NCBI GenBank assembly: GCA_008933995.1
Contig: WARS01000013.1
Location: forward strand, 13,150,808 to 13,214,807
Direction: 5' to 3'
DNA from: Datnioides undecimradiatus
Taxonomy: Eukaryota > Chordata > Actinopteri > Lobotiformes > Datnioididae
DNA: 64,000 bases
Positions 1-64,000 of the stretch are shown here, piece after piece. How positions within the stretch are numbered: position 1 is the stretch's first letter; each line of letters opens with the position of its first letter. The notes below the pieces were generated by a model, which worked only from the letters and a program-made list of their open reading frames with translations, was not told where the DNA came from and made no database searches. A program made the translations under genes and the position numbers.

Positions 1-245
1 CTGCTATGCTATGCCAATGATGTCTAGCTCTACATTCCCATCAGCACCTCGTCTCACGCCACTCGGACCGACTCCCTCATTCAAATTCAGTCATGGATGC
101 AATTCAACCTCCACAAATTATACTGGGATAACTCAACCCAAACACACTCCGTCCCAAACACACATCACAACTTCTGCTTCAATCACTGACAACTGCACTT
201 TATACCCCTCCCTACAGATCCACAGCATCTACATCAATTAAATCT
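1..245 (+). mobile_element. Decayed non-LTR retrotransposon (LINE) reverse-transcriptase fragment
   Basis: Reading from base 7 gives CYAND-V-stop-LYIPIS, followed by a stretch ending SWMQFNLHKL near base 120. This matches the catalytic YADD block and downstream helix of fish LINE reverse transcriptases (L2/CR1-like), where the usual text is CYADDTQLY. Here the first catalytic Asp has become Asn (bases 16-18) and the Gln codon has become TAG (25-27). The similarity fades after about base 125 and further stops follow, so this is a dead fragment. It probably sits in an intron or the 3' flank of eif4b and may continue off the left edge. The exact LINE clade cannot be settled from this short piece. 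Confidence 0.75.
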
Positions 246-421
246 CTAATCACTTCCCTTTTCTACCAAAACGTTTAATTTGTCACCACCCATCACTCTC
301 CCCCCAATGCTGACAAAACTTCCACACCTGTACATATTGTTTATACTTTCCAAATTGATAAAGATAAAACGAGTTTCCTGAAAGGGAAGCTCTTTAAAAA
401 CAAAATGTTTCAGTATCATAC

Positions 422-3400
422 CTCTTCCAGAAGTGCTTCCTTGCTGTGAAGACTCACTTCCTGTGCGAGATCGCTCCACATGAGAATCCTCATTGCGCCA
501 GCTTGGGTCCCTGAATAACAGAGCTAACGATTAGGCGTGCTTGCAAACTCTAGATGGCATAAGGCAACAAATGTTTGGATACAAATGTTTGACATTTTGA
601 CCTAGACTGTCAGCTTTATCGCCCAGCCTTCCTTTGCAAACCAGGGAATATCTAAAAACTGTACTTTGACTTTGCAAAACTAGAGTTTCCATTGTAAAAT
701 AATCAAATATCAAGTAACAACCATTCATGTCAACCGCTGACCTGTCTCGCATCTTTCTGTCAGGGACCCGGCTTTTGTCCTCCTCCAGCCGTCTTTGCAG
801 CCTCTCTTCCTCTTTCTTCAGCCTCTCCTCCACCTCCCTCTCCTTGGCTGCCGTGTCGACCGGCTTGGCCGCACCAAAGATGGATGAGGCCCTGCTGCCG
901 GAGCTCGGAGCAGCAGCTGGGGAGGTTCCGCCGCTGCTACCTTCCTCCTCTTTGGGCACGCTACGAGGCTTAAGGTTCAACTTGGGTCTCTGCTGAGGAG
1001 CTGGTGTGAGAACAGGAAAGAATATTATTAATATAGGGTGGTGTGCCTATGAATATCTGAACTTGGTGTTAAAAACAATTTAAGTAATGTTGACCAAATG
1101 CAGTCTTTACAAATCAAACTCGCACCTCTCTCCTCGCGCCTCTCATCCCGTCTCTCATACCGGTCATCGCGGTCCCCATAACGATCCCGGTCCCCATAAC
1201 GATCATTGCTACCCCGACTGTCGTCATAATCCCGCCGGAAGCCGCTGCCAAAGGCCCGACGACCTCCACCACCACCACGAGAGTCATAACCTACGAAGTA
1301 GAGAAGACATTACAATTGAGGTGTATTTGTATAAAAAGGTGTGAGGTGTTTAAAATGCAAAGGCAAAACTATTGCTACTGAGGTCATCTAAACCCTAACG
1401 CAGGGTCAAAACAGGAAGAATAACACACCTCCTCTGTCATAGTCTCTGCGGTCTCTGTCATCATAGCGATCCCGATAGCGGTCTCTTCCTCCATCATAAC
1501 GGTCATTGTCCCGTCGTGGCCCATCTCTGTAACGATCCGACTCATAACGGTCCCGTGATCCTGCAAGAATTGTTAAAAAAAACAAAAAACAAAACTCAAT
1601 GCCTCTTTACACATGGAATAAACAGATTGTCTGACCTGCTTCTGTGCATCAGAAAGTCTGTCTGACAGAAAGGAATGCATTACTTGTATGAAGTAATTAA
1701 ATAAGGATACATTCTTATATCTCAAAGCAGATCATATTTTATAACTGATATTAGGCATCATTACAATCCGGAAGTTAAATCATAGAAAAAACATTTTGCA
1801 AAGGAGTTCAGACACTTTCATATAGTTAGCTTGCTTTAACAATTTTTTCAACCAATATTCTTCTTGGACATGAAAGTTGTATCCCTTTTTTTTCTTGTTA
1901 AGATGGAATTGACACCAACGACACTAAAAATAAGTTCCTTCTGTCCAAAACTGTTAACACAATCATCCTGGGATCAAGTGTGAAATAAGCTAGGATGCTG
2001 AAGCACAAACAAAGCCAACTCTGACTCACTCTCTCCAAAAGCTTCATCTCTCCTGGGAGGTCCATCATCTGAGTCTGCACTGGGCCGAGCCCTCCAGTCA
2101 GTGTCTGTCTTGTCAGGACCCATGTCTGACATCCTTCCACCCCTGTCTCGGCCTCCCATAGAGCCACCGTCTCTCTCTGAGGTGTAAGAAAAACAAAAAG
2201 ACGACATATTCAGTTAGATAATATGAAGGTTAAGGGACATCGTCTCACATGTGTAAATGATGATAAAGGCAAAGGTTTCAGCATTTAAAAAAACAACAAC
2301 AAAAAGAGGTTAGCAACGCACCTTTATCATTAGACTGGCCTGCAATATCCACACGGATCCTTCGGTTCCCAAGGTTCTGTTCACACGATAGAGAGGACAA
2401 ATAGTGAATCATACACATTTTTGCAAGAGAAAGATGGACAATTAAAGGTCTCTTTCATTTTATGCAGAGAGGCAAGATTTTATTGTGCAATGCAAGTAAA
2501 GGTTTAGTTCAAGATATGAAAACAAAATGCAAAAGTATGAAACCAATTTCTTGTTGCACCCTCTCACCTCCTCGCTGAGACTAAGGGCCCTCAGAAGGGA
2601 ATCCAGATCATCAAATTCAGCATAGCCAAAGCCCTTCAGCCTCTCTGGGTTACTGGGCTCTCGGGGCAGACGCACTGCACTGATCTGGAGATAAAGACAG
2701 TGACAGAATAACATATGAAACAGAAAAGGCAGGTCTGTACCATTCACCCAAACATGAGACAGAGAAACAAATAAGTGTACTAAGGAAAAATATAGTAGCA
2801 TGGTTTGACTTCAGAATAAACAATAAACAAAATGCCAGATAAGAATATTTGTCATCAAAGTCTTCCCTCACATTTTACAAAGAATGACCTGGTTGACACT
2901 GTGTGACTGCTGTGGTTGACTTAAGTGTGACATGTTATTTGAAGTACTGGGTCCTGCAATGGGGAAAGCAAGAGAACTTTATACATATTTTAGCAGTATT
3001 ATAGCAAATAAGGTGTGCACGTATCTGAAGTACTAAAACAGTGCTGAACATGTTTTAGGGGTTTGTATTCCCGTTACTGGCACAGCATTTGGAGCATCTT
3101 GAATTTTGTAAGCTGTGTTATGTGTAAAGAGTCTTTTTCCCAACATTCTTGGCTAAAAACGTAAATCATTTGAGGTATTCCTTTGATGCCAATACAGTGT
3201 GACAAACAGTTTGAGTAGGATCCTAATTACACATCAAAAAACAAAAACAACAAGGCAGACATGTGTGTCTGGTTCTAAACAACAACAATTACTAAACAAA
3301 CTCATTCACCCTGCACTGTGTAATGTCAAACAACCCCAAGGGAAACAGGTCACTGTGAACTAAAATTTTAAAGATTTAAATTTCAGATGTTACTGAATGT

Positions 3401-6400
3401 TGACAAGTCTGACGTTCAGATGAGTTAAGTGTGAAGAGCAAAGAAAGAGTGAAACAGAAACTGTCACTTCAGTTCCACTGTTTGCGTTGCGTTGCAAAAT
3501 GAAGCGTTTCAATAGCTGCAGCCACCAAGTGCTACATGTTATGGGCCCTTCGCTGAGCGTGTTTGCATGCTACACCTACTGCCAAGCCGCGGAAGAAGTC
3601 TTTGATCGATTCCTCGGTGACTTCATAGGGGAGGTTGCCCAAAAATGCAGTGTAAGGTGGACTGCGGGGCAGACGAGACCGGTCAATACTGGGTTCACGC
3701 GCCGAACGTGGCGCTGTAGGCAAAATGGAGCGGTCAATGGGTGGAGCCCGATAGCTATCCTCCTCCGTGTGCCACGAAGTGGAGACTGATGAGAAAGGAG
3801 GACAAAAATTGGTTTTAATAACCTCAAACTTTCTTGGTACTAATAAAAAAATAACGGATTGTTCCCTTTTTGATAGTCCTTCAATCACATCATTATTCTG
3901 TTCTCATGGATGAATTAAACAGACAAAGTTGAAGAAGAAATGTATATAAATTCATGAGTATACATAGCGTCCAATTACATGGATGAAAACATACAGAAGG
4001 AATACATACAAATTCAGAAACGAGTGTGACTAATTGAGACTGGAAACCTTTTTATATCATACGCAATTTCAATTCAGAGGACACTTAAGTGTTCTGTTAG
4101 GTAATTATGAGAGTCAATCACTGTTAGGTCTGATACTAGCTTTTGTTCAGATACTGTAATATTAAAGATATTAAGTACCAAAAGAAATTAAAGTACCATA
4201 AACATTCATAAATTGCTACATTCTGTATGAACTTCTAGAAAGACAACAATCCAGATGTCACTTGACATGTGATCATGTCATGTGTTACTCTTCAAGGAAG
4301 ATAAAGCTGAACACAAAATGTGCAATATGATTATTCAAAATTGTAAGGTTCAGTAGCCCACCTGTTACAAAAAATACAAATGCATCATGCAAGGTAATAT
4401 GTTGATGCGTACTTCAACACAAAGTGCAGAAGAAACTAAATGCACAGAGCAACAGCTCCTGGTGATTAAAACTGAAGACTTAAATTGTTCTATATTAAAC
4501 CACATTCCAGTTAAAACAAGTGCAGAGCAAAGTTTATAGTTTTTACATATGGGGCTAAAACATGTCCAGAAACTAGTTTTACATTGCAAGAAGCAGTGCA
4601 GCAGTTTTGGAAAAGTAACCATATCATTTAAAAAGAATGAAATACTTCATCAATTTAACATGCCATGGCAATAAACTGCAATCTTAGACAGCATGCATTA
4701 AAGGGGTGTGGTTTACATGAAGAAGAAACAAGTATCAGCTGACACTCAATAGTGACATTGGACTGAAAATTTGGTGTGAAGCCGTGTCTACACGGTTAAC
4801 TATCTGTTCTGACCTTTGACTGCCTCGCAACCTAGTAAGACCAGGACTCATTTCACATTCAGTCCAACCAAAACTGTTTACAGCAGCACCAGTTTTAATG
4901 CATTCTTCAACACATTTCAAGTTTTCCCCACACAACTTAGAAACAACCTGAGTGATAGAGAGAAGAGATTGACTTTAATGCTCAAAGGAAAGACGCAAGA
5001 CAGATGCAAGGTATGCGTGATAGAGATTTAATGTGCCACATTTCAGTGTGGCCTCACCATCACCATCCAGGTCATCAGTCTCGTCTGCCCAGCTGGTGGA
5101 CTTGGTTGGGTAGCTAGGGGCCATACTGCCTCCACTGTCTTCTGCCAGGAAGTCAGTGAGAGTGAGGGTCTTCCCCTTCTTATTCTTCTTCTTAGCTAAA
5201 AGGGGAGAGGAACAGAGAGTACACAGTCAGCTGTGAAAGAAACACTGATGTGTGTTAAGGATGTTTCTGAAGACTTTATCAACAGCCTGACCCTTTATTT
5301 GAGAAATATAGATAACCACTAAATAGTTGTGAAATACACACTTGTTTGATATTAAACCTGTTTGTCTGGGAAAACTACAGATGCCAAATAAACTTCCCAC
5401 ATGCCTTTGGGTATAGCGCCAGATGTTAAAGAAGGTGAGTATAAACAAGGTGATTTCAGTCAGTATGGTTTTAGCTTGTATTAATTCCAACTATTAATTT
5501 AAAATAAAAAACATCTACTGTCATTATAATGAGTCTAATGCATGATGCACCACTTTGAGAGTTATTCTTTATAACACAAACAGAAATGTTGCATGTGTGG
5601 GTCTCCATTCATGTGGTCAGCTGTTTCTCTACACAGACATCTCATACTACACTGATTGTACTATGAGATGTTGTCCAGCCAGGCCAGATAAGGGAACTGC
5701 AATGTATGAGTGATAAAAACACTGACTTAAGAAGTAAACACACAGGGAGTGGTCTGCCTGTCCAACTGTCACTGTGCAGCACGCCACAACACACTTGCCT
5801 CTCTGTTAAGTGTGGGTGCAATAATTGAGAAAAGTTCAAACCATTGGGCTGCCCACTTGATGCATTTTTCAAGCAACAAAACCTTGGACTCTGAATCATT
5901 TCAAACCAGTGCAGAACATCCCTCCCACTGTTTGTTTGATAGACCCACAGTTGCCAGTTGATGCACACTGCTCATCTCATTGAGCAGGTCTGGTTTGTTT
6001 TGGTCTGAGGGAGAGCAAAAAAAAAGGGTGGGGGGGGCACAAAGCTGTGCCGTGAGCTTTATTGTGAAAATCCCAGCTGTCAGGACATTCTTTACACGCA
6101 TCAAAACAAAACCTACACAAATAGAGAGAGCTACACAGGCCGTTTACTTCCCTGGGCATAATGCTCTGTCATTGTTTACTGTTAACAGGCCTAACTAACT
6201 GGTCTTGACTCGTTGTATCCACCTAAACAAAAAATCATTAAGTGGCTGTTTGGTAGCTTTCCTAGCACTCCACATTAATATGACATTAGCAAAGCTAGGG
6301 AGCAGTGTAGCGTCAACTTTTGGCAGCAACTTGCTGCTTTCTGCTAAAGCTAATGTTACAGCAGCATAACAGCTACCAGAGCAGACAGTTATCGGGTAAA

Positions 6401-7208
6401 CACGCAGGTTGTTTGCTTGCTATCTACGCAGGTCGCTTTTGTCTTTATGCCGATGCGGGCTTAGTCAGCACAGTACTGCTGACGGGGGGAAGTATCCCTG
6501 CTTAGCTGGCTAGGTTTTAGGGCCTAGCGCACGTCGCAGCGCCAGGATTCAAGTGCGCCATCATCGGGGCAGGAGTTAGCCTGCCGAATGGGACGGCTCA
6601 AAGTTGTGAAAGCTGCCAGAGAAGTGTGCAGGATGCGAACCAAGAGGCCCAGCTGCCCCGTTTCATCAAAGACTGATTGCCAGGGAGCCTGGCTGCACAC
6701 GTGGGGAGACTCCTCGGGCTGCCCGGACTTCTCGGCCCAACCCCTCCTCCACGAAACGCGCTTGCGCCCGATGCTTATCAGCTCTGAGCGCCACGGCGAG
6801 CCCCGCTACGGGCATACAATGTGCCAGCTCTGCACGCAGTTACAAACATTACACGACATGTCACACAATGCCCAATACGTGTAATACCGGGCGAAGTCAA
6901 AAGCGGACAACCGAAACATCGTAATAATGTCCACGGGAAGAGCCCACATGTAATCTGGAGGTTAAGAATTCCAGATTGTGCAAGTCGTTGCTTCGTTCAT
7001 TCGTCTTCCTCCAGCAGTTGCGCCTTTAACGGATCAAAACAACCGACGAACCGATTTATACACGCCGGACAACGACGCAAATCGATAACACGAGGCGTTA
7101 ACATTATTAAAACTTAATATGATCAATTATATCGTGGTATAACCCGCTTAATTTCCACCCAACCGACCCAGATCGTTCACCCTCATAAACCTCACCTGAC
7201 GCCGCCAT
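422..7208 (-). CDS. eif4b: Eukaryotic translation initiation factor 4B, N-terminal ten exons (3' end outside window)
   Basis: eIF4B is a cytoplasmic RNA-binding cofactor that stimulates the eIF4A helicase during ribosome recruitment to mRNA. Coding exons in transcript order are 7208-7196, 5195-5058, 3785-3580, 2684-2568, 2376-2322, 2176-2030, 1560-1429, 1290-1126, 1000-742 and 510-422. All junctions are GT-AG and in phase, giving 1321 coding bases (440 codons plus one base). The first exon encodes only MAAS plus one base. An RRM spans about residues 95-172, with RNP2 AFLGNL (97-102) and RNP1 KGFGYAEF (136-143). A DRYG-type Asp/Arg/Tyr/Gly-rich region follows in exons 7-8 (about 226-324), then the KPVDTAA and charged helical segment, and ERSRTGSESSQ in the last exon seen. 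The remaining C-terminal third lies left of the window. Zebrafish carries two eif4b paralogues, and which one this is cannot be told here. Confidence 0.95.
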
Positions 7209-7400
7209 GTTGGAGAGCGAGTTCGTAGTAGTTCCCGGATGAAGGCGTCAGAGGTTTATTATCGGGAGCGCGCATCGCCGTTCACAGATCTGTCTCCTCC
7301 CTTGTTTGTCTTTCTCGCGTCTGCCAACTGCAACGGCTGACGATTCCTTTTGACCAAGTTTTCGTCCTTACTGTCACAGATGCACCGCTAGCCGTAACTT
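6480..7400 (-). promoter_or_regulatory. CpG-rich 5' region of eif4b (promoter, first exon and start of intron 1)
   Basis: The sequence around the first coding exon (7208-7196) is visibly richer in CpG than the rest of the window, for example around 6520-6560, 6700-6800, 7020-7080 and 7190-7330. I see no convincing TATA box upstream of 7208. A CpG-rich, TATA-less start is typical of a housekeeping translation factor. Several pyrimidine-rich stretches precede the ATG on the minus strand, but I cannot place the transcription start. Intron 1 (7195-5196) otherwise holds nothing I recognise. Confidence 0.5.
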
Positions 7401-8606
7401 TTAATGTGTTTCTCGTCAATAGGAGTCAGCAAATCCTTTGACGGTATTATAGTATACTTTAAAATCTGAAATATGTAACTATGCATCCTATGCATTAGCT
7501 CTAACTTAAGGATACTGTTTCAACATCTGAGGGCTATAATAACAGCACAGTAATGATTCTAGAATTTAAAACCCCCCATAGGTCAAGCCAGACCTTGGTA
7601 TATGTGTACTGATGTTTGTTTATATTCATAAATTATTTTAAAGATGCACTTTCAAACTGTAGTATACTACAATGCATTCTGTTATTGAATTAATGTGAAA
7701 GCAGCATTTTGATATACCACCTAAAAATGATGTCAATTATGCCACTTTGGCATTAAGATAAAGATAATAATAAAGATAACCTCATATCTTACAAGTGCAT
7801 TGCATTTTTTGCGTAAAATCTTTATGTAATAGTAACTACAGTAGCTGTGAAATTAGTGTGTTGGACTAATGTATGGATGTATAAAGTAGCGTCATGTGGA
7901 AATGCCTGAAAAGTGTTAATTAGTGGGACTTTTTTCCCAATGATGAGTTTTGAAGAAAGCAAAAAAGGTGATTAGTGCTGTATTTAAAATTGCATTATTC
8001 TCACTGTGAATTAGTCAATTAAAGCTGCAGGCAAGAGGTGCTGAGACAAAACCATACAGGCATGTCATTTATATATACACTCTATTATGTGAATATGTGT
8101 CTCCCTGCTTGTTTTAAAGCTAATCTGCCCTCTAGTGGCCAAACATGAACTAAAGCAGCTTTAGGGGGAACGGTGACATCCTGTGATTCGTCAGCCATTT
8201 CTTTTAATTTTTGGGTGGGGCATGTTAAAATTAGGTAGCTCATGTTATGCAAATCAGTGAGAGCAATGATCATGCAGTTAATATGATAAGAGGTCAACAC
8301 AAAATGTTGTGTAGACTTTCCCTCATTATGTAAAAATAACAAATGAAAGAGCCTTGAATGTGGGTCAAAAAGTGGTTTTATTGACTTTTTATGAGAGAGC
8401 AACAATAGCTTCTTTTGAAATAGCCCTGTTTCATTATGGCGTGGTCAAATGCTTTTATTCAGAATTATTGCTTAAATCATTTCTGGTTTGCATGGTATGT
8501 GGTCTCATTTCAAAACTGGCTTTGGATTTTTTTTTCCCATTATGGACAACTTTGTGGGTAGCTCTTGCTTTCATTGTTGGGACGGTCCCACATTATTTGT
8601 TCCAAA

Positions 8607-11173
8607 TTAGATCGTGGCTGCCAGCTCATCCAGTGCATCCTGGAGTCTGTAAAAACACAAATTAAACATTTTGACTTTCAAAATACCCATTTGTCATGTG
8701 AACTGACTGGAACTACTGCCTTACTTTATGATGTAGTTATACTTGGCCATGCAAACCATGATAACAAGAGATTTTAGTATTCACCTCCACCATCATCATC
8801 ACTTTGCTTCGATCTGTTTTTTCTCCTCCACCTCTTTATAACTCTTACTTGAAGTCTCCACCATCCAGCAGACCCTTGTACGTGGAAATCTCAGCCTCCA
8901 GTTTCATCTTCATGTTGAGCAGCGCCTCATACTCTTGAGTCTGTTGCTGAATGTTTGCACGCAATTTGGTCAGCTCCTCCTCCAGTCGGATAATAATGGC
9001 GTTGTACTTCTCCATCTCCATGTTGTTTCGTAGCTCTGTGTTGCGTAACGTGTCCTCTAAGGAGGCTTTCTAATGAGGGATTGAAAAGAAAGAATCAACA
9101 GTATACCAAGGTCTAAATTGGGAGAACATGGGAAAGTTCCAGCCTTTGTGAAAATGATCATTTGGGATATATTTGCTTTATTAAAAAAGATATGACAGTT
9201 GAAATTTGATTTTTTGCAGCAAGAATTAAGAATCTAATAAGAGTATTATTTGATGTTCCTGAATGCCATCAAAAACAGAATATAAAACGTGTTTTTACAG
9301 TGCATACTTACCAAGCTCTGTTGGGACGCAAGTTCAATCTCCAAGGTCTGTATCTGTCTGGATAAGTCACCTATCTCTAGCTGGGCTCCCTGGAGAGCTT
9401 CTGTGTTCTGTGATACCTGCACCTGCACGTCTGCAATCTGACATGGAGATGTGAGAAAGCATGTTAGCCAACAAACAAGACACCTTCTGTAAGTGTATTC
9501 AAAAATGTATTTATCCTTGTCAACGCTGCTTCACCTGATTTTCGTGCCAACGTTTGAGGTCCTCTGCATTTTTCATGGCCATCTTCTCGTAGTTGTTCCT
9601 CATCTCCTCCATTATCTGGGACAGGTCCTGACCTTTTGGAGCATCAACGTCCACTTGCACACCTGACTGGGAGATCTGATTCCTCAGCTCCATTACCTCC
9701 TACACGGACGAGGGAAAGAAAGGAATGAGCAAAATTCAATTACAATGTGAACTTGTGAACCACTGCAGCTCCAAGTGTGATGATTAATCTGGATGTAGAT
9801 TAAAACTCACATTCTCATGGTTCTTCTTCAGGAAGGCAAGCTCCTCCTTCACAGCTTCGATCTCGGTCTCAATGTTCATCCTGGTCATGTTGGTGTCATC
9901 TATGACTTTCTTCAGCCCAGCGATGTCAGCCTCCACAGACTGGCGGATTGCCATCTCATTGTCATACCTATAGGAGTGCACAGACACAGCCTCTATTAAA
10001 CACACAATCAGCTGTAATTAACTCTGCTGTAGAGTATAATTTACTGAATGATATGTCTCAAAGTTGATAGTTTCAAAGTTGTAGTTTAGGTACAAACTGT
10101 TGCTGAAATGTAATAAATATGTGACTACATGTACTGTGGAAATCAGTGTTCAACCAGTGATTACAACGTTTGACACCAAAAGCATGTTTGCCTTTGTACA
10201 CTATGGGGAGTGTGAGTTTAGATGTGCTTATTCATATGAATGACTTTTATAAATATAAAAAAATAACTTTGAGATGAAATATAAAACTACATACTTTACT
10301 TTGAAGTCATCAGCTGCAAGACGGGCATTGTCAATCTGGAGCACATAACGGGCGTTCTCTGCAATCTTATCGAAGATCTGGATAGAAAACAATTCATGAG
10401 AAAACCAATTTCATCGATTGACATTATTTATTTTTGTTTTGTTTAAAAATACGTTTATTACCTTTTTGGGGTTTTTTTGTTGTTGTTTTTTTCTAATTTT
10501 GCTGGTTAGTCAGAATAAAACTGTTTAACCGAAGCTTTTCTTCACTGCATAACTAGGGTGGTTTCCTACAAACATCGATGTGCCATGAGATGGCAATGTT
10601 TCACACAACTACAGTCAGAGTTAAACATGTGATTTGAATCACGATTTCCTTTATGTAACAATAGAAACCCCAGAGTCACATTACATACTCATACTCACAA
10701 CATAGCTGAATCCATAGTAACATCCAGTGAAAAGAGGAACCACAAACTGAAGCACAGGAAGAAGTGAAGTTCCTGTGCCAAAACAGAATCTGGTTTGTTT
10801 TAGCACTGCTGGATAAATAGGTTTCCTGTCTGAATAACTCATACTCTGAGGTTTTTCTTCTCTCCAATTTTCACTGAGCTGCACTGTCTCAGTCTGTCAT
10901 TTTCTTTGTATATATCTCAAAATTCTTTGTGTGTAAGTATGCTTGCAGTTTTAGGCTTTCTAATGTGTCTATGATGTCCTGTGTGAGACAAAAAGGGGAC
11001 AAACTTGTCATAGTCCCACCATCAATGTGTCATTATGTGACATTGAAGATCTGGAGTCTGTAGAAGAATGTGACATTTGACTCTGCTGACTGGAGCTGAT
11101 TGTTATACAACCAACGCGCTTGCACGCAGCTATGTGTCCACAGACACACACTCACATGGGTAGTCCAAGATCC

Positions 11174-11208
<35 letters not shown>

Positions 11209-12265
11209 TTACCACACATCTGTTTCACATTGAGGCCCTCCCACACCAGAGAATACTTGTAGAACCACTATTTGCAAGCTGGACCATTTGGAAATGCTTT
11301 TGTCTGGTGAAGGTTTGTTTGAGAGTTATTCACTGTGTCTCTCATGATGCTGCCCGCGTGTTGGTGATTCATCAGAGGAAGTTCTGGCCACTTTGTGGCA
11401 GGAATGAGTTTTATGGGGGAGGGTTGGAGCTTAGCAACCACACCCTTCATTTTCTTGCAAGAAATGTGATAACTTACAAAGGGAAAGGCAGCCTTTGCCT
11501 GTCTCACAAAAGCATTATCAGTATTAAATACAATGTTTGGCATTTGATAAATGAATAAATTGATGAATACAGTGAAAAAAACTGCTGCTACAAGTAGCAT
11601 TCTGTTTAAGAAATTGTCTGTAATGATGAGTGCCATCACAGGAACACTGATTTTCATATTAGAGGCCCTATGAAGAATTTCTAGAGGTTCACATCCCTCA
11701 CATTTCTCATTCACTGTTTCCACTTTAACAACAACAGCTTCTTATTTTCAGACAATGTTTCATATTTAACTTCCACCTGTTCATTTTAATGAACACTACT
11801 CATTGTGCATACCTGTCTGCGTAGATCCTCAATGATGGGCTCATACTTGCTGTAGTCTTTCAAATCGGGCCCCCCCTTCTCCAGAGCCTCCCTGATCTTC
11901 ATCTCCAGCTCCTTGTTGGCCTGTTCCAGGTTCCTCACTGTCTCCAGGTAGTTGGCCAGGCGGTCATTTAGGTTCTGCATGGCTCCTCTCTCATTGCCAA
12001 TGATTCCAACACCGGCACTACCAGTAGCCATGGATGCACCCGCTCCACTAAACCCAGAGCCTACTCCACTGCTCAGCTTGAAGGCAGAGGAAGAAGAGGC
12101 CATTGGGGCACCAGATCGCAGGGAAGATGTAGAGAAGGAGGAAATGCGGGTGCCTTGTCCACCAGCACCACCATGAATACTGACAGCACAATAGCTGGGT
12201 GTAGAGCGGGACATGGAGATGTGAGTAGAAGGCATCTGATGCACGGTGGATCTTCTTAGGCTCAT
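8607..12265 (-). CDS. krt18: Type I keratin, keratin-18-like
   Basis: This is an acidic type I intermediate-filament protein that pairs with a type II keratin such as krt8 in simple epithelia. Coding exons in transcript order are 12265-11813, 10377-10295, 9967-9811, 9699-9535, 9437-9312, 9069-8849 and 8646-8607. The sizes 83, 157, 165, 126 and 221 for exons 2-6 are the classic type I keratin pattern. The protein is 414 residues. It has a Ser/Gly-rich head with AGGQGTRIS, like the K18 head, and a helix-initiation motif [13 protein letters not shown] at about 98-110. The coiled-coil rod ends [23 protein letters not shown], with KG where human K18 has RR. The last 40-bp exon adds only a short tail, [13 protein letters not shown], matching K18 LGDALDSS and then stopping early. 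Lying alone among type II keratins next to eif4b supports the krt18 assignment. Confidence 0.95.
11174..11209. repeat. (TG)n microsatellite in krt18 intron 1
   Basis: About 17 uninterrupted TG units lie within the first intron of the krt18-like gene. Confidence 0.95.
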
Positions 12266-12368
12266 TTCGGGTACGTTAAGGCACGACAGAGAATGAGGTG
12301 AAAAATGAGATGTGGAGACTCGCTGCTGGCCGGCTTAGAAAGTGACGCTGGCAGTGGGAAGTGGGGAA

Positions 12369-12374
12369 CTTATA
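12369..12374 (-). promoter_or_regulatory. TATA-like box of krt18
   Basis: TATAAG on the minus strand lies 104 bases upstream of the krt18 ATG. It would place the transcription start near 12340 and give a 5' UTR of roughly 75 bases. The position suits a TATA-driven keratin promoter, but the call rests on sequence and spacing only. Confidence 0.55.
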
Positions 12375-12379
12375 CTCCC

Positions 12380-15300
12380 ACTTCTCCCTCAATCACAGCT
12401 GGCCTCTCAGACCCTGCCCACTTTAGTATCGCCCCAGTCCCCCCCCCTTCCCTTTTTTCAACTGAAGGTGGATTTTGTCTCCATGGAAATGCATGAGGCA
12501 CTTCTTTGTTGTGACAAAGCACTAGGATTTGATCAACCACAGCCAATTTGCTTATTTATCTCAACTTCAGAGATCACATAAACCACAGTTCACAACAAAG
12601 GGATAAAGCAGTAATAGACATGTTTTCCAGATTAAAGTGCAAAAAGCTGGAGTAATAACTAAAAGTTATTACTTCTTAAAATCAGGTTTCTGGTGCAAGC
12701 ACACAACCAAGCTTCTTTGGTTTGCCCATAAAAGGCATACTGTCTAACCTTTGCTGCATAGTTTCTGAGTTTGTGGTCAGCCATGCCCCAAAATAAACAG
12801 AAAATGCCAACCAACATTAAACAGAAAAATATAGCAGCACTGATTTCTTTAGGTAAAGTGAAAATAGAGGTGTGTGTGTTTGTGTGTGTGTCTGCGTGTG
12901 TGGGGGGCATTGGGGTGGGGGGTGGGGGGGTTGTTATGCGATTAGAGTGAGCAAAATTAATTAGGGGGAAATAACTTCAGCATGACGTTCAACTGTTCAA
13001 CTGCTGCAGTGAGAAAGCTTTCAGTAGTGAAAACAGATTTAGTATTAGTAGTATTAGTATTCACAATGAGAAAAACTGCCACACTGTAAAATAAAACCTA
13101 AGGACATCCAAGCTTCAAATATACTCCTGGGGACCTAAGAAAGGATGGGAAGCATAAAGAAGGAGCGTAAGTTAATAGCACATTGTTCAGAATACAATCA
13201 AAAGGAAAGAAAAGCTGCCCTCTCTCACCAATCAGACTACAGGCGATTATCTGCACCAATCAGTTATACTGAGGTTTTTGAACAACAATCTTTGAAGCTT
13301 TATCAGGTGTGGTACCTGTCATGAGAACAAGCTTTGATTGCAGTGATTCTTTGTCAACCACGGGGGGAAAAAAAAGCAAAAAATCACAAAAAGTGATCAA
13401 CATGTGATCAGGATAAAAGTTATTTTCACTCATCTAAAATTACATGTTTGTCCTCTGCATCAGTATGACTAAATGACGTAAAGCGTCTGCTGGTCTCATA
13501 GGAACTAAGATACAACAGACTGTCAACACAATCAAAATACAGGAAAAGAAGGGAAGGGAAGTATATATCTGTATAGAAACCATTGTGCAATGTAGCAGTG
13601 GCACAACAATCTGGCATGACTTTGGAAAGGTTCATATGGGTTTAAGTAAGGCTAAAGTTGTGGTCAAAGAGGATTTTCGGTCTGCGCTCCAAAGAACTGG
13701 ATAACAAAACTAAATGAACCACCCTCAGGGTAAACTGGCAAAGGCTCAAACACCCTCCTGAGCTTCATACGACCTCGTTCTTTTCTTTCTCGATGTTACC
13801 TCACCTTTACGGTTGATCGAGTTTCAGTGTTTCTCACACTTCACAATTGCTGCTCACTGTGCAGTTATACTTTTTTAAAACTCATTTCTAGTAAAGCTCA
13901 ATCATAAGAAAAAATAGACAGCTGATAATTGACTAAAAGCAAGAAAAAGGAAAGGAAATGCTAATGTGCCTGATCTGTGACAAGGACAGGCACATATAAA
14001 GAGGAATGGTGAATTTAATCAGCATGACTCATATCTCATGACTGTCTTGTTTGTATGAATGTGAGTTGGCAACATTTTGCTTTGCCTGCCAAGACCTACA
14101 AACTTAGAAAGCGAAAAGAACTTTGATCAATATGCCACTTAACATATCATATTTAGTATATTACATGTTTAGGAGATATGGAGAGATCTTTTATTCCTCT
14201 TTACACCATGTGTCCTTATGAAGATTATTTGTGAATGATAATTCCCCCAGATTTGGTGTGTGTTGCAAACCTCTTCCACAGATAAGACAGGAAAATAAAG
14301 AGGGCGAGAGGAGAAGCTGGATTCTGTGAGTCACAGTAAAACGCAATCTGGAAACTACTACACGAGTTTATGGTCTTCACAAATCTTGGACAACTGTCAG
14401 ATTATTTTCGCTGTCAGCCTAGCGTGGCCTTGAATGAACTTCATTTCCCTCCCTCTGTTACTTTGCTTTCCCTTCGCGTAGCTCCAGTGCAGAATGAGCG
14501 CTCTCACATGCTTATATACACCATCCAAAACTCTGTATTTGGATAGATGCATATGCATATGTTTGTGCACACCCTGTCAGATGCATGTGAGGGTTCAACT
14601 CTTACTTCCTCACTGCCTTGCCTTCCTCTTTTGATCACGCTCTGTTGACTCCTGTAAGGTACACTAAAAGAGACAATTTGTTTACTTTTGTAATGTATAT
14701 CTACAGTATTTCCAATTTTAATGCCAGAGCCATCACCAATGTGTAGGCGTCACACTTCAGAGGTTAGTGAAATGTGTCAACTGAGAGACATTTTCTCCAT
14801 GGGATGTCATGTCCAATTCTAGCTCAAAGACATTTCACAGGAAGACATAAAAGGAGCACTGAGCTTGAACTGTTGGCAGAGAGTCACCTATACTCCAATT
14901 TCCCATGAATTAATTTCATTTGAGGAAGTTCTATATGTTGTACAACAAATTCACATGAGAATATGTCAGATGTGTGAGGAAGAGCCAGACAGCTCATAGG
15001 GTATCTTTGGACATTATTGTTATATTAAAACATTAAAAATATTTACAATAATGTAACAAGCAAAACAAAATTAGAATGCAATAATATAAGACTTAGTCAC
15101 ATCAGAGCTTTAAGGTTGCAGGTTGCTGAGGTTAATGCATAAATCAGCATGCAAACAGAGTCACAGTGACAAAGCTGACGTGTTGATGTTTACCACATAT
15201 GTTTGCCATGGTAACAATATTACATAGTTTAGCCTGTTAGCATGCTACCATCTGCCAAGTAGCACTGAGCATAAAGTAAGCTGAACCTGATGAGAGGTTG

Positions 15301-17152
15301 CTTTGCATGTATGTGGTTATAATGCAAAGTTTTGGGAAAATGTTCGGATTAAGAAAGTAAAGGGATCATCAAATTCACTTGAATTTATTCTTGTGACAGA
15401 AAAGACCACACACAGGAATTTATTCTCTGAAGCAAATTTCACAGAAATCCTTTGAATTGTTGTCCAAATATTTTTCACTGAATCACAATTGTCAACAGCA
15501 TAGTGAGAGAGAAAACATCAGGGTATCAACACAGCCTGCAAGTTTCATTCATTGATACTGTGAACATACAGAAGACATTTCCATCTGATCCAGTTCAGGA
15601 CATACAGTCTACTCTAGCATTACTCTCCATGTTGCTAGTCTGGCCAACACATCAGCCACACACTCTGCTATGGATCAGGTTTCATGGATTACATCAATGA
15701 GGAGGAACAGTGACGATAACCACATGACTACAGCATGCCACTCCTCCTGTGTTAAAAACATACACTTCCATCCTTCAGTCTGCAGGGGGCATGAGGGTCA
15801 AAGCATACAAACCTACTGCAGCTGGAGAGGCCTGAGGAAGTCTTAACTGCATGCTTTGTACTTTCCTCCTTAACTTTTAACAATTGAGTCCATGTGTGCT
15901 GCCATTGTTTAACACTACATGCCGCAGTGTTACTCTCATGTCTGTGTTGGACGCTGTTTGCACAGCCATCACAGGATGAAGCAGGGAGTGAGTTTTATAA
16001 CTGATTTTACTGATAGTTTTGAAGCCTTGACTGTGTCCTCCTGATGTTCACAAAGTCCAACTTTAAGACCACAGCTGAAAATAAACAGTGTTGATCATAA
16101 AACACTGCATGCACAAAGATTATAATATAAGTCTAATAATGTAGAAACATATGCAGGAGTGATTATCACCTTTGCTTTAGGCTTGTTTATGATGACTGCA
16201 CAACGTCATGAATCTCATCCCATTCTCACTTAGCACCTCAGTCAATCTGTCAGTTGTTGTGACGTAGGTTTATTTCTTATCTTTGCTAATTGTCTTCTCA
16301 TAGTCCCCACTTGCTCATCCTCTCTCGACCCCTCCTCTGTCTTATAGCATGTACGTGTCTCTCTCAGCACATTCCTGACTTGATGAGTCATTTTGCAGCT
16401 TCATACAAACCAAAACATCACTGGCCTCTTAAGAGACTTAAGGTCAGAGGGTTAGCTTCTTTAATTACCATCTTTCTTTTCTCATGCTGAAAGAATGGGG
16501 AATTATGTTATCTGGAGAAAGAAGGGATAAAAGCAGGTCATTGTGAGATAAATGCAGCTCTGTTCTACAGTATTTGTCAGAGAGGCTGAGTAAATGAAAC
16601 AACAAAAACTGGTTGACTTGTACATATATGGCTGCTTCCAAGTTTAGCACAGCAGCTCCATTGTGAAGAGTCACGTCACTGTTAAAGACAAGCCAAGCAA
16701 AACATGCATTTTTTTGATTGGTCAAAAGCCCAAAAGTCCCTTTCAGGTTGTTAACATGTTCTTTCCACAACATGTGCCCTCACTGCCTCTTCACATTTCG
16801 TTTCCACACAGCACAGCACCTTGGGATTTGGCTCTTTTCATTAGCTGGTAAATAGGTGAAGTTTTTTTTCACAGCCATATAAAACCTTGAAAACAAAAGA
16901 GAATGGGGTGTGGTGAATTCACTGGTTGAAGGAGTAGGGGGTTTGTTCTGGTACAAATTAGGCAACGGTTATCGGGTTGCTCAGAAAAGATTATGAGTCA
17001 TAAATCTGCAGTGACAAATGAATCATGATTTCCACAGTTTGAGACGATAGCAGAGGTTCATGTTCTAAATAAAACTGTCATAAATGTTAAGGCCTTACCA
17101 AAAATGTCTTTAATATGTGCTACCGTGGAAACAGTGGTAAACATATCTCTCT

Positions 17153-17202
<50 letters not shown>

Positions 17203-18250
17203 AGTCTGTCTGTCTGTCTGTCTGTTCAGTGTTTTTATGTTGTATGTTTATGGGCATTTATCAGTATTTCTGTGGGTGGGGAAAGGCTAAGGTGGGGTTC
17301 AGAGTAAAAGAAAAAGACAAACCCAAGCTGATATGGAAGGAATGTTCATCAGTAGTTCTTGTGTGCGTGTGTGTGTGTGTACATACTGCCCGGTTTGGTT
17401 CATTGATCATAGCTGACAATGGACACATCCAGAGTGCTGCACTTTATAATTGTGCAACGTGCAGACTTTAAACACAGACCTTTACTTTGAAGTTTTAGAT
17501 CACACTTATTTAAAAAATCTACTTTTAATTTTTTTTTTTTTTTATCAAGGTTAAGTGTTTAATGCGAGGTATCAACTCAAAGACATGTCCACTATCAATA
17601 AACACTGATGTAGATAGTGGAGAACATTCAGTGGGTAAATCTGGTTCTCCCACAATTATGAGACATACAGTCACTGCCCATAAACACATAAAGCACATCA
17701 CACTGGACAACCACAATTTACGTCGCAATATGTCACGTCCATGAGAGGTGTTGTAAAGCAGAAAAGGGGGTCATAAAATTGTGTGCCTGTTCATTATACC
17801 CAAGGTTTGACTTCATATTGTGGTGTTGCATGAGTGTGTGTGTCTGTGTGTGTTTGCACACAGAGGATACAATAAAGATGTGGACACTATTTGAGGTGCA
17901 CAGAATAATTTTATGGATGCAACATTGACTGGAAGTGTTTGTCACTATGATGTAAACCAATGTAATATTTTGAGGATGGAAAATGACATTTCATTAATGT
18001 CTAAAAGGTGGACAAGATGCAAAGAGTCTTCCAGTGTTTCTGCAGTAGTTTTATAGAAATTGGCACACTGACTATTATGTAATTCTTGCACACTATCCAA
18101 CAAACTGTGTGTGCTGTAAATGTGTAACACGATGCGATTTTCTTCCCTGACATTCCCTCATCTCTCCCCCTCTCCCTCACCCCCTTCATCTTTCACTTCC
18201 CTGCTGCGAACCACAGCCAATCGCACCTCAGTAGGGTCCCTCCCATGCTC
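12380..18250. other. Divergent intergenic region between krt18 and the first type II keratin
   Basis: About 5.9 kb separates two head-to-head genes whose products would be filament partners. Only short random reading frames occur and no exon with plausible splice sites was found. It contains GT-rich runs near 12870-12900 and 17360-17380, a G-rich stretch at 12901-12931, and a composite microsatellite at 17155-17224. Any shared epithelial enhancers would lie here, but I cannot point to one from sequence alone. Confidence 0.6.
17155..17224. repeat. Composite microsatellite (CT)n-(ATCT)n-(TGTC)n
   Basis: A run of about 18 CT units is followed directly by three ATCT units and then about five TGTC units. 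The stepwise change of unit suggests successive slippage and point mutation in one expanding tract. Confidence 0.95.
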
Positions 18251-18252
18251 TG

Positions 18253-18259
18253 ATAAATA
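18253..18259 (+). promoter_or_regulatory. TATA-like box of the first type II keratin
   Basis: ATAAATA within TGATAAATAG lies about 88 bases upstream of the ATG. A start near 18283 would give a short 5' UTR, in keeping with keratin promoters. Confidence 0.5.
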
Positions 18260-18340
18260 GCGCCAAGGAGCAGGGAGGGTCTATCTGCCTGACTCTCCTT
18301 CCCCCTGCAGAGTCTCTCCTCTCACACCACCTCTGTGACC

Positions 18341-21300
18341 ATGTCTGTCAGAGCCGTGAAGACCACCACCTACTCAACTGTGTCCTCATCCAGGGGCCCG
18401 ACGCAGGGCTTCAGCAGCCGCTCCTTCTCAGGCTACGGTGGCCGTGGTCTGGGAAGTGGCAGGCAGAGCTATGCTGTCCGCAGCTCCTATGGGGGAGTTG
18501 GCAGCAGTGGTGCTGCTGTGGGTGCTGGGGGATTTAAGGTGGTTGGTGGGTATGTTGCTGGTGGGTCTGGACAGAGAGGAGGTGGAGTAGAGTTTGGCTA
18601 TGTGGGCTTCGGTGGAGGTGTGGGTGGTGGCATGGCCAATGAAGTGGTGGCTCCTATCACTGCGGTGACTGTGAACAAGAGCCTGCTGGCCCCCTTGAAC
18701 CTGGAGATCGACCCCACCATCCAGACAATCCGCACCCAGGAGAAGGAGCAGATCAAGACCCTGAACAACCGCTTCGCTTCTTTCATTGACAAGGTCAGTA
18801 AACTTGACATGGAAATATAAGCAGTACATTCTGTCATTTATTACATAAAGGCTACATTTGGAGGATTGTAGTGATGAAAAATCCATACAGTGTTATTTGC
18901 TGCGTAGGTTTTAGTTTAGCTGTTCTGTTGGTTCTTAGGACTGTTGGGATAAATCTATTAGATTCCACACAGAGCAGCAAAGTAACTCAGAAAACTCAGA
19001 GGAAATTAATATAGAGCAAGCCAAAATAGCTCAAGGTTAAACAGGTTTCATCTCACAAAGGGGGGTATCCTTGAGACAATCCTTGTGAAAACCAACTAAA
19101 TGCAGTATGCTTAAAGCTGTGGACCACGATTCTGTGGAGGTCAGAGACTGTACTGAGTGATAGTGTAGCATCCTCGCATGTTTTCACTCTCTGGTGAGAT
19201 CACAGAGCTCAGATAAGAGCATCAACCTGGATACAGACTACAGAACAATTTTGCCCCGAGGGGTGCACCCCAATCTGAGCAATATCCTGCAAGAGGAGAT
19301 TTTGTGGTTATGAAAGCAGACATTGCCAGGTGTCTTTTTACATTCCTTTGCACTTGTTTTGCAGAATATTTTCTGTTGTCCTATTTTCAAATTTAATTGC
19401 CAGAATATTCACAGCCTGTGCAAACGGTTTCAGGGGAAAACCAGTGGGAGTGGCAGGGACAGGGTTTGCATAAGACAAGCTTGTTAAATACTGAGTGGGG
19501 TAGATCACTTTAGTAAAAAAAAAAAAAAAATCTACCTACTAAAATATCTACTCTAATCAGAGTCTGCACATTACCCAGTTTATGAGGCTGTATATTAACT
19601 AACAGAGGCATTTTGTTGATAGTAGTATAAATCATCGTTATGCACCCACTATCAGAGTATACTGAAACGTCTGTCACCTGTCTTATCAGACAAAAACTTG
19701 CACCGTTCTCCACCTGAAATTGATCAGATTCTTTAGCTGTTGCTCATTGTAACTGTTTAAGGAGACAGTCTGCAGTAGATAGAAGTTAAACTTGTAAATC
19801 AATCACACTGCTGAGACTGCTTCACATCGTAAAACAAAGCCCTCTCCCACTCCTCTACATACCAATGTGATATGGCACACGCATGCAGAGCCATGTGTCT
19901 CTCATAGTGTTTGCAGAGTGGTAGTGGGACCCCACCCGGGGTCAGGGTGCTGAATAGAAAAGTTGTAAAGGGGCGAGCTGTGTCACAATTGGGAAACAGA
20001 GCCTCTCTGTGTGGAAATGCAACATTATGGGTTAGTAAGAAGTAATTGATGTGACATTTAGAGTGAGCTGGAGGTGGGAGAAGTTCAATTAGTCATCTAT
20101 CTTCCAGTCAATTTTCAAGCGTTTCTTTGTCCATCAGCAAACCAAGTGATCCATTCATGTTTTTCTTTTGAGCCACTCCCACCTTTACATTACCTCTTTA
20201 CACGCATCTATACATGCATCTATTACACAGTAATTTATCTATGTACTCATACATCACGACTCAAACTCAGAACTCACTCTGTGCTTGAGCCACAGGTAGA
20301 GAAACTGTTTTATAATAAATAATAATAAACAGTAATAATAAATAAATAATTAATTTCTTTTTCTATCTGCAGGTACGTTTCCTTGAACAGCAGAACAAAA
20401 TGCTGGAGACCAAGTGGAAACTTCTGCAGGAACAGACCACATCTCGCTCCAACATTGATGTCATGTTCGAAGCCTACATTGCTAACCTGCGCAAGCAGCT
20501 AGACAACCTGGGTCATGAAAAAGTTAAACTAGAGTCTGACCTGCATCACATGACAGGCCTGGTTGAGGACTTCAAGAACAAGTGAGTGAAGTAGCAAAAG
20601 TTTTGGTCCCACTAATTGAAGCAGTCATAATCTGTATTTTTTATAAGGTTTGGGAACCACTTGGTCATTCATTCAAATCAAGTTTTCTTTCCACTGACAG
20701 AGATATGTTCCTTTTATATTCTATCTACGATGATGTATGTATAGCAAACAGCTAAAGAGCCAGATATTTTCATCTATTTTGGGATGAAAAATAGGGATGA
20801 ATGGAGAATGAATGTTGCCAGAAACACGTCTGTGCAAATAGCTAGTAAAAATGCTTCCCATATCAAGTAAAAATATCAATGTTCATTTTACAGCTTGTCT
20901 CTGCTGCCCTCAAGCGACAAGAAATGCTACTGTTATTCACTGTGTGAATATATATCTCCTCTGTAGACAAAATTGGAAAATCTAACTTTAAATTTTAAAA
21001 ATTGTTTCTATCTCTGATTTCAAGGGCATTTATGCATATAAAATTTTCTCTTTTTTCCAGGTATGAGGAAGAGATCAACAAGCGCAATGAGTGTGAGAAC
21101 AACTTTGTCCTCACAAAGAAGGTCTGTCTAGGTTTTTGTGATATATTCTTGATCTTGAAACTATAATTAGCCTTCGAGCAGAATGAGCGCACACAAAAGG
21201 TGTTTGTACCTCAGGGTCTGGGCTGCATCCAACAAAGACTATTCTCAGTGTTGTCTTTTCTGTGCAGGACACTGATGCAGCCTACATGATCAAAGTGGAT

Positions 21301-23664
21301 TTGGAAGCCAAACTTGACGGGCTCACAGATGAAATTGAGTTCCTCAGGCAGATCTATGACGCAGTAAATAACTTTATTTTACTTGATCAGTGGCACAAAA
21401 ATGAATTAAGCTGACTGTCAACTTAAAACAAAGGGCAATTTGATGATGATGGTTTTCCATTTTGTCCCTGCCAATGTTCTTTATAGGAAATCCAAGAGCT
21501 GCAGGGCCAGATCAAGGACACATCTGTTGTGGTGGAGATGGACAACAGCCGTAACCTTGACATGGACGCCATTGTTGCTGAAGTGCGTGCTCAATATGAG
21601 GACATTGCCAACCGTAGCAGAGCAGAGGCTGAGGCATGGTACCAGACAAAGGTGAGCACACCATCTCTCCATCAGCCATGGTGACAGTCAACTTCACGTT
21701 TAAAAGTTGGAAATATAGGAGTCTTGTCCTCATTCTTTACTTGACTGTACATGGTTTTGATGAGGTGAATGTAGCACAAGGTATAAGATATATTCTCCTA
21801 ATCTGTTTTATCTTGCCCTCTTGTCACAACTTTTCTTACCTCAGTTGTACCCTAAATATGGTTTTCTGAAAAGCTTAATGAGCACAGATGTTTCCACAGA
21901 CATTAAAAACAGTGCCTTTGGTGAATACTTCTTTTTCTTCTATTCATGTCAAACAGAAAATAAGCCTCCCCCTACCCCCCAAAAAAACACTTGACTTAAA
22001 AGACACATAAAACCTGGATTATTACAATGCATTTTGATGTGTCAGTGTGACTTGTCCCTGTCTGTGACAGTATGCAGAGATGCAACAGTCAGCAGGCAGA
22101 TATGGTGATGACTTGAAGTCAACCAAGGCTGAGATCGCTGACATGAACCGCAGGATAATGAGACTCCAGTCTGAAATTGACATGGTTAAATCACAGGTGA
22201 GACTAACAGATTTCATTTTTGTACATTTATAGACAGTCTTTTTCTGAGACACTCTATTACTGTTAGATGGCCTTAATGCTTTTCTTCCTCCACTCTTAGC
22301 GAAACAGTTTGGAAGCTCAAATCGCAGAGGCAGAGGAGCGTGGTGAGCTGGCAGTGAAAGACGCTAAACTTCGCATCAGAGACCTGGAGGATGCTCTTCA
22401 GAGAGCCAAGCAGGATATGGCCCTGCAAGTCCGCCAATATCAGGAACTGATGAATGTGAAGCTGGCTCTCGACATTGAGATCGCCACCTACAGAAAACTG
22501 CTGGAAGGAGAGGAGGACAGGTAAGATGTTACAGTGAGGGTACTTGTGCACCAGCCAGTGTGATAAGAGATGCCTACTTTGCACATGTAGAATTCTGTGT
22601 TTCTCATGATATTCAGCTTTCTTTTGTTGTTTTTACTATTTTTCTTCACAGGTTAGCAACTGGAATCAAGACAACTGTATCCAAGCAGACATGTAAGTAT
22701 ATAAAATATACCTAACAGGATATGTCCTGGTCGGAGTGTTACAGCCTGGCTCAACAACTGTAACAAAATGTGGAGGAAGTCATCACAGGAGAAAGAGGGC
22801 AACAGAATAATAAATGTCATAATATATCATAATAGTACACTGTCAGCTCTAACAACCTGTTGAGAAAGACGCACTACAATTCAGGGACATTGTTCTCCAT
22901 TTTGAGAATAGATGACTTAAAAATGCATTGAATGCATGATCCAAAAGATGTTGTGTCGCAAAACTCTTCAATAAAATCTTCAAAACTACACACTGGTATC
23001 TAAAAGAGAAATCTGACATCATCCACATCACGCCTACTGTAATATTCTCTCTGGTCAAACATATTTAATTAACATATTTATGTGACTAGCCTAACCTCTG
23101 CATCACAGTGATGTCATCACAGTGAAACTAAACTTTCCATTGTCCATTGCAGAAAGTGAGCACTGCAACAGATCATCGAATGAGTAGGATTAAAACACAT
23201 ATTGTATTAACTCTGACATCAGCTGCTGTGTCCAACATGACCTGGGAGCCAGACAAAACTCCCCTGCAGCCTCTGCAAATAAAAGATAATTTCTGATCAT
23301 TTTACACCCAAATGTCCAAATAGAACTCTTTTAATATGATTTCCACATTGTATGTCTATGTTAATGAGCACCTTTTACTTCTGTATGTGCAGCTGTGAAC
23401 TACAATGCCTATGGCCTGGAGAGCTCCCGCACCCCATCCTATGTCAGCTGCTCATTTGGTGGTGTTAAGGCCAGCAGCGTTGAAGGAGCAGCAGTGAAGA
23501 GCACCACAGTCACCAAGACGGAAACTGTGACAATCAAGACCGAGGAGAAGAAGGAGGAAAAGGAAGAGAAGGAGGAGAAGGAGGAGCACACAGCAACTGA
23601 GGAGCCAGCTGCTGTGGAGAAGGAGCAGGAGAAGGTGGAGGCTGAAGCTGTGGCTGAGGAATGA
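18341..23664 (+). CDS. Type II keratin (krt8/krt5-like) with Glu/Lys-rich tail
   Basis: This is a basic-type intermediate-filament protein expected to pair with type I keratins. Exons are 18341-18793, 20373-20581, 21061-21121, 21268-21363, 21487-21651, 22071-22196, 22300-22520, 22652-22692 and 23393-23664. The sizes 209, 61, 96, 165, 126 and 221 for exons 2-7 are the diagnostic type II set. The product is 547 residues. A Gly/Ser-rich head is followed by [22 protein letters not shown] at the start of the rod and [13 protein letters not shown] at its end (about 430-442). The ATG at 18341 (GTGACCATGT) is preferred; an upstream in-frame GTG was ignored. The tail is odd: after a short Ser/Tyr segment it becomes a [16 protein letters not shown]-type Glu/Lys-rich run to the stop, instead of the Gly/Ser tail of krt8. 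The exact orthologue is not certain. Confidence 0.95.
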
Positions 23665-24251
23665 GATTTTAATTACAGTTTGGTCAGATTTATGGTTTTG
23701 GTTTTGGAGGTTAAGAGAAAGAATGCCTACTCTGCTTGTATTGTTCTTTAATGATTCACTCACCAAAGTGCCTTTACCTAACAATGGCTGTGGTTCTACT
23801 GTCAGAGGTATGAACATATTTTACATCAGACATCTTTATGAAGAGGTGTGAACAGATGTGTCGTTGTTCACGTTTCTGAAACTCTTGTAGGTTAGCAAGT
23901 TCTTTACTGTCAAGTCTGAGTCACTGCATGTGGTTTACTGACTCGTCGCCACTAGTCACTGCACCACATGCCTATAACCAGCAGGTGGCATTATTTTATC
24001 TGTTTTCCTCTGCTGCTCCCTCTTGTAGTTTGACCAGCTTGCACTGCATATTGAGCTGTAATTGACAGTGTAGCAGCATATTGCTCATAGGAGCAATTAA
24101 ATGAAAATGAGCCATCGACATACAGAATTTCTTAAACTGAACCTGCGGTACCTGAGCAGTTAGTCAGAAGAAAACCAAGTCACAAAAGTCTTCCTGACTT
24201 CTACTTAGATTAACACCATGCTGCTGTAGGCAACAGTCCTGTTTGCTCAAT

Positions 24252-24257
24252 AATAAA
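24252..24257 (+). terminator. Candidate poly(A) signal of the first type II keratin
   Basis: AATAAA lies 588 bases after the stop codon and is followed by a T/GT-rich stretch (GTGTTGATTG...TTGTGTTTG). It is a good candidate for the end of the transcript. Confidence 0.5.
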
Positions 24258-27200
24258 TCTTCTTCAAAACGTGTTGATTGCAGTGATCTGTTGTGTTTGA
24301 TATGATTTTAAGATTCCTATACTGTGTTACACACTCAATTATTTGCTTTTATTTAAATATTTAAAAGAAAAATGAACTCAAACAAAAAAGACAAAGTTAC
24401 AATGAAGGAATTGGGAAAAATTTAAAACCAGCCTGAAGCACACACACGCAGTTCAACAAAGAAAATTTATATGACAGAAGCAATGGCATTTCCTACATTG
24501 CTTTTAAACTCCTGACATGCCCCAGCCTGCCTTGATGTGGATACAATTAAGGACTTTATCTTTAATAAATCACACATTCCAAAGGTCACACGTTCCTACA
24601 AAATGTCATCAAATGTCACTTCCCAACACCCATAATTACGCACTGTCCAAAAATATTAATTTAAAGTTCACACAAAGTGCATACATAACAAACTTGTCCA
24701 ATGTACCGTATATTTGAAACACACGAGTTGTGTGTTGTTTCAAAGATTACAATACAGCAACTGTTACTGTGTGTGAGAATCTCTAAGTGGACTGAAGATG
24801 ATTTATCTGAGGAATGGGGTATTTTCCTCTTTCAGTAAACAGTTACTTAACCGGCCTTTTCAGCCCCAGGTGAACAAGTTTGAACATGAATATGGGTGGT
24901 GGTGCCGCACCCAAGGCTACACAAACTCTCATGAAGTTAAATACAGAAAACTGCCCGAATCCCACAATCCCACCCATCCGTCATCAATCTTCTTGATGGA
25001 CGTTTTCAGGTTTGAGGCCTTGATCTGTTAACTGAGTGAAAAAATTGATACCACAGACAGCACATACACGTCTGCATGACGAATTATGTTCACAACTGTA
25101 GTTACAGCTCCTGAGCTAAAATGACAGCTGATAGCTATGACATTTTGTATATTGTTATTGGTTCTCTGCCAGTAAGTTAAGATGAGAGCATTGATACTGC
25201 TGTCATACCTGTCTGTTATACGGTGTCCCCGATAGCTCAGGACACTGCCGCTTGACAACTCTCGTGCAAATAGACAAAACACAAGTCAATGTAAATGTAT
25301 AGTATAAATCTTTAAGAATTTGTAAGCACTGCACTTGCAAAGGAACCAAAAACAGAAACATGCTGTTGATACAAAAAACACAACTGTGAAGTTGCATAGA
25401 GAACAGTGGAAATGACCTACGACCTGCATTGACCTAAGGATATAATTTCATTTGATATAGTTCAAATATTTGCATTCACGTAAGCCAAGAATCATTTGCT
25501 TTGTTTTTGTATCATCCTGTGAAGAATTACTAGCAAATCCTACAGTGGTTGCTTGGGTCAAAAACTGCCAAGAGCGTCCCCTGTAGAGGTTAGCATGGAC
25601 ACTGCCAACTGGAAAAAAAAACATCTTCAATTAACCGAAAGCAATAAAGAAAACATTTTTTCCATTGAGAATTGACCATCTGCCGAATCATTGTTTAAAA
25701 TTAAAATTACACATGCATACAAGAAAACCACTGGGACATGTATTTATTCACAGCTGTGCAGTCTGCACCCAGGAGGCATGGCACTGCTTTACATTGATAC
25801 CCTGAACCTAGTCCTCACTGAAGTCCTTTTGATCTAATATGCACTGTTGTTGTTGTGGCAGGCAGGATTAACTGTGCTGTCATCTTTGCTGTTGCACGCT
25901 TCCAAAACAGCTGTGAATAAAACCTTTGTCAAAGTGGCAGGTACAGGAATGAACAAAGTCTTGACAAATAAACACTGCAACAAAATACAATCGATTTTCT
26001 GGATATGCAAGTGTGAGGTATGGGGTGAGGTGACAGTAAAAAGAGAAAATTGAAAGAAACTTGGCTGCATTACTGTAAGTGATTGATGTACCAGCCCTCA
26101 CTCCCCTCCCCTTAGTCGAACTTGGGGTTAACAGCTTGGCGTGTAGTCACAGGTACCAGTTTCACGGTAATGTTATGTAATCAATACAATATGCCTCTGT
26201 CTCCTGCAGTATGTTAGAATCCAGAGTAAACATGTACCTTCACACTTCAATGAAAAAAGAAAATCAAATGGATGCTTTACTCTCTGCTTCATCCAAGAGC
26301 CTGAAGGCAAATGCTGTAACACTGCACTAGAAGAAGAATAGTTGGTTTAGTCCTTTGTCCTTTATATAGGTTATCTCTATCAGGGCACCTATTGGTAATC
26401 TTCCAAATACTAGTACTTACAGAGGTTAACAGAACATTGCTTTGGATTGTTCATGCAGCATGTCAGTGCAAACCTGCACGGCAGCTCAAGCTGCATCTGT
26501 ACTGCTACAACAAACAATGTGTATGATTACAGAAAGACCAAACAGGTGAGTGCTGTGCACCTAAGTTGGTAATAAGTCAGTCCATTCGCTCATCAAAGAC
26601 AAACTTTCACCTCAATGAGACGTAGTAAATGTCTGACATTAGGTTTAACTTAATTTGCCTTTTATGCACAATAACAAACATTTGGACAAATTTGCTTTCA
26701 GGTAGTGATTGATTCACATATAATAAAGGCCAATTAAAAAACACGATTAGTGTTTGATGTTTCTCCAGGGTTTCACGATTTGATCATGCAAAGTGTCAGT
26801 TTTACAGCCTGAGTACAGTAAAATTACACCAGGAGCAATAAAATTAATCATCTCAATTTGCTTCATCCAGGATTTGTCTACACACGACTTTATGTCTTTA
26901 TGTAAAGTTCACAAGACTGACAAGTGTTTGAAGCCATAGGAAAAAAAGGAAAGAGATGTTCTGTCAGCTTGAGTAACAGGTCTGGATTCCACTGCAGACT
27001 CTGGGTGGAGACTTTTGACAAGTGGAAGATTGCATTCTGTAGAAAAGAAGAGTGTTTAACTTTCTGGATGCCTGGTTGAGGTGTGCACCTTTTCTTGTGT
27101 GTAAAACCAACGCTACAATAGCAGCAGTTGTTTTTGACTGCAGTACAGTTCATCAACAGTTAGCATCATCAACTAAACAATTTTGCACAGCTTTCAAAAC

Positions 27201-27324
27201 ATGTCTTTGAAAAGCAAGAAAAAACTGAAAATATAGAAGTTTCCTGAATGTAGAGTTGTAGGTATCTAGTTTGGCATTGAAGAAGCCCAAGTCCTTTATT
27301 TTGACATAGTTCATATCTACCAGG

Positions 27325-27374
27325 TGTACGGTATGGTATAGTATGTATTGGTGTGGCATGGCATGGTATGGTAA
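27325..27374. repeat. Degenerate TATGG/CATGG pentamer tract
   Basis: Repeated GGTAT, GGCAT and related pentamers occur over about 50 bases, with interruptions. Confidence 0.7.
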
Positions 27375-27411
27375 CATTGGACTGCACATGCATTATATTG
27401 CATGTATGGAC

Positions 27412-27474
27412 TAACATTTCTTGTTTGGGTTCTGTGACCTGAGAAGGATTTAATCATCTATCATTATCCTTTGA
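27412..27474. repeat. Dispersed direct repeat, copy 1
   Basis: A 63-base segment beginning TAACATTTCTTGTTTGGGTT recurs at 28642-28704 in the same orientation with two differences (TCTGTG/TCCGTG and ATCTATC/ATCTTTC). The flanking DNA is unrelated. Confidence 0.9.
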
Positions 27475-28641
27475 AACACAATAGCTGCTTTTCATAATTA
27501 TAAAATTATGAGAGCCTATGTAATGCAACCACTCAGTGTGATGTATCACCTCGCTAAATGGGGCACAAAGAGAGTAACTAATAATTAAGTAATAAGTAAT
27601 TGATGAGTTGTAACTAGTTTGTGCCACTCAGTCAGAAAGAATGTGGCATAATCATTAGGCAATGATATATATGATATAATATAATATATTATTCCTTAGC
27701 CTGTTCCCTAGTAACTTATTAACTACCATATAGACACACTTATTTAGGAACTAGTGAGAGTAACAATAATTGATTTTTTGGTTGTTCCTGAATCAGTACC
27801 CACTTGCTCTCTGATTGATCCATTTTTGTGTGCTGCATTATAAAGTGTAAAGTGAGACAAAAAACACGGAATACCACAGAAAACAAACAATTATAAGGCC
27901 ATATATCAGTTTCACAATGCCTACAATGGACTGCATATTTGTGGAATATTCATAACTTGAATAAAATATTAAGTGACGCTCAATGTAACAAAGGAACTGC
28001 GTCAAATTTAGGTTGATATTGTATTAATGTGGTGTATAACCCTAAATTATGTTCTGCCAGTCAGCTCATTAACAGTCAGCTAGTCAGTTTAATAGAGTGT
28101 ACATTGGGAAACAGCAGATCAGTATAGTCAATGTTTGTAGTCTTACTCTGAACACAAAAGTCCAGGCTTGCAGAAGGTGAATGCAAGGATGAGGGTGGAG
28201 CTGCATAAATGTAAGAAACAGCAGCGGCAGCAATGTTGGCTGTGGAGATATGTGCATAACAGCAGGGCAGCAGCAGTTGAGGGAGAGGGAGAGTTGTGTC
28301 CTAAAAGCTTGAACAGACTGCCAGGTTTTACAGATGCATTGGCTAAGAGCAGTCACGTGTGAGAGCAAATGGAGCTGCTCTGCCTGAGCTCACCTGCATG
28401 CTCTTCATAATTTGTGTACAATCAAATTACCACAAATTAACTGAAAAACAGAAAACCTGGGGCAATGAATTCCTTTAGGAGTGCTGCTTGGTTGACACTG
28501 ATGTATGCTGTGAGACCTGTATGCTGTTCTTAATGGGAATTTGCAGGTGAAAGGATGTTCATGCTATGCTCAGAAAGCAGGATGGGTGTTTGGAGGTGGA
28601 GGGTTAGGTATCTTACTTCAGGTACACCTCTGAGCCATTTT

Positions 28642-28704
28642 TAACATTTCTTGTTTGGGTTCCGTGACCTGAGAAGGATTTAATCATCTTTCATTATCCT
28701 TTGA
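28642..28704. repeat. Dispersed direct repeat, copy 2
   Basis: This is the second copy of the 63-base segment at 27412-27474, 1230 bases downstream in the same orientation, with two mismatches. The two copies might be fragments of one repeat family or the ends of a short local duplication. Confidence 0.9.
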
Positions 28705-29596
28705 GTGAGTGATTGACAAGATGCTTTTGGCTAAATTGGTGCATAACTCTGGGGCATCTGAGAGCTGGACTAACCTATCAGCTAGACCAGTTGGGTTTCA
28801 ACTATGCGTCTAAGCTATGATCTGACACAACTAAGTTGCCCTTCCCTGAGGGTGGTGTCAGGGTGTGTAGCCCTAAAGGACAGATGGTATTCAACCAATG
28901 CTTCCAGAGTTACCTGGATAAATAACTCAACAGCTTGCCAAAACACAAGCGGCTTGATCAAATTTTACTCTACAATTATGATAACAGCACATTGGCAAAG
29001 TTGCCTAACCCTGTTTGTTCTGTCATAATAATTAATTATTAACAAGATTAACAAGAAGCTTTTGTTCACAACAACAACAACAAAAAAATAGTGATTTGGC
29101 TGTCTATAATCTCAGCTGAGTGTGTTAGATTTTACTTTGACAGCAAACACTCCCTTAACAGAAACTTGACAAATGGTGACACCAGTAAAGTAAGAATCAC
29201 CATCAGTGTGTATTATAGGCTGTTCATGCCATAATGAGACACTAGAGGTGTGACACCGTCCTAAAAACTTAATCACTGATTTTAAACTGATTGAACTGCT
29301 TGTGGTTGTGGACAAACTCTCTCTTTCTCTTTATCTGCATCTCTTACACATAACTTTCACTGTACAGAATGCATGGGTGTGTCAAACTAAATTCTCCTAG
29401 TGCTGCACAAACCTGAAACCTGATCCTTGAATGGCCAAACGCTTTGAAGCTGAAAATAAGAGAGTGATTTTTCTTTTGTATTTATTGTTGATTTTAAACA
29501 ACCATAAATGATTTTAAACCCAGAGCCCAAATTAACAACTCCATGTTAAACCCAGGATCTCTAACATTAGTGTTAATCCTTTATTTGGGGAGAAGC

Positions 29597-29618
29597 TTTT
29601 TTTTTTTTTTTTTTTTTT
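29597..29618. repeat. Poly(T) tract
   Basis: About 22 consecutive T residues follow AGAAGC. This could be an old retroposon tail on the minus strand, but no element body was recognised beside it. Confidence 0.8.
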
Positions 29619-32600
29619 AAAAAGTACATCATGTCCCTTCTACACCCTGTTTACTGTCTTCACTTCAAAACACACAACCATAATGTTTGTGTCTGCATTT
29701 TAAAAGTTACCTTTATTTGCTCAGTCATACTTTCTTTAATCCTTTTAACATTGTGCCTATTACGTGTTTCAATATGGTGAATCACGTTTTTCAATATGCC
29801 AACTCAAGCACTGATATGTTTGCCAGCGGCGCAGTTCTCACATCCTGTTGCTAGTTTAGTTTACAAGTACAAGTTAATAATTTCCTACTATCAAACTTGG
29901 CCCTCTGGAGGCGTCAGGCTAAAACACTGGGTGGTTTTGATGACACAGTATCACTTTTCTTTCACCTGCTCAAACATGCAAGTATGATGGTATGAGTCAA
30001 GTAGTCAGGTGTTAGAGACTGCAGTTTCCTATTTTTTCCCCCGTTTTTCGCTGTAACATTTAGACCGTATTTACAAAAGCGTGTGAAATCTTTATTGCAC
30101 AACCTTTGCACAGTTTCTCTCTCTCTTGAACACACATACATGCAGACATTCTTGGACACACACACATACACACACGGAGACTTTTGGAGGTGATGAGTAT
30201 ATAATGACAGTGGTTGCTAGGCACTGCAGCAACAATAACATAAAGTGGTCACACATCTGTCTTAATGAGTTGTGGGAAGAGAATCTGGATATCAGGAAAC
30301 AGATTCATGAGTTATTTTCTCTTTATACCTCATTGTTTTTTTAAGGATATTCAAAGAGTTTTCTGTTTCATCTGCTTTCAACTGCAAATCGTGTAATGTA
30401 ACACCTCTAAGTACATTACACAACATGTATTTCAGTGAAAGCTGTAACCCTGGAGTGTAAATACTCACAAATAAAATTCAAAGCATTTGACTACTGAAAG
30501 AATGAGTCAGAAAGCATCTTATTATGTCCAAAACTCAGTGAGATCTAATGAACACAAGGACCATTCACAATGACAAACAGGTTATTTGCTCTGTAGGGGC
30601 ATTTAACCTATGAGCGTGTTGCCTGAGCAGCTACTGAGTGGTCACACCCATTACAGTTTGAATTGCAGGCAGATTCAAGGTTTAGTGTATGAAAAGAGCA
30701 ATAAATGGCAGTAAATTCTACTCATCTGTATTGAAATCAGTGATTGATGTGTAGGTTGAGTGCAAGACTTCTATAGTAAGCTGGTATTGAGTCAATGTGA
30801 GGGCAGCAATAGTGCTTAGTCTTTGAGTAACTGGGTGGGTGGTGTCCATCCTAAGAATGTGTTCACTGCAGGCGGACCTGCTTAGACAAGTTATCTGTGT
30901 TACAGCGGCTGCCTGGCATTACAGCCCATGAACTGTCTGATGTGGGACACTGATCTAAGGTACATACTGCTTAACTTATAACTTAAAATAATGCTGCTCA
31001 CTGCTGATGTGGGCATGCTTCAGGAAGTCCAACCCTCAGTTTAAGGTTTGCCTGATTGCCTGTTAACATATGGACATAAAATGAAGTTTAGCATTGGGCA
31101 AATTATTAACTTTGACCTAATAATGATTCTTTTGATTAAGAAAAAGTTCATAAAGGAGAAGGTCTGCTGCTTTTATCATTGCAAAAAAAGCAGCTTGCTA
31201 GCATTCTTTAGCTAATCTGTGAAACTGACTGTGATCATTTTTAATCCTTCATCATCACGGATGAAATCATGATCGATGCAGCACACCTGTTTAAACAAAA
31301 CAAAAAACAAAAAAACCCCAACACAAAACCAGAAAAACATTGTACAACCAGAGATAATGTGTGTGACCTCATGCAAAAACAGGTGTCATCAGCTTCCTAC
31401 TCACACAGGCAAACGTTTGATTCAGTTGCTAGGTTTTTATTTGGCTAGGCAATTTACATGATCATCCCCGTCTGACAAAGAGTGAGTCATCCAGTCAGAC
31501 GGGAGTTTGTGCCAGCGTCTCCATACTTGACTTTTTCACACAATTACACAATTACTGTGTGTGTAGGAGTGTGTGTGAGTGTGTGTACTGTAAAGCAAGG
31601 TGTTAAAGTCCAGAAGTATAAAACAATATCTCATAGTGACTTTTTAAGCAAACAGTGGAAGTGTTTGAAACAGCATGCCAACAAACTATTGACTTTGCAA
31701 CAAAATGTTAAATCAGTGAATACTGGGAACTCTGCAATGCAGCTGAGCTTGTTGCTGAGACATTCTCTGAGAGATTTTCACGACATCCCATTGTTGTGCT
31801 CAGTAGGCTTTCTATACTACGCATTCAATGCAGGTTAACCACATTCTCTTTACTTGGCTTCCACAACATAGTTTCATGCATGACTTGCGGCCGCTGTGTT
31901 GTAAGGGTGTGTACCTTTGGCAGGTGGTGACTGAGACTGTGAGGCCCAGATTAAAATCCAATCCAACAACACTCCCTCATGATGAACACACCCACAGCTC
32001 TATGAGGACGCCAAAACAAGCACAGAGGGGTGTGTTTGTGTATCCAAAGGCTTCAGATTTTCTCTTTTGTGTTTGTTCATTATTCTTCATATGCTCAGTG
32101 AATAGTTTGATTATGCTTTAAGATCAGATAGGACTTCTGGCAGTCTGAATTTCCTGAATATTTTCTGCAATGAAGGACCAGTGAATAAAATACTGTAACA
32201 CAACTCTGTGGTGTTAAAGTGAAAATACAGATGAATATGGCATTGCAAATGTTTGAAGGGTTGCCATTATCTGTCACAGAAACTTGATCTTCTTCCAGTC
32301 CCACTCTCACCACTGGGTTAAAGCATTCATGCAAGTGTTTTGTGTGAGTGACACAAAGAAAAGGATGCCTTGCATCCACAAATAATGCATCACTGAAAAA
32401 ACAGATGATGCAGTACACATGTGGGTATACATGACTATTAGTAGTCATTTACAAAAAAGCCCTTTTCACTGGAAGGGTACCTCAGATACCAGCTTAACCA
32501 GTCACTCTGTGCTCATGTTCAGCTGGACTGGAGATACCATTATACCAAAGGATCATGTTCATTGATTAATATTCTCTTACAAATACAGGAAGTAGTTAAG

Positions 32601-32707
32601 TACTTACAGTCATACTTGCAATGCAACCTATACTAACATCAGTTCTTATGTACTTTATTGTATTATTTATTTTAAAACATATGAATTTTTTAATTTTCAC
32701 GCCAAGT

Positions 32708-32745
32708 GGTTCAAGAGTTACATGTTGGTTCAAGAGTTACATGTT
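32708..32745. repeat. 19-bp perfect tandem duplication
   Basis: GGTTCAAGAGTTACATGTT occurs twice back to back without a mismatch, eight bases upstream of a second, longer tandem duplication. Confidence 0.9.
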
Positions 32746-32752
32746 GCTGTGA

Positions 32753-32878
32753 AGCTCAATAATGGTGACAGCGTTTGTTTCCTTACGTGTTTTCTTTAGT
32801 AGTGAGAGTCACTGTAGCTCAATAATGGTGACAGCGTTTGTTTCCTTACGTGTTTTCTTTAGTAGTGAGAGTCACTGT
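32753..32878. repeat. 63-bp perfect tandem duplication
   Basis: The segment AGCTCAATAATGG...GAGTCACTGT at 32753-32815 is repeated exactly at 32816-32878. Perfect identity over 63 bases means a recent event, or an assembly artefact. Confidence 0.93.
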
Positions 32879-33521
32879 CTCATGATGTTTGCAAATATTC
32901 ATGACTTTTAGACTTTCACAACCTGTGGCTTATTTTGACAAGAATGTGCTCCACCCAAAGACTATATCTGTGCTTCAGTCAGATATGGAGTTGACTGGAT
33001 TGACAATCGATGAGGATTTGTACAAGCTCATGTTCTTAGCACATTTTAAAATGATGGTCAGATATGCAATCTGCTGCACTTTCGTGGGAATAGCTGTGGA
33101 TAATGATCATTGGCTACTCCTGTGTTACCACACTGCTGCATTAAAAACTAAAGAGGTTGTTATGTTAAGTATGTTAACGAAGCAGTTGTATTAAGACAAA
33201 CAAGAAACCAAAGTAAATTAGACATGGGAGGTTGGAGCTGTTTAACAGGTTTCAGCATCCATAGGCAAAACTCTTTGAAAACAGCAAAGGAAAGTTAAGA
33301 TCACAGTGCCTAAAGTCAGTCAAAGGAACCATTAAACACTTGACAAGTAAAATTCTCTGCTTTATAAGTACAATGTCCACCAGTGACCTTTGGGTGTGAA
33401 GAAGCATAAAACAACATCTTTATTCTCTTTTTTAAAAAATAAGTTATTGTGTCAGTTAATATTATTAATACATTTCCTGTTATTTAAACATCTTGACACA
33501 AGTTATAACCTTTTCATTTTT

Positions 33522-33800
33522 TGGTATCCCTCCTAGGGTCATTTGCTGAGGTGGCTTGGGCCTCCCTGGGGAGGTGTTCCAGGCATGTCGCACCGGGAGG
33601 AGGCCCCGGGGAAGACCCAAGACATGTTGGAGGGACTATGTCTCTCAACTGGCCTGGGAATGCCTCGGGATCCTCCCGGAAGAGCTGGAGGAAGTGTCTG
33701 GGGAGAGGGAAGTCTGGGCATCCCTGCTCAAGCTGCTGCCCCCACGACCCGGCCCTGGATAAGTGGAAGAAGATGGATGGATGGTTGGATGGTATCCCTC
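33522..33800 (+). mobile_element. 5'-truncated LINE 3' end with target-site duplication
   Basis: The 11-base target-site duplication TGGTATCCCTC occurs at 33522-33532 and 33790-33800, bounding an insert of about 257 bases. The insert reads as the extreme C-terminus of a fish non-LTR retrotransposon ORF2: frame 33556-33762 holds TGRRPRGRPKTCWRDYVSQL and ends LLKLLPPRPGPG-stop. It then ends in a (GATG)n-like simple-repeat tail from about 33773 rather than poly(A). The GC content is far above the surrounding AT-rich DNA. Such short, 5'-truncated inserts are the normal product of aborted target-primed reverse transcription. I recognise the C-terminal text as common in fish genomes but would not fix the clade. 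Confidence 0.88.
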
Positions 33801-34403
33801 GCCCACCTTAAGAACACTGATCATGCATTAACAACAGATGTTAGTGATCATATTATATATATGCATACATCTTTATATATACTGTACATGCATTTCTGTA
33901 CATTCATGTCCCCTTCATATAAAAAAGGAGAAACACAGAAAACAAATTTAAAAAAGTATGAAAATCCCAACCAAAGTATTGGTACATATATAAAATATAA
34001 TTAATCATTTACTACTCATTACTTTTACCAAAATACTTTCTTGAGGTTGGAGAGGAGGCTGTAATTCACTTCCCAAGGAAATGTATATTTAACTTTTTGG
34101 TGCTGATACAAACTCCATAAACAAACTGCATTCCAAAAAACTATCCAGTAAAGTTAGAGGCATATTCTGCAGTAAATGCCATTCACGTTCACCCAGTAGT
34201 CTTTGTATTTCCAACATCCTACAATTAACTGGATCTGTAATAACACGCATGGTGTGCAGTCAATAGATATAGATGACAACAGTTACAGTCTGTACTATAA
34301 GCAGGTGTGGAAGGATGCCACGACGTAGACGGTTTGTGTGTGTTTGTGTGTTCGACTAGACTGCAAGATAAATGCAAATTCAAATTAACCAATGTCACAT
34401 GAA

Positions 34404-34485
34404 TATCGTCAGCCTCATGGCATATCTGCCTAACTCAAATTCAATCCAACATGAGTTAGGCAGATATGCTATTAGGCTGACGATA
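34404..34485. repeat. Imperfect inverted repeat forming a long hairpin
   Basis: TATCGTCAGCCT (34404-34415) and GCATATCTGCCTAACTCA (34420-34437) are mirrored by TGAGTTAGGCAGATATGC (34452-34469) and AGGCTGACGATA (34474-34485). The two arms pair over about 30 bases, interrupted by one four-base internal mismatch, around a 14-base loop. No terminal features of a named MITE were seen. Confidence 0.88.
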
Positions 34486-34944
34486 TAGCATGGGGGTGTC
34501 AGGTGTGCCTTTTTGACCTTAAACCTGACCTGAATGAGCTCCTCAAGACTGGACTCAATCCTTCAGTTTGATTCTATACTGTAACACTAACAGGAAAGGA
34601 ATGTCATAGGTGTTGCCTTAAATGGCGCAGTGCATACTAGTGAGTAAATACGTAGAGAAGACAAGTGGCGCAGACACTCCTGATTCATTCACACATTGAA
34701 CATTGTTTTCATTCACACTATATGACAACTCATTCATATATTAGGTTAAATTATAGAAAAGTACCCAGACCTAGTTTGAATGTACTGCAGAGATACAAAA
34801 GGAAAGCCTGAAGAGTACATTTCACTAAGTTTAAAATGTTATGATGAGGGTTATCATAAATTGTCACATAGATGTTCCATAGTTGCAGTAGATGGTTGTG
34901 TATTAGATTTGGAGTTGGACATTCATGAGATGAACATTATATGC

Positions 34945-34963
34945 ACAGACAGACAGACAGACA

Positions 34964-34997
<34 letters not shown>
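34945..34997. repeat. (ACAG)n-(AC)n microsatellite
   Basis: About five ACAG units pass directly into about 16 AC units. Confidence 0.95.
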
Positions 34998-34998
<1 letters not shown>

Positions 34999-37900
34999 CT
35001 TGTGGTCAAATTGCAGTTGCATTATGGGATGAATAATAATCCAGAGTGAACAATGATCTAGTCCACAGACATGTCGTTATCCTTCACCTGTTGGCTGCCT
35101 CTAAAGAGAACAAGACTTTCGATTTCTGCTGTTGTTATGCCAACATTGCTGCAGAGAGAAGTTAGATGCATGATCTCTCCAGACATTGTGAATCATTGCA
35201 AGAAATCTTTAATTCACTGTTTGTGGAAGGATCTTTGGGGTTGGAAGTAAAAAAAAAATGTCTATAAATGTAAAATTGCAAAGATTTTCATACACATATT
35301 TCAGTTTCAAAATTCCAAAGTACATCAAGTAATAACAATAAAGATAGAGATAGTGAGTTATTTTTTCATTTTCCATTTTTTATTATCACAACAAGAAACA
35401 TTAAAGTGGTTATTTTCATTTTGTTTTTGATTTACCCACTTCTAAAACTTAGTCTTCCTTTTTCATTTTAAAATGAAAAAACTGTTGGTTGCCAAGTGCA
35501 CGAACATACAAGATGTGCTGTCTCTGGTCTCTAGTCTCTTGTTTCCCATACTGTTTGCTGATTGGAGAACAGAAACATCAGCATCGATTTTTGAGAAGAA
35601 TCTACTCAGAAAGTCACCAGAAGAGTGATCAAACAAACAAAACAACAAAGAAAAGGACATTCTGTACCACTCAGTCTTTGTACCATAAATAATAATTGTT
35701 ATTGACTAGCTTCATTTGCATCACAGAAATAATGTGGCTTTCTTTTCATGTCTCTGTGTGTGAGCCCAACTGAGTATTTTAACATGGTAGACAACTGCTG
35801 TAAGGCAATTCACAATCCCATTAGAAATAATGCACAACACATTAACAGGTGGACGCAGCATTGTTCCACACTGCATGAACTAGTAACCCTCACCTCGCCC
35901 CACCTACTGGGAAATGGCATTTTAAATCATTTTGAAATATTACTCAAAATTCACGAACCTATGCAAACACACAGTCATAATCTCACACTTCTAGTAACAA
36001 GAGCCTCAACTTCATAAAGGATGGTTTGCATGTTGGCTAGCTTTAGATAGTCCAGACTTGATGAGGCTTGAGCTCTTGATTTGCAGGAGTGCAATGATAG
36101 CCATGACAGATGTTGACATTTGATGTTGACACAAACAAAGCTCATAACGACCGTGTCTAACCTTTATCAAGTTATACCAGCCAAGATTCTAGTCTTTGCT
36201 GCTCCAATGAAACTGCTCACGCCATGTAAGATTTGTATCAAATTTCTCAATAATGAGAACGCCAGCTGTCAGGGGGCCTCACCCTGTCTGCCGTTTGCTG
36301 TTGGGTAGTTGTTTTTGCTATCATCACATGACACTTAAATTTGGTGCATAGGATAACAGTGTTAAATCTGGCACAGCATCAGATAGCAGCTAGGGAGAGA
36401 CAGATGTGTGGGTGATTATTGATGAGTAGAAGGTCACACAAGGTTCCAGTGCATCCATTCAAACTTAGTAAGAAGTAAAACTAGCACATAAAGTCTCCCC
36501 AAATAGCAGTTGGGCAGCAGAGATTTGAGCTTTAGAGTAAAGTTCCACACCATGGTAGAAATTAAAGGCATGTGCATGTGAAAAGTTGGGGAAGAATGAA
36601 AAAGACTGCAGGCCTCACCTACAGCAAAGGTGCAGAGGACAGAAACAAGTGTGATAGTGTTTGAGTATGGAACAACTGGGTGTGGTGACACATATCAAGT
36701 GGGAAAGCAACTATGAAATCTGTAATGTAATCATTGATTTCATGTGCACGATTGTTCTCACCAGAAGAACGACGCTCCTGCTAGACAAAACAAAATGCAT
36801 TATAGTCTAAGCCTGAAGCAAGTCACTTTGTTGTTTGGCAATGTTCTTGTGGCATTAAACATATTTCCTTTTACTCCCTGTTACAACAAGACTTTAAAGA
36901 CACACAACTCCGCCTAAGGCACTTGGCTGATTAAAGTTAATAAAACTTTCTTATTGTAGTTTAGCCCTTGCTTTGTATTAATCCATGCTTGGCTCTCTTA
37001 TGTTACAATACTACTGCTGCATATGGCCCAAACTGTCCAGAATTCAGCTTAATAGCCAGCAGACGTCATAGTCTAAAAATGTAGAGACATAAATGTTATG
37101 ACAAATAATCAAAGGTAAAACTAAATGCAAAACTTCTGTATTTCGGCATTTAGCTAAAATGATTACCTATTGTAATCAAAGCACAAGGGTAGAGGAGACT
37201 GATGGGAACATTATATTAAAGTGCTAACGTGATGATCTACGAGGTGCTGTCAAAATGTTTTCAGACTGTGTCTGCTGTTCCTAAACACAGCACAACAAAC
37301 ATGCAGTAGTCACTAGCTGTAACTGTTGTGAGTTATTATATTGACCAGAGTTACACTATGGACCTCTGTTCCTCAGCAGAGCAGAGCAGAGTCATCATAA
37401 TCTGGGTAAAGCCCAAGCGTTCTGTCATGGATCAACACCGCTTACGACCCAGAGACCAAACAGCAGTGGAAAAGGCCACAGTGTTAAAGAGGGATGTCAG
37501 TGTGTCAGATCAGTTCAATCAGGAGAGACAAATAAATATGGCATTATTGCAGATGATGAAGTGCCTGATGGTATTGTGTCTTTGAGGCTTAAACGGCTTA
37601 AAAGGAATTTTTTCTTGTAATTGAGGAGTAATACACATAAACAACGACACATAAAACCCTCTTTAGAGTTCAGGCACTAGTGGTGGTGGCTGGTGACTGT
37701 GAGACTGGTGGCTGATGATAATCTGATGAATCTGCAAAGGGAGGTGAAAGGGAGGTGGAGAGATATATAACAGCAGCTTGAATGCACTAAGAGGAGAGAG
37801 AGAGAATGTCATACTTAAAAAGACTGCAGCAAAATGATATGCTAACAATGAAGGCGTGTCACTTACCTATTAAATGGAAGAGATCACCTGATATTAACAG

Positions 37901-39255
37901 CTGGTATCTCAAATGAAGCCCGGGAAATGGCAGTAAGAAGTCATGAGTGAGCATGCGGGAGAGAGTGAATGGCAGAATGAATGAGAAATAGTACTACAGG
38001 CCTGAGCATGCAAAGGAATGATCTTCCTGACCGAACCTTCACTAGAGCTCCATGACAGCATACTGGTTTTTGGGTTTTTTTTTGATATTTGCAAGGTTTG
38101 TGAGGTTGTCCCTCAAGGTTGACTGGCAACCAAAAGCTTTACTGCACCGTTCTGGGGTGTTTGAGGAAGAAGATTTGGTACTAACGTGTGAATGTGCACA
38201 ATGATGTTTTAGTTTGATGAGGAAAACAACCAGGTCCTCCTGACATGATGACCTTTATGATATAGTTGTTTTCTCCCGTAAATCAAAAAATGCCTAAGTG
38301 CACATGAAACCTGGGTTCAACACAGTTTTGAGGTTTGCTTTCTACTGAACAGGTCCATGGTGTCCAAATGTGCACTAGCAAATTCACACATGCCCACACA
38401 TGTCACTTAACAACCTGTAACTCCAGGGAAGACTGAATGACCGAACTCAGTATCCTCAGTCACATGTCACAATAGTTGAAGCCTCTGCGTTTTCTTTACC
38501 AGGCCATCTTGTGTTTAGGAACGGCACACACAGTCCTAGAACAATGTGATGAGGCTCCCTGCGCGCACAAACACACATATACAGTATACATATATATTCC
38601 ACTATATGATGGCATATACATTGGATAAAACTTTTAGTCTAAATGTAACTAGTGAGTACAATGTGTAACATGGAAATACCAATGATACTAGAATAAAAAT
38701 ACTTAATATAACTTACTAAGGTATTTGTTATTATTTATTTTGTCTCGGTCTGTTGGAGAAAGAAAGTGAAGCCCATCCACATAACAGGTTTAACACCATG
38801 GAAGAAATATAAAAGAAGCGTGTGTGGAGCAGGTGAGCACAATGTCTGAACTTGAACATAAGTGAAATTTTAGTTCCTTTTATAAATGGGTTTTCAATAC
38901 ATTTTTACCTCTCTAGCAACTAATTCAGATACATGTCTGAATATTTATTTCACTGCTTCCTGAACACTAAGCAGCCTACAGGTGTGAGACACTAAAAGAG
39001 TCTCCTTTTTCTTATCTAATCACATATTCACTGCACTTCTTTACCTCTAGTTCCCTTCTCCCCTTCAGCCTGTCCTAGTGCAGGGTGTGTCACAGCTTAT
39101 CTTCCGACAATCCCTCCCTACCTGTTTTACAGGATTGGCCACTCCTGTCATTCAAAGCCAGAGGCGTGTAGGCTGAGGTGGTGGGAAGTCTGGACACCAA
39201 AAGTGAGAGTGCAGGTTGAACAGCTGAGAGGATCCTCCCCCTCACTCAGCATAGC

Positions 39256-39263
39256 TATAAAAG
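39256..39263 (+). promoter_or_regulatory. TATA box of the second type II keratin
   Basis: TATAAAAG is a consensus TATA element 109 bases upstream of the ATG, implying a start near 39287 and a short 5' UTR. Confidence 0.7.
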
Positions 39264-39364
39264 CAGCCAGAGCCTGCAGTCTGACACTCAGAGGGACTTG
39301 GCTCTCCTTTTGAAGCAAATCTTCAGTTCTAGGCTCAGACTTGACAACCTTTACCCCTGCAAAC

Positions 39365-42300
39365 ATGAATAGAAGAGCAATGTCACTCTCAAGCTCCGGT
39401 GGCAGCATCAGGAAGTCCTTTGCCGTACCAGGCAGCAGCTACTCTGTGAAAAGAACCAGCTATAGCGGCCTTAGCTCAAGTGGTGGTTCAGGTGCCGGTT
39501 TTGGTTATGGCATGTCTTCACTGGGTGGTGGTCCTGGTAGTTACGGCTTTTCTTCTAGCCAAGCAGCGGCCAGTTATGCGCCTCCACCAATCACAGCTGT
39601 TCAAGTCAACCAGAGCCTGCTGGCCCCTCTGAACCTGGAGATCGATCCCACCATCCAGGCTGTCCGCACCCAGGAGAAGGAGCAGATCAAGACTCTCAAC
39701 AACCGCTTTGCTTCCTTCATCGACAAGGTTCGGTCCTGTGTGCTCTGTATGACTTTCTCATGTCTTGTGTACAATTTACAGTTAGACTCATTACAACAAC
39801 ACAACATTTCCTTCTAGTTGTAGTTAAAAAGGAAGAGTCTAATTTTTACCTTTAACCTGTAATTGTAAAGACTGGAAAGTTTATACAGTAGTAACAGCAA
39901 CCTGTGTGAAACTTCTTAATGAAACTGCAGATGGCTGCTCACAAGATGCAAAAATGTCCTTTTTACTGACAAAGCTGACATAGCAAGAGAGTGTTGAATC
40001 TTATCTCTATGATGTTGGATCCATCAATGAGTTACAGCCTCTGGAAATAGGAAAGCTTATAAACATCTCAAAGTCTGTCACTGATTATGACCCCAGCTTA
40101 TGCTGCCAGCTCCATCCAAAATCTACCAAGGTAACAGTTGGCCTATAGTCGTGTGTGACCCAGTGGTGGCTTCTCTGCCCACTGTTTAAACATGGGTGGG
40201 GATTATATTACAGCAACCTGCCCTTACCCTACCTAGGAGACTGGCAGAGAAAACAGGGAACTCTCTGTACTATAACCACAGAGTCCAAAGTCTGTCGTTT
40301 GCACATTGCACTTATCAGCTGGTTGTTATGGGCAACAAGAGAGCAAAAAGTATAAAAAAGTAAATCAACTTTAACTTGTTCTGTCTCTACTGATATTGAG
40401 ACTGAATGCAAGCTATATGCTGATTTCCTTTAAAAACTCTCTAAGTTCAGACTAAAACTCACAAAACAAAGCACTCATCCTATGTTACTTCATTGCTTTG
40501 CCTTTTGCGGTTTATCTGCCACACCTATTTTTTATGGCTGAACTTACTGTGTGGCCTTCACAGCTCAACAGAGCATGCATGATGAGTTGTAGCCAAAGAA
40601 GACATATACTAGATGAAGCACTTAAAGCCACATACGCATGTTGATGAAACGTCTAAATTGATGATATTATATTACTAGTTAAGATGTGTTTTCTGTGAGC
40701 GTTAAAGTCTCTTTAGTACTAAAGGAAAGATTCCCCCTAATGAGTTACAACTGTGGCTAGGGTGTGGCAATTCATATATGCTGCTATCTAATCAGTCCTG
40801 CAGATAAAAGCGAAGCATTTTAAAACCAGACACCAGAATGACACACCCTACACATCTTTTGTATACTGATCCTTCCTTTTAAAAATAGCATAATCATTTT
40901 TAATCACCATGTGCTCAGAATGAAAGACTGAATGACAATTAATGCACCTGCCAAACCACATTCATACACTATTATGTATCAAAAATGTTTTTGAAACCAC
41001 CTGACAACCCTTCCTGTCTTTGTATCCCTCCAGGTGCGTTTTCTGGAGCAGCAGAACAAGATGCTGGAGACTAAATGGTCCCTCCTGCAGGACCAGACCA
41101 CCACCCGCTCCAACATCGAGGGAATGTTCGAGGCCTACATTGCTAACCTGCGAAGACAGCTTGATGGACTGGGCAATGAGAAGGTCAAGCTGGAGGGAGA
41201 GCTGAGGAACATGCAGGGCTTGGTTGAGGATTTCAAGAAGAAGTGAGTATTACATATACACATATTTAGTGTTCATACTGGAGTGGATGTACTAAAGCAT
41301 TGCCTTGTGCTCCAACAGGTATGAAGATGAAATCAACAAACGCGCAGCTGCAGAGAATGAGTTTGTGCTCCTAAAGAAGGTGTGAATAAACCCATATTAT
41401 TTTTTCTTTTAATTCCTGAGATTTAATTCATTGCCAGTTATAACACCTCCTGTTTGTACATTATTTTCTTTCCAGGATGTTGATGCTGCTTACATGAACA
41501 AGGTGGAACTGGAAGCTAGAGTTGATGCTCTTCAGGATGAGATCAACTTCCTCAGAGCCGTCTATGAGGCTGTATGTATCTCTGATGTCTAATTCAACCA
41601 GCTTCAAAATAGCTATATGTATTAAAGTTTATGATCAGCCATGCATTGTGTAAAACAGACAAAACAGAGAAAGTGTTGACTGTTGTGGAATAATCTGGTT
41701 CTGTAGGAGCTTCGTGAGCTGCAGGGCCAGATTAAGGACACCTCCGTCATCGTGGAGATGGATAACAGCCGTAACCTGGACATGGATGCTATTGTGGCTG
41801 AAGTGCGCGCTCAGTACGAGGACATTGCCAACCGCAGCAAGGCTGAAGCAGAGGCCTGGTACAAACAGAAGGTGACTAAAAGGCAGCACAGACGTTTATG
41901 CCCAGTGTCTTTCTTTCGTCTGAATCATCTTTTTACAAGCCTTGATATATTTTTCATAACAGTACGAGGAGATGCAGACCTCTGCCGGACAGTATGGAGA
42001 TGATCTGCGCACAACCAAGGCCGAGATTGCTGAGCTGAACCGCATGATCGCACGTCTTCAGAATGAGATTGAGGCGGTCAAGGGACAGGTAAATATTAAG
42101 AACATCTCATAGGTGATGCCTTGTTTTAACACATTGCTTTGTATAACAGGATTGGAAATTTTTAACAATCTGTGACATTATTTTTAACAGAGGGCCAGCC
42201 TTGAGGCTCAGATTGCAGAGGCTGAGGAGCGTGGTGAGCTGGCAGTGAAGGATGCCAAGGTTCGCATCAAGGACCTGGAAGAGGCTCTGCAGAGAGCCAA

Positions 42301-42811
42301 GCAGGACATGGCACGCCAGGTGCGAGAATACCAGGAGCTCATGAACGTCAAACTGGCCCTGGACATTGAAATCGCCACCTACAGGAAACTGCTGGAAGGA
42401 GAAGAAAGCAGGTGGGATAAACTCAAATTTATTGAGTCAGCTGAATTTAATGTTTCATTACTGCAGCATTAGCTTCAACTCTGAATTGAACACTAACTTT
42501 TCATTATTCCATCCTTAGACTGGCCAGCGGAGGCACCAAAGCAACCATCCATGTGCAACAAACTAGTGGTGGTGGTAAGTTACAGAATTTATTAACATCA
42601 CCTGAAATGAAACGTAAATTAACAGACCACAATGAGAGATATATGGATAAATGACGACTTAACTGTTTTGTTTTTTTTTTCTGGTCCAGGATACTCATCC
42701 TCTGCACCTTTTGGTCAAAGCAGCTACAGCTCAGGCAGCAGCTACGGTGGTTATGGTAGTGGTGCTACTATCACCAAAACCACTTTGTCATCAGTCAAGA
42801 GAGTCTATTAA
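39365..42811 (+). CDS. Type II keratin, krt8/krt5-like
   Basis: This is a type II intermediate-filament protein, the presumed partner of krt18-type keratins. Exons are 39365-39727, 41034-41242, 41319-41379, 41476-41571, 41707-41871, 41963-42088, 42191-42411, 42519-42574 and 42690-42811, again with the 209/61/96/165/126/221 type II signature and GT-AG borders in phase. The product is 472 residues. A Ser/Gly head contains [18 protein letters not shown], as in K8 ITAVTVNQSLL. The rod starts [18 protein letters not shown] and ends [14 protein letters not shown] (about 400-413). A short Gly/Ser/Tyr tail ends TLSSVKRVY. The ATG at 39365 has A at -3; an in-frame ATG five codons later is an alternative. 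Introns are short except intron 1. It resembles the neighbouring type II keratin closely through the rod, so the two are probably tandem duplicates with divergent tails. Confidence 0.95.
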
Positions 42812-43378
42812 AAAGGAGAGCCGTCCCTCTTCACCTTCAGAAACTCTTGAATTTGATCTAAATCTGTACCCTTTCATGGTGCTAAGCATTCCTCTTAAAC
42901 ATGTTCAACAAGAGAGCTGAATAAGCCAAAAATCACATCTTTAAAATCTAAGAATTTCTGAAGGTAAACATGGCCTTAACCACAAAAAGGCCCAGGTCAG
43001 TGAGTAAGATAAATGCTGTTTTCTTTCTGCACTGACATACAGAAAATAAAAAACAAACAAACAAACAAAGGTTTAGATGGAGTGTTAAAACTAAGCAAGG
43101 AAAGCGTTTGAAAATGTGTATGTTGTCAGCTTGGATACTTTTTGTACTGTAGTGCACTGATAAACTGCTGGGAAATAAGTTCCTGCAGCTGAAATGGGCA
43201 AGGTGCTTTCAGCTGATACCTTCATTCTTACATTTGAGCAAGTCACTGACCAAATCTAATTTCAGATACATACAAAAATTTGTGTGACTTTACATGTTTA
43301 CTGTTTAACCTTGACCTTACGCTTCTTACTGTTCTGTCAAACGTTTCCCTGCTTAGTTTTGCCTCTCCTCACCTTCAC

Positions 43379-43384
43379 AATAAA
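43379..43384 (+). terminator. Candidate poly(A) signal of the second type II keratin
   Basis: AATAAA lies 567 bases after the stop, and a second AATAAA-rich area follows at about 43447-43460. Which one is used cannot be told from sequence. Confidence 0.4.
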
Positions 43385-46248
43385 ACTATGTTGAAACCAG
43401 GTTTATTTTGTAAAAGCCTTCATCAATGTTGCAGCAAATTACATAAAATAAATCTGAATAAAATACATCAGAAAACTAAGATGTTTGCCTACAATTCTCA
43501 TTATTGTTGTGATAAATGAAAGAAAGAGTTATTTTACTTTAATGCGATAACAGTTTTCCTCACTGAAATTTCACATGGGGGCAGTGCTGTGCCACTTTTC
43601 CATTACTCACTTCCTGCAGTCCACAGGAGATGCATCTTTGGTATGCCAACTCTACATTGTGATTTACAGAAAATATCCAAATCATGATTGTCAGTGGTAT
43701 TCATTCCACTAAACCCGACTCTTTCTGTTACCATGTGGTGATGTGGTTAGCGTGTTGCACAACAATGCAAATGTTCTGTAACTTGCAAAGATACCAGTAT
43801 AGATATTATAAGTGTCTGGTTCTGCCGGTATGAAGGATTTTCGGTTAAAAACAAAACCCAAGCTCTTCTGCTCAAATCTTGACAGGCAGTGCTTTAAACT
43901 TCCAGAGCTGCCAAGGAAAAAAGAAAATGCAACGTCAAGGGAGGATATTTTTATGCTCTCAGTACTGCATGTAACTGGTGAGCATGCAGTTATAGGTGAA
44001 AGGGCATTGCAGCTTGCTCTACTGCTGTGCCTTTTATCATGAGTGAAAAAAACAGAGTGGCCTAAAAGTTTGCAATTCAACTTGACTCCCTTTAAACTCT
44101 TACATGTACGATGACCAGGGAATGGTGACTTTTGGATGTTGGCTACAGCATAAATAGTTGGTGAAAAGAGCATCAGGGTGTGCCCCTGGTGGGCAGATTA
44201 GGTATAAGTATCTGATAGGCCACACACAGACCAGGAAGTAAGAGGGACAGTGCCAGGAAGAGGGTGATCATAAGGACTAAAGGCAATCATAAAAACCTCA
44301 CAAATATAGTATAGGTTATTTCACAGGGGACTCATCTGACTGTATTTACCTATAAAGAGACTTCTAGGCAGAAACTGTGTTGACTGAACTGCAATACATT
44401 CTGCACACAATGGTGTATTTTTAAATGTGCCTTGTGCACTTAAAATCTGTATTGGCTGGTTACCAGGAAAAAGCCTCTCATCATCTTCACCTAAGGCAGA
44501 GAGTACTGGCAGGGATTCTGCATTTAATTGTTGAATTTGGTCCCAGAGGTATTAACGCTGACTCATAATATTGATGCAAGGTCGATGCCAAACTCTGAAG
44601 TTGTAACCATTCATGTTTTCACAGAACTGGTTACATCATCATTAAAACTATTACATGTGATGCATCTTTTCTCCCGAGGACAGACATGAGGAAATTACTC
44701 TTCCAGTTGTTACAAATCCTGCATTAATCCTTTCTGACAAACCAGCTGTCTAGGCTCAAACTTGAACCTTTTATAGCTTGCGGTCCTGTTGTTCTCCGTG
44801 GTGCACCTGTAACTTTCAGTATCGTTGCATGCTTTTGACAATTGTCTTGATACAGAATAAAAGGCTGTAACTAACATGTATGTGTATATGTGAATAAAAG
44901 AAGAGAAATGCCATTACATACACCAGAGAAGTTAATAATTTGGTCTTTGGGCAGCCAATCCTTGAAGAGGCTCACTGGCTGTATTGTTTAATGTTTAGCC
45001 ATTATTCTGTGTCAGCAGGCAATATATCTCTGAAAACAGGTAAATCATGGATGGATTTTGACACAAAGGGCCTTTGGGCACAGGCAGGAAACAGGCTCAC
45101 ACTACCCATCCTACATACAGGAGTACACTGAGAGAGACACAGTGAAGGTTTGCAGTCTTTTTGTCTCTCTTTGTGATACTTTGGTGTCTTTTTGTTGTTA
45201 TACTAAATTCTGTTTTTGTTTTTGCCTCTTTTTGGTACTTTCATGTCTCCTTGTAGTCATATGATTGACTTTCAGTCCTGCTGGTTTCCAGATGATCAAT
45301 ATTAAGATTCCTCTCAAACAAAGACACAAAAAAGGAAAAAGAAAGTCTCCTTAGCCCCTTGAAAACTATCCTCCAGCATATTGTAGTTACACATAAAACT
45401 GCAGTCTGAGATGCAGTGGGAAAGAAAATGGTGTGAGCAAAGTATGGTGTAAGTATAAGGTTTTTTTTTTTTTTTTAAAAACAATAAAACAATAAATACA
45501 AAAACAAGAGGTTTTTTTAGAATAATTATCTGAGATTGTTGAGCACTTACATTACAAGGAATAGCAAATTGGTTTAATTTAAGAGCTGCATGATTGCAGT
45601 TCTTATTGTGCTTTTCTTGTATTTGTTCAGAACTGACTATAACTTTTAACATTTTAACATTTGATTTTAAGTGAAGGTTGTCCATTGTTTTCTAATATCA
45701 TAGATTTTACACAGCAGCATTTTATATCATATGCAGCTCAAACAAGTGGTTGATGTAATTATATTGCATAATTATATATTCACATTTTTCATCATTTTCT
45801 GACACCAAGGTTGATGAGTAATTAGATAAAAACAGGTATTGCTTCCACTGCGGTATATGGTTTCTGTCTGCCTCTTCATTGCACCTACTGTCTATGTCAC
45901 ACTTGCCAAACAACAACTTCACAGATCCTGCTGAGTTGTTGTGGCATAAAATCTGTAAAATAGGAAAAAATATTTCAACTAAAATACTGGGTGTTAGTTT
46001 AAAAAAACAACAAATTGTAATACTGAAAAACTTAGAGCACAAGAAAGTCATGTAATTACAGAATTTACATGAATTATTTACGTTTAGTGTGAAAGCAAGA
46101 TTGCCTGAGGACAAAATAAAGCTGAGCTTCACCAACACATTAGTTGAGGTAAAGCAACAATAACTTGCACCAATAATCATATCATAAAAACCTAAAACAA
46201 ATTTCACATTAAAAAATGAAAAAAATACAGTGTTTTATTAGAATGCAG

Positions 46249-46316
46249 TAATTTCATTAGAACTAATGAAATTAGTCATTTCATTAGAACTCATTTCATT
46301 AGAACTAATGAAATTA
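46249..46316. repeat. Cluster of short palindromes built on ATTTCATTAG
   Basis: TAATTTCATTAGAACTAATGAAATTA (46249-46274) is a near-perfect palindrome. A partial unit at 46275-46290 and a second full one at 46292-46316 follow. The whole cluster can fold in several alternative ways. Confidence 0.85.
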
Positions 46317-46906
46317 CTTCAAGAAAAAAAAAATATTAACTGCAAGCTAAAGGCTGATTCAGGTAATACTTTTCTGGTACCTGTCACTTTCATTAAAATA
46401 TCTGTCCATTTATAGATATCTATGAATACTTATGTTAGGCCATACATACAGCGTAATGTTAGTGTAAAGTGTAATTATTTTGGCACTTTGCAGAGCAGAG
46501 CTTTTATGAATCAGGTTTTGACAAAACACACCTCTCAGTGCAAGCATTTCAATCACTGCACAGCAGAGAAAAGTTAATTAGGAGACTGATCCTTCCATAG
46601 AAAATGACCTTTGTTTTCTTTGCCCTTACGGCTATGTGAAGAAGCACAATAATGAGGTATTGATTGAGGGGGGCTTTTCCACAGGACTGGAAGAAATCCT
46701 CAAGAGCGATTGAAAAGATTGACCTTACCCTTAACCCGAGCCTGGCACTACGATCAATAAACATTACACCTTCAACAAACCCCAACACCTCGATCAATAC
46801 TGGTGAATATCAGCAGCCACGACTGGGAACACTGATGAGCAGTGTGCTGCATCTGGAGTGGGTAAGGGTCAAATCACTTAGCATCTTTGTCAGGTTATAA
46901 TGAGAT

Positions 46907-46911
<5 letters not shown>

Positions 46912-46941
<30 letters not shown>
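46912..46941. repeat. (GT)n microsatellite
   Basis: About 15 GT units are uninterrupted. Confidence 0.95.
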
Positions 46942-46942
<1 letters not shown>

Positions 46943-48603
46943 GGATAACTTCCAGGAAAAAAGACTAAGCTAACCCCTAATACATTAATAATGTGACATG
47001 ACTATGACTATGTAAATTTTTTCTTTCTTCCTGAAAAAGAAAAAAAGCTGCCAAATTCCATGACAGTGTTCACATGATGGGGCTCTGTTTACATGATTTC
47101 AAATGGAAGAAAATTATGTTTGTTTTTTTGCATGTTAACAAGCGCCATAAGTCTAAGTTAATATGGCTAAAAGCTAAAAACAGTTAGAGAGCAACATTAT
47201 TATTCATGTGGAGGAGTGTTCTCCTGGTGAGTATAAGTCCAAATATCTGTCTGTTTTAGTGCTGTTTTTGGTCTCTACAAACTCCAGAGAGAAACTACAC
47301 CAAATGTGAGCTGCTTGAAATCTGATTGGCTGCAGTGTTCACAAAAGGGACCTGTTTAATAGTTTCAGAAAAAAACTTTCTGTCCATTCTTCTAAATTAA
47401 ATGAGTAACAGATAACAGGAACACAATCCAAGCCTTCATTTATAATTTATTGCAACACACTGACAAGCTAACATGTTGACAACACTGAGTAATAACAACA
47501 AACTGATGAAGCTAATGAAGTTATTAAAATGTTTAACTGATTTATGGCACGATGACAACTTTGACTTTGACGACTTTGAAAATAAAGGTATGGAATGGCA
47601 CAAGAAGTTAACAATGAAAAAATTAATCAGTGCCTCATCCTCTTAACACCTCAGGATGACAAGTATACCACACAAGCTACAAGAAGTAGATTAAACGTGC
47701 TATTCAGCTCACCACTTCATGTTGAGGCTGACAGACACTAGTCTGCTGTCAAACTATACTTATTGTTTGTCAACTGTATACAATCTTACTGACTTTAAAC
47801 CAAGACTTTAATGCATTCACAAGAAATGCCCCCAGTTGCAAAGTCATATCCACGGTTCTTCTCATTTGGGGGTTGTAGACAAAATTTCCATTGCATAGTT
47901 GCAATGGCAATGTTGGTAATTATTGTCCCAGGTACATAGAGTTATGGCTTGTAAAATACTTTTGATTCTAATTGGAAAACAGAATGAAATTATGTGTTAG
48001 TTGGGCTACTCAAAAAGATCAAGTGTATGTAGGCTTCATTAATAAATCTGTGAAAGAGAAATTCAGACAGAAATCAGATAGAATTAATGTTTTACACTGT
48101 ACTTGTACTGTATTAGTGCTCTCTAACACATACTACCAGTCCTCCTTGTGTCTTTTCATCTTTTAATTCTTCAGGCACACTGTTAGAAACAAATAAAATG
48201 TGGTTAACATTGAGAGTTAACAATACTAATGATCACCAATGTATCATTACATTGACAAACAGGAGATATGTTTGTGGTTGTCAGGAAGACAAGGTCTTCT
48301 TTAGCAGGAAAATGTTGCAAAATGTTTTCCATATTGAACACACCTCAGGGTTCCTTACCAGATGTTTCTACTTACCAATCACTTATCATGGCTTCAGTTT
48401 CCTTTAAAAGAAATTTTAAGGACCTTGTGAACATTGTGGAGAGGCTCTTGAGGAAGACATCTTGCTCCAGTGGCAGGTATGAACTGTGTTGTTTTTTGCG
48501 TGTTTAAATGTTAATGAATCATTATTTGTGGTTTGATTATGGCAGTTTCTTGCAGGAATCACAGAGCAGATATAACCCTTATTTTTCCATTCACTAAACC
48601 AAA

Positions 48604-49363
48604 ATGATGTAAGTAGACCTCTAGACTTGTACCAGTGGAGTGAAATTGATCAAATTACTGACAGATTTCCTCTTCTGCAGATCATGGATCAGAAGCTGCA
48701 GCCCCAGTGGCCACCGGCTCGGTGTGGCAGCCAATTTCTTCTCCATATTGGTTCAGACGAACAAGGGTGAGCTCTGACCCAGGCAGTTTCTCCTCTCTAC
48801 CAAGTCTACCCAGCTCAAACTCTAACAAAGCAACTGAACTTCCTGCTTCTCAAGATGCCACTTCCAGTGCTGGCCCTGGCAATTACAACAGCAACCTCAA
48901 TGTTGCTGAAAGTGAAACATCCAGTGGCTTTGCTAATTTTCGGAGTGATAGCTCTAATAGCCCTGACGTCAGTGAATATTGGGTTGCTTATGCAGCTTCT
49001 CAGCCTAGTGGGTACGACAGCAATGCTCCAGGTGGCAACTATGCTAGCTCAGATATTGCTCATGGACGGGACGGCTCCTATGGATTTGTAGCAGCCCCTG
49101 CAGATGAAAATTGGAGCGCTGGATCTGCCAGCAGCTACAGTGAAGAAAACCCTGAGCCAGTCTTCAGTGGCGTGTCTGATCTGGAGCCAGTGTACTCATT
49201 CAGCTCTCGTTCAAGCTACCAGCGTGGGAGGGCAGTGTTTGCTCAAACCCGCTACACCCCAGGAGAGCCTGCTCCTCCACTCATGCCAGTACCCAAATAT
49301 GCCAGCAAAACCACTTCAATGCAAAGAAGTCCTGTTAAAGCTCAAACAAAAGGAGGCGTCTAA
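48604..49363 (+). pseudogene. Copy A of an unrecognised secreted-protein gene, lacking its signal-peptide exon
   Basis: The main exon starts at 48681, after CTTCTGCAG, and stays open from CAT (48683) to the stop at 49363. It encodes a Ser/Pro/Tyr/Asn-rich protein body that includes VWQPISSPYWFRRTRV and ends near MPVPKYASKTTSMQRSP. It differs from copy B by 18 residues and no indels. Exon 1 appears to end at 48476 and exon 2 spans 48546-48608, ending ATGAT before GTAAGT. Between exons 2 and 3 about 136 bases present in copy B are missing, including the 59-bp signal-peptide exon. Joining exon 2 straight to exon 3 starts in the wrong frame and stops after about 33 codons. The open frame has no ATG until near its C-terminus. 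I therefore infer loss of the secreted product. An assembly deletion or a displaced alternative first exon are the other possibilities. Confidence 0.65.
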
Positions 49364-49488
49364 AGATCTTTCTGGTAAGGTACAGTTTACCCAAATCTAG
49401 CATATTGTATGTTGACTGAAAATTAACCTGTCTTTTATCTTGCAGGCATCAGTGTTCCTGTTTCATTGCTGCTGCATGATCTGATGCC

Positions 49489-49494
49489 AATAAA
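49489..49494 (+). terminator. Candidate poly(A) signal of copy A
   Basis: AATAAA lies in what looks like a non-coding last exon starting at 49446, after TATCTTGCAG. An intron with donor GTAAGG at about 49375 would interrupt the 3' UTR. Confidence 0.5.
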
Positions 49495-49699
49495 CAGGTT
49501 TCATACAATGTCTTTTCTTGTTGGATGCTTGCATTGTGGAATGACACCTGTAGATGGTCAAATTTCCAGTGGGAAATATTAGCAGTATTTTGTCTAACGT
49601 TCCCATACAGTTGGTAGGGTATTCGAATAGTGGGCATGATTGTGCTGCTAATGCAACAGGCCATTGGTAGACCTTACAAGTCATAGAGCTTATGACTAA

Positions 49700-50415
49700 A
49701 AAATCCTTCTCTCTATGCCACCTTTACAACCTCAAGCCTCCAATTTGGCAGTTTTGTGTAAACTCAGGCTGAAAGAATGTGATCTTGGCCTACAAACAAC
49801 TTCTGAGGTGGCTTTTGGTGGGGAAAGATAGTGGCATCAGTTATTCCATGCTGACGTCTCTGCTTGCTTGGACCAAAGCATAGGTTTGGGAAAACTCCAC
49901 TGAATCTATTTCAAACTGCACCACCTATAGCCTGCATGGCAGACTTATTTAAAATTTTTAAGGCAGAAAAGAGACATCTGTTCACAAAAACTAGGATTTA
50001 ATTGGATGGCAGTTCAGAAGGATGCATGTCCAACCAAGAAAACTGCAGTGCGTACCTAGCTGGCCAGATTACACAGCCAAGGGGAAAAACTCATGATAGC
50101 CCTGGAGGAGTCAATGATGGAACAGCTGAGGATTTTAGCTTAGTATAGCAGCTGCCACTGTGTCATGGTTATGTTTATAAATAACTGGGGTTTTTTTTTG
50201 TTTTTTTTTTTTCTATTATATAGCTCACCTAAACTCCAGTGGTTACTGAGGTTTACACCAAAACTTCTATACATTTTAAAGGCATTGTGTGGTAGAACTG
50301 AGTTTTCTATGAACAAAATATTTCATATCAACCCCTAAACATGATTAATGTGAGGGCACCTTTTTATGGGTCTCCTGTAAAACTTCACATAAGTATATTT
50401 CATCTTCCCCACTTC

Positions 50416-50450
<35 letters not shown>

Positions 50451-50750
50451 ACTTAAAATTGAAGTATAGCCCATGACCTGATTTGTTTCTCAGCAGCTTA
50501 CTTCTGGTATCACTTTGATGTTGATGGTGGGCAGTCCAGTGTGCTTGGCCACACTGCTGATACATGTGATTTGGTTTTGGAGATTTGTAACCCTGTGTTA
50601 AATTTAAGCTGCAATAAAGTTTTGTTAATGAGAAGTATATTTAATTTACACACAAGTTTATTGTAGATAGGGTCAGGATAATTATTTGCTATTTCACACA
50701 ACTGTAAATTTTTTTGTTCTAAAATACCAGTTTGTTATTGTGCATATTAT
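49700..50750. other. Spacer between the tandem copies
   Basis: No gene is seen. A T-rich block near 50190-50215 (GGGTTTTTTTTTG...) and a 30-base poly(T) at 50418-50447 are present. The area around 50140-50260 weakly resembles 53500-53600, so it may be a worn piece of the same duplicated unit. Confidence 0.45.
50418..50447. repeat. Poly(T) tract of about 30 bases
   Basis: This is an uninterrupted T run. It may be a retroposon tail on the minus strand or simple slippage. Confidence 0.9.
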
Positions 50751-50754
50751 TATG

Positions 50755-51060
50755 ATACCATACAACAACACCCAACCCAGCCACAATCTGTTCACCCTTC
50801 TGCCATCTAACCAGTGTTACATAAGTATCCGCTGCTGTACAACCAGACTAAAGAACAGATTTTTCCCTCTGAATGGGAAATTCTTTAACTTGTCCTACTT
50901 TCTTCACCATATGTATAAAAACATGCAATGTTACACTGATATTGCACATACTGCACATGCTTTCCACATATTATACCATAGTCTGGGTGGATACTTGATT
51001 CTGCTTGACTGCAGGCTGCTAATTTATTCATGACAATTGACTTCTGTTAAGTAGTTCTAG
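50755..51060 (+). mobile_element. LINE ORF2 C-terminal fragment
   Basis: The plus frame reads HNLFTLLPSNQCYISIRCC, then TTRLKNRFFP. This matches the C-terminal block of fish L2/Rex-type LINEs (LLPSGRRYRSIR...ARLKNSFYP). The following GCACATACTGCACATG-like text is typical of the same elements' 3' region. It is 5'-truncated, and no target-site duplication was identified. It lies inside the spacer between tandem copies A and B. Confidence 0.7.
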
Positions 51061-51685
51061 TAATACTGTCTGTTTACCTTTCTAATTTAATGCATCACCT
51101 GGTTCCAGTGTACCAACAGTAACACAGTAAATACCTATGTTTTCAAAATTATTGCTACACATTAAAAAGGACACACATGGGCTAACTAAAGCAATAAGTG
51201 ACATCAAAATTTCTTTTAACCTTTTTGGAGAATATGACAACTTTGATGACATGAATGCAGCTAAAAAAAGTGAGAGGAAAACAAAAAGAACTTCATTATC
51301 TCATCCTTTGAAGTATGAGATAACAAATGTAACACAAACTGCAAGACGAACACTGCCCCTCTGAACATACTGATACTTTGAATCACATTAACAATTATTT
51401 CATGTCCAATGCACTATCCAACTCACTACTCACCACTACTTAAGACCACAGCAGACAGCAGATTACTATGACATTGTTTGACAACTGAATGCAATGTTAC
51501 TGAGGAACCAAAGGGTTCTATGAACAGACAAGAAACATCTCCTGTTGCCAAGTTGCATCTAAGATTCATCCTATGTTCTGGAGTAGTCTACAACATTTCC
51601 ATTGCATAAGAATCCTATAAAATGACTATTCCTAGTATTGGCTAAAGAATGTAAGTGGAGTAAATAAAGTTAAAGATTAAACATT

Positions 51686-51723
51686 AAATATATCTTTTAT
51701 TAATCCCACACTGGGGAAATGTA
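51686..51723 (-). mobile_element. 3' tail of an L2-like LINE or SINE
   Basis: On the minus strand this reads TACATTTCCCCAGTGTGGGA then TTAATAAAAGATATATTTAA. It is the conserved stem and tail (CCCC...GGGATTAATAAA) of many fish L2-clade LINEs and their SINEs. Only the tail is recognisable. It lies in the upstream flank of copy B, and I do not see it at the matching place in copy A. Confidence 0.7.
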
Positions 51724-51946
51724 TGATTAAAAGCTGCAAAACATGAAATGAAAACATTAATAACATGTCATTGATGATATCCCTATGACATTTAACAAAC
51801 AGGAGAAAACATATTTATTCGTTGTGGAGGAAAATATTTGTTTGATCAGGAAAAAGATTGTAAAATTGTTTTCAAATTAAACACACCTTACGTTTCCTTA
51901 CCAGCTGTTCCTACTTGGTAATCAATTAAGACACCTTTGGGATCCT

Positions 51947-51954
51947 TTAAAAGA
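51947..51954 (+). promoter_or_regulatory. TATA-like box of copy B (with an equivalent in copy A)
   Basis: TTTAAAAG is conserved at the same place in copy A (48403-48410). It lies about 65 bases before the end of the presumed non-coding exon 1, whose donor GTATGC follows 52019 (GTATGA after 48476 in copy A). Its retention in both copies while surrounding bases diverge supports a role as core promoter. Confidence 0.55.
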
Positions 51955-52163
51955 AGCTGTTGAGGTCCTTGAAACATTGTGGACAGGCTCCTGGTGAAGA
52001 CATATTGCTCCAGTAGTAGGTATGCAATATCTTTGGCTGTTTTTCTTCTTGTCATGGCCTTTGTTAAGCATTGAAGAGACCAGCATTCTGTGTTTTGCTT
52101 TTTCAGTTTCTTGGAGGAATCGCAGTGTAAACTAGCTTGAATTTCTCAACTCACTAAACCAAA

Positions 52164-53059
52164 ATGATGTAAGTAAATGACTGACTTAACTTATGACTGA
52201 TAACAATAAAACAAACTCTAAAGACAACCTGTTAATAGGATGTTGTGGATTTCATGTCTGCTGATTGGAAGCGTAACCTGTAGTCTTGTACCAAAAGGTA
52301 AGCTGATATGCCTACTCTAGACTTGTACCAGTGGAGTGAAATTGATCAAATTACTGACAGATTTCCTCTTCTGCAGATCATGGATCAGAAGCTGCAGCCC
52401 CAGTGGCCAGCAGCTCGGTGTGGCAGCCAATTTCTTCTCCATATTGGTTCAGACGAACAAGGGTGAGCTTTGACCCAGGCAGTTTCTCCTCTCTACCAAG
52501 TCTACCCAGCTCAAACTCTGACAAAGCGACTGAACTTCCTGCTTCTCAAGATGCCACTTCCAGTGCTGGCCCTGGCAATTACAATAGCAACCCCAATGTT
52601 GCTGAAAGTGAAACATCCAGTGGCTATACTAGTTTTGGGAGTGATAGCTCTAATAGCCCTGACGTCAGTGAATATTGGGTTGCTTATGCAGCTTCTCAGC
52701 CTAGTGGGTACGACAGCAATACTCCAGGTGGCAACTATGCTAGCTCAGATATTGCTCATGGAGGGGACAGCTCTTATGGATTTGTAGCAGCCCCTGCAGA
52801 TGAAAATTGGAGCGCTGGATCTGCCAGCGGCTACAGTGAAGAAAACCCTGAGCCAGTCTTCAGTGACGTGTCTGATCTGGAGCCAGTGTACTCATTCAGC
52901 TCTCGTTCAAGTTACCAGCGTGGGAGGGCAGTGTTTGCTCAAACCCGCTACACCCCAGGAGAGCCTGCTCCTCCACTCATGCCAGTACCCAAATATGGCA
53001 GCAAAACCACTTCAATGCAAAGAAGTCCTGCTAAAGCACCAACCAAAGGAGGCATTTAA
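52164..53059 (+). CDS. Copy B: unrecognised secreted Ser/Pro/Tyr-rich protein
   Basis: Coding exons are 52164-52168 (ATGAT), 52239-52297 and 52377-53059. All borders are GT-AG and in phase, giving 747 bases and 248 residues. The middle exon supplies a signal peptide, MMMLWISCLLIGSVTCS in the spliced reading, with cleavage probably just before LVPK. The mature part opens DHGSEAAAPVASSSVWQ. It has no obvious repeats, is rich in Ser, Pro, Gly, Tyr and Asn, lacks cysteine as far as I can see, and carries an acidic patch (SEENPEPVFSDVSDLEP) before a basic, proline-rich end (AQTRYTPGEPAPPLMPVP). No known domain is recognised. Two non-coding exons seem to flank it: exon 1 ends at 52019 and exon 2 starts at 52107. 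The composition suggests an extracellular structural protein, such as an egg-coat or mucus component, but that is a guess. Confidence 0.75.
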
Positions 53060-53173
53060 AGGTTTTTGGTGAGATGTAGTTCACTCAAACTCTAATGTAT
53101 TTATCACCTGAAAGCTCTCTATCTTGCTGGTGTCAGTGTTCCTGTTTTCATGTCTGCTGTATGATCTGATAAT

Positions 53174-53179
53174 AATAAA
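53174..53179 (+). terminator. Candidate poly(A) signal of copy B
   Basis: AATAAA is at the position matching that of copy A. The splice acceptor used before it in copy A (CTTGCAG) reads CTTGCTG here, so the 3' UTR intron may be retained or may use an AG seven bases further on. Confidence 0.5.
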
Positions 53180-53280
53180 TGGCTTTCATGTAAATTCTTG
53201 TCTTGTTGAATGCTTGCATTTACAACATGCCTGTTAAATGGCATGATGGTCATCTGGGGAGGGGGGGCTTGAAACTGTAG

Positions 53281-53309
53281 GGTTTTTTTTTTTTTTTGTT
53301 TTTTTTTTG
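53281..53309. repeat. T-rich tract
   Basis: Two poly(T) runs are separated by a single G, similar to tracts near 50190 and 53550. Confidence 0.85.
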
Positions 53310-53459
53310 TACTCCTCTCTAAATGTTTTGGCAAGGTATGCAAACAGTCACTGGCCTTATTAGTTTAAGGCAGTAAGTGGTTGTTGGGCCTTACAGGTGA
53401 TAAAGTCTCAACACTGCAGAATGGTGGATGCAAGCGGTACGTTGGGCTTAACTATAAAT

Positions 53460-53720
53460 GATTCCCATAATTCAGCTCACTACTTATAGTTGTGGCACAC
53501 TGTATTGCTGTCTAGTAGTTGCTGCAGCTAACATACATGCTCATAACTTTGGGTTTTTTTGTTTTTTTTTTTTTCCCCCCCCTCTCATAGCTGAATTAAA
53601 TGATTCTAGAGATTGAGTATACTAAATGTCTCCTGTTGGGTTTATCCTACTTACTGGAGTAGTGACTTTTGTTTGCATAAGAACCTTATGGGATTGTTCC
53701 AGGTATTACTCCAACCCTCA
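53460..53720 (+). repeat. Third remnant of the tandem unit's upstream region
   Basis: ATTCAGCTCACTACTT near 53470 matches the text at 47703 in copy A. The stretch ATGTCTCCTGTTG...TGGAGTAGT...GCATAAGAACC...TATG (about 53624-53695) matches about 51533-51620 upstream of copy B. No promoter, signal exon or main exon follows. The unit therefore seems to have existed at least three times, the third now reduced to flanking sequence. Confidence 0.55.
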
Positions 53721-56700
53721 GGTGTTGGAGGATAAACTGAATTATGCCTTTTGATTGCAAAGTGCAATACTTTTTGACTGACCATTTTGTTTGAATGTTC
53801 TTCAAGCTGTCAGTCAAGAATTAATGGCATGTAGAGGCAACTAGGGTGTCAGATAATGAAGCTGACCAGTTTTTGACAAACTGATTTTAGTCTAATCTCT
53901 TGTCATTCCATTGTGGCCAAGTACCTGCATTATCCCTGGGTTTGGTAAAATTGGGTAGCATATCTTCACCCAGCAGTGAGCAGTGTTGAAAGTCAACCAT
54001 AATAAAGTGAGGACTGTATATGTGGGAACATAATTATGAGGATGACTCACAAACATGTATATTAATGTTTCTTGATGCTTTTCTGGTCATATTAAATACA
54101 AAGAGTATTGCACTTATTGTTTTAGGTTTGCTGTGTGTCTCCATATATGCCTGTACAGTATGCCTATATTGTCGTCAGTGTCAAGTAGTCCTGCAGCTTG
54201 TGTTTCATAAAGCCCTTCTCCAGGCTAGTAATGCTGGGGATGTAAATTCAAATTGGCTTATTTGCAGTCACGACATTTGATCAGTGCTAAATTATCAGGT
54301 GCATGATACTGTGTAATGCTTGGTATAAATGTCTTAATCTAAGAGTATGTTTCCTCTTCTGCACTTTGAAATAAAGATCCCCAAGTAAATCAAAGGACAA
54401 AAAGAGCCTAAAGGAAATTAAACTGTTTCATAAGTAACAAGCAGATGGGTATACTGGAGTTTTAAATATTCAGATTGAATTAAGCTCTGATGTAACAAAA
54501 AACAATTTGACAAAGATGTGATTTCTGAGAATAGCTTTTAGGCTGCTTTTACAAATCTTGGATCCCAGGTGTGTTATTCCATTGTCAGTACTGCAAAACG
54601 AGGTGCTACGCGTGTAATGTCACAGTATATTAACCCACATAGTCTGAGGCAGCTGAGTGATTGGCTGCCTTTTGTTAGTGCTGTCGGCCCATGCCCTCCA
54701 GCTGATGTGTTGTAGCTCTTGTCCAGTGTTCAGACACTCCAGCTTTTAAAAAGGTGGAGATTTATAGTGGTGTCAGCCATGCTCTTGCAGCTTTGGCCTC
54801 AGTGAAAAGGAAATCTTAGGTACAATATCTATTCTTCAACCACCGATTTCAGTGTTTATTGGCATTATATTTTTACATATGCATGTTCAGTTATGTTAAT
54901 TATGTGTCAACAGTCTTTTAAAAAATCATTTTAATACATTTTAATTATATTTTATTTCTATTGAGCATCTTTAAAAAGTGACAAGAATAGCACTTTTCTT
55001 GCCTTTCCAATTAATTACTGTTGCATACAGAGTCACACTTCTGTTGCCAATGTTGATGCTAGTCACAGAGTATGCCTTAAATGAGTGTTTGCTTATGTGT
55101 CCTACAGCAATCTTTCTCTGCTCTGTGGGCATTGGCTCTGTCCTCAGTGACAAGTTGGTGTGTTTGAGTGATGGTGCTTTGAGGGGGGACAGACAGACGA
55201 GAGGAGATAGATTACCTATGCCAGGGCTCCGACACCAACCTATTCAGCCGGTGGGAAATGATAGATGCCAGAGCTAATTTTAAACTCTGTGAACCAAATT
55301 CTTGTTACCAAAGGCAGTGATGGGTAACTGGGGCACAGCTGGAGGGTATAGATAAGACCTGCACTCACCTGTGTCTCCGCACCTTCCCTGCCCTTTCAAC
55401 TTCAACACACTACAAAATGTTTAATAATGATGGGGTGTTAATGATTGGTTGAACTCGGGGAAGAGTTGTTGTGGGTTGGCGCTTGTGATGTAGCAGTTCG
55501 GTGGTGATACAGATGTCATCGAGGTTGGCAAGATGTCATACTGGTTACAAAGAGCAATATTGACTGAAAGTTACACACATAGTAAAGCAAAGCAAAGATG
55601 TTTGGGAAGGAACAAACAGTCTCACTGCTGCCACCACTGGACATCAGCCAGATGCATTTTATAATGGTGATAGGCTGCAGCTTGAACACTTGCATCATAT
55701 CTTTTTACTAATGATGCTGCAGTGTACCATGTACCTTTTGTTTTGGTGTAATATAATGAACTGTTACAAATATTCTTCTGTATTTTTTGATTTGTTTTAA
55801 TAATTGCATTGTTACTCACATGGACTAAGCTTCTTTACTCATAATGAACTTCAGCAGGGATTTTGAAGGAGACATACAACTGGGACTGCTCTTTTTAAAT
55901 CATTGACAGGTTTATTATCTCTCTGCATGTACTCTTCAAAGCATCATTAGTCTGGATCATCTGTTGTGTGAGCTCAAAATAAAAGGCTGGTGTCTGTCAT
56001 CTCAATATCAGTAAAGCTTTCACTGAAAATTTAAACAAGATGAAAGTATTACATTTGTATTAACCTATATGTATTTTATTTTGTGATCAAACACACAGTG
56101 ACGCATTTTAAATCATGGTACCAGCAATTTAAGAACTGATCAAATTGGAGCCTTTAAAAAGTGTCTACTGTTAAAAACAAATTTGATTACAATCAAGGAA
56201 TTTCCTAATATAAGTTTGTGCAACAAAACGTTTTAAAAGCAGTGTGTATCACTGTGTTATGCCTTGGGATGCAGTGAAAAGTGGCCATCTGGACTCATTA
56301 TCAGACAAATCAATGGTGCCTGCTGATGTTGATTGGTGTCTTTGACTTTGCAATCTATTGCATGAAAGTCTATATTGACACCTTGAGCAACAGTGGTAAC
56401 AGACCGTGCATTAGAAAGCTGAGAGGGGAGAAAACAATTGTGAAGGAAATTCTACATATGTAACATTTAATGAGATCTTACTTATTTGAGAGTTCCAAAA
56501 TTCAGAGATGTAGCATCAAATCTAGTCTAACATCACAGCATTGGCCCAAATTCACTTAATAAATTCTCCTTTGAGAATTAATAATAAGTATATTATAATA
56601 AGGCATAATAAGTATTAAGTAATAATAAACCAGGAACAAGACTCAACAACAAAACATGAGTGAATCAGCTCAGTGAGCTCGCTAGCTGAATTGGAAGGAA

Positions 56701-58171
56701 CTGTTTCACAATCAAGCCCCAGGTGAGTCGAGCCTGTCGTGGTGATGGAGGATTTCTCCTGGCATGTGCTGATGAAAACAGTCCCACTGTTCATTAAGAC
56801 AACCTGGTGATCACGCTCTCTGTCCAGTTCCTGCCTGTGTCTGATCATCAAAGCACAACCTCCCTGCTCGCCAACAGCTGATGGGCTGTTTAAGGAGACG
56901 AATGAGCGCTGACCTTATCAGGTAATAGATATCCCATAGTGGCAGAATGGGTAATTGTTCTGGGTTTTCATTTTGCCCTCTTTCTCGTAGAGCTTTTTAT
57001 GGCAACAGAGGAAACAAAAATCTCCTAGGGTCATCACTTCATTCACATCCACATCACTGCCAGACAAGAAGGGATATTTGCCAGCTTTGTCTCTCATTTG
57101 AAGGGGATAGATTTGTCTCCTTTAGATTGTATGTGTGGCATCACAGGCCTGGTGAAAGGTGTGTTCTTCATTTCTGAGCAACAAAAAAGCCCAAGGCCAT
57201 GTTCAGACTGACTTTGGTTCTGCACTTTCTTCTAAAGCTTAACAACAGCCTTGTCACCTCATAAAACATTTTCAACAGTGATGTGTAAGTGCATGTGAAG
57301 CTTTAAAAAGGCACCCTTGTTTGTTGTTTAAAAGGATTTTGTTGTTTAAAATCAATGTTTGTACCCCACAATTTGCACCTTTAAAAATACTTTTTGGCAA
57401 CCCAGTGAATAAAGTGTAAGTCCTTAAATGATTGTTCTCTGAAATTGGAACTGAAGTCTGTTATCGCTGCAACAGAAACAGTGTCGCATCAACATAACTG
57501 GGTTCATCCCTGCAACACAAGGATGCTTATTCACTTCCTTTAAGTGCAGTAAACCTGTCTGCATAAACATACATGTGGCATTAGAATTTGATAAAGGAGA
57601 CGTTTCTGAATCAAATATCTGCAGTTCTAGATTGAGGGAGTTGAATCTTTCATGCATTCTGACTTCTTACAAAATCACAAAAAGACATTTCTCTTCTGAG
57701 GCAAGATTTGTGGCTTTCTGCTGTCAACCCAAAACAGCCGCAATGGATAGATTCATTCGAAAAAAATGGGGTAGATAATGTAAACTACTTAATGCGAGAG
57801 CAGCACACCAATGCAAGTTAAGTGCAAGTACCAAAACTTTGCACTGTTTGAGTGCACACACAGTGCAACAAGGCACACTTTCCTTTAAAAAAAACTCATT
57901 TTAAAGCAGAGGACAAATCTAACAAGAGAAAACCAAATCACATTGTGTGTTGTTAGTGAGGTTATGCAAGACTAATGGGATGTCAGCTTCTATCTGATCA
58001 GCCTGGCTCATGACCCTGGGTCAAACCAAAAAGCTTTACAGGAAACAGTCACTGTGCTTTCACAGCAGCTTTTAAGATTTACTTCCCTGCTGTCTATAAA
58101 GAACATGCTGGTTTTAGCAATCTAAATTGAAAACTGCTGGAGGGGAAAATGATAGTGTGTCACAGGCAGGG

Positions 58172-58230
58172 AGGTGCCAACGATGGAGGGGGCCGTAAAG
58201 AGGCAGCGACAGGCCGACGTGTTGGCACCT
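58172..58230. repeat. 10-bp perfect inverted repeat around a GC-rich loop
   Basis: AGGTGCCAAC (58172-58181) is answered by GTTGGCACCT (58221-58230) across a 39-base GC-rich spacer. It sits in a locally GC-richer island within AT-rich DNA. Confidence 0.8.
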
Positions 58231-60489
58231 ATCAGGGAGAAAAGATTTCCTCGGGTGGGAGAAAAACAGAAGAGGGGAGAGGAGATTAACACACACACAG
58301 CTTAAAACTTGACTATTCATGCTGATCCACTTTTTTAGATAAAGTATATGCACAGTTTCAAAGTCTGAAATGAAGTCCAGCAACTTTTATACAATGGATG
58401 TATTATAACAGTGCAGGATGCTTTAACCCGTAAGCTGACAAACTCCACAGGCGTAAAGGTCATTTATTGTACTGGGTGACAGTTAATGAGAGGTAGAAAC
58501 AAAACTACCAGGAGGGAACATGACAGGGTGAATACTTTTTCAGGTAAGGATGCAGATATAGCTTGATCTCTCATGCGTCTACAATCAACATGTTCATGGT
58601 AGCGGCTTGGTAGGATTACAGGGACAGTATGGTGATCAGGTGAGTCTGGAAAATCATTGAGGACACCTAGTTGCCAGGTGTGGTACAGCCAAGCCTGGAT
58701 ATTAATGTCCCAAGTCTATACTACAAAACAAACTGCACACAGTATGTACCATATGTGTCATAGTAGCTGTCTCTTGAGAATAGAACTGCCAACATAAACT
58801 TCACTTCAGAGCAAAAACGTTTTTCCAACGATATTTTAAATTTTCTGCTTCTCCATTTTCTTTGTATATGTTATTTGTCACTTTTTCCAGTGTAAACACG
58901 TTACATATTCAAAACCTGCTTTGAATTATGGAATTGGGGCACAGCAGGTTACATAGCAATTTCCTAAATGTCTCCACACTTTCTTTACTGCCATCCCTTA
59001 ATCACATCTTAGTTCCATCAACTTAAGACACAAGAATGAGATTCAATATAGGGGGACCAAGAGAGCACGTAGTTAGTAAAATGAGACATCTTTTCCTGTT
59101 ATCATCTGAAACTATGGCAGTTACCAATGATGGCAACAGAGATGAATCATCACTTTAATTATTCTGTGGGCACAGACAATGTGGTGTAATGTCCAAAGAT
59201 TAAGGCTCAACAGTCACCACTTTTATTATTTATTCTAATTTAAGATATGCTTGTGAAACTGACCCATCTCTCTGAAACCCGGAGCTGTTTGCATTGAGAG
59301 CTGTTTATTTATCCAGATTAAAAGTAAATTGTTGAATTTAACAGTCTTTTAGAGGAGCAGGCTCTCTGAAACACTCTGTTCTACTCTGCTACACAATTTC
59401 CATAGATCCACTGAACTGCAGTGAGTGGCTGTGTCTAAGGGGACTGAATGCTGCTTTGTGATCAGCTACAAATATAGAAAATTCATTTGTTCTCCTCCAA
59501 CCACAGAACATCAGTCATACAGACAGTCACAGTCCACCAGGAGTTCACCAGCCCTTGGCCAACTTTCACTAAGGTCTCTACTTCATGGAAGGTGTAAAAA
59601 ATAATTGCTCTCTCTCTCTATTTGCTCTGTAACTGCATGTGTATGTGGGAGTACACTTGACTTAAGCTATGGGTTGTGTTGAAAAATCGAAAACAGAAAT
59701 TGATGTGCAGCAACAAAATTAAACTCAGCTAAAGGGAAGTAGCTAGGTATACTGTAGCCTGCACCCAGTGCAATACTGGCAGTGAGAAAGTGCCACGCAT
59801 CTACGTGACTTCACATTTGTTCTTATTGCATCTTCCCCATGAACGCTGCTCTGCTCTTGAACACTTTCTTCTTGGGTTGAAATTGTTACTCCATCTTTTT
59901 TTTACCAGCAATTTTCAAGAACAGCAACTCCAGTAAATTCTATACACTGTTTTATGTGAGGTTTTCATTTTCTTGCACTCTTCACTTCTCTCTCCAGAGA
60001 TCAAAAATGCAGTCAAAGAGAAGTTTCTGATTAGCACTAGCCTGAATCTGCTTATATCAAGCCTTGACTGCACATTTAATGTGTATTAGAAGGCTAGATT
60101 TTATGTTTTTTGTCTTTTTAATAGATTTGCTGACCTTAAAACTGACACTAACACCAACATTATGCCTACATGCACACTGATGACCAAGATCACTTACAAC
60201 ACAATACTGACAGGTATTGATGAATTAATCACAAAAGATTTGATTGCCACCATGTAACCTCATCAATCGATCCATCTCCTCATCAGATGATCTTTCTTGC
60301 AACAGGCAGAAGAAGACATGTCTATTTCATGGGTCAATTCATTTTAATGTTCCCTGTTGGAGTTGAGTTTGACAAGATTTAAGGCTCAAATCAGACTTGA
60401 GATGCCTAAATATGAAATGTAGACATTTTTTTTAGGAATAACAGTGATATCATATTAATTAATTTATTGTTGTTATATGTCATATCTTG

Positions 60490-60568
60490 CTACTTGCTGC
60501 TATAAACTCTGCAAATTTCCCCTTTGTGGAACAAATAAAGGAAATCTTAATCTTAATCTTAATCTTAA
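60490..60568 (+). mobile_element. L2-like LINE 3' tail with (TCTTAA)n end
   Basis: GCAAATTTCCCCTTTGTGGA, ACAAATAAAGGAAATC and then four TCTTAA units form the conserved hairpin and short-repeat terminus of fish L2-clade elements. No coding part was recognised upstream, so this is a severely truncated copy. Confidence 0.8.
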
Positions 60569-62265
60569 CTATGTGTAGTAATAAGGACTGTTTCTACCAA
60601 ATGTTTAATTTTAACTCTATTATGGACCATATGTAGGTACCGTTTTGTTCCAGATCACTGTCCCCTGTCGGACCTAATTATCCCAGCATGTCAGGGTAAA
60701 GGCAATTTGGTCCTGACTGATTTAGATTTACTGATAATGTGCTCCCTGCACCATAATCACACGCGGTGGACAGTCTGCTTCGCTGGTTCCACTCCCTGCC
60801 ACTTTGCATCTCAATAACAGCCAGAGAGATCACTCAATGTTCAACAAACAACACTGTGATTGCTACAGCTAATGGGAACTCGTCTTATTAATAGGTGCAA
60901 CACAGAGCGACCACAGCATAGATGCATGTCCTATAAATAATATTTAAGTGAGAAAAGACAGTATTTTAATTGCTGGAGGATGAATGTCCTCACTGGCAGG
61001 TCTGTTTTTGAAATTCAATATAATGTACAGATTTACACATGATGCTGTGATTCTGTGCTGGAGCTTTTCTGCTGAAGCGAGTTTTAATGAAAGAAAGGTG
61101 AGCCTATTTAACTTGAACATTACCAATCCAAAAGCAGTTCCTTGACTGAAATGAATAGTTTTGGGAAAATGAACAGTTTTGTGAAAAAGGCCTACAGTGT
61201 TATGATGTGGTTGATACAACTCTCATATCTGTGCATTGACTGTGGAGCTGGAGTCAGGAAGCAGTTAGCCTAGCTTAGCATAATGTTTTTAAGTTCAAGA
61301 GAGTGCAGTAAGCTTTTTCACCCAGGGTCCAGACTCCGTGATAAGCTATGTAAATCAGCTGCAGGCTCCACCATCAAACTTTCTCCATCTGACTTTCAGC
61401 AACAGTGCAAATAAGCATTTTTCCAAAAATGTTAATCTAATGTGACTTAAATTCTCAGGAAAGCACGCACCCAGAGGAAACTGACATAGCAAGATAGTGG
61501 ACTGAAACCCACTAACTGAGCTACAGTGCTACCTATTGCAAGTGTATTGTAAGACACAAGACTAAAGACACAACTAAAGAATATGATTATTCCAAATTAT
61601 GCCATCACTTCTTTATCTATACTCAGTAATATATTAAATCATTATAAATCAATACAAGCTAAATGTGTAATAATGGTTTTCAGATCAAATTGTCCAATGA
61701 AAGTTCTTCATTTCAGTCTTCCACTTCCTTCAAGCACGAGAGATACGATTTAAATTCCTCCTGACTGTACAGTCCCACACCCCGTGATCCCTTCCTCCAG
61801 TGGTAATGGCTGTGTCTCCAGGCAGCCCAGCCTCCATTAGTGACACTGATTAACCCTGCGTTGTCTGGCTCTTCACCACTTGATATGGCTGGACAGGCGA
61901 TGTTCTCAGAACAGGCCATTTGAGGAGAGTGGTGGCCTGATGCACTTGTTAAAATGTATGAGTTTTATCACATCTTATTGAGGCTTCTTCATTTGCTGAT
62001 TGAAAGGGAGATGTACAAGAACGCAGCTGAATGAGATTTGGTATTGGATTTTCACAGAGGAGTTGACCGGCTTGCCAATTAGATGTAATTTGAAAGAAGC
62101 ACCTCAAATTTGTTCCCTCTTCAGCTAGAAAGAGGCACAAATCCATCTGAAAATAGCAGAGATTCCTTGTACTGCCGGATAACAGAAAGGGTGGCTTTGA
62201 TTGTTTGTTGATGTTACATAATTAGATTAAGTATTCAAGCACATCAACAAGTAACATGCACCTAA

Positions 62266-62290
62266 ATCATCATCATCATCATCATCATCA
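62266..62290. repeat. (ATC)n microsatellite
   Basis: About eight ATC units are followed by a short TA run. Confidence 0.95.
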
Positions 62291-64000
62291 TATATATGTA
62301 TATATCTTTTCTCATATACCTGGCTATAGTCATGTGTTTGTGGCACTAAGAAAGAAAGTTAGATGGAGAGTTTTGAAGAGCAGTCTGAGAAAAACAAACC
62401 TGAACACATTTCTGAATTTGATGCACTGGAGGTTGGCAGCTTGTCCTTAAAAACTACATACATTTATATGTACGTACTACTACAATAAAGCCAATGCAAC
62501 TTTATGGATGTACAGCGGATGGATATACCTCGCAAAGCAATCAGGCATGAAGAATTTGCAGCGCTGCATTTATGGGCCGTCTGTTTTTCATGTTAAAATG
62601 AAAGAAACACACTTACGAACAAGAGGACAAAAGTGATATTGAATCACTGGGGTATCAGCAAGGGCGTCCAAAAGGTCAGTCAGCAAGAAATGTCTCAAAC
62701 AATGCTGGAAAGGAGACCCTGCTAGGACAGAGGGCTTTTTATTTGGATAGGAAATGATATGGGCTGGAGAACAGGATTACATACATAAAAATAAAGTTTG
62801 CTCCAACTGTCCATTTATCTGATGGCTATTCCCAGAAGTGTTTGTAGATGTGCAACTTCCTGAATCACACTGCTGAGGATAAATTAAAGACAAGGAAATA
62901 ACAGCAGTCACAGATGGATCAAATGTTTCAAATACATGAATTTATTGCTATCTTAATGGCTTCACAATGTGTGGACAAGATTCACATAAGAGATTTTAAT
63001 AATTAGCACAGGCAATAAGAAGAAACTGACTGACAGATGAGCAGAAGACTAGGTTAGGGGATAATTGATCAATTATATCACTCAAATTCATTACACAGCT
63101 CGCCAGTCCTTTACAAATGTGACAGACCTTACACGTAACACCACTGCAAGGAACTGAGCTGTTAGAGTGGATTCCGCATCAGTGCGTGTGTTGATATTTA
63201 GTCAAATGACACAGACAAAGCAAACAGTTTACAACAGAGAGTAACACTGGATCCTTGCAGGTTTTATTGGGAATCAGTTATGGATGAACTTTTCTTACTG
63301 CTAGATGTAAAATATATAATGAAAAAAGTTGAGGTTCTTGTGCTTAGTGGAAGATATACGGGCCTCTGTAATATAGACCGTGAATGACTGCAATGTCACT
63401 AAAGAAACCACACTAAAGTTTTGATACATCTTCGGTTTCACACTGATTTAGTTTCTAAAGTTATTCACTTTCTAAATTCTTAGCTCGTTTCATCACATCT
63501 AAGATTCTTCTTTAAATTGATTTTAGATGTTTGCGTTATCTCTCAAGGTTAAGTGCACCATCTTGCACAGCTGATGGCGAGTGACAGCCGGTAGGTATGA
63601 GACTCATAAACAGTAGACATGTTTTTGTAGACATGGTGTGATTTGCCTGTTTGACAGCACCGGTTGCCTCCTGTACACCTTCAAATAAGACAGAAGACTG
63701 TCACCCTGCAGTCAAGTTTAAATAAGACAGAGCAGGTGAAGGTCACAGAGTGTCTGTCACAGCACTTACATTTCTGAACAGTCTTCCACAGAGTTTGGGT
63801 TTGAGGCTCTTTGCCTCCTTGTTAATTGTTAATGGAAACTAGAACTTTGGTGGACTGAGGACTTAACTGCAGTTTGATATCCCAGCATATTTCCTGCAAC
63901 ATCCATTACTTAAGCCAATAGGGCTTATAATCATAGTTTTGTAATGTGTTTGTATAATGATAATATATAGAAGTAATTAGTGAACTGAATTAGTTTTAGT

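Follow-up and report, generated by a model that had tools for sequence, protein, structure and literature searches.

A probable young, conversion-refreshed pseudogene in a tandem pair of DUF1373 genes from Datnioides undecimradiatus

The locus examined here raises the question of how one of two tandem gene copies can be without the exon for its signal peptide while its main exon remains open, and whether such a copy still yields a protein. The two copies, A and B, were studied in the window, the whole stretch of 64,000 nucleotides that was analysed, where they lie in tandem, 3.7 kb apart, adjoining a keratin cluster; all features described below are located on the forward strand. In the original prediction the gene was regarded as unrecognised, which is not so: both main exons match the Pfam family PF07117 (DUF1373), with E-values of 1.1e-26 and 2e-27, well above the curated cut-off of 28.9 bits. 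Copy A scores 95.2 bits over profile positions 17-144, the main body, and the main exon of copy B alone scores 97.5 bits over the same positions. The spliced protein of copy B, signal peptide included, reaches 128.6 bits over positions 1-144 of 145. Relative to the profile, the product carries insertions (218 residues on 144 positions), and copy A is without the N-terminal part that the profile has. As judged from the sequence, the pair is predicted to specify a secreted product rich in Ser, Ala, Pro, and Gly. A single-sequence structure model of the main exon of copy B gave a mean pLDDT of 35, which is uninformative beyond possible disorder. Literature searches found no paper on DUF1373 or PF07117 and nothing on keratin neighbours, and the analysis yields gene models for this little-studied family.

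In copy B, putative exon 2 (52117-52168, acceptor assigned by eye) terminates in ATGAT, its 3' end reading ...AAAATGAT at 52168, and the donor GT follows at 52169. Exon 3 (52239-52297, 59 nt), with the acceptor TAATAG and the donor AAG/GTAAGC, carries the signal peptide and the N-terminus of the DUF1373 profile, and is missing in copy A. The main exon, matching DUF1373, extends from 52377 to 53059, where the stop codon ends. The signal-peptide exon had been predicted between 52168 and 52377, and every coordinate given in the prediction holds. A 34-residue query from the spliced start of copy B, in which exons 2 and 3 supply 21 residues and the main exon 13, aligns with DUF1373 positions 1-25 with E = 3e-7 and 32.1 bits, above the curated 28.9. 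Exon 3 is therefore more than an open frame arisen by chance, and since the spliced product matches positions 1-144, it represents the N-terminus of DUF1373 itself. A new gain of exon 3 in copy B was rejected, the exon being part of the family profile.

The corresponding parts of copy A can be followed from a TATA-like block, TCCTTTAAAAGAA, at 48400-48412, which is common to copy B and lies upstream of a putative exon 1. At 13 nt it is the longest identical run between the copies in the 5' flank columns 48225-48590, and it presumably acts as a promoter. Putative exon 2 (48556-48608, acceptor assigned by eye) contains 5' UTR and ATGAT; its body has diverged from copy B, but no difference is seen in the final 18 nt or in the donor. 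Between the GTAAGTA and CTCTAG landmarks present in both copies, 139 bases of copy B that hold exon 3 are replaced by 3 in copy A, a net loss of 136, so that both the predicted shortening and the predicted exon loss are real. The intron left by the deletion (48609-48680, 72 nt) has GTAAGTA as its donor and TTCTGCAG as its acceptor. It is followed by the DUF1373 main exon (48681-49363), whose open frame has 227 residues with the split codon counted and, as had also been predicted, aligns to copy B without an indel.

The loss of the signal-peptide exon is supported as the derived state of copy A, because exon 3 belongs to the DUF1373 family profile. With exon 3 gone, the main exon of copy A is left without a known in-frame start: in its frame, a TGA stop is located just upstream at 48659-48661, and there is no ATG until near the end. 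A disabling change is present, namely the absent signal exon, and in a transcript formed through the remaining splice sites ATGAT would lead into the main exon in the wrong frame, giving a peptide of 33 residues (33 codons, no Pfam match). We infer from these features that copy A makes no protein. Relocation of exon 3 to another place in the genome was considered and rejected, since a six-frame profile search of the genome found the N-terminal match (profile 1-25) only beside copy B among the best candidates scored. Neither the DNA nor the profile search showed an exon-bearing version of copy A elsewhere among the best candidates. Beyond the window, 19.8 kb on its downstream side and 9.9 kb on its upstream side gave no significant match to a further copy, the best protein match having E = 0.82. 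Highly similar tandem copies are prone to assembly error, and the missing exon could be such an error or a polymorphism of the sequenced haplotype. This explanation appears unlikely, given a contig of 23.3 Mb, a window without N, and a junction filler that resembles repair and not collapse between identical blocks. Moreover, a genome search with the DNA of copy A finds only A, B, and a decayed fragment, C7, among the best candidates.

Comparison of the two copies along their alignment reveals an abrupt step in identity, which had been overlooked in the earlier description of this DNA. A change-point fit delimits a tract at 48591-49334 in copy A, partnered right of the deleted stretch by 52315-53030 in copy B, in which identity is 97.2%; along the alignment, identity is 0.655 before the tract, 0.972 within it, and 0.767 after it. 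The gain in log-likelihood was 103, compared with no more than 11 in any of 200 shuffles fitted on a coarser grid, and differing columns number 162/524 in the flanks versus 19/716 in the tract. Calculated for the entire main exon, of which 29 bases lie beyond the tract, dS is 0.045 and dN 0.035, values that do not differ (Fisher p 0.63). At the intron end, the two copies agree at all of the final 62 bases (62/62). Protein constraint as the source of main-exon identity was therefore rejected, as the copies are also similar at silent sites and at the intron end, and the step is read as the mark of recent interlocus gene conversion. In this reconstruction, the main exons of old tandem DUF1373 copies, together with the adjoining intron end, would have been recently homogenised, which makes the open frame of copy A less puzzling. 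Pairs of a gene and a pseudogene linked by gene conversion have been described, for example CYP21A2 and its pseudogene (PMC3843699). As is reported for that pair, a working and a broken duplicate would exchange sequence, so that the broken copy can appear more recent than it really is. The present pair differs in that the break in copy A is situated close to the tract edge, that a whole signal-peptide exon is removed, and that it has no known medical or dosage role.

Overwriting would leave the main exon of copy A open, and its frame therefore tells little about function: with 10 neutral changes, a frame free of stops and indels has P = 0.31, and with 13 changes P = 0.22. The ratio dN/dS of about 0.8, obtained from 25 differences with both branches taken together, is not different from 1. 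Copy A is probably a young pseudogene for a secreted product, refreshed by conversion. Of the three options offered in the original prediction, a very recent pseudogene is the best, with the qualification that low divergence between the copies would date the conversion and not necessarily the exon loss. Points that weigh against a pseudogene are the retained TATA-like box and splice sites, an excess of upstream signal-like stretches considered below, and a main exon that does not look generally degraded. Regarding the last, when residues were exchanged between the copies and scored on the profile, 7 of the 10 swaps slightly preferred the residue of copy A, and for 9 of 10 the change in score was small, between -1.2 and +0.6 bits. 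In favour of the pseudogene reading, copy A deviates at one conserved DUF1373 position, residue 164, where the Asp of copy B scores 4.2 bits better than the residue of copy A. With the C7 fragment as outgroup, read by eye from an alignment, 13 differences from 49067 to the stop were available for polarising; the 2 in the last codon were left out because the alignment there was distrusted, and 8 of the remaining 11 were informative. Six were derived in copy A and 2 in copy B, or 4 versus 2 within the tract, too few to conclude. More generally, the pair illustrates why an intact reading frame gives weak grounds for regarding a duplicate as working: conversion resets how old a broken copy seems to be.

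The relation between conversion and exon loss can be considered from the junction. In copy A, GTAAGTA (48609-48615) is followed by the 3-nt filler GAC (48616-48618), which replaces 139 nt of copy B (52176-52314), and by CTCTAG from 48619. The preceding TA and the filler together form TAGAC, repeated 3 nt into the right flank (48622); the chance of such a recurrence is 0.013 on that strand and side, and 0.05 any way. The 136 net bases, with the signal-peptide exon, were lost where the tract has its left end or very close to it, and perhaps, although less surely inferred, conversion and deletion were one event and copy A was broken in the conversion itself. In such a route, a break in copy A would be followed by copying from copy B, begun and then abandoned, and end joining of the polymerase-theta type would leave the TAGAC filler. 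Should this be the case, a single act of repair both renewed the main exon and disabled the gene. In Drosophila, both templated insertions and end joining after synthesis-dependent strand annealing (SDSA) have been described (PMC2895639), and one-sided template copying that closes with a joint carrying a short templated insertion would fit the junction. Unlike the reported Drosophila work, copy A offers a single historical junction whose mechanism is deduced and not observed. A literature search on gene conversion with heterology found no paper.

A competing order of events is that conversion of 48591-49334 came first and an ordinary, separate deletion of 136 net bp followed; copy A would still be a young pseudogene, with an exon loss younger than the conversion. 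The change-point fit favours 48591-48596 as the left edge of the tract, which lies 20-25 nt to the left of the junction. Left of the deletion, 25/25 bases are identical at 48591-48615, a run seen in 109/20000 shuffles; in comparison, identity across the 5' flank is 68%, and the 29 exon-2 columns immediately before the block show 55%. This suggests that the tract spans the site and speaks against a single event. However, the 25 bases include the start codon with its context and the splice donor, features that may have been preserved in both copies by selection, and a single event is simpler. The two-event order is graded as a serious possibility that falls somewhat short of an even chance. The identity of the 25 bases may alternatively arise from constraint on start codon and donor.

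A further alternative is that copy A functions through a different first exon, with a protein bearing another N-terminus. The open main exon, the retained acceptor, and the TATA-like box are consistent with it, as are two signal-like open stretches in the 2.6 kb upstream of copy A, at 46266-46362 and 47811-47931, each combining a hydrophobic segment with a phase-1 donor. The expected count, computed without the upstream region itself, is 0.26; taking the two observed candidates into account, P is 0.03, 0.13, and 0.05 at hydrophobicity cut-offs of 2.0, 2.5, and 3.0, respectively. The excess is nevertheless small, and the cut-offs were picked after the region had been seen. Both stretches lie upstream of the promoter-like block common to the two copies. 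The hydrophobic end of 47811-47931 falls where copy B has a gap, and this stretch has no Pfam match at E 0.001, while 46266-46362 overlies a 100-bp inverted repeat. Furthermore, dN/dS is not distinguishable from 1, and conversion explains the open frame. A functional copy A with another first exon is therefore considered improbable. Still less probable is the more specific form, in which copy A gained a new first exon and would make a DUF1373 protein with a different start, conversion keeping its main exon in step with copy B; a once-secreted protein would then be kept in the cell or sent elsewhere.

Copy A of the tandem DUF1373 (PF07117) pair at 48-53 kb had been predicted to lack the signal-peptide exon of copy B, and this is borne out, as the interval between the shared GTAAGTA and CTCTAG motifs is 139 bases in B vs. 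3 in A. The missing 59-bp exon (exon 3, 52239-52297 in B) is, on sequence grounds, judged to be real: a 34-residue segment at the spliced N-terminus of B, of which exons 2 and 3 encode 21 residues and the main exon 13, aligns to DUF1373 positions 1-25 with 32.1 bits, against a curated cut-off of 28.9 bits. The whole spliced B protein matches positions 1-144 with 128.6 bits vs. 97.5 for the main exon alone, and in a genome search with the best candidates scored, an N-terminal match was found beside B only. Since the profile derives from family members elsewhere, exon 3 is ancestral and A the loser; the moderate score, with 218 residues spread on 144 positions, suggests that the profile was not built on B. 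In A, the residual 72-base interval at 48609-48680 retains a donor and an acceptor, whose use would place the main exon (48681-49363) out of frame behind ATGAT, with a stop after 33 codons. The 33-codon peptide gave no match in a Pfam search up to E 10. Moreover, the main frame carries a stop directly upstream of the exon (48659-48661) and no ATG until close to the exon's end. By eye, a possible 71-nt 3′ UTR intron (GTAAGG ... TTGCAG) can be observed in A at 49375-49445, the acceptor being TTGCTG in the B counterpart near 53070-53130. If this intron is spliced, the early out-of-frame stop would make A transcripts candidates for nonsense-mediated decay. A less likely alternative is that an assembly error lies behind the missing exon.

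While the loss of the exon stands, the original prediction overlooked that identity between the copies varies along their length. A change-point fit with three segments, across 1256 aligned columns, gave 65.5% identity before A position 48591, 97.2% at 48591-49334 and 76.7% thereafter, with differences in 19 of 716 columns within this tract and 162 of 524 in its flanks. The log-likelihood gain was 103, compared with at most 11 in 200 shuffles run on a coarser grid. At the tract's intron end the copies agree at 62 of 62 bases, and main-exon dS and dN are 0.045 and 0.035, a count that takes in 29 bases beyond the tract holding 6 of the 25 differences. Protein constraint as the cause of the high identity was ruled out because the intron bases are identical and the silent sites close as well; on the standard reading, the step would reflect interlocus gene conversion. 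Copy A is probably a young pseudogene whose fresh look has been maintained by gene conversion; the observation is real and its explanation ordinary. The 226-codon frame without a start is indeed unbroken, but the puzzle it posed is lessened, because the main exon was probably overwritten recently, leaving little time for changes. With approximately half of the 19 tract differences assumed to lie on the A branch, 0.086 indels per substitution (the flank ratio) and a stop fraction of 0.031, the chance of neither stop nor indel is 0.31 for 10 changes and 0.22 for 13. dN/dS, too, was indistinguishable from 1 (p 0.63), so the open frame says little in either direction. Eighteen residues are replaced between the copies, 10 in the profile-aligned part; swapping in the Asp of B for the Gly of A at residue 164 gains 4.2 bits, the remaining nine swaps to the B residue range from -1.2 to +0.6 bits, and the A residue is slightly favored in 7 of the 10. 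With a DUF1373 fragment on contig C7 as outgroup, 8 informative sites read by eye placed 6 changes on the A branch and 2 on that of B (4 and 2 inside the tract). Decay in A is weakly indicated.

The fit puts the left tract edge at 48591-48596, 20-25 bases before the deletion junction, and the right edge at 49327-49342. The junction filler is 3 bases which, with the preceding TA, form TAGAC, a motif that reappears in the right flank, beginning at 48622 (3 bases in); the probability by chance is 0.013 for that side and strand, or 0.05 for any. This recurrence and the nearby tract edge fit a single event in which copying from B was abandoned and then sealed by end joining, as described for Drosophila (PMC2895639). 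What speaks against this is that A and B also agree at all 25 bases to the left of the deletion; among 20000 shuffles of columns from the 5′ flank, 109 reach a run that long. Should these bases be part of the tract, two events are implied, the deletion following conversion; one event suffices if selection for the start codon and donor has preserved them. It is also possible that the deletion came first and a later conversion halted at it.

That A uses another, new first exon is unlikely. Two upstream open stretches (46266-46362 and 47811-47931) each combine an ATG with a hydrophobic run and a donor of suitable phase. Against a background without the region itself, 0.26 stretches are expected at hydrophobicity of at least 2.0 (P 0.03 for two), and one stretch persists at cut-offs of at least 2.5 (P 0.13) and 3.0 (P 0.05); however, these cut-offs were picked after the region had been seen. 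Furthermore, both stretches lie upstream of a promoter-like block common to the copies (48351-48412 in A, 51894-51955 in B), in which TTCCTTACCAG runs into an E-box that reads CAGATG in A and CAGCTG in B, accompanied by TCCTTTAAAAGAA. E-boxes are frequent in oocyte genes, and lone ones are common by chance.

The B product comprises a signal peptide and 227 residues, including 48 Ser, 24 Ala, 24 Pro and 19 Gly. A single-sequence structure model of its main exon (52377-53059) had a mean pLDDT of 35 with nothing confident, and our guess is a coat or matrix protein that is secreted and for the most part disordered. DUF1373 is described in Pfam from medaka; a literature search on DUF1373 / PF07117 found no paper. 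The main exons match the family at E 1.1e-26 for A and 2e-27 for B. Among the best candidates scored, the search of the 581 Mb genome returned A, B, the exon 3 stretch beside B and the decayed fragment (C7:2125489-2125744; ~4872-5150 of locus L008). The latter scores below the cut-off, has internal stops and small gaps, and is 67-69% identical to A and B in DNA; by its sequence it is a third, older and dead copy. The window sits on contig C315, whose gene content here was taken to indicate a bony fish. The pair lies beyond exons of keratin genes: two type II keratin heads, at 18.3 kb and 39.3 kb, and a minus-strand filament exon at 11.8-12.3 kb. A minus-strand RRM exon is located at ~3.5-3.9 kb. 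Between the keratin genes, a 63-bp direct repeat (27412-27474 and 28642-28704, 1.2 kb apart) is 97% identical. Imperfect inverted repeats at 34403-34486 (86% self-complementary) and 46233-46332 (75%) are possibly small transposons or hairpins.
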